Assembly: GCA_022340665.1 (NCBI GenBank)
Contig: JAJDNM010000077.1
Location: 1-47,317 of the forward strand
DNA length: 47,317 nucleotides
Source of the DNA: Acidobacteriota bacterium
Lineage (GTDB): Bacteria > Acidobacteriota > Thermoanaerobaculia > Thermoanaerobaculales > Sulfomarinibacteraceae
Direction of reading: 5' to 3'
Below the pieces are notes generated by a model. The model was not told where the DNA came from and did no database searches. It worked only from the letters and a program-made list of their open reading frames with translations. The position numbers were made by a program, and so were the translations under genes. Of the stretch, positions 1 through 47,317 are shown one piece after another. How positions within the stretch are numbered: the stretch's first letter is position 1; the number at the start of each line of letters is the position of its first letter.

Positions 1-379
1 CGACCGCCTCCCCCGCCGAAAAGATGGTTCAATCCGGGATCGATCCCTCGATCGGAATCCGGCGAAGGGTCTCGATATTGTCGACTTTGTTGGACTGTGA
101 GGCATGCTGTCCGGGTGTCAGATCGAGGTGACACGCTCGGCAAGGTCAGGCGGTGACGTGGTTGGCGGCGGAGTTGTGCTCTTGCGCAGAGCCTGCGCTT
201 CGTGCAACCAGCATCGTACCGGCGCTCGCGGTACGACCGCCCCAGCCGCCTCGATGCAACGCGCCACTGAACTCGCTCACGATGAAACGCCAACCGTTCG
301 TTGTTCACAACCCAGCATCGGCCCGACCTGGAGGCAGGTCACCGTGTCGGAGGTGACAGACGAATTCGAAGCCTCGTGC
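1..379. other. Left-edge stretch, no gene recognised
   Basis: I see no convincing coding frame here. The open frames that cross it have no family resemblance and run antisense into the DUF1508 gene. A small inverted repeat, GTCACC/GGTGAC (338-343 with 352-357), lies just past the stop of the minus-strand DUF1508 gene and could help end that transcript, although no T-run follows. The first 60 bases could belong to a gene outside the window; nothing shows this. Confidence 0.5.
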
Positions 380-562
380 TCAGCCGTCGGTGACGACGAC
401 CGCAGCTCCCTTGGCGTTCTTCTTGATAGATTCGATGCCCTTCAGGCAGGCGTCCTTGGACTTGTAACCCTGGCCCTGGGCGACGATCTTGCCGTTGGCT
501 GCCTTGAGATGGAAGCGGAAATCTCCACCCTTGCCCTTGAACACTTCGAACTTTGCTGCCAT
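380..562 (-). CDS. DUF1508 (YegP-like) small protein
   Basis: A 60-residue protein with one complete YegP/DUF1508 unit: FEVFKGKGGDFRFHL, then AANGKIVAQGQGYKS, then GIESIKKNA. E. coli YegP carries two such units, so this is the single-repeat form. The family forms a compact beta-beta-alpha fold of unknown function and often sits near stress or envelope genes. The start is supported by a strong purine-rich ribosome site (GGAGGAGG) about 6 bases upstream. It is divergent from the LEA-like lipoprotein gene, with a shared control region of about 150 bases. Confidence 0.9.
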   Translation of the reverse strand: MAAKFEVFKGKGGDFRFHLKAANGKIVAQGQGYKSKDACLKGIESIKKNAKGAAVVVTDG

Positions 563-641
563 CGACTCCTCCTCCGTTCAGACTGGTGCCCCCCATCCTA
601 CCAGATCGTCTCAGGGTGACTCGATGCCCGGAGATGTACCT

Positions 642-647
642 TATAAT
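642..647 (+). promoter_or_regulatory. Candidate -10 box (TATAAT)
   Basis: A perfect TATAAT lies in the divergent region ahead of the LEA-like lipoprotein gene and would give a leader of about 60 bases. A convincing -35 at 16-18 base spacing is not visible, so this is suggestive only. Confidence 0.35.
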
Positions 648-713
648 CCAACCCCGTAGAAGGTTCCGAGACATCGTCCCGCGGTCACAGGCCGCAGTCT
701 GAAAGGAAGCAGC

Positions 714-1265
714 ATGGTCAATCTCACGAGCTCGGCCAAAACAGTTTTCAGGTTCAACGGGAGAATCTCTCGCCGGTGGGCGGGTTCCTGGATTGGCGTA
801 ATCCTCCTCGTATTCGCCATGGGCTGCACCTCGAGTACGTCATTCGAGCCTCTCGGTGTCACACTCGTCGACCTCGAGGTCACCGAAGTAACCGTGTTCG
901 AAACCACGCTCGCGGCTCAACTCAGAATCACCAACCCCAATCCAGAAGCGATCAGCATTGACGGCGGATCGTTCACGCTCTACCTCGACGAAAAGAAGGT
1001 AGGGAGGGGCACGACGGCCGAGGCATTCAACGTGGATCGATTCGACTCGACGATTACGCAGGTGGTCTTTCACATCAACAATGCGTCCGCGCTCCTGCGT
1101 GTCAAGGAGACCTTTGGAAAGGATGAGGTCAGCTACGGGGTCCGGGGAAGCCTTTACACCCAGGGCACGTTCGGGGCCAAAAACCTCAAGATCGAAAGAA
1201 CGGGCCGCATCGACCTCCAGGGCGAGAAGACCTTGGAGACCGACCGGCCCGATTTCGAGGATTGA
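714..1265 (+). CDS. LEA type 2 (WHy domain) lipoprotein
   Basis: A 183-residue protein. Residues 20-38 are hydrophobic and end in FAMGC, a lipobox with the acylated Cys near position 38, so it is probably anchored in the outer membrane facing the periplasm. From about 43 to 160 it reads as a LEA14/WHy beta-sandwich: PLGVTLVDLEVTEVTVFETTLAAQLRI, the hallmark NPNP, then GGSFTLYLDEKKVGRG. WHy proteins are linked to desiccation and stress tolerance; the exact role here is unknown. The start has a GGAAG ribosome site. It converges on dodecin, and a hairpin overlaps its stop codon. Confidence 0.82.
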   Translation: MVNLTSSAKTVFRFNGRISRRWAGSWIGVILLVFAMGCTSSTSFEPLGVTLVDLEVTEVTVFETTLAAQLRITNPNPEAISIDGGSFTLYLDEKKVGRGTTAEAFNVDRFDSTITQVVFHINNASALLRVKETFGKDEVSYGVRGSLYTQGTFGAKNLKIERTGRIDLQGEKTLETDRPDFED

Positions 1266-1285
1266 CCGAAACAGGATTCGGTCAA
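1262..1285. terminator. Hairpin between convergent genes
   Basis: A perfect 9-bp stem, TTGACCGAA / TTCGGTCAA, with a 6-base loop overlaps the stop of the LEA-like gene and lies 5 bases beyond the end of dodecin. No strong T-run follows on either side, so it may be a processing or weak bidirectional termination signal. Confidence 0.5.
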
Positions 1286-1290
1286 CAATT

Positions 1291-1494
1291 TCAATCCTTG
1301 AGCACGAAGGTGACCTTCAGGTTGACTCGGTAGGCCGTCACCTGACCGTCCGACACATCAACCTTCATCTCGCTCACCCACGCTCCCTTGACCTTGTCGA
1401 GGGTTTTGTCCGCGCGCGAGATACCCTGCGCGATGGCGTCTTCGAAGCTCGTCGCCGAGGAACAGCTGATTTCGGTTACTTTCGCTACTGACAT
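1291..1494 (-). CDS. Dodecin flavoprotein
   Basis: A 67-residue protein matching dodecin along its whole length: MSVAKVTEISCSS, SFEDAIAQGISRADKTL, KGAWVSEMKVDV, then the last strand YRVNLKVTFVLKD. Dodecins form hollow dodecamers that store or sequester flavins (riboflavin, FMN) in the cytoplasm. The Trp of KGAW is the residue that stacks on the isoalloxazine ring. A longer open frame continues upstream, but this start is set by the family length and by an AGGAG ribosome site 7 bases before the ATG. Confidence 0.93.
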   Translation of the reverse strand: MSVAKVTEISCSSATSFEDAIAQGISRADKTLDKVKGAWVSEMKVDVSDGQVTAYRVNLKVTFVLKD

Positions 1495-1810
1495 ATCATC
1501 TCCTTTGCGTTTGTGGACCGCGAACGGCCCGTTTTCGATGAGCGAACCTGGCCTCCGAGTGAGTTGTCCTGTAGTAGCGAGCGAGTTTAGCACAGGTCGC
1601 ATTCTCGTTATCCGGTCGCGTCAACGGGGCACCGATCAAAAATCTCTGATATTTCCTGGAGCCAGTGAAATTCTGTGACATAATCCCCGAATCCTTCCGC
1701 ATGGGGTGTTGCGCGGCGGGAGAAAAATTGGAACTGGGCCCCAACTCCGGGGAGCAGCGGCGATGCTGCCGGTGCTCTTCCGGGGCTCGATATTTTGAAG
1801 GAGGTCGGAA

Positions 1811-2215
1811 ATGAGAAAGACGCTTTTGGGATTCGCGATGATTGCTGCAATCGCGCTCGTGGTACTGCCGAGCATGGGCTGCAACGGTTGCGGTCAGGCA
1901 ACCGAGAACGCGATCGAAACCACCGGCGAGGCAGTTCAGAAGGCCGGCGAGAAGATCGAACAGAGCGGCGACAAAGTGGGCGACGCGATCGACGAAACGG
2001 CGGAAAAGGCCGGGGACGTCGTCGAAGCCGGAGCCGAGGCTGTTGACAGGGCTAACCAAGAGGCAAAAGAAGCGGGACGCGAGATGGTCGACGATGTCCA
2101 GAAGGCAACCGGAAAAGTCGTCGAAGAGACTGGTGAAGCGGTCAAGAAGACCGGCGAGAAGGTCGAAGAGACTGGCAAGAAGGTCAAGGAAAAGGGTTCC
2201 GGCGGAGACAACTAG
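1811..2215 (+). CDS. Amphipathic-repeat lipoprotein
   Basis: A 134-residue protein. Residues 1-23 form a signal peptide ending in PSMGC, an acceptable lipobox. The rest is almost all Glu, Lys, Ala, Gly, Thr and Val in 7- to 11-residue periods (GEAVQKAGEKIEQSGDKVGD, KTGEKVEETGKKVKEKG), the pattern of LEA-like or apolipoprotein-like amphipathic helices. I assign no biochemical function; a surface-anchored helix that coats membranes or protects during stress is plausible. The ribosome site AAGGAGGT is near perfect. The leader of more than 100 bases holds an imperfect GAGCA/TGCTC stem. A strong terminator follows. Confidence 0.7.
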   Translation: MRKTLLGFAMIAAIALVVLPSMGCNGCGQATENAIETTGEAVQKAGEKIEQSGDKVGDAIDETAEKAGDVVEAGAEAVDRANQEAKEAGREMVDDVQKATGKVVEETGEAVKKTGEKVEETGKKVKEKGSGGDN

Positions 2216-2246
2216 TCCAATCTCTGTCGAACACCTCAAAAATCAA

Positions 2247-2278
2247 GGGGCGGGGATGATCCCCGCCCCAGGTTTTTT
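2247..2278 (+). terminator. Rho-independent terminator
   Basis: A 10-bp GC-rich stem (GGGGCGGGGA / TCCCCGCCCC) with a TGA loop, followed after three bases by six T. It ends the amphipathic lipoprotein transcript. An A-rich run on the other side may let it also serve the converging TPM gene. Confidence 0.9.
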
Positions 2279-2300
2279 CCTGTTGTTGCCGGCGATGGCT

Positions 2301-3206
2301 CTACCAGCCTCCGCTCGCGCCACCACCGCCGAAGCTGCCGCCACCGCCTGAAAACCCGCCAAAGCCACCACCCCCGAATCCGCCACCTCCACCGGCACCC
2401 GGAAACGGACCCCAGAAGACCCCACCGCCCCTGCCCCCGGTCCGTGTCGTCGGTGCCTTCGGCAAGATCAGCCGTAGCAGCGGAAAGCCAATCAGCCACA
2501 CCCCGGCGGCGATCAGCCCAACCTTCGGCCCGAACATGGCCGACGGCAGTACGAAGAAAAACGGCGTCAGGAACAGGTACAGGATCCACGCGGCCGAACC
2601 CCGCGCAGATAGCGCCGCGTTGATGAAAGGCAGGCCGAAGAGCAGGAAGAAGATCAGCGATCCGACGCCAGGCAAGCCGGTTTCTCGGGGCTGGCTCTCG
2701 GGTAGTTCGAGCCCCTCGCCCCGGACTGCTGCCGAGACAGCGGATACCGCTTCGTCGACTCCACCCGAAAAGTCGCCCTGTCGAAATCGCGGTGCCATGA
2801 GGTAGTCGATGATGCGACCACTCTGGGCATCGGTGAGCGCACCCTCGAGACCATAGCCAACCTCGATTCGCATGCGACGATCATCTCGGGCGACCAGGAT
2901 CAACACGCCGTCGTCGACGCCTTCCCGCCCCAATTTCCAGGTTTCTACCACCCGCATCGAGAAATCCTCGATCGGATCTCCCTCAAGACTGGGAATGGTC
3001 AGCACCACGACCTGAGCGCCCGTCTCCTCCTCGAGAGCCCGCAACCGTTCTTCGAGGCGTGCTTCGAACGAGTCGTCAAGCATGTCGGCGAGGTCGTTGA
3101 CCCGGCCTCCGAGGTACGGCACCTCGAGCGCGGCGACCGTCGCCGCCACCAGCATGAAAAAACCCGCGGTCCAGATGATCGAGCGACGAACATTGCCGGT
3201 CGACAT
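2301..3206 (-). CDS. TPM domain protein, Gly-rich tail (YgcG-like)
   Basis: A 301-residue protein. An N-terminal hydrophobic signal or anchor (about 8-27) is followed by a TPM (TLP18.3/Psb32/MOLO-1) domain at about 31-165: LGGRVNDLADMLDD, GAQVVVLTIPSLEGDPIEDF, DDGVLILVARDDRRMRIEVGYGLEG. Two or three membrane segments follow (about 178-195, 205-245), then a tail of Gly/Ser/Phe repeats (GGGGFGGGGFGG). TPM proteins are associated with phosphatase-like or membrane quality-control roles; the substrate is unknown. Third gene of the LemA-TPM-TPM operon; its ATG overlaps the previous stop (TGATG). Confidence 0.85.
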   Translation of the reverse strand: MSTGNVRRSIIWTAGFFMLVAATVAALEVPYLGGRVNDLADMLDDSFEARLEERLRALEEETGAQVVVLTIPSLEGDPIEDFSMRVVETWKLGREGVDDGVLILVARDDRRMRIEVGYGLEGALTDAQSGRIIDYLMAPRFRQGDFSGGVDEAVSAVSAAVRGEGLELPESQPRETGLPGVGSLIFFLLFGLPFINAALSARGSAAWILYLFLTPFFFVLPSAMFGPKVGLIAAGVWLIGFPLLRLILPKAPTTRTGGRGGGVFWGPFPGAGGGGGFGGGGFGGFSGGGGSFGGGGASGGW

Positions 3207-3859
3207 CAGCGCTCCCTCACACGCGGCTCGTTGGCGAGCTCATCTTCGTCGTCCTCGCGCAGGGTCACTTCGAACCGTTCGAGCACCTCGCCGCAACGAC
3301 CGATCGTCTCCTTCAGCGCCTCGCAGGCCCGGCCCTCCTTGATGCCGATCACCAGACGAGCCACCAGTTTTTCCCACTCGCCCTTCGGAACGGCCCTGTG
3401 GATTCCCTCGTCGGCCAGAATCACCGCCCCATGCTCGTAAAGCGCAACAAAGATGAGGATTCCGGTTCGGTCTGCGGTTGAAAATACCTCTTCCTCGAGG
3501 AAAGCCGATTTGGCTCTGAGCTGCACGTACCAGTCGATCACGTCACTCGAGATCAGGTGGCGACCGACCGCGTCGATGCCGGTAATCAGATATCCCAGGC
3601 CGGCGCCCAACGAGGCAGGTAGCGTGATCCACATGACGCCGGCAGCGCTCCAGAACTCACCGAAATAGTTTGCCAGTCCGGCGACGAGAGCCAGGCCTAG
3701 CGCGCCCATGGTCGCACCACGCCATCTGGCTGCGCCGCGGTCGACCACACGCTCGACGATGTACGGAACGATCTCTCCGCCGGTGCGGGATTCGGCCTGC
3801 GCAGTCGCGTCGCGGATCGACTCGAGATCGGCCTCTGAGAACAGCTTTTCGATACGCAT
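3206..3859 (-). CDS. TPM domain membrane protein
   Basis: A 217-residue protein without a signal peptide. It starts with the TPM opening pattern (LFSEADLESIRDATAQAESRTGGEIVPYIV) and is interrupted by two membrane segments at about 49-66 and 72-92. The second half of the TPM fold follows (FSTADRTGILIFVALYEHGAVILADEGI) with a charged C-terminus. It is the companion of the Gly-rich TPM protein directly downstream and of LemA upstream. This three-gene set recurs in many bacteria, which suggests a membrane complex; its function is not established. Confidence 0.83.
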   Translation of the reverse strand: MRIEKLFSEADLESIRDATAQAESRTGGEIVPYIVERVVDRGAARWRGATMGALGLALVAGLANYFGEFWSAAGVMWITLPASLGAGLGYLITGIDAVGRHLISSDVIDWYVQLRAKSAFLEEEVFSTADRTGILIFVALYEHGAVILADEGIHRAVPKGEWEKLVARLVIGIKEGRACEALKETIGRCGEVLERFEVTLREDDEDELANEPRVRER

Positions 3860-3882
3860 TGTCCGGCGACCGATGATCCGCC

Positions 3883-4470
3883 CTAGAACTCCACCACCGG
3901 CGCCTCGTCCGACCCCGGTGCCGCCTCGAAATAACCCTTCTCTTCGAAACCGAAGATATTGGCAACGATCACCGCCGGGAACCGTCGACGCGCCGTGTTG
4001 TACTCGCGGGCCACCTCGTTGTACCGGTTGCGTTCGACAGCGATCCGGTTTTCGGTGCCTTCGAGTTGAACCTGGAAGTCGCGGAACGCCTGCACGGCCT
4101 GCAGCTCCGGGTATCGCTCGACCACCACCAGCAGGCGAGAAAGAGCCGACGACAGAGCATCCTGATTGGCCTGGAAGGCCTCCATCTGCTCCGGTGTCGG
4201 AGATCCCTGGATGTTCGGTTGAGCTATTTTGGCTCGTGCCTCGATCACGTTCTGCAGTGTCTCCTGCTCGAAGTCTGCCGCGCCCTTGACGGTCGACACC
4301 AGGTTCGGAATCAGGTCCGCGCGCCGCTGATACACGTTTTCGACCTGCGCCCAGGCCGCGTCAACTCCCTCCTGGAGACCCACGAGGTTGTTGTAGATGC
4401 CACCCACCAGAAACGCCACGAGCAGCACAACCCCCAGAATCGCCAGCCCACAACCGATAGCTTTGCTCAT
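3883..4470 (-). CDS. lemA: LemA family protein
   Basis: A 195-residue protein. Residues 6-26 are a single membrane anchor (GLAILGVVLLVAFLVGGIYN). The LemA core follows: LVGLQEGVDAAWAQVENVYQRRADLIPNLVSTVKG and the Ala/Gln-rich helices with LLVVVERYPELQA and RIAVERNRYNEVAREYN. These are the most conserved LemA stretches, and the length is typical. LemA proteins are membrane-anchored helical bundles whose role remains vague. First gene of the operon; a GAGGAA ribosome site precedes the start, and a TACAAT (4510-4515, minus strand) could be its -10 box. Confidence 0.93.
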   Translation of the reverse strand: MSKAIGCGLAILGVVLLVAFLVGGIYNNLVGLQEGVDAAWAQVENVYQRRADLIPNLVSTVKGAADFEQETLQNVIEARAKIAQPNIQGSPTPEQMEAFQANQDALSSALSRLLVVVERYPELQAVQAFRDFQVQLEGTENRIAVERNRYNEVAREYNTARRRFPAVIVANIFGFEEKGYFEAAPGSDEAPVVEF

Positions 4471-4529
4471 TTCCTCAGCCCCACTTTCTTACCGACGTCG
4501 GTGCCGGGCATTGTACAGCAGCGCATATG

Positions 4530-4660
<131 letters not shown>

Positions 4661-4698
4661 ATGACTGGCCACGGTACACTTGGATCGCTGAGGCGTTT

Positions 4699-5694
4699 AT
4701 GGAAAAGGAACAACTTCCGATAGTCGACGAATACCGCCGCTTGGGGCGCCGCGATGTGCTCCGTGCGTGGCTTCCGCCCGCAATAGCGGGCGTTGCCCTG
4801 GCCGGCCTCGGTTTTGGATTTTCCAATCGCGAAGGCCGCCACCAACCGCCATCGGCCGAGTCACTGACCAAACCGAGAGACTGGCGTCTGAATCCCGAGA
4901 AGGCGGGGAGTCTCGCGACCGCCCGCGGCAAAGGCCCGGTTGAAAATATCAGGGCCGCACTCGGCGTGTTCGGCGGAATCGAAACCTTCATCAAGCCCGG
5001 CGACCGTGTAGCGGTCAAGCCGAACTGCGCGTGGGACCGCAAGCCCGAGCAGGCAGCCAACACCGATCCCGACCTCGTAGGAGAGGTGGTACGACTGTGC
5101 ATCGCGGCTGGAGCCGCGTCAGTGGTCGTCGCGGACAACTCGTGCCATGACCCCGGTCGTACATTCTCGCGTTCGGGAATCGAACAAGCAGTTCGTGAGG
5201 CCGGAGGCTCGATCGCACATCAGCGCAACGCTAGGACGGTGCGTTTCAACCTCGGGGGTACGGGGCTCGGCTCCTGGGAGGTGCTCGAACCCATCGCCCA
5301 CGCGGACCGAGTGATCAATATTCCCGTGGTGAAACATCATTCGTTGTCCCGGGCCACCCTCGGTATGAAGAACTGGTTTGGCGCGATTGTCGGCAGGCGT
5401 TCCAACCTCCACCAGAGGATTGCCCAGAACTGCGCCGAACTCGGGGCGGCCTTCCGACCAACCTTCACTGTCATCGACGGTACGCGCATCCTCACCGGCG
5501 GAGGTCCCACCGGAGGTTCACTGGCTCTCGTCAAGCCCACCGACAGCATCGCGGTCGCAACCGACCCGGTGGCGGCAGATGCCTGGGGGGCGAGCCTTCT
5601 CGGCCTCGACGCCGAGCAGCTGCCCCACATCGCAATCGCGGCCCGCCTGCATCTTGGAACTGCGGACTGGAAGTCGGTGTTGGTGGAAGCATGA
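4699..5694 (+). CDS. DUF362 domain protein
   Basis: A 331-residue protein. The N-terminus has RRDVLRAWLPPAIAGVALAGLGFGF (about 15-39), a twin-arginine-like signal or membrane anchor, so the body probably lies outside the cytoplasm. From about 75 it matches DUF362: IRAALGVFGGIETFIKPGDRVAVKPNCAW, GAASVVVADNSCHDPGRTFSRSGI, VINIPVVKHHSLSRATLGMKNWFGAI, TVIDGTRILTGGGPTGG. The ferredoxin domain that some DUF362 proteins carry is absent, but the next gene supplies many iron-sulfur clusters. Reaction unknown; a redox partner role with the downstream NapH/NapG-like protein is inferred from adjacency. Confidence 0.85.
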   Translation: MEKEQLPIVDEYRRLGRRDVLRAWLPPAIAGVALAGLGFGFSNREGRHQPPSAESLTKPRDWRLNPEKAGSLATARGKGPVENIRAALGVFGGIETFIKPGDRVAVKPNCAWDRKPEQAANTDPDLVGEVVRLCIAAGAASVVVADNSCHDPGRTFSRSGIEQAVREAGGSIAHQRNARTVRFNLGGTGLGSWEVLEPIAHADRVINIPVVKHHSLSRATLGMKNWFGAIVGRRSNLHQRIAQNCAELGAAFRPTFTVIDGTRILTGGGPTGGSLALVKPTDSIAVATDPVAADAWGASLLGLDAEQLPHIAIAARLHLGTADWKSVLVEA

Positions 5695-5695
5695 T

Positions 5696-5800
5696 GCTGG
5701 ATGCTGGATGCTGGATACTCGATGCTCGATCCATCCACCCACCAAGGGTCCGACGACTCTTCGAGTGTCGAGGGTCAAACATCCAGGATCAAGGCCTGGA
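5696..5800. repeat. Heptamer repeat element at gene junction
   Basis: Five tandem heptamers (TGCTGGA x3, then TACTCGA, TGCTCGA) begin one base after the DUF362 stop. They are followed by a CCATCCACCCACC core and TCGAGTGTCGAGGGTC-type sequence in the other sense. If the next gene starts at its first ATG (5701), its first 30 or so residues would be translated repeat, which argues for the later start. Confidence 0.65.
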
Positions 5801-5808
5801 AACTTCCA

Positions 5809-7302
5809 GTGATTAGGCCTCGCGCGCGACACTTCCGGATCCTTTCGCAAGCGGCATTCCTGTTGGCTTTCCTCGCGCTCTTCTGGGGTCTGGCGGAGCC
5901 GCGGGTACCGGCAGCGGCCGCGTCGATTCTCCTCGCCCTCGACCCCCTGACCGCGGTTGGTACGATTCTCTCGGACTGGACGCTCGTCGGCTGGACCTGG
6001 CTCGGTCTCGTCGTGCTCGCGCTCACCGCTGTTCTGGGCCGCTTCTTCTGTGGCTGGATCTGTCCCCTCGGCACGCTGCAGCACCTCGTATCGTGGATCG
6101 CCGGCCCGGAACGGCGCAAGCTTCCCAAAATCAACCGTTATCGACGCTGGTTTTCAATCAAGTACATCGTTCTCGCGGTGCTTCTCACGTGGGCGGCCCT
6201 CGGGACCGACCACATCGGCTGGCTTGATCCGATTCCCCTACTCCACCGGGCGTTTGCCGCCGGCATTCGTCCGATCTGGCACGGGGGGCTCTCGCCGGGC
6301 GGATGGATTTCGTTCGGGCTTCTCGCCGCCATCCTCCTGATGTCGGCCTGGATGCCGCGATTTTTCTGCCGCGGCGTGTGTCCGCTCGGGGCCCTGATGG
6401 GCATCTTCGCGCGCCTCGCACCCCTGCGCATTCGTCGCGACCAGAAGGGTTCCTGCACCGGCTGCACCCTCTGTTTGTTCGCCTGCCAGGGAGCGGACGA
6501 GCCCCTTGACAAGCACCGCGTCAGCGAGTGCCACGTCTGTCTCAACTGTCTCGGCTCGTGCGGCGAAGACAGCCTGCTCTACGGTCTCGCCCGAGAGGAC
6601 TACGAGGCGCCGATGCCGGCGCTCGATGTCGGTCGGAGGCGCTTTCTTATCAGCGTCGCCGGGTCCGCAGCGTTTGCGCCCGTGCTGCGCGCTGCTGGCA
6701 GCGGAGGCGAGGGACGCGCGCATGACGCCATCCGCCCTCCCGGCGCCCTCATCGAAGAAGCTTTTCTGTCGCGCTGCATCACGTGCGGCGCCTGCTCGGC
6801 CTCCTGCCCGACCGGCGTCATCCGGGCAGACATAGGCAAAACGGGAGTCGACGGTCTGTTCACACCGATCCTCGACATGAAACGGGGCTGGTGCGAGCCT
6901 TCGTGCATTCGTTGCGGGGAGGTCTGCCCGACCGATGCTCTGGAAACTTTGGACCCGAACGCCAAGCAGGCCATCGGCGGTCCTGCAGAGGTCACGATCG
7001 GCACGGCGTTCGTCAATCGTGGCCGGTGTCTGCCCTGGGCCATGGAGACTCCCTGCATCGTTTGCGAGGAGATGTGCCCGACCTCGCCAAAGGCCATCTG
7101 GCTTGAAACGGTCGAAATCACCCGCCGCGACGGAAAACCGGTCACTCTCCAGCGTCCCGCCGTTCAACCCGACCTGTGCACCGGATGCGGGCTGTGCGAG
7201 AACCGCTGCCCGGTCGGCGAGAAGGCTGCGATCAGGGTCTCATCAGTCGGCGAGTCGCGCGACCCCCGAAACCGGATGTTGCAGACCCTCCAGACCTCCT
7301 GA
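5809..7302 (+). CDS. NapH/NapG-like fused polyferredoxin membrane protein
   Basis: 497 residues from GTG 5809 (533 if from ATG 5701). The N-terminal half is NapH/NosR-like: about five membrane segments with the paired motifs FFCGWICPLG and FFCRGVCPLG, then Cys-rich ferredoxin motifs (CTGCTLCLFAC, CHVCLNCLGSC). Near residue 311 of the long form comes GRRRFLISVAGSAAFAPVL, a twin-arginine-like segment. A NapG/MauM-like half follows with four clusters: CITCGACSASCP, CIRCGEVCP, CIVCEEMCP, CTGCGLCENRCP. It probably passes electrons across or along the membrane. I prefer GTG 5809 because the upstream part is repeat sequence; its ribosome site (CTGGA) is weak, so the start is unsure. Confidence 0.82.
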   Translation: MIRPRARHFRILSQAAFLLAFLALFWGLAEPRVPAAAASILLALDPLTAVGTILSDWTLVGWTWLGLVVLALTAVLGRFFCGWICPLGTLQHLVSWIAGPERRKLPKINRYRRWFSIKYIVLAVLLTWAALGTDHIGWLDPIPLLHRAFAAGIRPIWHGGLSPGGWISFGLLAAILLMSAWMPRFFCRGVCPLGALMGIFARLAPLRIRRDQKGSCTGCTLCLFACQGADEPLDKHRVSECHVCLNCLGSCGEDSLLYGLAREDYEAPMPALDVGRRRFLISVAGSAAFAPVLRAAGSGGEGRAHDAIRPPGALIEEAFLSRCITCGACSASCPTGVIRADIGKTGVDGLFTPILDMKRGWCEPSCIRCGEVCPTDALETLDPNAKQAIGGPAEVTIGTAFVNRGRCLPWAMETPCIVCEEMCPTSPKAIWLETVEITRRDGKPVTLQRPAVQPDLCTGCGLCENRCPVGEKAAIRVSSVGESRDPRNRMLQTLQTS

Positions 7303-7440
7303 GAGCGCGCAGCGGAAAAGGAGAAAAGGAGATGAATAGGATGGGTGGTTCCCACTACACCTTCTCACATTTTCCACTCTTCACCTCTCCTCGTGAAAGA
7401 GAGTCACCCGATAACCGAGGTGGGTCGCTTGTGATCGAAG

Positions 7441-8028
7441 TTACCCGGAGAGTCCCAGCAACTCCTGCAGTTTAGCCTTCGAATGCTCCTCCACGACGTC
7501 ATGCAATGAAGCGCCGTGGGAGTCCATCGTCACCATGACCGGAAACCGCTCGACCTCGATCACCCACAGCGCCTCGGGCACACCGAACTCGGAGAGCATG
7601 AAGACCTTCTCGACCCTCGGGATCGCTCGTGCGAGCACCTGGGCCGCGCCGCCGACCGCGTGCAGGTAGACCGCTCCGTGTTCGCCCAGGCCCTCGAGTG
7701 TTTTCGCGCCCATTCCCCCCTTGCCGATGACCCCGCGCAGGCCGTAGCGACCGATCACATCCGCCTGGTAGGGTTCCTCACGGATCGAGGTCGTCGGGCC
7801 GGCAGCCACGAAATCGTAGGTCCCGTCCTCGTTCTCGGCCACAACCGGTCCACAGTGGTAGATGACCGTATCCTTCAGATAGGGCGCGACGTTCTCACGG
7901 TAGTCCTCGATCAGCCACTTGTGGGCCGCGTCCCGGCCCGTGATCATCCGTCCCGTGAGCTCCACGAAATCTCCGACCTTGAGTTCACGGATCGACTCCT
8001 CGGCGACCGGAAGCTTCAGCTCAGCCAT
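7441..8028 (-). CDS. fumB: Fumarate hydratase class I, beta (C-terminal) subunit
   Basis: A 195-residue protein with the class I fumarase C-terminal domain: LKVGDFVELTGRMITGRDAAHKWL, YHCGPVV, AAGPTTSIREEPYQADVIGRYGLRGVIGKGGMG, YLHAVGGAAQVLA, then FGVPEALWVIEVERFPVMVTMDSHG. With the upstream alpha subunit it forms the oxygen-sensitive 4Fe-4S enzyme that interconverts fumarate and malate in the TCA cycle (related tartrate dehydratases share the fold). Its start overlaps the alpha subunit stop by 13 bases, so translation is probably coupled. The symbol is used loosely for the split subunit. Confidence 0.92.
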   Translation of the reverse strand: MAELKLPVAEESIRELKVGDFVELTGRMITGRDAAHKWLIEDYRENVAPYLKDTVIYHCGPVVAENEDGTYDFVAAGPTTSIREEPYQADVIGRYGLRGVIGKGGMGAKTLEGLGEHGAVYLHAVGGAAQVLARAIPRVEKVFMLSEFGVPEALWVIEVERFPVMVTMDSHGASLHDVVEEHSKAKLQELLGLSG

Positions 8029-8900
8029 GTCACGCTCCCTTCCGTATCGATGTGTACGGCCGCCTTTCTATCAGCCCAACACATGTAGGTAACCGTCACG
8101 AAATAGCACGCCGGCAGACGGTCGAGAACGCCAATCTTGACAGCGAGCAGGGTCGTTTTTCCGCCGAAACCCATCGGCCCGACACCGAGCTCGTTGCCCT
8201 CCGCGAGGAGCCTGTTCTCGAGCTCCGCAAGCTCCGGAACCGGATTCGTGTCCTTCAGCGGGCGCAGCAGCTGCCGCTTCGATTCTTCGAATGCTGATAC
8301 CCGGTCACCGCCGATGCAGACTCCGAGCACGCCCGGTGCGCATCCCTTGCCCTGGGCTTCGACCACTGCATCGAGCACCGCCCGTCGCACGCCCTCGAGA
8401 TCGCGGCCGGCGCCGAGCCTGCCGTCCGGCAGCTTGTACTGGGTGCCCACGTTCTCGCTGCCGCCCCCTTTGAGGATCATCCGGACCTCGATCGTTGGCT
8501 CATCCCATTGCTCGAAGTGGAGGAACGGAATGCCACGCCCGGCGCCGTCACCGGTGTTTTTCCCGGTAAGGGTGTCGACGGCGTTCGGTCGCAAGTACTT
8601 CCTCGCCGTTGCCTCGCGAACCGCTGCGACAAAATCATCCCTCAGCCTGCGCGTGCTGACACCGCTCGGGTGGTGAATCCACACCACCGGAGTCCCGGTG
8701 TCCTGGCAGATCGGCGCCGAACTCTCCCGCGCCAGATCGACGTTGTTGAGAATCGTACCGAGGGCAATGGAGGCGAGACCATCGTCCTTTTCCGCCTTTC
8801 GTCCTTCTTCGAGCGCCTCCACCACGTCGGCGGGCAGCTCGGTCGAAGCCCTGCGGATCAGCTCGACGAATGTTCCGATATAGGACTGCGAATCTTCCAT
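8016..8900 (-). CDS. fumA: Fumarate hydratase class I, alpha (N-terminal) subunit
   Basis: A 294-residue protein. Family signatures: SSAPICQDTGTPVVWIHHPSGV (first cluster Cys), IPFLHFEQWDEPTIEVRMILKGGGSEN, GCAPGVLGVCIGGDR, LGVGPMGFGGKTTLLAVKIG and VTYMCWADRKA near the end (cluster Cys). These residues hold the 4Fe-4S cluster used to hydrate fumarate. The open frame extends 31 codons further upstream, but those are repeat-derived; the ATG at 8900 has an AGGAGGT ribosome site about 8 bases upstream. L(+)-tartrate dehydratase is the main alternative; genome context would favour fumarase next to an aconitase-encoding region. Confidence 0.92.
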   Translation of the reverse strand: MEDSQSYIGTFVELIRRASTELPADVVEALEEGRKAEKDDGLASIALGTILNNVDLARESSAPICQDTGTPVVWIHHPSGVSTRRLRDDFVAAVREATARKYLRPNAVDTLTGKNTGDGAGRGIPFLHFEQWDEPTIEVRMILKGGGSENVGTQYKLPDGRLGAGRDLEGVRRAVLDAVVEAQGKGCAPGVLGVCIGGDRVSAFEESKRQLLRPLKDTNPVPELAELENRLLAEGNELGVGPMGFGGKTTLLAVKIGVLDRLPACYFVTVTYMCWADRKAAVHIDTEGSVTWLS

Positions 8901-8949
8901 CCAGACACCTCCTGACGAGGAAGTATACGCCTGCCACCTACCCCGCCGA

Positions 8950-9055
8950 GCTTTGAATTTTGAGTTTTGAGTTTCGAGTTCCCAACCGCCCACCCACCTC
9001 TCCGAATTTGCAGCGGGAGTAACTCAAACCTCAAAACTGAGAACTCAAAACTGAC
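8950..9055. repeat. Inverted heptamer element (TTTTGAG/CTCAAAA)
   Basis: The left arm has TTTTGAG heptamers and the right arm CTCAAAA heptamers around a core with CCGCCCACCCACC and GCGGGAG. Both arms use the same word in opposite orientation. It sits upstream of the fumarase operon and downstream of the first MshEN gene. Confidence 0.8.
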
Positions 9056-9071
9056 GCGGAAGGGTGGTCGG

Positions 9072-10199
9072 CTATGAGACGATCTTTTTCTTGAGAATCA
9101 AGACCTCGAAGGCGATGCTGGCCTTCTGCGCCGCATCGACCAGCGCCTCGCGGTGGAGATTAGGCGTCCTCGAGTTGCTGGCATCCCCCACGAGATACGC
9201 AACCACCCGGTTCTTGACCAGCACCGGAATGATCGCGATTTCGGTGGGTGGTGGATCTCCCAGAGTGCTGGTCAACAGGCCGTTGGTCTCACCGGGCGGG
9301 ATCCGGCCCCAAAACCCGTTTTCGTCACCGGCCTCGGACAGAACGGACTTCGTCTCCGTCGGGATCGAAAACGATTGGACGTCGTCCACCACAACCCCCG
9401 CGCCCTTCGCCAACCAGCCCACGATCTTCCCGGTATGAACGACGAGCAGAAAACACCGATCGAGAATGGCTGAGGCCCTGCGCAACAACAATTCTCCGAC
9501 TTCGTCCCTGTTGTCGGCCTGGCACAGCAGTTGTCTGTAAGCCTTCGAGTCCAGGGGACGGGTCGCGGCCGCGCGGTTGCTCTTCGGAATCGGTGAGAGT
9601 CCCGGGAAGGTCGACGCCAGAGGGTTGTTGCCGTTGTCCTTCTTCTGCTTCACATTCAGTAGATCGGAGGATCTCAGTCGGGGCGGTTTCCACAACCGAT
9701 CCCACGCGTCCGTCGTGCCAGCCGATCGCACCCGACGCCCGTGGCGCCGGTTCGGGTCAGCCGTTTCGGTCGGATATTCCTGGATTTCGGTAAGGGCTTC
9801 GAGGATTGCCGTTTCGGTCGCCACATGAGGTTTGATGTCGAGTCCGAGATAACTGATGACCTCCTCGATCGCAGCGGGGTTTCTCGGTGTCGTCATCGCG
9901 ACACCGAGGTTCTCACCGCGTTTCTCGAAGACCATTGCCTGTATCCGCCGAGCCACATGAGTAGGAATCAAGCGCTTCAGCCTGTCCGGCACGCGGCGAA
10001 GGACGGCTGAAGAAACCGACGGTACGTCAAGCTGTTCCGAGAGCGCCTCGAGCAGGGCGTGCTCGTCGACGAACCCGAACTTGAGCAGTTGCGTCCCGAG
10101 ACGTCCTCCGTTGTAGTGGCACGCCTCGAGGCCCGTATGGAGTTCGGCGATCGCAATCGCTCCACGTTCGAGCAGAATCTCTCCAAGCCTTTTCACCAC
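9072..10199 (-). CDS. MshEN (GspE N-terminal) domain protein, paralogue 1
   Basis: A 375-residue protein. Residues 3-55 show the two-part MshEN pattern, RLGEILLERGAI...GLEAC then RLGTQLLKFGFVDEHALLEALSEQ, which in pilus and secretion ATPases binds cyclic di-GMP. Residues 60-140 complete the GspE N-terminal domain (VARRIQAMVFEKRGENLGVAMTTPRNPAAIEEVISYLG). There is no Walker ATPase domain. A linker (145-215) leads to a C-terminal GAF-like domain at about 225-370 (LLLRRASAILDRCFLLVVHTGKIVGW, IPVLVKNRVVAYLVGD). A stand-alone sensor or adaptor linking c-di-GMP to motility or secretion is inferred. The start is supported by the family alignment. Confidence 0.8.
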   Translation of the reverse strand: MVKRLGEILLERGAIAIAELHTGLEACHYNGGRLGTQLLKFGFVDEHALLEALSEQLDVPSVSSAVLRRVPDRLKRLIPTHVARRIQAMVFEKRGENLGVAMTTPRNPAAIEEVISYLGLDIKPHVATETAILEALTEIQEYPTETADPNRRHGRRVRSAGTTDAWDRLWKPPRLRSSDLLNVKQKKDNGNNPLASTFPGLSPIPKSNRAAATRPLDSKAYRQLLCQADNRDEVGELLLRRASAILDRCFLLVVHTGKIVGWLAKGAGVVVDDVQSFSIPTETKSVLSEAGDENGFWGRIPPGETNGLLTSTLGDPPPTEIAIIPVLVKNRVVAYLVGDASNSRTPNLHREALVDAAQKASIAFEVLILKKKIVS

Positions 10200-10285
10200 A
10201 CCATTTTAACCCGCATTATTCATGAAACCTCTAGTGCGGCCGGCGATTCACCATACCCAGCGGTGTCCGCTCGCCTCAGGGTGCT

Positions 10286-10406
10286 CTCCCCGCCGACAAC
10301 AGCGCGATGTGGCCGAAGGCTCGCCACAGGGCGAGCCCATCGGCCACGCGCTGGTGGTGGTGAGACACAAGCGCCGAAGGCGCGCCGTAACGTACTGTCA
10401 AGTACG
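10286..10406. repeat. REP-like palindromic element, copy 1
   Basis: Near-palindromic arms (GACAACAGCGC...GTGGCCGA and CGGCCACGCGCTGGTGGTGG) enclose a perfect GGCTCGCC/GGCGAGCC stem with a 4-base ACAG loop (ACA plus an unpaired G). Right of it are two more hairpins: GCGCC-GAA-GGCGC (10371-10383) and CGTACT-GTCA-AGTACG (10391-10406). The same flanking arms recur at 16913-17002, and the last hairpin with its right flank recurs at 33593-33619 with one mismatch. It lies between the two MshEN paralogues. Confidence 0.8.
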
Positions 10407-10437
10407 CCTCCGCGCCCTGTGAGGCCCGGCCCGGGCT

Positions 10438-11553
10438 TCAGCTCTTTCCGCGGAGAATGGCGGTCAGTGCGTCCCCTGCGACCCGGGAAGCGGCCACCAT
10501 TTCGTCGATCACGGATTCGGGCACGGGCTGTCCGGGAATATCCCCCAAGAGATACCCCTTGGTACGGCCCTTCATCTTGAGCGGCACGACCAGCACCTCG
10601 ACCGGCGCTGGCAAACCCAGTATTTCGAGGACCTGGGCATCGACCGGGCCACCTTGGAGCGGACCGACGTATCGGTCGATTTCCTCCAGCTCCCAGAACA
10701 CCGACGGAATCTCGGAAAGGGTCGAGAAGGATCTCAGATCGGGCGCATCCAGTGGCAGGCCCCGACCCATCCAGCCCGACACCTTGCCGTGATGAACCGC
10801 GAAAAGGCATATCCTGTCGAGCCGCTGGGATGCGTAGTGAGTCAACTTTTCCCCGAGCTCAGCGGCACTCGAGGCACTTCCGAGTTGGCGAAACAGCTCG
10901 GTGCTGCCGATCTTGGCTCCCCTGACCCTGCCCTCGCCCGAACCGACCGGGATCAGGCTCGGGAAGCTCGCCGTCAGCACCGTACCGGCGGCCTGTGGCC
11001 TGCTGTACAATTCGAGCAGCGTCGCGGGTTTGACATGCGGCCTCCACAGGTCATCCCATCCAAAGCTTTCGGTGTCCGCCACCACATCGGTCAAGAGATC
11101 CGCATCCGAGTCGACCGCAACTGGAACGAATTCCTTCGCGCGTTTGAGGGCGAGTTCGATGGTTCGATCGGATGCCACGAAGGGCTCCACTTGCAGCTGG
11201 GTAAAGCTCGCGATCCGGTTGATGATCTTCGGATCCGCAGGGTTGCTCATCGCCACCTGGAGACGGCCATTCACCTTCCGGAAGGGAACGACCTGAAGTT
11301 GCTCCAGCATCGCTCGCGGAAGAACACCGCTGTCGAGTGACTCGAGGAAGTCCAAAAGGGTTCCGGCCGAGATGAACGGGACTCCCTGTTGCTCGGCAAG
11401 GGCCTCCAACAGCGAACGCTCGTCGATGAACCCCTGGTCCACCAGACACGTGCCGAGCCGCTCCCCGCCCTCTCGGCAAGCTTCAAGACCGGTCTGAAGC
11501 TGCTCGACCGAAATCGCCCCCCGCTCGATAAGCATCTGACCCAGGAGTCCCAT
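10438..11553 (-). CDS. MshEN (GspE N-terminal) domain protein, paralogue 2
   Basis: A 371-residue protein with the same architecture as its downstream neighbour: MshEN at 1-55 (LLGQMLIERGAISVEQLQTGLEAC, RLGTCLVDQGFIDERSLLEALAEQ), the rest of the GspE N-terminal domain to about 140, a linker, and a GAF-like domain at about 225-365 (LTHYASQRLDRICLFAVHHGKVSGWMGRG, VLVVPLKMKGRTKGYLLGD). The first motif reads LLG where paralogue 1 has RLG, so the Arg expected for c-di-GMP contact is missing. Tandem duplication is the simplest origin. No ATPase domain. Specific partners are unknown. Confidence 0.8.
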   Translation of the reverse strand: MGLLGQMLIERGAISVEQLQTGLEACREGGERLGTCLVDQGFIDERSLLEALAEQQGVPFISAGTLLDFLESLDSGVLPRAMLEQLQVVPFRKVNGRLQVAMSNPADPKIINRIASFTQLQVEPFVASDRTIELALKRAKEFVPVAVDSDADLLTDVVADTESFGWDDLWRPHVKPATLLELYSRPQAAGTVLTASFPSLIPVGSGEGRVRGAKIGSTELFRQLGSASSAAELGEKLTHYASQRLDRICLFAVHHGKVSGWMGRGLPLDAPDLRSFSTLSEIPSVFWELEEIDRYVGPLQGGPVDAQVLEILGLPAPVEVLVVPLKMKGRTKGYLLGDIPGQPVPESVIDEMVAASRVAGDALTAILRGKS

Positions 11554-11694
11554 GGCGCATATTCTACAACTTCTGCACAGTCAACCCCACAGGCTTTACA
11601 AATGATGCCATTTCTGGCGAAATCCGACCATTTTGCGCAGTGGGCGCAATTCGAAGGGTCGATTCATTGAGCAAAATCAGCGAGGAAGGCGTCA

Positions 11695-11740
11695 GAAATT
11701 CAAAATTCCGCGTTCAGAATTCCGAATTCCGAATTCTTTT
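11695..11740. repeat. AATTC-rich heptamer repeat over the rimI 3' end
   Basis: Units of AATTCAAA and AATTCCG type run into the end of the minus-strand rimI gene, so its last residues (NSEF) and stop codon are made from repeat sequence. Confidence 0.6.
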
Positions 11741-12172
11741 CGTCATCAGCACCGCGTCTTCGCCATCCGGATAGTACGAGGGACGGCTGCCTACCTGCTC
11801 GTAGCTTAGCGAAGCGTAGAGAGCGACGGCCGCTGAGTTGGAAGCTCTGACCTCGAGCGTGAGAGTTTCTCCTCCAACCTCGGCAGCATGGTCCTCGGCG
11901 AGAAACATGAGTCGCTTGGCGAGCCCGGCGCGTCGGTGAACCGGAAGGGTCGCGACCTTGAGCACGTGGAGATCGAGGTATTGCCACGCACAGAACAGAT
12001 ACGCGATCATCTGCCCGGATGGGTCGATGAGCAGTCTGTTGAAACGACCGTCGGCCAGAATTTCGGACATGAAGAACTGCGGCGGCCACGGATCCGAGAA
12101 ACACTCCAACTCGGCCTCGGCCAGTGCCCTCACATCGCCCAACTGCGGCGGACGGACCGAAAGGCGCTGCAC
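11714..12172 (-). CDS. rimI: Ribosomal-protein-alanine N-acetyltransferase
   Basis: A GNAT enzyme of 152 residues from GTG 12172. Signatures: VRPPQLGDVRALAEAELECFSDPWPPQFF at the start, LHVLKVATLPVHRRAGLAKRLM (acetyl-CoA pyrophosphate loop RRAGLA), then TLEVRASNSAAVALYASLSYEQVG. RimI acetylates the N-terminal Ala of ribosomal protein S18, and its gene commonly neighbours tsaB, as here. A longer frame to 12238 exists but overlaps tsaB by 62 bases; the GTG lies 4 bases after the tsaB stop and gives the usual family N-terminus. The C-terminal residues run into intergenic repeat. Another GNAT substrate is possible. Confidence 0.85.
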   Translation of the reverse strand: MQRLSVRPPQLGDVRALAEAELECFSDPWPPQFFMSEILADGRFNRLLIDPSGQMIAYLFCAWQYLDLHVLKVATLPVHRRAGLAKRLMFLAEDHAAEVGGETLTLEVRASNSAAVALYASLSYEQVGSRPSYYPDGEDAVLMTKRIRNSEF

Positions 12173-12176
12173 GATC

Positions 12177-12845
12177 TCAGCTCTCGCTCTTGCGAGTGGA
12201 AATGGGCGGTCCTTCGACGTACAGGGGCTCCGCATCATCTCCGGGCAAACCCGTCTCCGCCAGATACATGAGAGCTTCGGCCGAGCTCCGCACCGCAGTC
12301 ACTCGCTCGGCATCGCCCAGATCGAGGGCCTCGGCTGCCGACCAGGGTCCTCGGTCTGCCACCTTTGAAATCGACAGAATTTCGATGTTGCCCAGTGCCC
12401 TGGGCAGCTGTTCGCCGGAAATTTCGAAGTGTCGGGCGTACACCTCCCCCCGGCGGCCGGGCTGCGCGCACCACACCTGCGCCGGTCCGGCACACCGGGC
12501 GGCCAGCATCACGAGGGATTCGTAGGCGAGGCATCTCGCGCCGACCGCGGCGACCAGCCCGGCCGCCGTCGCCAGCCCGGATCGAATACCGGTGAAGGAG
12601 CCCGGACCGCGGGACACCACAATCTCGGAGATCGATTCTCCGGTCAGCCCGGCATCTTCAACCAACAGATCGATCGCAGCCAGCACAAGAGTCGAGCGCG
12701 GCGCAACGCCCCCGAGGCGAACCAGCGAGATCGTCCTGCAGGCCGCAGCGGACAGCGCCACCTCGAGCTGCGGTCCACAGGTCACCAGGGCGAGACGAAC
12801 TTCGCTCGCTTCCGGATCCTGCCCGGACGATTCTTGGCCGGTCAT
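12177..12845 (-). CDS. tsaB: tRNA t6A biosynthesis protein TsaB
   Basis: A 222-residue protein. The ASKHA-fold core contains ISEIVVSRGPGSFTGIRSGLATAAGLVAA (about 72-100), the TsaB hallmark, preceded by PRSTLVLAAIDLLVEDAGLT. TsaB is the non-catalytic partner that supports TsaD and TsaE in attaching threonylcarbamoyl to A37 of ANN-decoding tRNAs. The open frame extends upstream inside the acylase gene, but the ATG at 12845 overlaps the acylase stop (ATGA), which fits coupled translation. The N-terminus (MTGQESSGQDPEASEVRLALVTC) is a little longer than usual and lacks the typical ILAIDTS motif start. It precedes rimI. Confidence 0.88.
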   Translation of the reverse strand: MTGQESSGQDPEASEVRLALVTCGPQLEVALSAAACRTISLVRLGGVAPRSTLVLAAIDLLVEDAGLTGESISEIVVSRGPGSFTGIRSGLATAAGLVAAVGARCLAYESLVMLAARCAGPAQVWCAQPGRRGEVYARHFEISGEQLPRALGNIEILSISKVADRGPWSAAEALDLGDAERVTAVRSSAEALMYLAETGLPGDDAEPLYVEGPPISTRKSES

Positions 12846-15211
12846 CGTCCGGCTCCGGTTCCCGTCTGCCCACCCGGCGCGGGCGCCAGTTCCAGAGTCG
12901 CCAGGGTCGCTGCCTCGACCGCCTCGCGGCTGAACGGAAGGCGATCGTGCCCAAGATTGAGCCAGCTCGAGAGCTGGTCCGAGTAATGGCGGGACCACGG
13001 GCGCCCACTCTGCCCGACCGGCAGAACCAGAACGGCCGAGTCCCAATCGCCAACATCGGCGACAAACCGCAGCGCCGGTATGGAGGTCACTGAATACGGC
13101 TCCCGCCTGTTCCAATAGTGCGCGTTGATCGTCACGTTGCCTCCCGGTACCGGAAACGGACCTTTGCTCCACGAATCCGATAACAGCTCGGTGGCAGGCG
13201 AGAGACGGGCGAGCGGGTGGTCGAATCTCACCCTGTGGACCTCTCCCCATTTCTTCTGCGGACCCATGCCGTCCAGGCGATTGATCACACGATCGAGAAT
13301 CTCAGATTGCGTCTGGCGTCCGGCCGTTGCAACATCGTCCCACCATGATTCTTCGAGTCCCCCGGCCAGCAGCCGAAGCACCTCTTCCGATCCGATCGGA
13401 TTCCAGCCGAGCTCCTCCCGTTCCGCCTCATCTCCACCCACCGCCTGCGCGAGCTCGATCATGAAGCGCGAATACAGTGTCGCCGTGGTTGATTCCACAT
13501 TCATGCGCGCATCCCACGCCAGCAACGCTTCGGCCGTAGGCCCCTCGCGCCCTTCGAGTTCCGGCCTGAGTTGGCGGAGCAGGGCGATCGCGCGAGCCGA
13601 CACCACATCTCCCTGAAGCTCCGCGAATCCCTCGACAGTCCAGTCGGACCGTGCCGCGAGCGCTCCCCGAATCCGCCGCGCCCTCCACGGAGGTGCGAAT
13701 TCGGCTGGAAATCTGTGTCTCTCGGGAAAATCTCCTTCGCTGAAGCAATCATGGTTCGCTGCCGCGACGAAGGCTTCGCTCGGATCGATCAAGGGAGCGG
13801 CTGCCACCGGTTGGAATCCCTGCCACGCCCACCGCGAATCGGAACCCGGCGACGGCAAACGCCCCGCTCCTCTCCCTCGGTCCGGAACCCGACCGACAAC
13901 CTGCTCGAGGATGTGTCCGTTCACATCCGCGGCGATCAGGTTCATCGCGGGGCCGACCACGTCGTCCCAGGCCGCCGCGACCTCGGTCACGGTGCTCGCA
14001 CGGTTCATTCCGAGGATTGCAGCCGCCACGCTCGGACCGTGACGGCCGACCCACGACAACGCGAGGGTCTCTCCCCGCTGCTCTCGAACCACCGGACCAT
14101 GCTGCGACAGACGAACCTTGAGCAGAACCGGTGCGTCCTGCCAGCGCACGACAATGTCCTCGGCCACGGTCCTCAACAATTGCCAGCGCCCGTCCACCAG
14201 CTCGCGAGTGCGATCGTCATCCAACGTGAGCACGAAAAGATCCTGGTCGTCGAGCATCGCCAGCGTGAGGCCCCACGCGACCCCCTGGGTGTGGCCGATC
14301 ACGACCCCCGGAATTCCGGCCAGCGAAACACCCGCAACGTGGGTGCGCGGCCCTCGCAGGTGAACGGCAAAGAACGAACCCGGCATCTGCACGCCGAGAT
14401 GCGGATCGTTGGCGAGAAGAGCTCTGCCCGTGGCACTCCGTTCGGGCGCCACCGCCCAACTGTTGGAACCGAAGCCACCCATCGGTGGGGTGATCGCTTC
14501 GTCTTCGCGGCGCGGCTGGCTGACGCCATCTCCGGGCGGAACCCAGGCCTGCACCTGGGCGGGCGTCCAGCCCCAGAGATCGGTAGCTCGATCGCGGCCG
14601 AGCCGGGAGAGCTCTACTGCCCTCTTGAGCTCTTCCCCCATCGCCCAGCTGAGCTCGAGCTCGAGCAGCATTCCGATCGTCAGCGAATCCTCGACCTTCC
14701 AGGGTACGGGGTCGACACCCAGAAGCCATATCTCAGGAGCGATCCACCTCCCGAACTGGCCGATGGCGGCATTCACACCGGCCGCATAGGAATCCAAAAC
14801 CCGTCTTTCCTCGGTCGACAGCATCGCCGATTGTCGCCTCGCCGACGCGGCCAGCCGAAGCACCCTCATCTTACGATCATTGTCCAACGCTGCTTCGCCG
14901 AAGACCTCCGAAAGGCGTCCCGCTCCCTTTCGCCGAGCCAGGTCCATTTGGAAGAACCGGTCGCGTGCGTGGACGTACCCGAGACTGAACCAGAGACCGG
15001 ACTCACTCTCCGACTCGATGTGCGGGATCCCCCGGTCGTCGATCAAGACCCTGGATTGCGCAGGGCACCCGGCAATCACCTCGGTCACCGCTCCCCGTTC
15101 GGGGAGCCGGCTCGATGCAGATCGTACGCGGAGGTGGGTGAGGGCGATAACCGCGGCAAGAACCAGAAAGACGACCAGCGCCAAGAGCACGAACCACCCT
15201 CGGCGAATCAT
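12842..15211 (-). CDS. Penicillin acylase family (Ntn hydrolase)
   Basis: A 789-residue protein. Residues 6-26 form an N-terminal membrane anchor or signal. The A-chain region holds RVLIDDRGIPHIESESESGLWFSLGYVHARDRFFQMDLARR. Self-cleavage would expose Ser249 in GGFGSNSWAVAPERSATGRALLANDPHL, the nucleophile signature. The B-chain keeps VAGVSLAGIPGVVIGHTQGVAWGLT and PGGNVTINAHYW. Family members hydrolyse amides such as penicillins, acyl-homoserine lactones or other N-acyl compounds; the true substrate cannot be read here. Location is periplasmic. The gene is coupled by 4-base overlaps to the SRPBCC gene upstream and tsaB downstream. Confidence 0.9.
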   Translation of the reverse strand: MIRRGWFVLLALVVFLVLAAVIALTHLRVRSASSRLPERGAVTEVIAGCPAQSRVLIDDRGIPHIESESESGLWFSLGYVHARDRFFQMDLARRKGAGRLSEVFGEAALDNDRKMRVLRLAASARRQSAMLSTEERRVLDSYAAGVNAAIGQFGRWIAPEIWLLGVDPVPWKVEDSLTIGMLLELELSWAMGEELKRAVELSRLGRDRATDLWGWTPAQVQAWVPPGDGVSQPRREDEAITPPMGGFGSNSWAVAPERSATGRALLANDPHLGVQMPGSFFAVHLRGPRTHVAGVSLAGIPGVVIGHTQGVAWGLTLAMLDDQDLFVLTLDDDRTRELVDGRWQLLRTVAEDIVVRWQDAPVLLKVRLSQHGPVVREQRGETLALSWVGRHGPSVAAAILGMNRASTVTEVAAAWDDVVGPAMNLIAADVNGHILEQVVGRVPDRGRGAGRLPSPGSDSRWAWQGFQPVAAAPLIDPSEAFVAAANHDCFSEGDFPERHRFPAEFAPPWRARRIRGALAARSDWTVEGFAELQGDVVSARAIALLRQLRPELEGREGPTAEALLAWDARMNVESTTATLYSRFMIELAQAVGGDEAEREELGWNPIGSEEVLRLLAGGLEESWWDDVATAGRQTQSEILDRVINRLDGMGPQKKWGEVHRVRFDHPLARLSPATELLSDSWSKGPFPVPGGNVTINAHYWNRREPYSVTSIPALRFVADVGDWDSAVLVLPVGQSGRPWSRHYSDQLSSWLNLGHDRLPFSREAVEAATLATLELAPAPGGQTGTGAGR

Positions 15212-15645
15212 GACGACTCACTCTCTCCGAACGGCTGGCCCTTGCCCGTTTCGCAGTACGCCTTGAGGCTCCGCATGTAGGAACCCCAGTGGAAGTTGCA
15301 GTTGGCAAAGAAGTCAGTCACCTCACGCCAACCGCCGTGAGTGAAACGCAGCACGGTCGAACCCTCCCGGTCTTCGAGATCGAAGGTGAATGTCGTGGCG
15401 ACCCATTCCGGATCCCCCTCGAGGCAGACCCACTCGACGCGTTCGTTTGGCTCGAGCGCCTCGATTCGCATCCTGTCGTGATACCGATCGCCGAATCTGA
15501 AGCTCGCGATCGAGCCAACTGTCGGGGTGGCTATGGTCTCCGTGGTCCACCAGGCGGCGAGCCCTTCCTGCTCGGTCAATGCCGCATACACCAAGGCGAT
15601 CGGAGCATCGATCGTCAGGAGGTGCTTGATCTCGAACATGCCCAA
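15208..15645 (-). CDS. SRPBCC (AHSA1/START-like) domain protein
   Basis: A 145-residue protein with the activator-of-Hsp90 type SRPBCC fold: IKHLLTIDAPIALVYAALTEQEGLAAWWTTE, IASFRFGDRYHDRMRIEALEPNERVEWVC, TTFTFDLEDREGSTVLRFTHGGW and NFHWGSYMRSLKAYCETG. The family forms a deep hydrophobic ligand cavity; bacterial members have varied or unknown ligands. First gene of the minus-strand run that continues into the acylase by an ATGA overlap. No signal peptide, so cytoplasmic. Confidence 0.88.
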   Translation of the reverse strand: MGMFEIKHLLTIDAPIALVYAALTEQEGLAAWWTTETIATPTVGSIASFRFGDRYHDRMRIEALEPNERVEWVCLEGDPEWVATTFTFDLEDREGSTVLRFTHGGWREVTDFFANCNFHWGSYMRSLKAYCETGKGQPFGESESS

Positions 15646-15699
15646 TCCTTTCAGCCGCTTTCAATCAGCAGGATACAAGATGATCCCACCCCTCCAACA

Positions 15700-15730
15700 A
15701 CCCAATTCTGAATTCTGAATTCTGAATTGG
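15700..15730. repeat. Short heptamer array (TTCTGAA)
   Basis: Three to four tandem heptamers of the type AATTCTG lie upstream of the DHH gene, next to a C-rich stretch (CCACCCCTCC). It looks like one half of the inverted heptamer family. A TATACT at 15739-15744 just downstream could be a -10 box for the DHH gene. Confidence 0.6.
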
Positions 15731-15812
15731 ATCGTCAGGGTATACTCTCCCGTCGAGACCTCATGTTGACATCAATTCCGATTCATCAACCAGTGACCAA
15801 CGGACGGGCGAC

Positions 15813-16850
15813 ATGAGCCCAAAGGTGACGCCCGCAAAGCGCCTGGCACGACTGACCTCCGTACTAGACGGTGCGCGCAGCATGCTGATCATCGTGCAGA
15901 ACACACCGGACCCGGACGCGATCGCCGCCGCCGCCGCACTGCGTGAACTGGCAAACGAACGCCATGAGATCGCATGTTCGATTGGCCACTCGGGCGGTGT
16001 CTGGAGAGCGGAGAACCTGGCCCTTCTCAAGTACCTGGGCCTCAACACCCGGTCTCTCGTCGATCTCGACCTTGATCGCTTCGACAGGTTGAGCATGGTG
16101 GATGCCCAGCCGGGCGCCGGAAATGTGAACTTCGATCCATCGGTCCGGCTCGACGTGGTCATCGACCACCACCCGATCCGACGCGAAACCCGAAGCGCGA
16201 GATTCACCGATGTGAGAAGCCGCTACGGAGCAACCTCGACGATACTTTTCGAGTACCTCAAGCAGGCGAAAATCGAGATTCCGACTCCAGTTGCGACCGC
16301 GATGGTATATGGCATCAGATCCGATACCCAGGACCTCGGCCGCGAGAGCACTCGAGCGGACGTGGAAGCCTTCCTTGACCTCTACCCGCTCGCCAATCCT
16401 CGTGCCCTCGGCCGAATCGTCCAAGCGACGCTGCCCCGCACCTACTTTTCCAAACTGCGAAATGCCCTGGACGATGCAAGGATCCACGGCGACCGAATAG
16501 TCTCATACCTCGGCCAGCTCGAATCACCAGAGATGGTGGCAGAAGCTGCAGACCTGCTGCTGCGCGCCGAAGGAATTCAATGGGCAATGACCATGGGGAT
16601 TATCGACGATACGCTCCACCTCAGCCTCCGTACCACGGACCGAGAACGCCACGCGGGTCGGGTCGCACGCAACCTCGGGGGGAGGAGCGGCTTCGGTGGC
16701 GGCCATCAGGCGTTGGCTGCGGCGCAGATCCCCCTCGAAGAGACCGACCTGAGCGAACGAAAGCTTCGGACGAGGATGAGGGACCTGACGAAGAGGTTTC
16801 TGCGTGCCACCGGCGACGCCAAGGAACCCGGCAAACGCCTCTGCCAATAA
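15813..16850 (+). CDS. DHH/DHHA1 phosphoesterase (nanoRNase/pAp phosphatase-like)
   Basis: A 345-residue protein. DHH domain: MLIIVQNTPDPDAIAAAAAL (motif I), SMVDAQPG (motif II), VVIDHHPI (motif III, the name-giving DHH), then TSTILFEYLKQAKIEI and TAMVYGIRSDTQDLGRE (motif IV). The C-terminal DHHA1 ends GGRSGFGGGHQALAAAQIP, the substrate-binding GGGH. Such enzymes degrade 2-5 nt RNAs or 3'-phosphoadenosine phosphate in the cytoplasm. In motif I the usual metal-binding His position appears to be Gln (VQN). The start has only a weak ribosome site. Its stop runs straight into a repeat element. Confidence 0.85.
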   Translation: MSPKVTPAKRLARLTSVLDGARSMLIIVQNTPDPDAIAAAAALRELANERHEIACSIGHSGGVWRAENLALLKYLGLNTRSLVDLDLDRFDRLSMVDAQPGAGNVNFDPSVRLDVVIDHHPIRRETRSARFTDVRSRYGATSTILFEYLKQAKIEIPTPVATAMVYGIRSDTQDLGRESTRADVEAFLDLYPLANPRALGRIVQATLPRTYFSKLRNALDDARIHGDRIVSYLGQLESPEMVAEAADLLLRAEGIQWAMTMGIIDDTLHLSLRTTDRERHAGRVARNLGGRSGFGGGHQALAAAQIPLEETDLSERKLRTRMRDLTKRFLRATGDAKEPGKRLCQ

Positions 16851-17055
16851 TTTTCAATTTTGAATTCTCAATTCCCCTCCTGCCCCCTGTTCTCGGGGAG
16901 GGTGGTTGGGAACTCACCGACAACAGCGCACCGTGGCCGTAGCTGAGGGGGTCGGCTCGAGGGCGGGTGGGAAGCGTACGGCCACGCGCTGGTGGTGGTG
17001 AGTCGCGACGCCCACAGGGCGTCCGTAATTCAAAATTCAAAATTGAGAATTCAGA
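16851..17055. repeat. Heptamer arms enclosing REP-like element copy 2
   Basis: A left arm (TTTTCAATTTTGAATTCTCAA) begins at the DHH stop; a right arm (AATTCAAAATTCAAAATTGAG) ends at the stop of the ceramide synthase-like gene. Between them lies a second copy of the palindromic element (16913-17002): CTCACCGACAACAGCGC...GTGGCCGTA with TACGGCCACGCGCTGG...GTGAG. It is followed by the triloop hairpin GACGCCC-ACA-GGGCGTC (17007-17023). Confidence 0.8.
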
Positions 17056-18184
17056 TAGCTTTTTCGTAGACGCGGTAGACCTTGTACAGCTCACCGTCCA
17101 TCAGGCGGACCGCTCGTTTGGTGAGCTCGTTGTCCTCGAGAATCCACGAGTATTCGCACCACTTGTAGCCGACCTCGAGGCTCTTTTCGAGGCCCTCGCC
17201 GAGAAGGATCCCTTCGACGCCCCGCTTCCTGTGCCCTCTCTTCGTTCCGAGAGTGAAGAGGCGCAGGCCTTCGAGGGTTTCCGGTTTGGTCGTGAGGACA
17301 TGCCTCAGAGTTCGCAGCGGGTGCCGCCACGGCGAACCGTCGAGATCGGCGAGTACCGGATTCCAGTCGGGAATGGTGAGGAGGAAGGCCACCGGTTCTC
17401 CGTCGTAAAGGGCGAACCGCAGCAAATCGGGATGCACGAGTGGCCGTAGCTCCTTTGCCAGCCATTCGATCTCGGCGTCCGCCATCGGCACGAACCCCCA
17501 GTTCTTCTCCCATGCCGAGTTGTAGATCTCCTGTACCAGCTTGACCTCGCCGTGGAAATCCGAAAGGTTGGCGCCTCGGGTCGTCAAACCCGGATTGCGT
17601 TCTTTTGTCCTGTCGGCCAGCTTCTTGAGGCGCCCGAGGCTCGCGCCATGAACCGGCGAGATGTAGGCGTTCAGATCCTTGGCCTTGCTGTAACCCGCTC
17701 CCTCGATGAGTCGCGGATAATACTGCGGGTTGTATGTCATCATCAGAACGGGCGGTCTCGAGAACCCTTCAATCAGCAATCCGCACTCGTAGTTGGTTGA
17801 TGGGTTCATCGGACCGATCACCGACCGGACACCCTTTTCGGACGCCCACGCTTCAGCCGCGTTCAACAGTCCGCGAGCGACGTCGGGCCGGTCGATGCTC
17901 TCGAAGAAGCCGAAGAAGGCGACGTTCTCTTCCTGAAATCGGTTGTAGTTGTGATTCAGGATGGCTGCGATCCGGCCGACCGCATCGCGGCCGTCCCAGG
18001 CTACGAACAGCTCGGCCTCGGCCGCCCTCCCCTTTTCGTAGAAGGGGTGCTTCTCGACGTCGAGAAGCTCGCGCACGGACGCTTTCAGTGGAGGCACCCA
18101 GTTCTTGTCATTTCGGTAGATCTTCCACGGCAGGTCAACGAACCGCGCCAGATCCGACCGGTTTCGTACGGGTCGTACCTTCAC
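17051..18184 (-). CDS. GNAT-fold ceramide synthase-like (bCerS / YghO family)
   Basis: A 377-residue cytoplasmic protein of the YghO-like acyl-CoA N-acyltransferase group: RFVDLPWKIYRNDKNWVPPL at the start, AEAELFVAWDGRDAVGRIAAILNHNYN, FFGFFESIDRPDVARGLLNAAEAWASEKGV, IGPMNPSTNYECGLLIEGF, then LFTLGTKRGHRKRGVEGILLGEGLE near the C-terminus (acyl-CoA loop). In Caulobacter, a GNAT-like protein of this kind is the bacterial ceramide synthase acting with Spt and CerR. Here it directly follows an Spt gene (4-base overlap) and a CerR-like gene, so N-acylation of the sphingoid base is the likely step. Family membership is firm; the ceramide function is inferred from the neighbours. Confidence 0.78.
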   Translation of the reverse strand: MKVRPVRNRSDLARFVDLPWKIYRNDKNWVPPLKASVRELLDVEKHPFYEKGRAAEAELFVAWDGRDAVGRIAAILNHNYNRFQEENVAFFGFFESIDRPDVARGLLNAAEAWASEKGVRSVIGPMNPSTNYECGLLIEGFSRPPVLMMTYNPQYYPRLIEGAGYSKAKDLNAYISPVHGASLGRLKKLADRTKERNPGLTTRGANLSDFHGEVKLVQEIYNSAWEKNWGFVPMADAEIEWLAKELRPLVHPDLLRFALYDGEPVAFLLTIPDWNPVLADLDGSPWRHPLRTLRHVLTTKPETLEGLRLFTLGTKRGHRKRGVEGILLGEGLEKSLEVGYKWCEYSWILEDNELTKRAVRLMDGELYKVYRVYEKAI

Positions 18185-19365
18185 GCGATCACTCCCATCT
18201 CGCGGCCCACTTTTCGGAATGCTCCGAGTGCGCGATCGAGGTGATCTCGAGAGTGGGTCGCCATGTACGAGGTCCGGATCATCGCCCTCCCTTCCGGCAC
18301 GGCCGGCGAAACGACCGGGTTGGCGAAGACGCCCTCCTCCTGCAGTCTGATCGTCATCTTGAACGCGGCCATGTCCTCGCCCACCACCAGTGGAATCACG
18401 GGAGATTCCGACTCGCCGGTGTCGAATCCCATGGTCGAGAACTCACGCTTCATGTAGTCCGTGTTCTCCCACAGCTTCTGCCGCCGCTCGGGTTCGCGCT
18501 CGATGACCTCGAGGGCCTTGATCACCGAGGCCACGGAGGCCGGCGGTGGGGCGGCCGAGAAAATCAGCGAACGCGCGTGATGCTTGACGTAATCGATGAT
18601 CTGGCTGTCACCGACAACGAATCCGCCGACCGTGGCCAGCGACTTCGAGAAGGTGCCCATCACGAGATCTGCCTCATCCTCGAGCCCGAAGTGCTCCGTC
18701 GTGCCGCGGCCATTCTCGCCCATCACACCGATTCCGTGTGCGTCGTCGACCATCAGGCGAGCTCCGAATTTCTTCTTCAGCTCGACGATTCGTGGGAGAT
18801 TCGCGAGGTCGCCCTCCATTGAGAAGACACCATCGACGACGATCAGCGACGAACGGTCATCTTCAACGCTTCGCAGCCGCTCCTCCAACGCGTCCATGTC
18901 GTTGTGCCGGTACTTCAACACCCGCCCAAAGGAGAGCCGGGCTCCATCGAGGATGCACGCATGGTCCAGGTTGTCGAGGATGACGACGTCCTTGCGGTCG
19001 ATCAGACTCGAGATGACGCCCAGATTGACCTGAAACCCGGTCGAGAACGTGAGGGCTGCTTCCCGGTTCATGAACTCGGCCAGCCTTCTCTCGAGCTCGA
19101 CGTGGATCTCCAGGGTGCCGTTGAGGAATCGCGAACCCGCCGTTCCGGTTCCGTAACTCTCCAGCGCCTCGGCCGCCGCCTTTTTGATTTCCGGGTGATT
19201 GGTCAACCCGAGGTAGTTGTTCGAGCCGAGCATGATCACACGTTGGCCGTTCATCGTCACCACCGGGTCCTGTCCGGAGGCGATCATGCGAAAGTATGGG
19301 TAGATTCCAAGGTCGCGAACCTCGTCGGCTTCCCTGAAATTGAAGCACTTCTGAAAGACGTCCAC
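18181..19365 (-). CDS. spt: Serine palmitoyltransferase
   Basis: A PLP enzyme of the alpha-oxoamine synthase family, 394 residues from GTG 19365 (412 if from GTG 19419). Signatures: YGTGTAGSRFLNGTLEIHVELE, FSTGFQVNLGVISSL, LDNLDHACILDGARLS (PLP-stacking His), VDGVFSMEGDLANLP, VDDAHGIGVMGENGRGT and GTFSKSLATVGGF with the Schiff-base Lys. The GSRFLNGT and MEGDLANLP stretches closely resemble Bacteroides Spt rather than KBL or BioF. It condenses L-serine with a fatty acyl thioester to 3-ketosphinganine. The chosen GTG has GGAG five bases upstream and gives the usual N-terminus VDVFQKC. It overlaps the GNAT gene by 4 bases. Confidence 0.87.
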   Translation of the reverse strand: MDVFQKCFNFREADEVRDLGIYPYFRMIASGQDPVVTMNGQRVIMLGSNNYLGLTNHPEIKKAAAEALESYGTGTAGSRFLNGTLEIHVELERRLAEFMNREAALTFSTGFQVNLGVISSLIDRKDVVILDNLDHACILDGARLSFGRVLKYRHNDMDALEERLRSVEDDRSSLIVVDGVFSMEGDLANLPRIVELKKKFGARLMVDDAHGIGVMGENGRGTTEHFGLEDEADLVMGTFSKSLATVGGFVVGDSQIIDYVKHHARSLIFSAAPPPASVASVIKALEVIEREPERRQKLWENTDYMKREFSTMGFDTGESESPVIPLVVGEDMAAFKMTIRLQEEGVFANPVVSPAVPEGRAMIRTSYMATHSRDHLDRALGAFRKVGREMGVIA

Positions 19366-19458
19366 CTTCACTCCGCCGTGAAAATTACGCTCACCCGATC
19401 TCAGGCCCACTTCGCGCACAGAAGCGGCGTCGACATGATAGCAGGGGGAACCCCGGTC

Positions 19459-20502
19459 TCAGTTCAGCCAACCCCGATCTCGATACCAGGTCCAGGTCAC
19501 GTCAACCCCCACCCGCCATGGAGTCAGATCAGTCACACCGAGAAGCTTCAGGCTGTCGCCCGTCCGCGCGGTCCAGTGACGGGCCAGCAGCTCGCGACTC
19601 TTGTCGGACGTCAGCGCCAGCCGACGCCAGCCGAGCCTCTGCAGAACGCTGCCGATCACCCCTGCGCCTGACACCAGCGCCGGCGGTACCCGCAGGACAC
19701 GAGCCTTCACGCCGCCGATCTCGCAGAGAGAATCGATGAGCCCTTCGAGCTCGAGCGGCTCGGCTTCGCCGACGTGGAAGACCTCTCCGACGCTCCCGGA
19801 GGCCGCGGCCAGGATCGAGCGCACCACATCGCCCACCCAGGCCACAGTCAACCACCGTTCGCCGGCGGGGAGCCCGACCAGCCCGCTGCTCGCCATGCGG
19901 AAGAACTCGAAGACGTCGGTATCACGCGGGCCGTAGATCGCAGCCGGCCTGAGAATCGACCAGCCGCCGTACCCTTCCCACTTTCGCACCTCATCTTCGG
20001 CGGCGAGCTTCGATCGGCCATACCAGGAAATTGGCGCAGGCACCGCCTCGGGCCCGACTCCCTCGGGCGAACGCGACGGACCGACCGCCGCCAAGGAAGA
20101 CACGTTGATCAGACGGGAGCCTCGGGCGGTTTCCTGCATAGCCGAGACCAGACTTGCAGTCCCCAACCGGTTGCCTTCGTCGAACTCTCGCTCGCGACCG
20201 GCGCGGAGCACGCCCGCCAGGTGGAAGACCGTTCCAGCGTTGTCGACGAGTTCGTCTAGGGCCCGGGGGTCGGAGAGCGACCCGACAACCCACCGAACGG
20301 GTGCGTTGGCGATCCAGCGCGGCGCCTCGGGATCACGAACCAGGATGCGGGGCTCGATACCGGCAGCACACAAAGCGTCGACGAGATGCGAACCGACGAA
20401 CCCCGTCCCGCCGGTGATGGCAACCGGCTGCGGAATGGCGTCGAGCCACGGCTTCACCCGATCGGGCGAAACGAGGGGATTTCGATGCGAGAAGTCTGTC
20501 AT
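19459..20502 (-). CDS. Extended SDR, CerR-like ceramide reductase
   Basis: A 347-residue NAD(P)-dependent epimerase/dehydratase-type protein. Rossmann motif TGGTGFVG at about 30-37, active-site Ser in LINVSSLAAVG, Tyr161 and Lys165 in WYGRSKLAAED, then ILRPAAIYGPRDTD and VFHVGEAEPLELEGLI. Alone this family has many functions. As first gene of a unit with serine palmitoyltransferase and a GNAT ceramide synthase, it most likely reduces the 3-keto group during ceramide formation, as CerR does in Caulobacter. The ATG at 20502 has no clear ribosome site; a TACAAT box ends 11 bases before it, so a very short leader is possible. The frame opens up to 20532. Confidence 0.78.
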   Translation of the reverse strand: MTDFSHRNPLVSPDRVKPWLDAIPQPVAITGGTGFVGSHLVDALCAAGIEPRILVRDPEAPRWIANAPVRWVVGSLSDPRALDELVDNAGTVFHLAGVLRAGREREFDEGNRLGTASLVSAMQETARGSRLINVSSLAAVGPSRSPEGVGPEAVPAPISWYGRSKLAAEDEVRKWEGYGGWSILRPAAIYGPRDTDVFEFFRMASSGLVGLPAGERWLTVAWVGDVVRSILAAASGSVGEVFHVGEAEPLELEGLIDSLCEIGGVKARVLRVPPALVSGAGVIGSVLQRLGWRRLALTSDKSRELLARHWTARTGDSLKLLGVTDLTPWRVGVDVTWTWYRDRGWLN

Positions 20503-20536
20503 CGTCGAGGGAGATTGTACCGGGACGCGCAAGATC

Positions 20537-20640
20537 AGTTTTGAGTTCTTAGTTTTGAGTTTTGAGTTCCCAATTTTCCCCCCGTTCCGAACCGGGGGTA
20601 GGCGGGGGAAAACTCAAAACTCATAACTCAAAACTCATCA
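20537..20640. repeat. Inverted heptamer element (TTTTGAG/CTCAAAA)
   Basis: The left arm (GTTTTGAGTTCTTAGTTTTG, etc.) and the right arm (AACTCAAAACTCATAACTC, etc.) are the same heptamer word in opposite sense. They surround a core with CCCCCGTTCCGAACCGGGGG. It lies between the ceramide operon and queD. Confidence 0.85.
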
Positions 20641-20664
20641 CTGAGCACGAGGAGCGCGGCCGCG

Positions 20665-21135
20665 TTATTCGAGGCCAACGTATTCACCCCAGGAGGTGGA
20701 TGTTTCCCAGACTCGAACCCGCTCCAGCTCGAGGCCGGTCGGGATCTCGTAGCTCGTCCCGCTCGGAGACTCGACCGTACCATCGGCCGCGATCCGCTCC
20801 GCCATCTGTTGGTAGATCCACCGCGCCAGCACCTCGGTCGTCGGATCGCAATCATCGAAGATCAGCACGCGATCACCGATCGCCGTCAGTCCTTCGAGTT
20901 GAGGGTCCGCCGAGTTGAGCGCCATTGCGTGGTCGAGTCGCTTGACGATGTCGATCACCACCATCTTGAGCGCCTTGTAATCACACACCATATCGTGGTC
21001 ATCGAGCTCGCGACCACGCGCGACAACCTCGATTCGGAGGCTGTGTCCGTGCGGAAAACGGCACTTCTCCGGGTGCTTGCTCAGCCGGTGCCCGTATTCC
21101 ACCTCGAATGTCTTGGCGATCCTGAAGAAACCCAT
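20665..21135 (-). CDS. queD: 6-carboxytetrahydropterin synthase QueD
   Basis: A 156-residue protein of the 6-pyruvoyl-tetrahydropterin synthase fold. Zinc ligands: His16 in YGHRL and the HGH of CRFPHGHSLRIEV, where the Cys four residues before HGH is catalytic. Further motifs: DHDMVCDYKALK, LDHAMALNSAD and PTTEVLARWIYQQM. QueD converts dihydroneopterin triphosphate to CPH4, the first dedicated step to preQ0/queuosine, in the cytoplasm. It starts immediately after the QueE stop (TGA ATG), so the two are co-translated. Slightly longer than many QueD (about 120 residues) owing to a C-terminal extension EIPTGLELERVRVWETSTSWGEY. Confidence 0.9.
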   Translation of the reverse strand: MGFFRIAKTFEVEYGHRLSKHPEKCRFPHGHSLRIEVVARGRELDDHDMVCDYKALKMVVIDIVKRLDHAMALNSADPQLEGLTAIGDRVLIFDDCDPTTEVLARWIYQQMAERIAADGTVESPSGTSYEIPTGLELERVRVWETSTSWGEYVGLE

Positions 21136-21813
21136 TCAAACTCCCCGGCCCCCTCCGAAGAGGTCCAGATGTAGGCGCGGAGTGTAACGAAAGCCGTGCT
21201 CCAGACACAAGGCCGCCACTGACGGTGCCCGTTCAGCCACCTCCTCAGCGTTCCTGCCCTGGGCCATGAGGAGGACTCGTCCCGGGTCGATTTTCCCCAG
21301 GGCGCCGAGCAGGTCGAGGATCTCCGGCATATCGCCGGCGTTCTCGACGACGAACTTGAGCTGGTGTTCGGGGAAACGCTCGAGGAGCTCCGTCATGGGC
21401 TCGCGATTCTTCCGCAGGCGGCCGTGACGATCGTTGTTGGCGTCCGTCGGGTCGGAGTTGGCAGTCTTCGGCGAAAGGGACAGAAGGTCGCAATAAAAGA
21501 CGGGATTGACCGTGCCGGCCGTTTCGACAGTGATATGAAGGCCAACCTCAAGCAGGCCTCTCGTGAGGGCTCCGATCTCCCTTTGGATCAGGGGCTCTCC
21601 GCCGGTGACCACGACGTGACCGACGCCCGACGCCACCGCTCCTTCGACCAACTCCCCGACTGCCCGCCGCTCCCCCTCCGGCTCCCAGGAGGCGTACGGC
21701 GTGTCGCACCATCGGCACCGCAAATTGCACCCTGACGTGCGGATGAAGTGCGACGGCACACCGGCCAGCAGCCCTTCCCCTTGGATGCTGGTGAAGGTCT
21801 CGGAGATGAACAT
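21136..21813 (-). CDS. queE: 7-carboxy-7-deazaguanine synthase QueE
   Basis: A 225-residue radical SAM enzyme. The N-terminal FISETFTSIQGEG is the QueE opening, followed by RTSGCNLRCRWCDTPYASWEPEGE with the CX3CX2C cluster motif, HVVVTGGEPLIQ, and a late TANSDPTDAN and LKFVVEN. It converts CPH4 to 7-carboxy-7-deazaguanine with S-adenosylmethionine, directly after QueD in the pathway. QueC and QueF are not in this window. The frame opens 10 codons earlier; the ATG at 21813 gives the family start, though without a clear ribosome site. Confidence 0.92.
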   Translation of the reverse strand: MFISETFTSIQGEGLLAGVPSHFIRTSGCNLRCRWCDTPYASWEPEGERRAVGELVEGAVASGVGHVVVTGGEPLIQREIGALTRGLLEVGLHITVETAGTVNPVFYCDLLSLSPKTANSDPTDANNDRHGRLRKNREPMTELLERFPEHQLKFVVENAGDMPEILDLLGALGKIDPGRVLLMAQGRNAEEVAERAPSVAALCLEHGFRYTPRLHLDLFGGGRGV

Positions 21814-21841
21814 AGGTGGTGAAGGTATCACCCCGATTGTC

Positions 21842-21945
21842 AATTAGGAATTAGGAGTTAGGAATTAGGAATTTCCACCCCCCCCCGTTCTAACTGAATG
21901 CCTCGGGCGGTTGGGCGGCATTCCTCATTCCTCATTCCTCATTTA
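21842..21945. repeat. Inverted heptamer element (TAGGAAT/ATTCCTC)
   Basis: Four TAGGAAT-type units, a C-rich to G-rich core (CCACCCCCCCC ... GGGCGGTTGGGCGG), then ATTCCTC units. The right arm reaches into the uvrC stop codon on the minus strand. Confidence 0.82.
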
Positions 21946-23772
21946 GGGATCGTCAGCAGTCGACTCCCCGGCATGAAGGTGATGCCAGAGATGGCGCCCG
22001 AGCCGCGGGCCCAACGCTCTCTGCAGCTCTTCGACGGTTGCCTGCTGGACGCCGCGAACCGATCCGAAGCGATTGAGCAATGCACGCGTCCGACCCGGCC
22101 CGATCCCTGGAACCGCCAGAAGCTGCGAGGAAAGGGTCCTCTTCGAACGCCGAGACCGGTGGCGGCTGACCGCAAACCGATGGGCCTCGTCGCGGACCTC
22201 GCGCAGGACGAGGTGGGCCGGGTCTGATGCATCGAGACGCAACGGTTCCGACGCCGCCGGCAGCCAGACCAGTTCTTCGCGCTTGGCAAGGGCGACGACC
22301 GGCAGGTCGACGCCCAGTGAGTCGAGGGCCGCCATCGCCGCGTTCAGCTGCCCGACGCCGCCGTCAATCAACACCAGATCCGGCATCTGTCGTTCTTCGT
22401 CACGCAGGCGGCGGTAGCGCCGTCCGACCGCTTCGGCGATCGCCGAGAAGTCGTCGATACCCTCGATCTCCCGAATGTTGAAGCTCCGATACTGGCGTTT
22501 GTTGAGGCGCCCGTTCTGCCAGACGACACACGAAGCCGTCGTCTCCTTGCCGCTCGAGTGGGAGATGTCGAAACACTCGATCGAGCTGACCGGGCCCGTC
22601 AGTCCGAGCGCTTCGCCGATCCGGCGGGCGAGGTGTTGAGCCTGCGAACGAGGCGCCCGGAAGCGAAGATCGAATGCCGCGCGGGCATTGTCGAGGGCGA
22701 GCTGGACGCGACGCGCCCGCTCACCCCGCCGAGGTGTCGAAATATCCACCGCGTGATCGCCGGTGAGGCGCAGAAACGCCCGCAGCATTTCACGGTCATC
22801 TTCGTCGAGCTCCTGTGCGAGCTCCACCCGCCGGGGAATCGACGGGTTCGCTTCGTAGTATTGGGCCAGGAAGCTCACCAGGAGCTCGCGCGCCGCGACG
22901 TCGCCAACCCCTTCGAAATGGAACTCGCGCTTGTCCACCAGGCGGCCCGAACGATAGGGCAAAAGACAGACGGTGGCGTGCTCGCCGTCAGTCCAGACCG
23001 CCACGACGTCTGCATCACCGCGGCCGGGCCGTTCGACATCCTGTTTCTCGCCAAGACGTTCGACGACCGCGAGCAGGTCGCGATAGCGGCCTGCGAGCTC
23101 GAAATCCTCCCGCTCCGACGCCGCCCACATGCTCTTTTCGAGCCGCGGCAGGAGGCTCCAGCGGCGGCCCGCGAGGAAGAGCCGCAACTCCTCGACCACC
23201 TCGGCGTAGGCCTCGGGCGTCGTCAGGCCGTCCACGCACGGTCCCAGACAGGCTCGCATGTGGTAGTAGAGGCAGGGCCTCGGCAGGCGACCGTCGATTT
23301 CGATCTGGCAGGTCCTTACCTGGAAATGGGTGCGCGCGAGATCCATCAGCTTGCGCGCCATACGCTGGCCCATGAAGGGCCCGAAGTAGCTGTGGCCGTC
23401 GTCGCGGACCTTTCGAGTCAACTCGATTCTCGGCCACGCCTCGCCGGTCGTCAGCTTGAGGTAGGGATAGGTCTTGTCGTCCCTCAGATGGACGTTGAAA
23501 CGCGGGCTGAGACGTTTGATCAGGGTGTTTTCGAGGATGAAGGCCTCGGCCTCGCTGGCAGTCACGGTGAATTCGAGACGGCGGGCCCGCTCGAGCATAT
23601 TGAGCGTTCGTTCTGGCAGATCGTGCCTCCCGAAATACGAAAGGACTCTTCGCCGCAGGTTTCGCGCCTTACCGACGTAAAGGTCATTCCCCAGCCGATC
23701 CTGGAATCGGTAGACCCCCGGCCGCTCCGGGGCCTCCTTCGCACGTTCGAGGAGGGGATGCGGGTCGCTCAT
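21943..23772 (-). CDS. uvrC: Excinuclease ABC subunit C
   Basis: A 609-residue protein, full length. The N-terminal GIY-YIG nuclease (GVYRFQDRLGNDLYVGKARNLRRRVLSYF) makes the 3' incision. The UVR motif (about 200-235) contacts UvrB. The C-terminal RNase H-like half (IECFDISHSSGKETTASCVVWQNG, DLVLIDGGVGQLNAA) makes the 5' incision. The last 60 residues form the helix-hairpin-helix region (QLLAVPGIGPGRTRALLNRFGSVRGVQQATVEELQ). It acts in nucleotide excision repair with UvrA and UvrB. It is followed downstream by queED on the same strand, separated by a repeat element. Confidence 0.97.
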   Translation of the reverse strand: MSDPHPLLERAKEAPERPGVYRFQDRLGNDLYVGKARNLRRRVLSYFGRHDLPERTLNMLERARRLEFTVTASEAEAFILENTLIKRLSPRFNVHLRDDKTYPYLKLTTGEAWPRIELTRKVRDDGHSYFGPFMGQRMARKLMDLARTHFQVRTCQIEIDGRLPRPCLYYHMRACLGPCVDGLTTPEAYAEVVEELRLFLAGRRWSLLPRLEKSMWAASEREDFELAGRYRDLLAVVERLGEKQDVERPGRGDADVVAVWTDGEHATVCLLPYRSGRLVDKREFHFEGVGDVAARELLVSFLAQYYEANPSIPRRVELAQELDEDDREMLRAFLRLTGDHAVDISTPRRGERARRVQLALDNARAAFDLRFRAPRSQAQHLARRIGEALGLTGPVSSIECFDISHSSGKETTASCVVWQNGRLNKRQYRSFNIREIEGIDDFSAIAEAVGRRYRRLRDEERQMPDLVLIDGGVGQLNAAMAALDSLGVDLPVVALAKREELVWLPAASEPLRLDASDPAHLVLREVRDEAHRFAVSRHRSRRSKRTLSSQLLAVPGIGPGRTRALLNRFGSVRGVQQATVEELQRALGPRLGRHLWHHLHAGESTADDP

Positions 23773-23784
23773 CTCAGCATCTTA

Positions 23785-23832
23785 CTGCGGCCAACGTTTA
23801 AACGTTGAAACGTTAGAACGTTAAAACGTTTT
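23785..23832. repeat. AACGTT octamer array
   Basis: Five copies of an 8-base unit built around the palindrome AACGTT (AACGTTTA, AACGTTGA, AACGTTAG, AACGTTAA, AACGTTTT) lie between uvrC and rnc. It is a short-word array like the heptamer elements, but self-complementary. Confidence 0.75.
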
Positions 23833-23851
23833 CTGCCTCTGGGACCCGGTC

Positions 23852-24562
23852 TCAGTCCTCGGGAACCAGGCCGAGGCGGACGAGCGCGCGCCGTGCCGCC
23901 TGGTGCTGAGCGTCACGCTTGCTGACACCTTCGCCACGGGCCACCGGTTCACCATCCCAGAGCACGTCGTAGACCCAAAGGCGACGGTGGTCGGGACCCG
24001 ACACACCGACCTTACGGTACTCCGGCAACGGCAAGCCGCGCGCCTGGGCGACTTCCTGCAACGACGATTTCGGGTCCGCCAATGCGAGAGTACGGTCGTC
24101 CAGGTTGTCCAGATCATCGGCGAACTGATGCTCGACGAATTTGAGTGCGGCTTCCCATCCGCCATCGAGCGCGATCGCGCCAACCACCGCTTCGAAGAGG
24201 TCCTCCAGCAGGGCCGATCGCTCCCTTCCCCGCCCCAGCTCCTCGCTCGGGCCGAGAACGACCCAACCGTCGAGGCCGAGCAGCGCCGCCCTTTCGGCCA
24301 ATCGCTCCGAACGCACCAGGTGAGCCCGCTTGCGGGTCAACTGACCCTGATCATCTCGCGGGAATTCTTCGAACAGTATCTTGGCCGCCGCGTGGCCGAT
24401 CACCGCATCGCCGAGAAACTCGAGCCGCTGATAGGAACCCCTCTCCTGCGCCGTCAATGCCGAACCGTGGCGGAGGGCACGCCGCAGCAGGTCCTTATTC
24501 TCGAATCGATAGCCGAGGAGGGTTTCGAGCTGTTGAAGGGCTTCGTCACTGTTGGCCGTCAT
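23852..24562 (-). CDS. rnc: Ribonuclease III
   Basis: A 236-residue protein. The endonuclease domain holds the signature YQRLEFLGDAVIGHAAAKILFEEFP and the second catalytic set DLFEAVVGAIALDGGW. The C-terminal double-stranded RNA-binding domain (about 160-232) includes PKSSLQEVAQARGLPLPEYRKVGVSGPDH and ARGEGVSKRDAQHQAARRALVRL. It cleaves double-stranded RNA in rRNA processing and in antisense or Hfq-linked control. The start ATG at 24562 lies next to repeat sequence and has no strong ribosome site. Confidence 0.96.
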   Translation of the reverse strand: MTANSDEALQQLETLLGYRFENKDLLRRALRHGSALTAQERGSYQRLEFLGDAVIGHAAAKILFEEFPRDDQGQLTRKRAHLVRSERLAERAALLGLDGWVVLGPSEELGRGRERSALLEDLFEAVVGAIALDGGWEAALKFVEHQFADDLDNLDDRTLALADPKSSLQEVAQARGLPLPEYRKVGVSGPDHRRLWVYDVLWDGEPVARGEGVSKRDAQHQAARRALVRLGLVPED

Positions 24563-24581
24563 GCGGTCATTCTACAAAGGG

Positions 24582-24690
24582 ATTTGAATTTTGAATTCTC
24601 AGTTTTCAATTTTCAATTCCCCTCCACCCCCCGCACATTGGGGGGGCGGGCGCGAAATCCGAAATTCGAAATCCGAAATGACATGACGAC
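24582..24690. repeat. Inverted heptamer element
   Basis: The left arm is of TTTTGAA/TTTTCAA type, the core CCCTCCACCCCCCGC ... GGGGGGGCGGGCG, and the right arm of AATCCGAA units. It lies upstream of rnc and downstream of the Mut7-C gene. Confidence 0.78.
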
Positions 24691-24718
24691 GGCCTGGCCT
24701 CGGCAGGCCAGCCGGAAT

Positions 24719-24757
24719 GTCATCCCGAGCGAGCGCAGCGAGCCGAGGGATCTATGG
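24719..24757 (+). repeat. GAGCGAGCG-type dispersed repeat
   Basis: A 39-base unit starting GTCATCCCGAGCGAGCG and ending GATCTATGG. A close copy occurs at 46883-46921, a related form at 33248-33295, and inverted relatives at 33327-33378 and 46993-47030. Confidence 0.8.
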
Positions 24758-24829
24758 CGCGGGTGAATGGGTCCCCTTCCCCCCTCTGCGCCTTTTCTCC
24801 ATTTCTCCATTTTCGACAAAATGATCGGC

Positions 24830-25327
24830 CTATCGTCCTGACTTATTGATGATCTCAGTCATGCGCTCGAGAATGCGTTCGCCGTGTGAACCTGGCCAAT
24901 AGACGCGTCCGCAGCCGTTGCAGCGGCGGAATCTGGGCGAGGTCGCCAACACGTGCGGTGGCGCCACATCGGCCACGTCCTCGCGTCTCACGTCGACCAG
25001 ATCGCCATTGCACTCCCCGCAACGCGCGTGGTCGAGGTTCGCCTCGGGACGGAGCCCGAGGCGTTCGAACACCTCGACCAGCTGATCCTCCAGCCCCTCA
25101 CTGCGAATGAGCATTGTCCGCGGACCGGCGGACGCCAGCTCACGATCCCTGGTCAGCAGCCACCTGCCCTCGGAGCGGGCCATCTCCGCCAACACACGGT
25201 CCTCAGGTCCCGGCTCCAAAAACCCGGTGTCGTAGCCGAAGAAACGGAGCCAGCGGGCCAGAGTGCCCAGCATCGCGTCGCACAGGAAGCGATGATCCCG
25301 TTCGCGGTGGCTGTCGTCGAACGTCAT
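24830..25327 (-). CDS. Mut7-C RNase domain protein
   Basis: A 165-residue protein. The first 80 residues are a PIN-like Mut7-C domain ([44 protein letters not shown]) with the acidic residues expected for a metal-dependent ribonuclease. Residues about 100-150 are a zinc ribbon with two CXXC pairs (CGECNGDL and [13 protein letters not shown]). Named after the C-terminal domain of worm Mut-7; bacterial members are presumed RNases without known targets. It is a single gene on the minus strand, divergent from aconitase across a heptamer element. Confidence 0.9.
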
Positions 25328-25359
25328 GTCCTTTCGAGATTATCTCTTTTGCCAGACGT

Positions 25360-25440
25360 ATTTCGAATTTCGAATTTCGAATATTCCACCCACTCTCCCC
25401 GTCGATCGGGGGTACGGTTGGGAATTCCGAATTCCGAAGT
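25360..25440. repeat. Inverted heptamer element (TTTCGAA/TTCCGAA)
   Basis: TTTCGAA units, a CCACCCACTCTCCCC ... GGGGGTACGGTTGGG core, and AATTCCG units in the other sense. It lies between the divergent Mut7-C and aconitase genes. Confidence 0.8.
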
Positions 25441-25460
25441 GGGAGGGCGGCAGGGGGGTG

Positions 25461-25466
25461 TAGAAT
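25461..25466 (+). promoter_or_regulatory. Candidate -10 box (TAGAAT) for aconitase
   Basis: GTGTAGAAT lies 54 bases ahead of the aconitase start, just after the repeat element. The same GTGTAGAAT string occurs ahead of cysS. No clear -35 box is visible. Confidence 0.4.
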
Positions 25467-25519
25467 GCCTGACGCACTGCGGCGATCCATCAGCCGCAAT
25501 ATCGAGAAGGAGAAATCCA

Positions 25520-27784
25520 ATGCCCACGATCGAAACCACACCAGATTTCGTCCAATCCGTATATGACACCACCCGCGACCGCCTCGAGGTCGTCAAGAAA
25601 CGTCTCGGCCGTCCCATGACCCTCGCGGAAAAGGTGCTCTTCGGTCACCTCGCGGATGCGGACGCGGAACTCGATCGCGGCAAGGCCTACCTCCAGCTCC
25701 GCCCTGACCGGGTCGCGATGCAGGACGCGACCGCGCAGATGGCCCTGCTCCAGTTCATGCTATCGGGCAAGGACACGACCGCCGTACCGTCGACCGTCCA
25801 TTGCGACCACCTGATCCAGGCCCGTTCCGGGGCAGAGGAGGATGTCGAGGCGGCGATCGATCGAAACCGGGAAGTCTACGACTTCCTGCAGTCGGCGTCC
25901 GCTCGTTACGGGATCGGTTTCTGGAAGCCCGGCTCCGGCATCATCCATCAGGTGGTGCTCGAGAATTACGCCTTTCCCGGCGGCATGATGATCGGCACCG
26001 ACTCGCACACTCCCAACGCCGGCGGACTCGGCATGATAGCGGTCGGCGTCGGCGGCGCCGATGCCGTCGACGTGATGGCCGGCTTCAACTGGGAGGTCCT
26101 GCAGCCCGAGATCGTCGGCGTCAAGCTGACCGGCAGCCTGAAGGGGTGGGCTTCGCCGAAGGACGTCATCCTCAAGCTGCTCGGTATCCTCACCGTCAAG
26201 GGCGGCACCAACCGCATCATCGAGTACTTCGGTCCGGGCACCCAGTCCATCTCGACCACCGGCAAGGGCACCATCACCAACATGGGGGCCGAGCTCGGCG
26301 CCACCACCTCCATCTTCCCCTATGACAGCCGGGCCAAGACCTATCTCGACGCCACCCAGCGGGCGCGCATCGCCACCCTTGCCGAGGCCAACAAGGACCT
26401 CCTCACGGCGGATCCCGAAGTCGCCGCCGATCCGGACGGCTTCTTCGATCTGGTCATCGAGATCGACCTCGACACCCTCGAGCCGCACATCGTCGGCCCG
26501 TTTTCACCCGATCTGGCTCGACCGGTGTCGCAGATGGCGGCGGACGTCCGGGAGCACGGCTACCCGGACACACTCACCGCCGGACTCATCGGATCCTGCA
26601 CCAACTCGTCCTACGAGGACCTCACCCGCGCCGCCGATGTCGCTCAGCAGGCGCTCGATGCCGGGGCACAGATAAAAACAGCTCTTTGGGTCACCCCTGG
26701 CTCGGAGCAGATCGAGGCCACAATCGAGCGCGACGGCCAGATGGCAACGCTCGACCGCCTGGGTGCGAAGGTTCTCGCGAACGCATGCGGCCCGTGTATC
26801 GGCCAGTGGCATCGCGAAGACATCGAAGACGGCACGGTGAACTCGATCATCAGCTCGTTCAACCGCAACTTCGCCAAGCGCAACGACGGCAACCCGCAAA
26901 CGAACTCCTTCCTAACGAGCCCGGAGATCGTCGTCGCCTACGCGCTGGCAGGAAACCTCACTACCAACCCTCTGACCGAAGAGCTGTCGGCCCCGGACGG
27001 AGGCACCTATCGACTGCGGGCACCGGCGCCGGCGCCCGAGGTCCCGGAGGACGGTTTCGTCTTCAAGGCCGAGGGATACCTGGCACCGCCCGAGGACCGC
27101 GCATCGGTCGAGGTCAAGGTCCGCGAAGGATCCGAACGCCTGGAGCTGCTCGAGCCCTTCCCGGCGTGGGATGGCGAGGACTACGAGAAGATGCCGGTCC
27201 TCCTCAAGGCACGCGGCAAATGCACCACCGACCACATCTCTCAGGCCGGGCCGTGGCTCAGATTCCGCGGCCACCTCGACAACATCTCTGACAACCTCTT
27301 TCTCGGGGCCATCAATTCGTTCACGGACGACCCCGGCTATGGCGTCGATATTGAAACGGGCGAGACCAAGCAGCTCCCGAAGCTCGCGCGGGACTACAAG
27401 GAACGGGGTATCCGCTGGGTGGCGATCGGGGACGAGAACTACGGTGAAGGCTCGTCCCGCGAGCACGCCGCGATGGAACCACGTCACATGGCGGGCACGG
27501 CGATCATCGCCCGTTCTTTCGCACGCATCGCCGAAACCAACCTCAAGAAACAGGGCATGCTGCCACTCCGATTCGCCGATCCGGCGGACTACGAGAAGAT
27601 CCTGGTCGATGACCGCCTCTCGTTGACCGGCCTCTCCGGAATCAGCCCCGGCAAGCCGATTACCGCGGTCCTCCACCATGCCGACGGCACAGAAGAGAGC
27701 TTTCTCCTCGAGCACAGCTTGAACGAGGAGCAGGTGGAGTGGTTCAAGGCCGGCAGCGCGCTGAATGTGTTGAGGAATAAGTAG
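25520..27784 (+). CDS. acn: Aconitate hydratase (mitochondrial type)
   Basis: A 754-residue protein that interconverts citrate and isocitrate in the TCA cycle. It matches the mitochondrial-type aconitase: [61 protein letters not shown], then the three 4Fe-4S Cys in [10 protein letters not shown] and [11 protein letters not shown]. The C-terminal swivel domain carries [28 protein letters not shown]. The frame is open to 24953, but the ATG at 25520 has a GAGAAGGAGA ribosome site and the family N-terminus. It is a single-gene transcript as far as visible. Confidence 0.96.
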
Positions 27785-28038
27785 CTATTCGCTTTTAGCC
27801 ATGAGCTGTTAGCTGTGAGCCTATCGCAGGCGATCACTCGATTGCGTGGGCTTCGATCATCGATAAGATCGGCGAGTGGGATATCGCCAAGACGTCTCGA
27901 TCAAGCCACCGAGTCAAAGTGAGCTGCTGACGGTTAACAGCCAACGTCGATTTTCTTGGATTGAAGCGAACACGCGAAATCTATGAGGTGCATCACACGC
28001 ATCGCGTTGACGCAAGTTATTTGTTCTGAGAACATCGA
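27785..28038. other. Intergenic stretch after aconitase
   Basis: It begins with AGCTGTTAGCTGTGAGC-type short-word repeats (about 27790-27825), related in style to the heptamer arrays. The rest shows no gene. TTGACG at about 28007 could be a -35 for the next gene, without a convincing -10. Confidence 0.45.
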
Positions 28039-28725
28039 ATGATGACCGAGACAAACGTCCGCCAACCCGTCGCGCCGGTTGCAGACCTGGATTTTCTCAG
28101 GGTTTTCCTGCCTTACGAGCTGCGCCTGGCCCAGCGGCAGGCCATGGTTTCGAGTTCGAAATCGGCAGACGGCGCGCCCGAATCGTGCCTCGGCATCTAC
28201 CTTGTGCGGCTCGAGCCCATGTCCGGCGACTGGTTTCCCACCGCGGGCGACGGCGGTCGGCAGATCGGCAGCCACATCCAGCAACTCCTGGCGAACGTCA
28301 TTCGCGATTCGGACATCCCGGTCCGCTTGAGTGACCAAGAGCACCTCGCAATTCTCCGCGACCTCGACCCGCAGCACACCTACGCCGTCAGCCAGCGGTT
28401 CCTGACCTCCGCCTCCGATTCCGACCTTCTCCGCGCGGCGAACCTCCGCACCCGCGTCGGCTATGTCATCTACCCGCTCTCGAGCCAGCCCAACTACCCG
28501 CCGTCCCAGTGGGAAAACATCATCGAGCTGACCCGGAGGATGAGCGCCTACGGGGAACCGTCCGGGCGCGCCACCGGGTACGGGCTTGTACGCGGCCCCG
28601 ACATGGCGGAGACCGGCATTCCGGAGAGCGACCTCATTCCGCTGGCGATTCGCGACCCCGAAGCGCTCGTCGCACCCGGACTCCTGCAGATTCAGCGCAT
28701 CCATTTGCTCTCGCAAATGGAGTAG
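28039..28725 (+). CDS. Degenerate GGDEF-like protein
   Basis: A 228-residue cytoplasmic protein. Residues 50-170 follow the layout of a GGDEF domain: LGIYLVRLEPM, QQLLANVIRDSDIPVRLSDQEHLAILRDLDPQHTYAVSQRFL, LRTRVGYVIYPLSSQP and the late WENIIELTRRMSAYG. The signature position GGDEF reads SDQEH (98-102), so cyclase activity is very unlikely; it could be a nucleotide-sensing or structural relative. The assignment rests on pattern alone. It stands alone between aconitase and a gene-free stretch; the ribosome site before the tandem ATGATG start is weak. Confidence 0.55.
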   Translation: MMTETNVRQPVAPVADLDFLRVFLPYELRLAQRQAMVSSSKSADGAPESCLGIYLVRLEPMSGDWFPTAGDGGRQIGSHIQQLLANVIRDSDIPVRLSDQEHLAILRDLDPQHTYAVSQRFLTSASDSDLLRAANLRTRVGYVIYPLSSQPNYPPSQWENIIELTRRMSAYGEPSGRATGYGLVRGPDMAETGIPESDLIPLAIRDPEALVAPGLLQIQRIHLLSQME

Positions 28726-29456
28726 AGCGATCCGCCTGGTTTGATTCCAGTCACGACAAACCGTCGAGACGATTCTGCCAAACCCGAAACCGAGGTAACG
28801 TCGGCTCCCGCTGGAGTGAAGGGCTTCGTCCGGCACCACGACTCGAAAGCCGAACCGACGAATTGCGAGGGCCGCGAGACGCCATGAGATGGTGCTCGCT
28901 CGCGTGCGCCAGATCTCGGTGTATCGCGGCCCGCAGCAGAAGCCCGAAAACGACAGCGGGCAGACGCAGTCTGCAGGCACTGCAGGCGCCGAGCCGACCT
29001 CGGGCATCCACCGACAGGAGTGCGCATCATGGAATCGGAGCGACAGCGGAGATTCCGTGTCGCGCCGAGATTGGGCCTGGGGGTGCGATGAGCGACAGGG
29101 GCGAGGAGGGATTGATCTTGGGATCATCCCGACGAAGCCGACGAGCGAAGCGCGCACTCCAGGTCCGGAACCGGCGCGAAGGAACGAACAAAGGGGGGTC
29201 GGGCAATTGACCGATCCGAGCGTTCGGCATGACGCGAGTCCAGCGCACCTAAGCACGTGACGAGCGACAGGCAGACGTTCCACTCTCGCGCGCCGAAGGC
29301 GCGCGACGGTTGAGGTACGAGGGACGATGAGAGCACGCTCTCGTCGGACCGAGTACCGAAGCCGCGTGCCCGCGATCACAGATCGCGGGAAGTGGACCGT
29401 CTGCCGCCAATTTCGGGCAATCTCGCACCGGGATCGAACCACGGTATGATCTCGAC
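28726..29456. other. 731-base gene-free stretch with compact hairpins
   Basis: No gene is recognised. Three perfect or near-perfect hairpins lie close together: TCGCGCGCC-GAA-GGCGCGCGA (29286-29306), GATGAGAG-CACG-CTCTCGTC (29326-29345) and CCCGCGATC-ACA-GATCGCGGG (29369-29389). On the plus strand a 20-codon frame at about 29029 (MESERQRRFRVAPRLGLGVR) recalls a PilZ start but stops at once. On the minus strand around 28820-28940 a frame ending RRFGFRVVVP vaguely recalls the end of an FGE-sulfatase domain. Decayed genes and/or a structured RNA are possible; neither is shown. Confidence 0.5.
29445..29450 (+). promoter_or_regulatory. Candidate -10 box (TATGAT), leaderless start
   Basis: TATGAT is followed by exactly six bases and then the ATG of the class V enzyme. 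With a usual start site about 7 bases after the -10, the mRNA would begin at or next to the start codon. The gene has no ribosome site, consistent with a leaderless message. Confidence 0.4.
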
Positions 29457-30599
29457 ATGGCCTTCGAACTTGGAGACTGGCTTCCCCAATTTCCGATACG
29501 GGAGCACGCGCTGTACCTCGACCACGCGGCAGTCTGCCCGCTGCCGACGCCGGTCGCCCAAGCGATGCGCCAGCGCATCGCCGAGCAGGAGGAAACCGGA
29601 TACGACAGATACAAGGACTGGCAGAACAACCATTTGAGCTGTCGCCATTTCGGCAGTCAGCTCGCCGGCTGCGCTCCCGACGACATCTCGATCATCCGCA
29701 GTACATCCGAGGGGCTTTCGCTGATCGCCGAAGGCCTGGCCTGGAAGAAGGGTGATGAGGTCCTCGTCGGAGTCGAAGAGTTTGCGGCCAACGTCGCGCC
29801 GTGGCTCGCACTCGAGCGCCACGGCGTGAAGGTCGTCCGCTTTCCGCAGCCTGACGGCCGCATCAACGTCGAAGTCGTCGAAAAGCACATCGGCGAGAGG
29901 ACCAGGATGTTGACCGTATCATGGGTCGCTTTCCACACCGGCTGGATCGCTCCGCTGGCCAAGCTCGGTCGTCTCTGCCGGGACGCAGGAGTCCTTCTGG
30001 TGGTCGACGCCATCCAGGGGTTGGGTGTGTTGCCGATGGACCTTGGCCCGCTCGGCATCGACGCGATCGTCGCTGACGGCCACAAGTGGCTGCTCGGACC
30101 GGAGGGCGCCGGCATCATGGCAACCACACCCGAGCTGCGCGATCGCCTCCAGCCCACGATTTCGGGCTGGAAGAGCGTCATCCTGGCGCCGCACGACTTC
30201 TTTTTGCAGCGCCTCGAATACCGATCTGACGGACGACGCTTCGAGGCCGGCGCGAGCAACGATATCGGCGTCGCCGGCCTCGCCGCAGGGCTCGACCTGA
30301 TCGCCGCCGTCGGGCGTGACAACATCCAGGCGAGGGTAGAAATGCTGTCGCGCGTTCTGACCCGGATTCTCCTCGCCCACGGCTGGGACGTCTACTCCCC
30401 GGGAGCCGGCCATCCGATCGCCGGAATCGTCGCCGCTCGCCATCCGGGCGTCAGCCCCGCCGACGCCCGCCGCCGGCTTGCCGAACGCCGGGTGGTGGTC
30501 TCGGCACGACAGGGCAACGTGCGCTTCTCCCCCCACTTCTACACCACCCGCGGCGAGCTCGAAGCGTTGGATCGAATCCTCGAAAAAGTGGGCCTCTGA
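29457..30599 (+). CDS. Class V aminotransferase-fold PLP enzyme
   Basis: A 380-residue cytoplasmic PLP protein. YLDHAAVCPLPTPV near the start, SIIRSTSEGLSLIAEGL, SWVAFHTGWIAPLAKLGRLCRDAGVLLVVDAIQGLGVLPMDL and the PLP Lys210 in VADGHKWLLGPEGAGI define class V. The C-terminal strand RRVVVSARQGNVRFSPHFYTTRGELE lacks the active-site Cys loop of NifS/SufS desulfurases and looks more like the kynureninase or isopenicillin-N-epimerase branch. Substrate unknown; no pathway neighbours. It appears to be expressed alone. Confidence 0.88.
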   Translation: MAFELGDWLPQFPIREHALYLDHAAVCPLPTPVAQAMRQRIAEQEETGYDRYKDWQNNHLSCRHFGSQLAGCAPDDISIIRSTSEGLSLIAEGLAWKKGDEVLVGVEEFAANVAPWLALERHGVKVVRFPQPDGRINVEVVEKHIGERTRMLTVSWVAFHTGWIAPLAKLGRLCRDAGVLLVVDAIQGLGVLPMDLGPLGIDAIVADGHKWLLGPEGAGIMATTPELRDRLQPTISGWKSVILAPHDFFLQRLEYRSDGRRFEAGASNDIGVAGLAAGLDLIAAVGRDNIQARVEMLSRVLTRILLAHGWDVYSPGAGHPIAGIVAARHPGVSPADARRRLAERRVVVSARQGNVRFSPHFYTTRGELEALDRILEKVGL

Positions 30600-30660
30600 C
30601 AAATTCGGAATTCGGAATGCCGCACACCCACCCACTCGAATTCCGAATTCCGAATTGGGC
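30600..30660. repeat. Inverted heptamer element (TTCGGAA/TTCCGAA)
   Basis: The left arm has TTCGGAA units and the right arm TTCCGAA units around a CACACCCACCCACTCG core. It lies between the converging class V and FGE-like genes and starts within a few bases of the class V stop. Confidence 0.82.
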
Positions 30661-30673
30661 GGCTGGGCGGGCG

Positions 30674-33064
30674 CTAGTCTGCCGCGCAGCGGAAGCCGGT
30701 ACTCCGGTGGCTATCGGTCGGCTTTCTGCCCGACCGGCGCGACACTCTCTGGCGGGACGGGGGATCGATAAAAGACCCGCCTCGAACCACCCGCCGGCGT
30801 TCGTCGGAGGGGCCCGTTTCCTGCTCCCACGGACTCCCGTCCAGCGGTCCTCCCGCCAGAATCGAGTGGTAGACGTCCTCCACCCACTCGGCGGCGTTTC
30901 CGATCAGGTCGTGGACTCCCCAGGAGTTGGCCGGAAAGCTGTTGACCGGGGCTTCCGCACCCCACCGGTCGTAGCCACTGGCATCGAGGGCATTGCCGCG
31001 ATGATTCTCCCAGCGGTCCCCCCACGGGAATCGTGTCTCGCTGCCGGCGCGCGCCGCTCTCTCCCACTCCGCCTCCGACGGGAGTCGCTTGCCGGCCCAT
31101 TCCGCGTAGTCTCGAGCCTGATACCAGGTCACCCACAAAACCGGATATGACGCTCGGTTCGGGTCATCGAAGGCCTCGGTCCTCGTCGGAGCTGTGCAGT
31201 CGCCCGCGTCGACACAGCGGCGATAATCGGCGTTCGTGACCTCCGAACGATCGATCCAGAAACCCTTGACGACTCTGTTACCGGCCGGCAATTCATCGAG
31301 GGCGGCCTGCCGATCGCCTTCAGTGGCGCCCATTCGGTATGAGCCCGGCGGCATCCAGACCATCACTCGTCCATCTTTCGGTGAAGTCCGGGTGTCGCCC
31401 GCCTCAGGCTCGAGGGATTCCAGGCGACGGCGGATGGTGATGTCGCCGGGAACGATCCTGAGGCCGAGTTCGAAGCACGCTGCGGCGCGCACCCGGTCGC
31501 CCTCACGCGCCATCGATTCCCCGCACTCGCGCAATGCTTCGCCGACACGCGCCTCGGTCTCCCGAAGGCGCCGCTCGAAACGCGGGCTCGAGGACACGGC
31601 TCTCAGATAGCGCGATCTGAGCACCTCGACGGATTCGACGTCTCCCGCCAGCGCTGCGTCGACCAGTTCTCCTTCGACCCACTCCAGAATATCGAGGGCC
31701 ACAGAATCCGTCGGATCCCGCCGAAGAAGAAGCGCGGCCTGCAGAACCGCTTCCACGGCACGCCGTTCGAGCATCAGCCAGGTCACGGCACGACGCTCGA
31801 GATATCGCCGGTCCTCGGCGCTCAGCTGCACGCCGGCAAGCTCCTGCCCCGGCGTCGACTTCAGCGCAAAAGCACGCTCTGCGACCGATAACAGACGCGC
31901 GTCGCTGACCTCGGACGATCGGCTCACGGCACAACGGAAACCCAGGTCGTCGGCGCGGTACTCCTCATCGAACCAGGATCGGGCGGATACCCTCGCCAGA
32001 TCGATGTCCCGCCTCCAGGAGCCTCCGCGTACGACTCTTCCGATGCCGGATCGCATCGGCGATCCGTCCGCCGGCAGCTCCTTGAAACCGACCTGGTACC
32101 GGTCTCCACACCACTCCCAAACGTTCCCCGGCATGTCGAGCAGGCCCCAGCCGGTTTCCGGATACGTCCCCACCGGCAGGGTTCCCCGGTCGATGGCCAC
32201 CGTGTCGTCCCAGACGTTTGCCAGATCGGCCCTGCGAGCGTTGCCCCAGGGGAATCGCCACCGGGTCTCTTTGCCACGCGCAGCGCGCTCCCATTCAGCC
32301 TCAGAGGGCAACCGCCGTCCGACCCAGCGCGCGTAATCGCGGGCTTGGCGCCAGCCGATGCCAACCACCGGGAGCTGTTCGTTGTTGCGATCGCCGAATC
32401 CGTGTCCGCCCTGCGGAAGGCCGCAGAATCCGTCATCGACGCACTGGCCATACCGTTCGTTGGTGACCTCGGTCGCCTCGATCCAGAAGCCAGGAAGGTC
32501 GATCCAGCGAAAGAAAATCTCGTTTTCTCGACATCGGCGGTCGTTGACGGAGCATCCGATGCGGACTCGTTCGGGCGGCTGGTAGACGAGCTCGGCGCCG
32601 TCCAGAGGGGAACGCCATTTCTGCCCGTCGTCAGGTTCGACCGGCGGCAAGATCAACCGTCGAAGCTGCAGAATCGCTGGGCTCGCCGCGTCATATCCGG
32701 CCGCCAACGTCCACGCGGTCGCCGCCGCCTCGGGATCCGAGTCCAGTTGCCCGTCACCCCAGGCGGCCAGGGCCGCGGCCGTCCGGCGCTCGAGGTTTCG
32801 TACCCTCTCATCGCCGTCTTCGAGCTGCATCACCAGGCTGGAGTAGGTCTCCATCAACACCGCAACGGCGGCCAGACGGCCATTCGTCGCTTCGCGCAGG
32901 ACCGACGATTCTGCCTCTGCCAACACCGCCTGGGCGGAACGGTCTCCGGGGTCATTCTGAAGGCGGCCGACAGCATCGGGAAGGCCCCCCCAGGGTCCGG
33001 CGATCAGCCGGCCGGCGTTAACTGCGAGAATTATTCCTACGAGCAACAGGGAACGGTGACGCAT
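30674..33064 (-). CDS. Double FGE/SUMF1-fold protein, catalytic Cys absent
   Basis: A 796-residue protein with a signal peptide (1-22). Two formylglycine-generating-enzyme folds: domain 1 at about 155-380 (WIEATEVTNERYGQCV, RRLPSEAEWERAARG, GLLDMPGNVWEWCGD, VVRGGSW, LGFRCAV) and domain 2 at about 565-796 (VWMPPGSYRMG, RSEVTNADYRRCVDAGDC, KRLPSEAEWERAARAG, VVRGGSF, TGFRCAAD). A helical TPR-like linker (390-550) joins them. True FGE has two copper-binding Cys shortly after GGS; here those stretches (RRDIDLARVSARSW and IDPPSRQRVSRRSG) have none, so sulfatase activation is unlikely. Probably an exported binding or structural protein. A TACAAT box lies 12 bases before the ATG. Confidence 0.88.
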   Translation of the reverse strand: MRHRSLLLVGIILAVNAGRLIAGPWGGLPDAVGRLQNDPGDRSAQAVLAEAESSVLREATNGRLAAVAVLMETYSSLVMQLEDGDERVRNLERRTAAALAAWGDGQLDSDPEAAATAWTLAAGYDAASPAILQLRRLILPPVEPDDGQKWRSPLDGAELVYQPPERVRIGCSVNDRRCRENEIFFRWIDLPGFWIEATEVTNERYGQCVDDGFCGLPQGGHGFGDRNNEQLPVVGIGWRQARDYARWVGRRLPSEAEWERAARGKETRWRFPWGNARRADLANVWDDTVAIDRGTLPVGTYPETGWGLLDMPGNVWEWCGDRYQVGFKELPADGSPMRSGIGRVVRGGSWRRDIDLARVSARSWFDEEYRADDLGFRCAVSRSSEVSDARLLSVAERAFALKSTPGQELAGVQLSAEDRRYLERRAVTWLMLERRAVEAVLQAALLLRRDPTDSVALDILEWVEGELVDAALAGDVESVEVLRSRYLRAVSSSPRFERRLRETEARVGEALRECGESMAREGDRVRAAACFELGLRIVPGDITIRRRLESLEPEAGDTRTSPKDGRVMVWMPPGSYRMGATEGDRQAALDELPAGNRVVKGFWIDRSEVTNADYRRCVDAGDCTAPTRTEAFDDPNRASYPVLWVTWYQARDYAEWAGKRLPSEAEWERAARAGSETRFPWGDRWENHRGNALDASGYDRWGAEAPVNSFPANSWGVHDLIGNAAEWVEDVYHSILAGGPLDGSPWEQETGPSDERRRVVRGGSFIDPPSRQRVSRRSGRKPTDSHRSTGFRCAAD

Positions 33065-33076
33065 GGTAACTGCAGT

Positions 33077-33082
33077 ATTGTA
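33077..33082 (-). promoter_or_regulatory. Candidate -10 box (TACAAT) for the FGE-like gene
   Basis: TACAAT on the minus strand ends 12 bases before the ATG at 33064, which would give a leader of only about five bases. The sequence between shows no ribosome site. No clear -35. Confidence 0.35.
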
Positions 33083-33139
33083 CCGTCGCAGCGGTTACAC
33101 GAACACGAAAGGCCACGGGTGGCAGCAGGAGTGGTCTCG

Positions 33140-33410
33140 TTCGCATTTCGGATTTCGGATTTCGAATTTCGAATTTTCCGACCGGCGGCCCGGGGGCGCG
33201 AAAGCGATGGATGAAAAGGGGCGGCATGCTGCTGCTCTTTTTCTTTTGTCATTCCGACCGAGGGAGCGTAGCGACCGAGCGGAGGAATCTATGGGCAAGG
33301 CGGTAGCGCGCTTCAGCCCAGCCCGCCCCATAGATCCTTCGGCTTCGCACGCCTGCGGCGTGCTTCGCTCAGGATGACATTCTGACTGGGCTCGTCGGAC
33401 GAGCCCGTCA
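33140..33410. repeat. Repeat-filled intergenic stretch
   Basis: It holds TTTCGGA/TTTCGAA heptamers (33146-33178), then a dispersed repeat (33248-33295, beginning GTCATTCCGACCGAGGG) and its inverted relative (33327-33378, ending CTCAGGATGAC). A hairpin GGGCTCG-TCGGA-CGAGCCC follows (33388-33406). The two dispersed copies would form a long imperfect snapback. No gene is seen in the whole interval 33065-33682. Confidence 0.7.
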
Positions 33411-33513
33411 TCTTGTCATTCCGACCGAGGGAGCGCGGCCCCCCTTCTCTCCTTCGCCCCTTCCCCCATTTTCTCTCCATGCGTATGGCGCGCTACACTC
33501 GCGGCGTGAATAA

Positions 33514-33689
33514 CCTGCATATCTCACCAGCTGTCTACTGCGGCCGCCGATCCGCCGCTCCCAGCTGTGCTTTCTCATCTCCGGGTGCTCGACGTACCGT
33601 CAAGTACGCCTCCGCGCCCGGAGAATCTAAAACCCAGCTGGTTACAGCGTCTCAACGGCCTCGTCACGACACCCGGTGAGATATGCAGG
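33514..33689 (+). promoter_or_regulatory. 176-nt nested hairpin overlapping a start codon
   Basis: Nested stems: outer 15 bp perfect (33514-33528 with 33675-33689, CCTGCATATCTCACC / GGTGAGATATGCAGG), then GGCCG/CGGCC (33542-33546 with 33656-33660), CCAGCTG/CAGCTGG (33561-33567 with 33635-33641), TCTCCGGG/CCCGGAGA (33578-33585 with 33617-33624) and the tip CGTAC/GTACG (33593-33597 with 33604-33608). The 3' outer arm includes a GGTGAG ribosome-site-like string and the ATG at 33683. A TACACT (33494-33499) could be the -10 that starts the leader. The tip region also occurs in the repeat at 10391-10417, so a mobile palindrome is the alternative reading. Confidence 0.7.
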
Positions 33690-34357
33690 CTGATGACGAC
33701 ACCAGGGAGATTGCGTACTACCGCGAAATCGAGGATTATTTCGCGACCCTGCGCGGAGTGCCGCACGTCCTTTCGCCGAAGGACTTCCAGCTCCTCCGCG
33801 AATGGTGGCGTGACGAAATGCCGTTGCCCGTCGTCAGAGCGGCCCTTGCCGAGGTCTTCGCCCGCCGCCGAGACAGGGACGAACCCGATCCGGTCGTCAG
33901 CCTCTCCTATTGCCGCCACGCGGTGAAGGCGCACGCCAAAAGAGCGGCCGAAATGCACGTGGGTTCAGCCGACGGCCCGGTTCGACCCGAGGCCCCGGAC
34001 ATTCGACAAGGAGTCGAAACTCTGGCTTCTGATCTCACTGCCGCCGCTGACCGTCTGCGCGCCGACCGCCCGCGTATTGCAGAGCTCATCGACCGTTTCG
34101 CTGTCGCCGTCGCCGCCGCAGCCGAACTGCCGCCGGCGATCCTCGAGGAACACCTGTTCGCCCTCGAGTCGACCCTGCTTGCCAACAGCCTCGAAGCGCT
34201 TGATGACGAGGCCAGGTCCTCCATCGAAACGCGATCGAGGGCGGACGCCGAATCTACCGCCGCCACGCCGGAGGCGCGCGAAAGGACCTACAGGGCGCTC
34301 AGAGATCGCCTGATGCGAGAGGAGCTGGGCCTCCCGAGGCTGGAGCTCGACGGGTGA
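33683..34357 (+). CDS. Conserved-looking protein of unknown function
   Basis: A 224-residue protein that I cannot place in a family. The first 60 residues (REIAYYREIEDYFATLRGVPHVLSPKDFQLLREWWRDEMPLPVVRAALAEVFARRRDR) look like a small helical domain with conserved-style Trp and charged residues. The rest is Ala/Arg/Glu-rich helix, probably partly coiled coil (about 105-215). No signal peptide or membrane segment. It heads a unit with an RNA methyltransferase and ComEC, overlapping the former by 4 bases. Its start codon lies in the 3' arm of a long hairpin; a later start cannot be excluded. Confidence 0.7.
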   Translation: MQADDDTREIAYYREIEDYFATLRGVPHVLSPKDFQLLREWWRDEMPLPVVRAALAEVFARRRDRDEPDPVVSLSYCRHAVKAHAKRAAEMHVGSADGPVRPEAPDIRQGVETLASDLTAAADRLRADRPRIAELIDRFAVAVAAAAELPPAILEEHLFALESTLLANSLEALDDEARSSIETRSRADAESTAATPEARERTYRALRDRLMREELGLPRLELDG

Positions 34358-35658
34358 CATCTGAAAACGGAGGCGCTGGAGGACCGATCGACGATTCCGT
34401 TTCACTCGAAGCCGAGAAGCTGGTCGGCGGCGGTCGTGCGCTCGCCCATCACGAGGGCTCGACCTGGATGGTTGCCGGCGCCCTTCCCGGTGAACGGATC
34501 CGGGCCGTCCCGTTGAAAAAGCGAGCCGGAATCATCGAGGCGTCGGCATGCGCGGTCGAACGGCATCCCCATCCGGCCCGATTGGAGGAACCCTGCCCCC
34601 ACTCCGGGATCTGCGGAGGCTGTGACTGGCCACACGTGGACCCGACCCTCGGTGCACGGTTGAAGGCCTCCTCCGCGTCGGAGGCCACGCGCGGTTTCCC
34701 TGAACTCGGCGAAATGATCGCCGCCGCAAGGGTCACGACCTCGCCCGACAACTACCGCCTGCGCGCACGCCTGCACTGGGATCCCGCACAGCGGAGGCTC
34801 GGATTCTACGAGTTTCGCAGCCGCCGGGTGTCCTCGATCACGTCCTGCCGCGTCCTGAGCTCGGGCTTCATGAAGATCCATCCGTTGCTCGAAGCGACGC
34901 TTGCGAAATGCTGCCCGGAAGCCATCGACCTGGAGTGGCTCGAAGGCACCGACGACCGAACACCAGTCGCGGCACTGACGCCTTCCAAAGGAGGGCCATC
35001 CGGGATCGAGCCTGGTTGGATCCCGGACGAGAACGACCTGGCAGGCTCCGTAGCCGGCTTCCACTCACTCTCGCCCTCCGGCCGGCCGAGCCCCGGCTGG
35101 GGAGCGGCCGAGGTCGCGATGAACCTGCCGATCCCGCTCGCGGTTCCGATCGGCGCCTTCTTCCAGGGCAACCGCCACCTCATCGCACCGCTCTTCGAAA
35201 AGATCGCCGAGCTGATCGGCAGGGATCCGTCCCCGGTCTTCGATCTCCACGCGGGCGTCGGCTATCTGGCCGCGGCTGCCCTCCATGCCGGCGATCGGGA
35301 GATGACCTTGGTCGAGCCCAACCGCATTGCCGCCGAAGCCGCCGGCCGTAATCTCCCCGCCGCCGAGGTGGTCGGCGGCTCGACGGCGGAAGAATTCGCG
35401 AAACGGCGGAAGTCATTGCCAAACGACGCGATCGCGATCACGGATCCTCCGCGCAGCGGCCTGACCAAACCGCTGAGGGAGAGGCTGGCTGCGTGGCGGC
35501 CGAAAAAGATCCTCATGCTCGGCTGCGATCCGGCGACCTGGGCACGCGACGCCGGTTTCCTCGTAAGCAGCGGCTATCGGGTGAGCGCGCTGGAGCTCTT
35601 CGATCTCTTTCCCTCGACCCACCACGTCGAGATCCTCGCCCTTTTGGAGCGTGAGTGA
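34354..35658 (+). CDS. TrmA/RlmCD-type RNA m5U methyltransferase
   Basis: A 434-residue protein starting with GTG that overlaps the previous stop. An N-terminal TRAM-like region (about 17-70: AEKLVGGGRALAHHEGSTWMVAGALPGERIRA) is followed by the 4Fe-4S site CPHSGICGGC (Cys81, 87, 90, with Cys165 as likely fourth). The Rossmann domain has VFDLHAGVGYLAAAAL, motif IV ITDPPRSGL, the nucleophile Cys391 in LGCDPATWARD and the base Glu426 in THHVEILALL. It transfers a methyl from S-adenosylmethionine to C5 of a uridine in rRNA or tRNA; which one is not decidable here. Confidence 0.9.
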   Translation: MTSENGGAGGPIDDSVSLEAEKLVGGGRALAHHEGSTWMVAGALPGERIRAVPLKKRAGIIEASACAVERHPHPARLEEPCPHSGICGGCDWPHVDPTLGARLKASSASEATRGFPELGEMIAAARVTTSPDNYRLRARLHWDPAQRRLGFYEFRSRRVSSITSCRVLSSGFMKIHPLLEATLAKCCPEAIDLEWLEGTDDRTPVAALTPSKGGPSGIEPGWIPDENDLAGSVAGFHSLSPSGRPSPGWGAAEVAMNLPIPLAVPIGAFFQGNRHLIAPLFEKIAELIGRDPSPVFDLHAGVGYLAAAALHAGDREMTLVEPNRIAAEAAGRNLPAAEVVGGSTAEEFAKRRKSLPNDAIAITDPPRSGLTKPLRERLAAWRPKKILMLGCDPATWARDAGFLVSSGYRVSALELFDLFPSTHHVEILALLERE

Positions 35659-37916
35659 CAGACGGTTCGCAGAAGGCGCGCGCCCTGCGCCCGCTCTGGT
35701 CACTGGCCACGGGAGCCGCACTGGGCGCTGCCGTCTCGGCCCTGACCTCGGTGGAACCGCCTTCCTGGCTGGCCCCGTCAATCCTCGTCGTCGGCGCGAT
35801 CATGGGCACGGTTGCCCTCGGCTGGAGGCACCGGGCGCGGCATTGGCTGTTCCTCCTGGCCGGATTCGCTCTTGTCGGCGGCAGGGGTCTCGCCCAAGCC
35901 GGGGATATGCTGCAACTCGCACACCTCATAGATGGGGGTGAAACGACGATCCGCGCGACCGTCGTGATCACCGAAGGGTGGTCCGACGCGAGGTGGGGGC
36001 GCCGCACCAGAGCGAGGGCCGTGGCGGCGAGCCACGGCGAAGATACGATCGCCCTTCCGAATCGATGCCGGCTCGAGGTTCGGGGCACGGTCGACCCGAT
36101 GAACCTGCCCCCGCCCGGATCGGAGATCGAGGTTCTGGCGCGCGTCAGAGGTCATTCCGCCAGCCCTCTCCTGGTGGTCTCGTCGCATCACCTGATCCAG
36201 CTCACCGGCCGCCGAAGCCCGCTGCCGGCTCTGCGCAACGCTCTCGCTCGACGACTCCTGGTTGCTGCCGGCACCGACCCATCTCGCATTCGTGCCGCCG
36301 AAATGGCGGCCGCACTCGCCCTCGGCCGTCGCGATCTCGTTCCGACCACCGTTCGAGACAGGTGGCGCCGTTCCGGTCTCGCACACGTCCTCGCGGTCAG
36401 CGGCCTTCACGTCGGCCTGGTAGGAGGCGCGGTCTGGTTGATCCTCGCACTGGCCGGCGCGAGCCCGCGGGCAACCCGTCTCACGGTGCTCGCTATCGTC
36501 CCCATTTATGCAGTTCTGGCCGGCGCCGCACCATCCGCGATGCGAGCCGCGTTGATGGTCGTCATATACCTCGGCGCCCGCCTGCTCGGGCGGGCCATCA
36601 TCCCGATGGCTGCCGTCCTGCTGGCGTTCTCCGCCCTTCTCCTCTCCCAGCCCTCGCTCATCGCCAACGTCGGTTTCCAGCTCACGGTGTTCATCACCGC
36701 CGCCCTGGTTCGCTGGGTACCGGCTGTCAGCACGATCCTGCCCGGGCGCCGATGGCTGGCTGGCGCCATTGCCGTGCCGATAGTCGCTCAGACTGCAGCC
36801 GCACCGATCGTGGCGTGGCATTTCCGCACCCTGATCCCGGGCGCCGTACTCTCGAATCTCGTCGCCCTCCCGATGCTCGCGCCCACCATCCTCGGTTCGG
36901 TGGCGGCGACCGCGATTGCGCAGGTGTGGAGCGGTGCTGCCGGGGTGACACTCGATCTTGTCGGCGCTCTGCTGGTCCTCCTGGATACCGCCGGACGGGT
37001 GGCGCGAGCTCACGAAATCGTGACGCCGCCGATGCATGCGGCCGCGGTCGTCGCCTTGACGATCGCCGGATGGATCGCCCTGCAGGCCAACCGCTGGGCA
37101 CGACTGGGCGTGGTGGCATGGATCTCCGTCCTGGCGATGCTCGGAGCTGTCTGGCACTTCCGTCAGGCCCCGCCGGTACCGGCTGCCGAGCTCCTGCCGG
37201 TCACCGATGGAGCCGCAGTCGTGGTTGGTTCGGGCAAGGACGTGATCGTGGCCGATACCGGCCGCTACGTTCGTGAATCGGCAGAGCTGCTCGCGGAGGG
37301 CGCGCGACGACATATCGGCGCAGTGCTCGCCTCGCACACCGACGAGGACCACCTCGGAGGGCTGGGGCAGTTGCTCCGCTCGTTCGAGGTCGGAGAGCTG
37401 GTCCTTCCCGCGTGGATGCTTTCCGAGCCGCAAACCGTTCCCCTCCTGCGAATCGCTCGCCGGCGCGGCGTCCAGGTACGACCTGTCGCGGCGGGGTCCG
37501 CAGTCGCGTTCGGCTCGTTACGAATCGTGGTTCTCTGGCCGCCCGCGCAGAACCCGCCCCGGCACGAGAACGAACGCTCCCTGGTCGCCCGCGTCGCCGT
37601 CGACCGGAGGTCCGTCCTCCTGACCGCCGACATCGGCAGCTCGACCGAGCGTCACCTTGCCCGCGCCGGCGATCTGCGGAGCGAGGTGTTGGTCGTGGCC
37701 CACCACGGCGGCCGCGGCTCGACCTCCAAGGCCTTTCTCGACGCCGTCAAACCTTCGATAGCTCTGATCCCTGCCGCACCGGGCAACACATATGGCCACC
37801 CGACCGCCGAGGTCCTGGAGCGCCTCGCTGGCGCGGGAATCCCGAGTCGATACCCTGCACGTGACGGGTGGTGTGGGGCGAAGCTGGTGAACGGCGAGTG
37901 GGTACCATTCCCGTGA
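35655..37916 (+). CDS. comEC: ComEC/Rec2 family DNA uptake channel
   Basis: A 753-residue membrane protein. N-terminal membrane segments (about 13-80) are followed by an OB-like outer domain (about 95-190) and the Competence domain with many helices (about 215-505), including RWRRSGLAHVLAVSGLHVGLVGGAVW and AGAAPSAMRAALMVVIYLGARLL. The C-terminal metallo-beta-lactamase-like nuclease domain (about 515-750) has ASHTDEDHLGGL and VLVVAHHGGRGS. It carries single-stranded DNA across the inner membrane in natural transformation. GTG start overlapping the methyltransferase stop (GTGA). Pilus genes are not in the window. The repeat begins right after its stop. Confidence 0.93.
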   Translation: MTDGSQKARALRPLWSLATGAALGAAVSALTSVEPPSWLAPSILVVGAIMGTVALGWRHRARHWLFLLAGFALVGGRGLAQAGDMLQLAHLIDGGETTIRATVVITEGWSDARWGRRTRARAVAASHGEDTIALPNRCRLEVRGTVDPMNLPPPGSEIEVLARVRGHSASPLLVVSSHHLIQLTGRRSPLPALRNALARRLLVAAGTDPSRIRAAEMAAALALGRRDLVPTTVRDRWRRSGLAHVLAVSGLHVGLVGGAVWLILALAGASPRATRLTVLAIVPIYAVLAGAAPSAMRAALMVVIYLGARLLGRAIIPMAAVLLAFSALLLSQPSLIANVGFQLTVFITAALVRWVPAVSTILPGRRWLAGAIAVPIVAQTAAAPIVAWHFRTLIPGAVLSNLVALPMLAPTILGSVAATAIAQVWSGAAGVTLDLVGALLVLLDTAGRVARAHEIVTPPMHAAAVVALTIAGWIALQANRWARLGVVAWISVLAMLGAVWHFRQAPPVPAAELLPVTDGAAVVVGSGKDVIVADTGRYVRESAELLAEGARRHIGAVLASHTDEDHLGGLGQLLRSFEVGELVLPAWMLSEPQTVPLLRIARRRGVQVRPVAAGSAVAFGSLRIVVLWPPAQNPPRHENERSLVARVAVDRRSVLLTADIGSSTERHLARAGDLRSEVLVVAHHGGRGSTSKAFLDAVKPSIALIPAAPGNTYGHPTAEVLERLAGAGIPSRYPARDGWCGAKLVNGEWVPFP

Positions 37917-38096
37917 AATAGGAATTAGGAGTTAGGAATTAGGAATGTCGCCCAACGTGCCGAAACGCGAAATGCCTGATGAGGTTGGGTGGAAATTCTT
38001 CATTCCTAATTCCTAATTCCTCATTCCTCATTCCTCATTCCTCATTCCTCATTCCTAATTCCTAATTCCTAATTCCTCATTCCTAATTCCGAATTG
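37917..38096. repeat. Inverted heptamer element with 14-unit right arm
   Basis: Left arm of TAGGAAT units from 37919, immediately after the comEC stop; core with GTTGGGTGG; right arm from 37995 of about 14 units of ATTCCTA or ATTCCTC in irregular order. It ends just before the miaA promoter region. Confidence 0.88.
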
Positions 38097-38098
38097 GC

Positions 38099-38128
38099 TT
38101 GCGCGTTCGCCGGTCACCGCCCTACGCT
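38099..38128 (+). promoter_or_regulatory. Candidate miaA promoter
   Basis: TTGCGC (38099-38104), an 18-base spacer and TACGCT (38123-38128), with the miaA ATG six bases further on. Transcription would start at about the start codon, giving a leaderless or near-leaderless mRNA; no ribosome site is present. Confidence 0.4.
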
Positions 38129-38134
38129 TGGCGC

Positions 38135-39082
38135 ATGGATGACAGGTTGACACCACTTCTGGTCATCATGGGTCCGACGGCGTCAGGCAAGAGCCGTCTC
38201 GGTCTCGAGGTGGCCGAGAGGGTCGATGGGGAGATCGTCTCGGCGGACGCGTTTGCGGTTTACCGCGGCATGGACATCGGCACCGACAAGCCGACCGCCG
38301 AAGATCGGCGTCGAGTCCGTCACCACCTGGTGGATGTGGCCGAGCCCGGGCACCGTTTCTCGGCCGGCGAGTTCGCCAATGCGGCGGCCGCCGCGATCGC
38401 GGACATCACGAATCGCGACCGCACACCAGTCATCGTCGGCGGCACGCATTTCTACATCCGCGCGTTGATCGAGGGACTTTTTCCGGCACCCCCGAGAGAG
38501 CCCGCCGACATCGATCACCTGGCCGATCAGTGGGAACGCGACCCCGGCGCCGTTTTCCAGAGGCTCCGGGAGGTCGATCCCGAGGCGGCAGAGCGAATTT
38601 CTCCGAACGACCGTCAACGGGTTCTGCGGGCGTTGGAGGTATTCGAGCTCACCGGCGAGACACTCTCGAGTCACTGGCGAAGGCACCAGTGCCCTCGAAG
38701 GTACCTCCCGTTGATGGTCGCTCCGGACCGTTCGCGGCAGGATCTATATGCTAGAATCGACGCGCGCGCGGACAGGTTATTTGCGTCCGGTCTGGTAGAG
38801 GAGGTGCGGCAGATCCTGGCCACCGGTGTCCCTGTCGACGCTCATGCCCTCAAGGCTATCGGCTACCGCCAGGTGGTGGAGATGTTGCAGGGTGAGTGCG
38901 ATCTGGAAACGGCCATCGAAAACACCAGGAAATCGAGCCGGAGGTTCGCGAAACGCCAGTTGACATGGTTGCGAGGCATTCCCGAAGGGAACCTCCACTG
39001 GGTGCCGCCGGCTGAGCAAGGTGGGGCGACGGCGGTCACTGAACTCTGGAAACAGCACACCGAGGGAAGAAGAACATCATGA
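38135..39082 (+). CDS. miaA: tRNA dimethylallyltransferase
   Basis: A 315-residue protein. P-loop GPTASGKSRL, then VSADAFAVYRGMDIGTDKPT, HHLVDVAEPGHRFSAGEF, VGGTHFYIRALIEGLF, VLRALEVFELTG and AIGYRQVVEMLQGECDLETAIENTRKSSRRFAKRQLTWLR. It adds the dimethylallyl group to A37 of tRNAs reading UNN codons. The open frame begins 12 codons earlier in repeat-flanked sequence; the ATG at 38135 gives the normal N-terminus (MDDRLTPLLVIMGPTASG). It is followed by hfq with a 4-base overlap, the classic miaA-hfq arrangement. Confidence 0.95.
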   Translation: MDDRLTPLLVIMGPTASGKSRLGLEVAERVDGEIVSADAFAVYRGMDIGTDKPTAEDRRRVRHHLVDVAEPGHRFSAGEFANAAAAAIADITNRDRTPVIVGGTHFYIRALIEGLFPAPPREPADIDHLADQWERDPGAVFQRLREVDPEAAERISPNDRQRVLRALEVFELTGETLSSHWRRHQCPRRYLPLMVAPDRSRQDLYARIDARADRLFASGLVEEVRQILATGVPVDAHALKAIGYRQVVEMLQGECDLETAIENTRKSSRRFAKRQLTWLRGIPEGNLHWVPPAEQGGATAVTELWKQHTEGRRTS

Positions 39083-39333
39083 ACAAACCTTCGAGCGGTA
39101 CTATCAACATTCAGGATCCATTTTTCTATCAGCTCCGCAAGGATTCCAAGACCGTTCACGTGTATCTTGTCAGCGGCAAACGGCTCACCGGCATCATCCG
39201 CCGGTTCGACCGCTACTCGGTGATTCTGGAAAACCACGGACAGGAGCAACTGGTGTACAAGCACTCTATCGCCAGCATCGCTCCGTTGGGCCCGATGCCG
39301 GGCAAGACCCAGCCTGAAGAAGACCAGGTCTGA
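39079..39333 (+). CDS. hfq: RNA chaperone Hfq
   Basis: An 84-residue protein. Sm1 motif: DPFFYQLRKDSKTVHVYLVSGKRLTGIIRRFDRYSVIL; Sm2 motif: QLVYKHSIASI, close to the YKHAISTI standard. The short C-terminal tail (GPMPGKTQPEEDQV) is acidic. It forms a hexameric ring that brings small RNAs and mRNAs together. The gene overlaps the miaA stop by 4 bases and lies 7 bases before the lipoprotein gene, so all four genes of the unit are probably on one transcript. Confidence 0.97.
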   Translation: MNKPSSGTINIQDPFFYQLRKDSKTVHVYLVSGKRLTGIIRRFDRYSVILENHGQEQLVYKHSIASIAPLGPMPGKTQPEEDQV

Positions 39334-39340
39334 GCAATCG

Positions 39341-40693
39341 ATGGCTGCCACCTTTCCTCTCTTCAAGCGCGCTAAAGTTGTGGGCGTCCTCGCGGCGGCC
39401 GTGGCCAGTGCCGGCCTCCTGGCGGGATGCGCCTCCGCCCCGGCCACACCGCCCTCCGCGGCGCGGTACGAGTTCCCGGCCCCGAACACGGGCCCCGGTC
39501 GCCCGAGGCTCGAGCAGGCCGACCAGCGGCTGGTGAACGAGGGTTGGAACGCCCTGCTCAGCGGCGACACGGTACGGGCGGAGGCCAACGCCGCCAGGGT
39601 CGGGAACGATCCGGCGAGCGATCTCCTGTCGTTGCAGGCGACGCTGGTGGCGAACAGATCCGACGCTTCGCCGGGTCTCGAGAGGCTCACCAGCGATCAA
39701 CCGGACTATGCGGCCGCATGGCTGACCTTGTCGGTGGCGGCCGAACGGGCCGGCGATGAACGGACCGCGCTGACCGCGGCCAACCGCGGTTCCGAGCTGT
39801 GGCCCGAAGATCGATGGATCGAACGGCGGGACGACCTGAAACGTCAATTCGTCGGCGCGAGGATCGAGAAAGCCGGCACGCTCCTCGCATCGGGAGCGGC
39901 AGATGCCTCGCTCGATACGCTCGAACCGGCGCTGGAGCTCGAACCGGACAACCGCGATGCCGTCGTATTGAAAGCCCGTGCCCTGATCGAACTCGGCCAA
40001 CCGGATCGTGCCGAGGCGGCTCTCTCCACCCTGCCCCGGGATTCGGAGACCGTCCGCCTCTCCGGCAAAATTGCCGAACAGCGGGGTGACCTCAACGCCG
40101 CCATGAGAATCTACGGCTCTCTTCCGGACGACCCGGAGAGCGTCCTCGCCGCGGTCGCGATCGCCGAACAACAGCGCGACTGGCAGGCTGCGATGCGGTT
40201 CTACTCCTACCTGCCCGACGACAACCCGGAGAAAGAGGCCGGTTTGCGCCGGGCCAAGCTTCGCTGGCGCCTTTCGGTGATGCCGGATTACGTGCACGAG
40301 GCCATGAACTCGCCGGATCTTTCGCGTGCTCAGCTCGCCGTGATCCTGGTCAGGCTTGCGCCGAAAGTGGAAAGCATGGCCGGTGGGCAGGTACCATTGT
40401 TATCGGACATCATGACTTTGCCTTCTCAAGCCGAAATCCTCACCGCGACCAGGCTCGGGCTCGTCGACTGCGACGAGTTGCTGCATCGGTTCCATCCCCA
40501 CCGGCAGGTGACTGCCCTGGAGGCACGAACGGCGGTGGAGAATCTCGTGCAGCTGCTCGGCGTCGGGGAACCGCGCTGGTGCACCTTTGACAGTGGGACC
40601 CGCCCGTGCGTGAAATTCGTTGATCCGGTTTCTGGTTCCAGCGTGGCCAATGTCGTGATGGAACTGGCCGCTCGAGGAGGCAACGGCCAATGA
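39341..40693 (+). CDS. TPR-like repeat lipoprotein
   Basis: A 450-residue protein. A lipoprotein signal ends in GLLAGC with Cys30 as the acylated residue. Residues about 55-330 form helical hairpins resembling TPR units (PDYAAAWLTLSVAAERAGDERTALTAANRGSELWPED, LEPALELEPDNRDAVVLKARALIELGQPDRAEAALSTLP). The last 120 residues hold a different helical part (LSRAQLAVILVRLAPKVESMAGGQVPLLSDI, RQVTALEARTAVENLVQLLGV) that recalls an SLH-like or dockerin-type helix pair, with low confidence. Probably a scaffold in the periplasmic leaflet of the outer membrane. It lies between hfq and a Crp-type regulator, overlapping the latter by 4 bases. Confidence 0.75.
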   Translation: MAATFPLFKRAKVVGVLAAAVASAGLLAGCASAPATPPSAARYEFPAPNTGPGRPRLEQADQRLVNEGWNALLSGDTVRAEANAARVGNDPASDLLSLQATLVANRSDASPGLERLTSDQPDYAAAWLTLSVAAERAGDERTALTAANRGSELWPEDRWIERRDDLKRQFVGARIEKAGTLLASGAADASLDTLEPALELEPDNRDAVVLKARALIELGQPDRAEAALSTLPRDSETVRLSGKIAEQRGDLNAAMRIYGSLPDDPESVLAAVAIAEQQRDWQAAMRFYSYLPDDNPEKEAGLRRAKLRWRLSVMPDYVHEAMNSPDLSRAQLAVILVRLAPKVESMAGGQVPLLSDIMTLPSQAEILTATRLGLVDCDELLHRFHPHRQVTALEARTAVENLVQLLGVGEPRWCTFDSGTRPCVKFVDPVSGSSVANVVMELAARGGNGQ

Positions 40694-41361
40694 CCGAGAA
40701 CGCGCGGAAGCTGATCAAGCAGTTCGAGCTCTTCTCGGAGCTGACCAATGACGAGCTCGACGAAGTTGCGTCTCTCGCCCAGATCCGTAAAATCCCCGCG
40801 GACACCACCATCTTTCACGAGGGCGACGACGCGGATTCGATCTTCGTGGTGGTCAACGGCAGGGTCAAGATCGTCACCACGTCGACCGACGGCAAGGAGT
40901 TCATCCTGACCGTCCTCGGCTCCGGACAGGTTTTCGGCGAGATGGGTCTGCTCGAGACCGCTCCGAGATCCGCCTCGGTCATCACGGTCACGGATGTCGA
41001 ACTGCTGGTCATCAAGCAGGACGACTTCGATCACCTGCTGACCTCGAATCCCCACATCTCACGCAAGCTCATGGCTATCCTCTCCCGGCGCCTCCGTCGC
41101 GCGAACTCGAAGATGGAATCGCTCGCATACATGGATGTGGCGGGCCGATTGGCGCGTTATCTACTCGACATGGCTCTCGACCACGGCAATCGCCTCGGCA
41201 ACGGGTGGGTCGTCGTCCGACGCCCGACCCATTCGGACATCGCCCATTCCATCGGAACCAGCCGGGAGACCGTCTCTCGACTCATCAACGAGTTTGAAGA
41301 GGGATTCGGGTTGGTGAACAAAGGGAAGTTCACCTACATCCGAGAAAATTTGTTGGAATAG
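40690..41361 (+). CDS. Crp/Fnr family transcription regulator
   Basis: A 223-residue protein. The cyclic-nucleotide-binding fold (about 10-125) has FHEGDDADSIFVVVNGRVKI and the phosphate-binding loop FGEMGLLETAPRSASV, which keeps the Glu and Arg-Ser of cAMP/cGMP binders. A dimer helix follows (about 125-150), then a winged helix with recognition segment PTHSDIAHSIGTSRETVSRLINEFEEG. No N-terminal Cys cluster, so it is not an oxygen-sensing FNR. It likely binds DNA as a dimer in response to a cyclic nucleotide. Last gene of the miaA-hfq unit, with an ATGA overlap to the lipoprotein gene. Confidence 0.92.
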   Translation: MTENARKLIKQFELFSELTNDELDEVASLAQIRKIPADTTIFHEGDDADSIFVVVNGRVKIVTTSTDGKEFILTVLGSGQVFGEMGLLETAPRSASVITVTDVELLVIKQDDFDHLLTSNPHISRKLMAILSRRLRRANSKMESLAYMDVAGRLARYLLDMALDHGNRLGNGWVVVRRPTHSDIAHSIGTSRETVSRLINEFEEGFGLVNKGKFTYIRENLLE

Positions 41362-41369
41362 CAAATTTT

Positions 41370-41476
41370 CGAATTAGGAATTCTGAATTAGGAAGTAGGA
41401 ATTCCCCTCCGCCCCCCCATTGGAGTGAACGTCTCGGATGGGTGGCATTCCTAATTCCTAACTGCTAATTCCTATT
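41370..41476. repeat. Inverted heptamer element
   Basis: Left arm of TAGGAAT/TCTGAAT units, a core CCCCTCCGCCCCCCC ... GGATGGGTGG, and a right arm of ATTCCTA units. It begins about 10 bases after the Crp stop and ends just before the cysS promoter region. Confidence 0.85.
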
Positions 41477-41492
41477 ATTCTTCGCTGGTGTG

Positions 41493-41498
41493 TAGAAT
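41493..41498 (+). promoter_or_regulatory. Candidate -10 box (TAGAAT) for cysS
   Basis: GTGTAGAAT, identical to the string ahead of aconitase, lies 17 bases before the cysS ATG. A GGAG ribosome site falls between (CGGAGGCTGA). No clear -35. Confidence 0.4.
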
Positions 41499-41515
41499 CT
41501 TCATTCGGAGGCTGA

Positions 41516-42925
41516 ATGACCGAGGTTGCATTACGCCTGTACAACACCTTGAGTCGTCGTCTCGAGGTCTTCGAGCCGATCGAGTCGGGACGGGTGCGGA
41601 TGTACACCTGCGGACCGACGGTCTACGACTTCGCACACATCGGCAACCTCCGCACCTTTCTCTTCGAGGACGTCCTCCGGCGCACGCTGAAGCACTTCGG
41701 CTACGACGTGACCCAGGTGATGAACCTGACCGACATCGACGACAAGACCATCCGCGAGGCACAGGCCGCGGGCCTCGGCATCCGGGAGTACACGGACCGG
41801 TTCATCGAGGCGTTCTTCACTGATCTCGACACGCTTCGCATCGAGCGGGCCGAGCATTACCCGAGGGCGACCGATTACATCCCACAGATGGTGAAGCTCG
41901 TGCAACGGCTGGAGGCGAAGGGCCACGCCTATCGCAGTGACGGATCCGTCTACTACAGCATTTCGACCTTCCCGGAGTACGGCAAGCTGTCCGGGATTCG
42001 ACCCGAGGCGAATCTCGCCGGCGCACGGGTCGACAACGAGGAGTACGAGAAAGAGGACGCCCGCGATTTCGTGCTCTGGAAGGGGTCGCGGGAGGGCGAG
42101 CCCTCATGGGACAGCGAGATCGGCCCGGGCAGGCCGGGGTGGCACCTCGAGTGCTCGGTGATGTCGATCGAGCTGCTCGGCGAGGAGTTCGATATCCACA
42201 CCGGTGGGGTGGACAACATCTTTCCTCACCACGAGAACGAAATCGCCCAGTCGGAAGGCGCGACCGGACGCCCCTTCGCCCATCTCTGGCTGCACGCCGA
42301 GCACCTCGTGGTCGAGGGCGAGAAGATGGCCAAGTCGAAGGGGAACTTCTACACTTTGCGCGACCTCCTCGACCGCGGTCATGAACCGGAAGTGATCCGC
42401 TATCTCCTCATCTCGGTCCCCTACCGGCAGAAGCTCAACTTCACGATGGACGGGCTCCACGCCGCCGAGCAGGCGATCGATCGCATCCGCAACACCCTGC
42501 GCCGGCTCGACAACACCCCCGCCGCCGACGGCACGGGCGACCTCGACGCCGCAGCCGTCATCGACTTTCACGACCAGTTCGAGGGCGCCATCGGCGACGA
42601 CCTGAACACCGCGCGCGCCCTCGCAGCACTCCACGGCCTCCTCCGCCACGTCAACACCGCCCTCGACGGCGGGGGCGTCTCGGAAGAGATTCGATCGCTC
42701 CTCCAGCGGGCGTTCGACGACGCCGACTCGGTGCTCGGGATCTTTCCCGACACCGCCGATGAAACCGACGACGACGATGAGATCCAGCGCCTGGTCGACG
42801 AGCGGACGGCGGCCCGCGAGGCGCGCGATTTCGGCCGTGCGGACGAGCTCCGTGACCGCCTCACCGAGATGGGAATCGTCGTCGAGGACACCCCGCACGG
42901 GGCGGTGTGGCACAGGAAGAATTAG
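41516..42925 (+). CDS. cysS: Cysteinyl-tRNA synthetase
   Basis: A 469-residue class I synthetase. The zinc Cys of MYTCGPTVYD, the HIGH-type motif FAHIGNLRTF, DIDDKTIREA, GWHLECSVMS with the second zinc Cys, FDIHTGGVDNIFPHHENEIAQSE (zinc His/Glu), and the KMSKS motif as KMAKSKGNF. The C-terminal DALR-type helical domain ends RADELRDRLTEMGIVVEDTPHGAVWHRK. It charges tRNA-Cys. The stop codon TAG is part of the first heptamer (TAGGAAT) of the following repeat array. Confidence 0.97.
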   Translation: MTEVALRLYNTLSRRLEVFEPIESGRVRMYTCGPTVYDFAHIGNLRTFLFEDVLRRTLKHFGYDVTQVMNLTDIDDKTIREAQAAGLGIREYTDRFIEAFFTDLDTLRIERAEHYPRATDYIPQMVKLVQRLEAKGHAYRSDGSVYYSISTFPEYGKLSGIRPEANLAGARVDNEEYEKEDARDFVLWKGSREGEPSWDSEIGPGRPGWHLECSVMSIELLGEEFDIHTGGVDNIFPHHENEIAQSEGATGRPFAHLWLHAEHLVVEGEKMAKSKGNFYTLRDLLDRGHEPEVIRYLLISVPYRQKLNFTMDGLHAAEQAIDRIRNTLRRLDNTPAADGTGDLDAAAVIDFHDQFEGAIGDDLNTARALAALHGLLRHVNTALDGGGVSEEIRSLLQRAFDDADSVLGIFPDTADETDDDDEIQRLVDERTAAREARDFGRADELRDRLTEMGIVVEDTPHGAVWHRKN

Positions 42926-43000
42926 GAATTAGGAATTAGGAATTAGGAATTTCCACCCACCCGCCCGCGGATTTGGGATTTGGGATTTGGGATTTCGCAC
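42923..43000. repeat. Heptamer arrays after cysS
   Basis: Four TAGGAAT units, the first supplying the cysS stop codon, then CCACCCACCCGCCCGCGG, then three GGGATTT units. The two arms use different words here. Confidence 0.85.
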
Positions 43001-43038
43001 CCAACCCCCCCAGGGACGTGAACGCGAAGGATCTGCAG

Positions 43039-43108
43039 GGGCGCCATATATGGCGCCCTTGATCGTTCAATTGGAATTCATAGATCAAGGGCGGGATATA
43101 TCCCGCCC
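43039..43108. repeat. Twin ATATAT-centred palindromes
   Basis: Two perfect 20-base palindromes, GGGCGCCATATATGGCGCCC (43039-43058) and GGGCGGGATATATCCCGCCC (43089-43108). They are joined by a shared inverted CTTGATC/GATCAAG pair (43058-43064 with 43083-43089). They lie between the converging cysS and YibQ-like genes. Confidence 0.9.
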
Positions 43109-43179
43109 CTACAATCCCTTCGCATCCACGCCACCGGAGGCGGAGAGGAATTCCTCATCCCGAATTCGACCTCGTGCGT

Positions 43180-44367
43180 CTAACGCACGAGGTCGCTCGG
43201 TTTGACCAGGTCTGCGCCACGCTTCGACAGCCCCGGGAGGTCTTCGAAGAGCACCTCGACGGTCGTCTTGTCGAGGTGACCGATGGCGATGATCTCACCC
43301 TCCATCCGCGACCGGCGAACCGCCTCGGCGAGCTGCTTGCGGATGGCCGCGGGCGATCGCGTGTTGTCGAGAAAAACGTGTCGCCTGTTGGTCGGCACCT
43401 TCTGCAGGCGGGCGGCCTCCTCGGCCACCGTTCGAGCCGTCGTTCGCGAGTCGATGAACGCCATGCCACGCGCCTTGAGCTCCTGCATGATCCAGGTCAT
43501 CGTCTTGAGGTCAGCGGTCACCTTTGATCCCATGTGATTGTTGACACCGACCGCGTGCGGGATGTTGTTGAGGGCGTCATGCACCGCGCTCCTCAGCTCC
43601 TGGGAGTTCATCGACATCAGAATCGCACCAGGCCCGGGATTGTCCTCGGGATAGTTGTCCGGCTCCATCGGCAGGTGGAGCCAGATCTCGTGCCCGGCGT
43701 CAAAAAGGGCATTTGCCGTCTCCGCGGAATGCGGAAGAAACGGCAGAATCGCGAAACCGACCTCGGCCGGCAGGACAGCCGCGGCCGGGACCAGATCGAG
43801 GCTCTGGCCGCCGTCATCGAGCAGAATCGCCAGGCGGCCACGCGCGTCGGGCGCCGGCTCGGGCCTCTTGGTCGGCGTCGGCACAGCGGTCGGTTCGGCC
43901 GTCGGAACAGCGGTCGGAAACGCCTCCTTCACCACCAGGTCGAGGTCGAAGGCCTCGACCTCCATACCGACCCGCAGTCGCACGTGTTCAGAGCCCAAAT
44001 CCTCCGGGCGGGAAAACTCCGCACCTCGCGCGGCAGCCTCGATCTCGAGATCACCGATGAAGCCGTCCCGTGCGGGGCGACTCGGAAAGGAGATATTCCA
44101 GGTCCGCACGAAGATCTCTCCGACCTTGCGGATCGGATCGTCGGCCGCAATGTCGGCAGCTGCGACGCCCCGACCCTCGGCCAGCTCCCGCAGGCGGTCT
44201 TCGAACGGCACCGCCCCCTTCTCGCCGCGGCCACTACCCAGGAACCAGATCGCGGCGAGGAACGCGACAACCGCAGCCACAACGACTGCCGTCGTTACCC
44301 AGGGCTGGATTTCGTTCTTGCTGCTCTTTTTCTTCTTTTTACCGGCTGGCAAGGTGTACCGTCCCAC
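43180..44367 (-). CDS. Divergent polysaccharide deacetylase (YibQ-like)
   Basis: 395 residues from GTG 44367. A basic N-terminus (PAGKKKKKSSKNE), one membrane segment (TTAVVVAAVVAFLAAIWFLG, about 25-45), an N-terminal domain, a Pro/Thr linker (PTAVPTAEPTAVPTPTKRP), then the YibQ-type fold: LAILLDDGGQSLD, VGFAILPFLPHSAETA, EIWLHLPMEPDNYPEDNPGPGAI, AVGVNNHMGSKVTAD, GMAFIDSRTT and HVFLDNTRSPAAIRKQLAEAVRRSRMEGEIIAIGHL. Located in the periplasm or outer leaflet; the family is linked to septal peptidoglycan functions by neighbourhood with envC. The frame is open to 44583, but that part overlaps the S41 gene. No clear ribosome site; TTG 44352 is an alternative. Confidence 0.85.
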   Translation of the reverse strand: MGRYTLPAGKKKKKSSKNEIQPWVTTAVVVAAVVAFLAAIWFLGSGRGEKGAVPFEDRLRELAEGRGVAAADIAADDPIRKVGEIFVRTWNISFPSRPARDGFIGDLEIEAAARGAEFSRPEDLGSEHVRLRVGMEVEAFDLDLVVKEAFPTAVPTAEPTAVPTPTKRPEPAPDARGRLAILLDDGGQSLDLVPAAAVLPAEVGFAILPFLPHSAETANALFDAGHEIWLHLPMEPDNYPEDNPGPGAILMSMNSQELRSAVHDALNNIPHAVGVNNHMGSKVTADLKTMTWIMQELKARGMAFIDSRTTARTVAEEAARLQKVPTNRRHVFLDNTRSPAAIRKQLAEAVRRSRMEGEIIAIGHLDKTTVEVLFEDLPGLSKRGADLVKPSDLVR

Positions 44368-44401
44368 GGCTGAACGAGCTATCGATCCGAATGACCATCG
44401 A

Positions 44402-45532
44402 TCACGCGGCCTTCTCGAGGCCCTCGGCAAGGAGCTCGAGCGCACGATCGAGCACCGGGTCATCCTCCGAGTCGGGTTCCGCCGCCTCGACCACCTCGTT
44501 CGGTTCGATACCGTTGCCGCTGATGGTCTCGTCGTCCGGTCGCAGCCACAGGCCGACCGGCATCCACACGGCCACGTCGCCATCGCGAACGAGGCTCATG
44601 TACGGCGCGTTTCCCAGGGTGCGGCTTCCAACCACGATCGCCCCGCCGCCTTGCAGCGCGCCGGCCAGGATCTCGCCCACACCTTCGGTCTGCTGGCTGA
44701 CGAGGACCATCGGCGGTGCGTCCAGTGCCGCTGCCTCATCGGCCTCGTACAGCCGCGATCCGGCCCGTCTCCCCTTCCACTCGCCGAGTCTTCCGGCGCG
44801 CAGGAAGGAATCGGCCAGCTCGATCGTCGCCGCTTCGAGCCCCCAGTGGAGCTCCCGCAGGTCGAGGATCACGAGGCCGTCATCCGGAATCAGCTCCGCC
44901 ACGGTTGCCACTGCATCGATCGGTACCGCATCGACCCGGATGATCGTGACGTCGTCACGCTCCTCGGCGGTTGCCGCTCGCAGCTTCCACTCGGCCGGCT
45001 CCAGCACCACCTCTCGTCTCTCGTCAACCTCCCGATCGAAGACCGTCAGCTTCACCGGGGTGCCGTTTCTCTCGCGGTCCATCAATTCGAGCCGGATCTG
45101 CCACAACGGTCGTCCGCGGCTGTTGACCCCGTCGACCAGCTCGATGACCTCCCAGATCTGGAGACCGGCCGCCTCCGCCGGTGAACCTGGAAAGACAAAG
45201 CGAACCGCGGCGGACCCGAGCCTCGACGAGAGCCCCAGACCGAAGGGTGGAGGCGATTCGACCAGCTCCAGATAATCTCCGATCCGCTCGACCGGGAGAA
45301 CCGCTGCCGATTGGTTCAGGGACTCGACGAGACCCGCGTCGAGCGACAGGGACAACGCCTCCTGGTTGAGCTCGTTCACGTACTCGGTCTCCACCAGATG
45401 CACAACCTCGGCGAGGTTGCCGAGCGCCCGGAAGAGCACGTCCTGATTCGACCGGTTGGCCAGCAGGACGCCGGTGAAGAGCATCACCACAACCAGCGAG
45501 ATTGACAGGAAGATGATGCGAACTCGTTTCAT
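44402..45532 (-). CDS. S41 (CtpA-like) pseudopeptidase with PDZ domain
   Basis: A 376-residue protein. An N-terminal membrane anchor (5-26) and an N-terminal helical part (EVVHLVETEYVN) precede a PDZ domain at about 97-180 (FGLGLSSRLGSAAVRFVFPGSPAEAAGL) and an S41 core at about 190-345 (GLVILDLREL, PPMVLVSQQTEGVGEILAGALQGGGAIVVGSRTLGNAPY). In active CtpA the core reads TASASEI with catalytic Ser and GxxTFGKG with catalytic Lys. Here these positions are Gly284 (TEGVGEI) and Asn308 (TLGNA). Both catalytic residues are gone while the flanks are kept, so it is probably an adaptor. It starts 2 bases after the EnvC-like stop. Confidence 0.85.
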   Translation of the reverse strand: MKRVRIIFLSISLVVVMLFTGVLLANRSNQDVLFRALGNLAEVVHLVETEYVNELNQEALSLSLDAGLVESLNQSAAVLPVERIGDYLELVESPPPFGLGLSSRLGSAAVRFVFPGSPAEAAGLQIWEVIELVDGVNSRGRPLWQIRLELMDRERNGTPVKLTVFDREVDERREVVLEPAEWKLRAATAEERDDVTIIRVDAVPIDAVATVAELIPDDGLVILDLRELHWGLEAATIELADSFLRAGRLGEWKGRRAGSRLYEADEAAALDAPPMVLVSQQTEGVGEILAGALQGGGAIVVGSRTLGNAPYMSLVRDGDVAVWMPVGLWLRPDDETISGNGIEPNEVVEAAEPDSEDDPVLDRALELLAEGLEKAA

Positions 45533-45534
45533 GT

Positions 45535-46683
45535 TCAGGAGGATCCCCCCTTCAGCTGGAGCCACCGCCTCGGGTCCTCCGGCTTTTCTGCAACACGGAA
45601 TTCGAGGTAGATATTGCCACCTTCCTTGGGTGGCGACGCAAGGCCGAGGCGCATCCCCATCGTCACGGATTGATCGACGCGCACGTGGATTGTACCAAGG
45701 CCGGCGACCAGCGAATACACGCCGTTCCCATGGTCGAGAACGACCATGTTCCCGTAACCCTTGAAATGACGGGCAAATGCGACAACTCCCGGGAAAACCG
45801 CGTTGACCGGCGACGAGCTCGGGGCGTTGAACCGGACACCGTTGCACATCGTGTAGGCGGAATACTGAGCCAGCTTCTGGCGGCCGAAACCCTGGACAAT
45901 CGGGCCATCCACCGGCCACGGAAGGGCGCCGCGGTAGGCACGGATGTCCTCGTTCCCGGTAAACCGCTGCCGAGAGGCGAGCACGCCGACCAGGCGCTCG
46001 AGGGAGGCCTCTCGCTCGCGCAGATCCGCGAGCGAGGCGCCGGTCCGCGCACGGCTGCGTTCGAGGCTCGCGAGATGGTTCGCGACACGAGACCGGACGT
46101 CTTCCAGGTGTTGACGTCGCTCCTCGAGATCCCGCGCCTCCTCATGCGCCTGATCGAGGGTCCGGCTCAGCTCCGCCAGCCGGACCGTGTGCTGCATCCG
46201 GATTTCCCGGTACTCATCGAAGAGACGGGCCTGGCCCGCGGTCAGAACCGACACGGTTCCGATGGCCTCTTCCAGGACACCTCCCCGGTAGGCGTCGATG
46301 AAGAGCTGGAGAGGACCGGGTCTGCCGAGCAACATCATCACCTCGAGGTGGCGATCGAGGACCTGCTTCCTCCGGTCGAGATCGGCTGCGAGGGTCTCCG
46401 CTTCCATCCGGAGCCGTTCCACCTCACCACCGCTGCGCTCGAGGAGCAGCTCCACCTCATGCACTCGAGCGTCCGCAAGCTCCAACTCGGCGTCCAGCTT
46501 CTGCCGCTCCTGTTCGGCGGTCCTCGCCTTGGCCGCAAGGTCGTCGAGGTTTGCCTGGAGCCGACCTATGCGCTGGCGAACCACCGCCAGCTGGTCATCC
46601 GTCGGGCTCGCGGCACCCAGGTACGACGGGGCGGGGAAAGCCAGACAGGCGCAGACGAAAAGAGCTCGAGTGAGCCATCTCAT
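45535..46683 (-). CDS. envC: EnvC-like murein hydrolase activator (degenerate LytM)
   Basis: A 382-residue exported protein: signal peptide (1-25), a long coiled coil (about 30-235, QLAVVRQRIGRLQANLDDLAAKA...), and a C-terminal LytM/M23 domain (about 250-380). The metal-binding residues of active LytM are replaced: the HxGxD position reads CNGVR and the final HLHFE position reads NIYLEF, like EnvC (SLYFE). It should therefore activate cell-wall amidases rather than cut. First gene of the EnvC-S41-YibQ unit. The start ATG at 46683 gives the signal peptide; TACAAT ends 7 bases before it, so the mRNA may be leaderless. Confidence 0.87.
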   Translation of the reverse strand: MRWLTRALFVCACLAFPAPSYLGAASPTDDQLAVVRQRIGRLQANLDDLAAKARTAEQERQKLDAELELADARVHEVELLLERSGGEVERLRMEAETLAADLDRRKQVLDRHLEVMMLLGRPGPLQLFIDAYRGGVLEEAIGTVSVLTAGQARLFDEYREIRMQHTVRLAELSRTLDQAHEEARDLEERRQHLEDVRSRVANHLASLERSRARTGASLADLREREASLERLVGVLASRQRFTGNEDIRAYRGALPWPVDGPIVQGFGRQKLAQYSAYTMCNGVRFNAPSSSPVNAVFPGVVAFARHFKGYGNMVVLDHGNGVYSLVAGLGTIHVRVDQSVTMGMRLGLASPPKEGGNIYLEFRVAEKPEDPRRWLQLKGGSS

Positions 46684-46690
46684 GCATGGC

Positions 46691-46696
46691 ATTGTA
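46691..46696 (-). promoter_or_regulatory. Candidate -10 box (TACAAT) for the envC-like operon
   Basis: TACAAT on the minus strand is followed by 7 bases and the ATG at 46683, so the transcript would start at about the start codon. An alternative TATAGT overlaps it upstream. No ribosome site is seen. Confidence 0.4.
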
Positions 46697-46740
46697 CTAT
46701 AAATAAAGGAATTACACAGTTACCGCCCACCCACCCACCC

Positions 46741-47060
46741 CGCATTTCGAATTTCGAACTTCGGATTTCGAAATTCCCGGCCACCCTCCCGGTGTACACG
46801 CAGGGTGGAGGGGAATCGAGCATCGAGAATCTAGAAATCTACTGTGTCATCCCGAGCGACGCGCCGAAAGCCTTCCCTTTGTGTCATCCCGAGCGAGCGA
46901 AGCGAGCCGAGGGATCTATGGACAATGCAGGACCGCGCTTCTGCCATGCCCACAGAACCTGCCCTGAGCGAGCGAAGCGAGTCGAACGGGTTCCTCCGCT
47001 CGCTCACGGTGTTCGCTCGGTCGGAATGACAAAAGGTGGGAGTGCTCTGTTCCCTCGGTC
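46741..47060. repeat. Mixed intergenic repeats at the right end
   Basis: TTTCGAA-type heptamers with a CCACCCTCCC ... GCAGGGTGGAGGGG core (46743-46815), then dispersed GTCATCCCGAGCGAGCG-type repeats in direct orientation (from 46846 and 46883-46921) and a relative in inverse orientation (46993-47030). No gene is seen from 46684 to the window end. Confidence 0.75.
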
Positions 47061-47130
47061 GGATTGCAAGCGCGGAGAGGGTAGGCGGGAAGTCCGAATT
47101 CCCAGAGGCGTGGCCGGTTGGGTGGGCAGC

Positions 47131-47309
47131 ATTCCTAATTCCTAATTCCTAATTCCTAATTCCTAATTCCTCATTCCTAATTCCTCATTCCTCATTCCTC
47201 ATTCCTAATTCCTCATTCCTAATTCCTCATTCCTAATTCCTCATTCCTAATTCCTCATTCCTCATTCCTCATTCCTAATTCCTCACTCCTAATTCCTCAC
47301 TCCTAATTC
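47131..47309. repeat. 25-unit heptamer array ATTCCTA/ATTCCTC
   Basis: Twenty-five tandem heptamers differ almost only at the last base (A or C): five A-type, then C, A, three C, A, C, A, C, A, C, A, three C, A, C, A, C, A; two late A-type units read ACTCCTA. A GTTGGGTGGG core precedes it at 47118, so this is the right arm of an inverted heptamer element. It is the longest array in the window. Confidence 0.92.
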
Positions 47310-47317
47310 GGGCGGGT

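Follow-up and report, generated by a model that had tools for sequence, protein, structure and literature searches.

A compact three-gene locus predicted to encode ceramide backbone synthesis in an acidobacterium of the Thermoanaerobaculia

Known bacterial ceramide gene clusters

The bacterial genes spt, bcerS and cerR frequently occur together in clusters, and potential ceramide producers have been identified in about 40 phyla; in Bacteroidota, the three genes are usually not all close to one another (PMC11334938). The rhodobacterial pathway comprises five genes (CC_1165-1162 and CC_1154 in Caulobacter), and in E. coli BL21 these form the cluster yghO-aasR-cerR-acpR-spt, in which spt, an acyl carrier protein, a fatty acyl-AMP ligase and an epimerase are annotated beside yghO. 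The BL21 cluster served here as the named reference for the GNAT and SDR proteins, both of which were themselves assigned in BL21 by homology to Caulobacter. In BL21(DE3) (L089:14283-22067), lptG and lptF come after the spt cluster, an arrangement shared with the sphingolipid region of Caulobacter (PMC11324152).

The locus described here is a trio of genes encoding a serine palmitoyltransferase (SPT), a CerR-like SDR and a GNAT acyltransferase. It was found in the window, by which is meant the whole 47,317-nucleotide stretch of acidobacterial DNA that was analysed. The trio shares homologous SPT, CerR and GNAT proteins with the rhodobacterial pathway, whereas AcpR and AasR are absent and the SPT belongs to another branch of the family (42% identity to BL21 Spt). 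No lptG- or lptF-like gene was seen adjoining the trio. The SPT/CerR/bCerS clusters of Myxococcota, Bdellovibrionota, Acidobacteriota, Ignavibacteriota and other phyla contain the same three families, usually adjacent, and like the trio they carry an SPT of the Bacteroidota/deltaproteobacterial branch. The differences between the trio and these clusters are confined to lineage details, such as queD upstream in close relatives and a second GNAT in some Myxococcota.

A sequence-only reading of this DNA had considered the combination of a Bacteroides-like Spt with a GNAT-type synthase to be a noteworthy mix. This was not borne out, as the combination is the usual one: in a Bacteroidota sample (148 genomes from the phylum of a Bacteroidetes MAG), the GNAT family is present in 142. 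The GNAT gene lies about 150 bases or less from the SPT gene in several Bacteroidota genomes (e.g., G176, G182, G188, G192 and G204). A GNAT partner is the norm for SPTs of the Bacteroidota/deltaproteobacterial branch.

Organisation of the locus

The trio is encoded on the minus strand, in maximal open frames at 17051-18184, 18181-19419 and 19459-20532, and the codon-position GC of these frames is close to that of neighbouring real genes. The first gene encodes the CerR-like extended SDR (19459..20502; 347 residues), which likely starts at ATG 20502. About 90 bases separate its stop from the start of the SPT gene (18181..19371; 396 residues), where GTG 19371, located behind 'cggag', is the likely start in preference to 19419. 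The last gene has a GTG start and encodes a tandem-GNAT N-acyltransferase of the bCerS/YghO type (17051..18184; 377 residues). The SPT stop and the GNAT start overlap by four bases (GTGA; 18181..18184), and translation of the two genes may be coupled across this overlap. The sequence-only reading had reported three adjacent minus-strand genes, the four-base overlap and the motifs GSRFLNGT, MEGDLANLP and GTFSKSLATVGG, all of which were found in the sequence; its proposal of an operon is likewise supported by the overlapping genes and the conserved linkage.

The trio is surrounded by housekeeping genes: queD, queE, uvrC and RNase III lie upstream, and the downstream genes encode an AHSA1 protein, a penicillin amidase and, on the opposite strand, a DHH protein. 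Among the genes adjoining the trio, none was recognised as encoding a head-group enzyme, a transporter, an ACP or a ligase. The host genome is 3.95 Mb and 97% complete, and the named relatives closest to it in the trio are MAGs with the labels Thermoanaerobaculia, Holophagae and Acidobacteria, which places it in the phylum Acidobacteriota.

Every close relative examined (L039, L040, L093, L094 and L095) has queD directly upstream of the trio, together with queE where this was seen (20665-21843 in the window). The queD and SDR matches overlap in L095, which suggests that the two genes share one transcript there. In the window, the spacer between queD and the SDR gene (20503..20664; no strand) contains AT-rich direct and inverted repeats. 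Heptamer-type repeats of this kind (AACTCAA / AATTCAA words, in places as inverted pairs) occur between genes at 20537-20642, 8949-9052, 17027-17050, 16850-16873 and 4580-4596, with 8 and 12 found where 0 were expected. One such set parts queD from the SDR gene, and in close relatives the gap at this point is shorter or absent.

The predicted serine palmitoyltransferase

The PLP-dependent enzyme of the trio is predicted to be a serine palmitoyltransferase, acting on serine and a long-chain acyl thioester. Its best NCBIfam model is NF047600 (SerpalmtaseCFB), which scores ahead of every KBL/BioF model at 585.5 bits, below the curated cut-off of 640 bits. This cut-off is narrow, because most SPT matches in Bacteroidota also fall short of it (it is exceeded in 1 of 34 genomes). 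When the PDB was searched, the SPT of Sphingobacterium multivorum (8GUH, 3A2B), to which the window enzyme is 54% identical, matched at 471 bits, followed by a Thermus KBL/BioF enzyme at 358 bits, KBLs at about 300, a cysteate acyltransferase at 289 and alphaproteobacterial SPTs at about 280.

The roles of the PLP- and serine-binding residues have been described for the S. multivorum enzyme (PMC10196870), and active-site roles are also discussed elsewhere (PMC9304779). N52, Y54, S81, H138, S185, D210, H213, T241, S243, K244, A274 and R367 are all kept in the window SPT, as is every side chain that touches bound serine or its waters. The single change among the compared catalytic and serine-contact residues is Met271 to Ile, the commonest residue at this position in linked SPTs. 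The residues that define membership are present, namely the PLP lysine in GTFSKS (codon 18643-18645), the stacking His138, Asn52, Ser81, Ala274 and Arg367. Positions 81 and 274 separate the SPTs (Ser and Ala) from KBL (Val and Asn) and from the Thermus enzyme (Ala and Thr) in the alignment.

These residues bear on the identity of the amino acid substrate. An enzyme that uses mainly alanine or glycine would give ceramides of the 1-deoxy type; SPTs do accept both amino acids at low efficiency (PMC10196870), and 1-deoxyceramides have been described together with candidate producers among bacteria (PMC11334938), but the complete retention of the serine- and water-contacting side chains makes this unlikely. 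A cysteate C-acyltransferase of the SulA type, which would turn the operon to sulfonolipid synthesis, is more improbable still. It shares a superfamily and its chemistry with the window SPT, and the solved cysteate acyltransferase and a SulA-type chain (280 bits) both appear among the matches, yet they score far below the SPT match. In addition, position 274 of SPTs is lysine in sulfonolipid enzymes (PMC9304779), whereas the position of SulA Lys281 is alanine in the window enzyme, as in SPTs.

The serine palmitoyltransferase assignment is also supported by phylogeny. In a 93-row tree, which like the GNAT and SDR trees is a quick reconstruction with SH-aLRT support only and with the BL21 rows on long branches, the window SPT falls within an 84-row clade (SH-aLRT 98) that includes the S. 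multivorum SPT and the GNAT-adjacent SPTs, and KBL, BioF, the Thermus enzyme and the host's own KBL homologue are all placed outside this clade. A grouping with KBL or BioF, which the sequence-only reading had named as the result that would speak against Spt, was not seen, and its assignment of an Spt with Bacteroides-like motifs agrees with the NCBIfam, PDB, residue and tree evidence. Homology (37% identity to KBL and 34% to BioF) is what would favour a KBL- or BioF-type enzyme that has no lipid function and merely neighbours an unrelated SDR and GNAT. Against this stand the position in the SPT clade, the SPT-like active-site residues and the presence of a separate KBL homologue in the host genome, which pairs with E. 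coli KBL with a support of 100, so that this reading retains a negligible probability.

The GNAT acyltransferase and the SDR

The GNAT protein is predicted from its family and linkage to be a ceramide synthase that N-acylates a long-chain base. It is 33% identical to YghO of E. coli BL21 over its full length (385 columns); its Pfam match is marginal, and a PDB sequence search returned no match. An AlphaFold2 model built with 39 homologues (pLDDT 93.7) has a tandem GNAT fold. The closest structures are tandem GNATs such as 7q3a (Z 24.1, rmsd 3.4, 301 aligned), and there is also a resemblance to N-myristoyltransferases (Z about 15.6), enzymes that use long-chain acyl-CoA. Such fold likeness in a model is by itself no proof of function. 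The earlier assignment to the YghO/GNAT type is upheld by the YghO homology and the SPT linkage, and the protein sits among SPT-linked proteins, with no sign of the clade of other proven function that had been raised as a concern. No second member of the family was found in the host genome. Two GNAT copies are present in three Myxococcota loci (L100, L103 and L104), in the order SPT-GNAT-SDR-GNAT; the second copies branch separately in the tree and perhaps differ in acyl or base preference.

The SDR is predicted to be a 3-ketosphinganine or 3-keto-ceramide reductase. It matches the Pfam Epimerase family (4.8e-26) and is 31% identical to CerR of the BL21 spt cluster (E 1e-32 in a 7-protein set). 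The features expected of CerR are present: it is an spt-linked extended SDR with a Rossmann GGTGFVG motif (G31, G34, G37) and the catalytic residues S135, Y161 and K165 (YxxxK), and G31, G34, G37, Y161, K165 and E169 are invariant among 79 SDRs. In the SDR tree, whose deep branches are weak, it groups with SPT-adjacent SDRs, apart from four other SDRs of the host genome. The CerR-like assignment made from the sequence alone is thus corroborated by BL21 CerR homology, motifs, tree and linkage. The top NCBIfam match, the sugar epimerase HpnA, was rejected at 95 bits against a cut-off of 368; BL21 CerR behaves alike.

Linkage and distribution

Linkage was surveyed by scanning species genomes for GNAT relatives only, which gave 80 loci, 52 of them cut by contig ends. 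Even so truncated, 55 of the 80 carry an SPT gene and 44 carry both SPT and SDR. The SPT gene is nearly always within 500 bases of the GNAT gene, mostly with gaps of less than 140 bp, and these loci come from many phyla. The same-strand order SDR-SPT-GNAT is the commonest, being found in 21 of the 44 full sets. Where the GNAT stands alone, the host genome usually has an SPT elsewhere; of 43 acidobacterial genomes with the GNAT, 42 have an SPT-family match at E<=1e-60, as do 26 of 26 others, most at SPT-level identity. Some GNAT relatives occur in genomes with no clear SPT (e.g., G162).

In close relatives, the gene order of the trio is preserved and identity is 49-74%; the arrangement is therefore not due to chance. 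The trio is retained in two genomes of the same family and is patchy across the sampled class: families f1 and f4 have it, and no GNAT match was obtained in f3, f5 or f6. The survey of relatives that the sequence-only reading had called for thus found the three genes linked. SPT-GNAT(-SDR) linkage is therefore old and widespread, and it provides the best reason to assign the genes to one pathway; it also counts against the view of the SDR and GNAT genes as unrelated neighbours of a KBL- or BioF-type enzyme.

Acyl donor, pathway and order of steps

The absence of a dedicated acyl carrier protein or acyl-ACP synthetase, as claimed from the sequence alone, was confirmed among the neighbours of the trio. 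Across the genome, E. coli AcpR matches only the housekeeping ACP encoded next to fabF, and the sole full-length AasR-like ligase lies in a type III PKS-like cluster. The dedicated AcpR and AasR that characterise the rhodobacterial pathway were accordingly not found, which is to be expected here, because Bacteroidetes SPTs are reported to use acyl-CoA, and AcpR and AasR to be alpha-, beta- and gamma-proteobacterial features (PMC11324152, PMC9386255). Given the locations of these two matches, acyl-CoA or housekeeping acyl-ACP probably serves as acyl donor. Genes for a type III PKS-like protein, an ICMT-type methyltransferase, this fatty acyl-AMP ligase and a flavoprotein follow one another on contig C32 (L207:3421-8349), an arrangement that resembles a phenolic-lipid cluster; an AasR role for the ligase was rejected because of these neighbours.

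Taken as a whole, the three genes very probably form an operon for a ceramide backbone of the SPT/bCerS/CerR type. The SPT would form 3-ketosphinganine by condensing L-serine and a long-chain acyl thioester, using PLP on Lys243 and releasing CO2. The tandem GNAT would use a second acyl thioester for N-acylation of the long-chain base, and a dihydroceramide-type lipid would result from NAD(P)H-dependent reduction of the 3-keto group by the SDR. The earlier proposal that this organism makes sphingolipids is supported at the level of genes by sequence families, residues and linkage. Co-transcription and the enzyme activities themselves are inferred, as are the donor, which of acylation and reduction comes first, and the head group, should one be added.

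The order of the last two steps is disputed. In Caulobacter, N-acylation is believed to precede reduction, and CerR is periplasmic (PMC11087976), and another group has argued for the opposite order; both views have been summarised (PMC11324152). Within the ceramide operon reading, a eukaryote-like order, in which 3-ketosphinganine is reduced in the cytoplasm before N-acylation, is a real but less favoured possibility. No hydrophobic or signal-like stretch was seen by eye at the SDR N-terminus, and a 3-ketosphinganine reductase is known from B. thetaiotaomicron (PMC9278070). However, the Caulobacter data favour acylation first, and the N-terminus is not diagnostic of location, because BL21 CerR likewise begins straight at the Rossmann fold.

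Implications for predicted acidobacterial ceramides

The trio is one more well-supported case of ceramide synthesis spread across many bacterial phyla. This type of gene cluster is already known from dozens of phyla, and the known framework is unchanged. A further, tentative proposal is that the trio, retained next to queD within a single acidobacterial family, is a self-sufficient three-protein ceramide module that would draw on acyl-CoA or the housekeeping ACP and whose reductase would be cytoplasmic. The membranes of a Thermoanaerobaculia lineage may then contain ceramides, which searchable papers do not document for it. The trio is a compact and easily cloned three-gene set, and as it lacks AcpR and AasR, it could be used to test the sufficiency of SPT, GNAT and SDR and the order in which they act.
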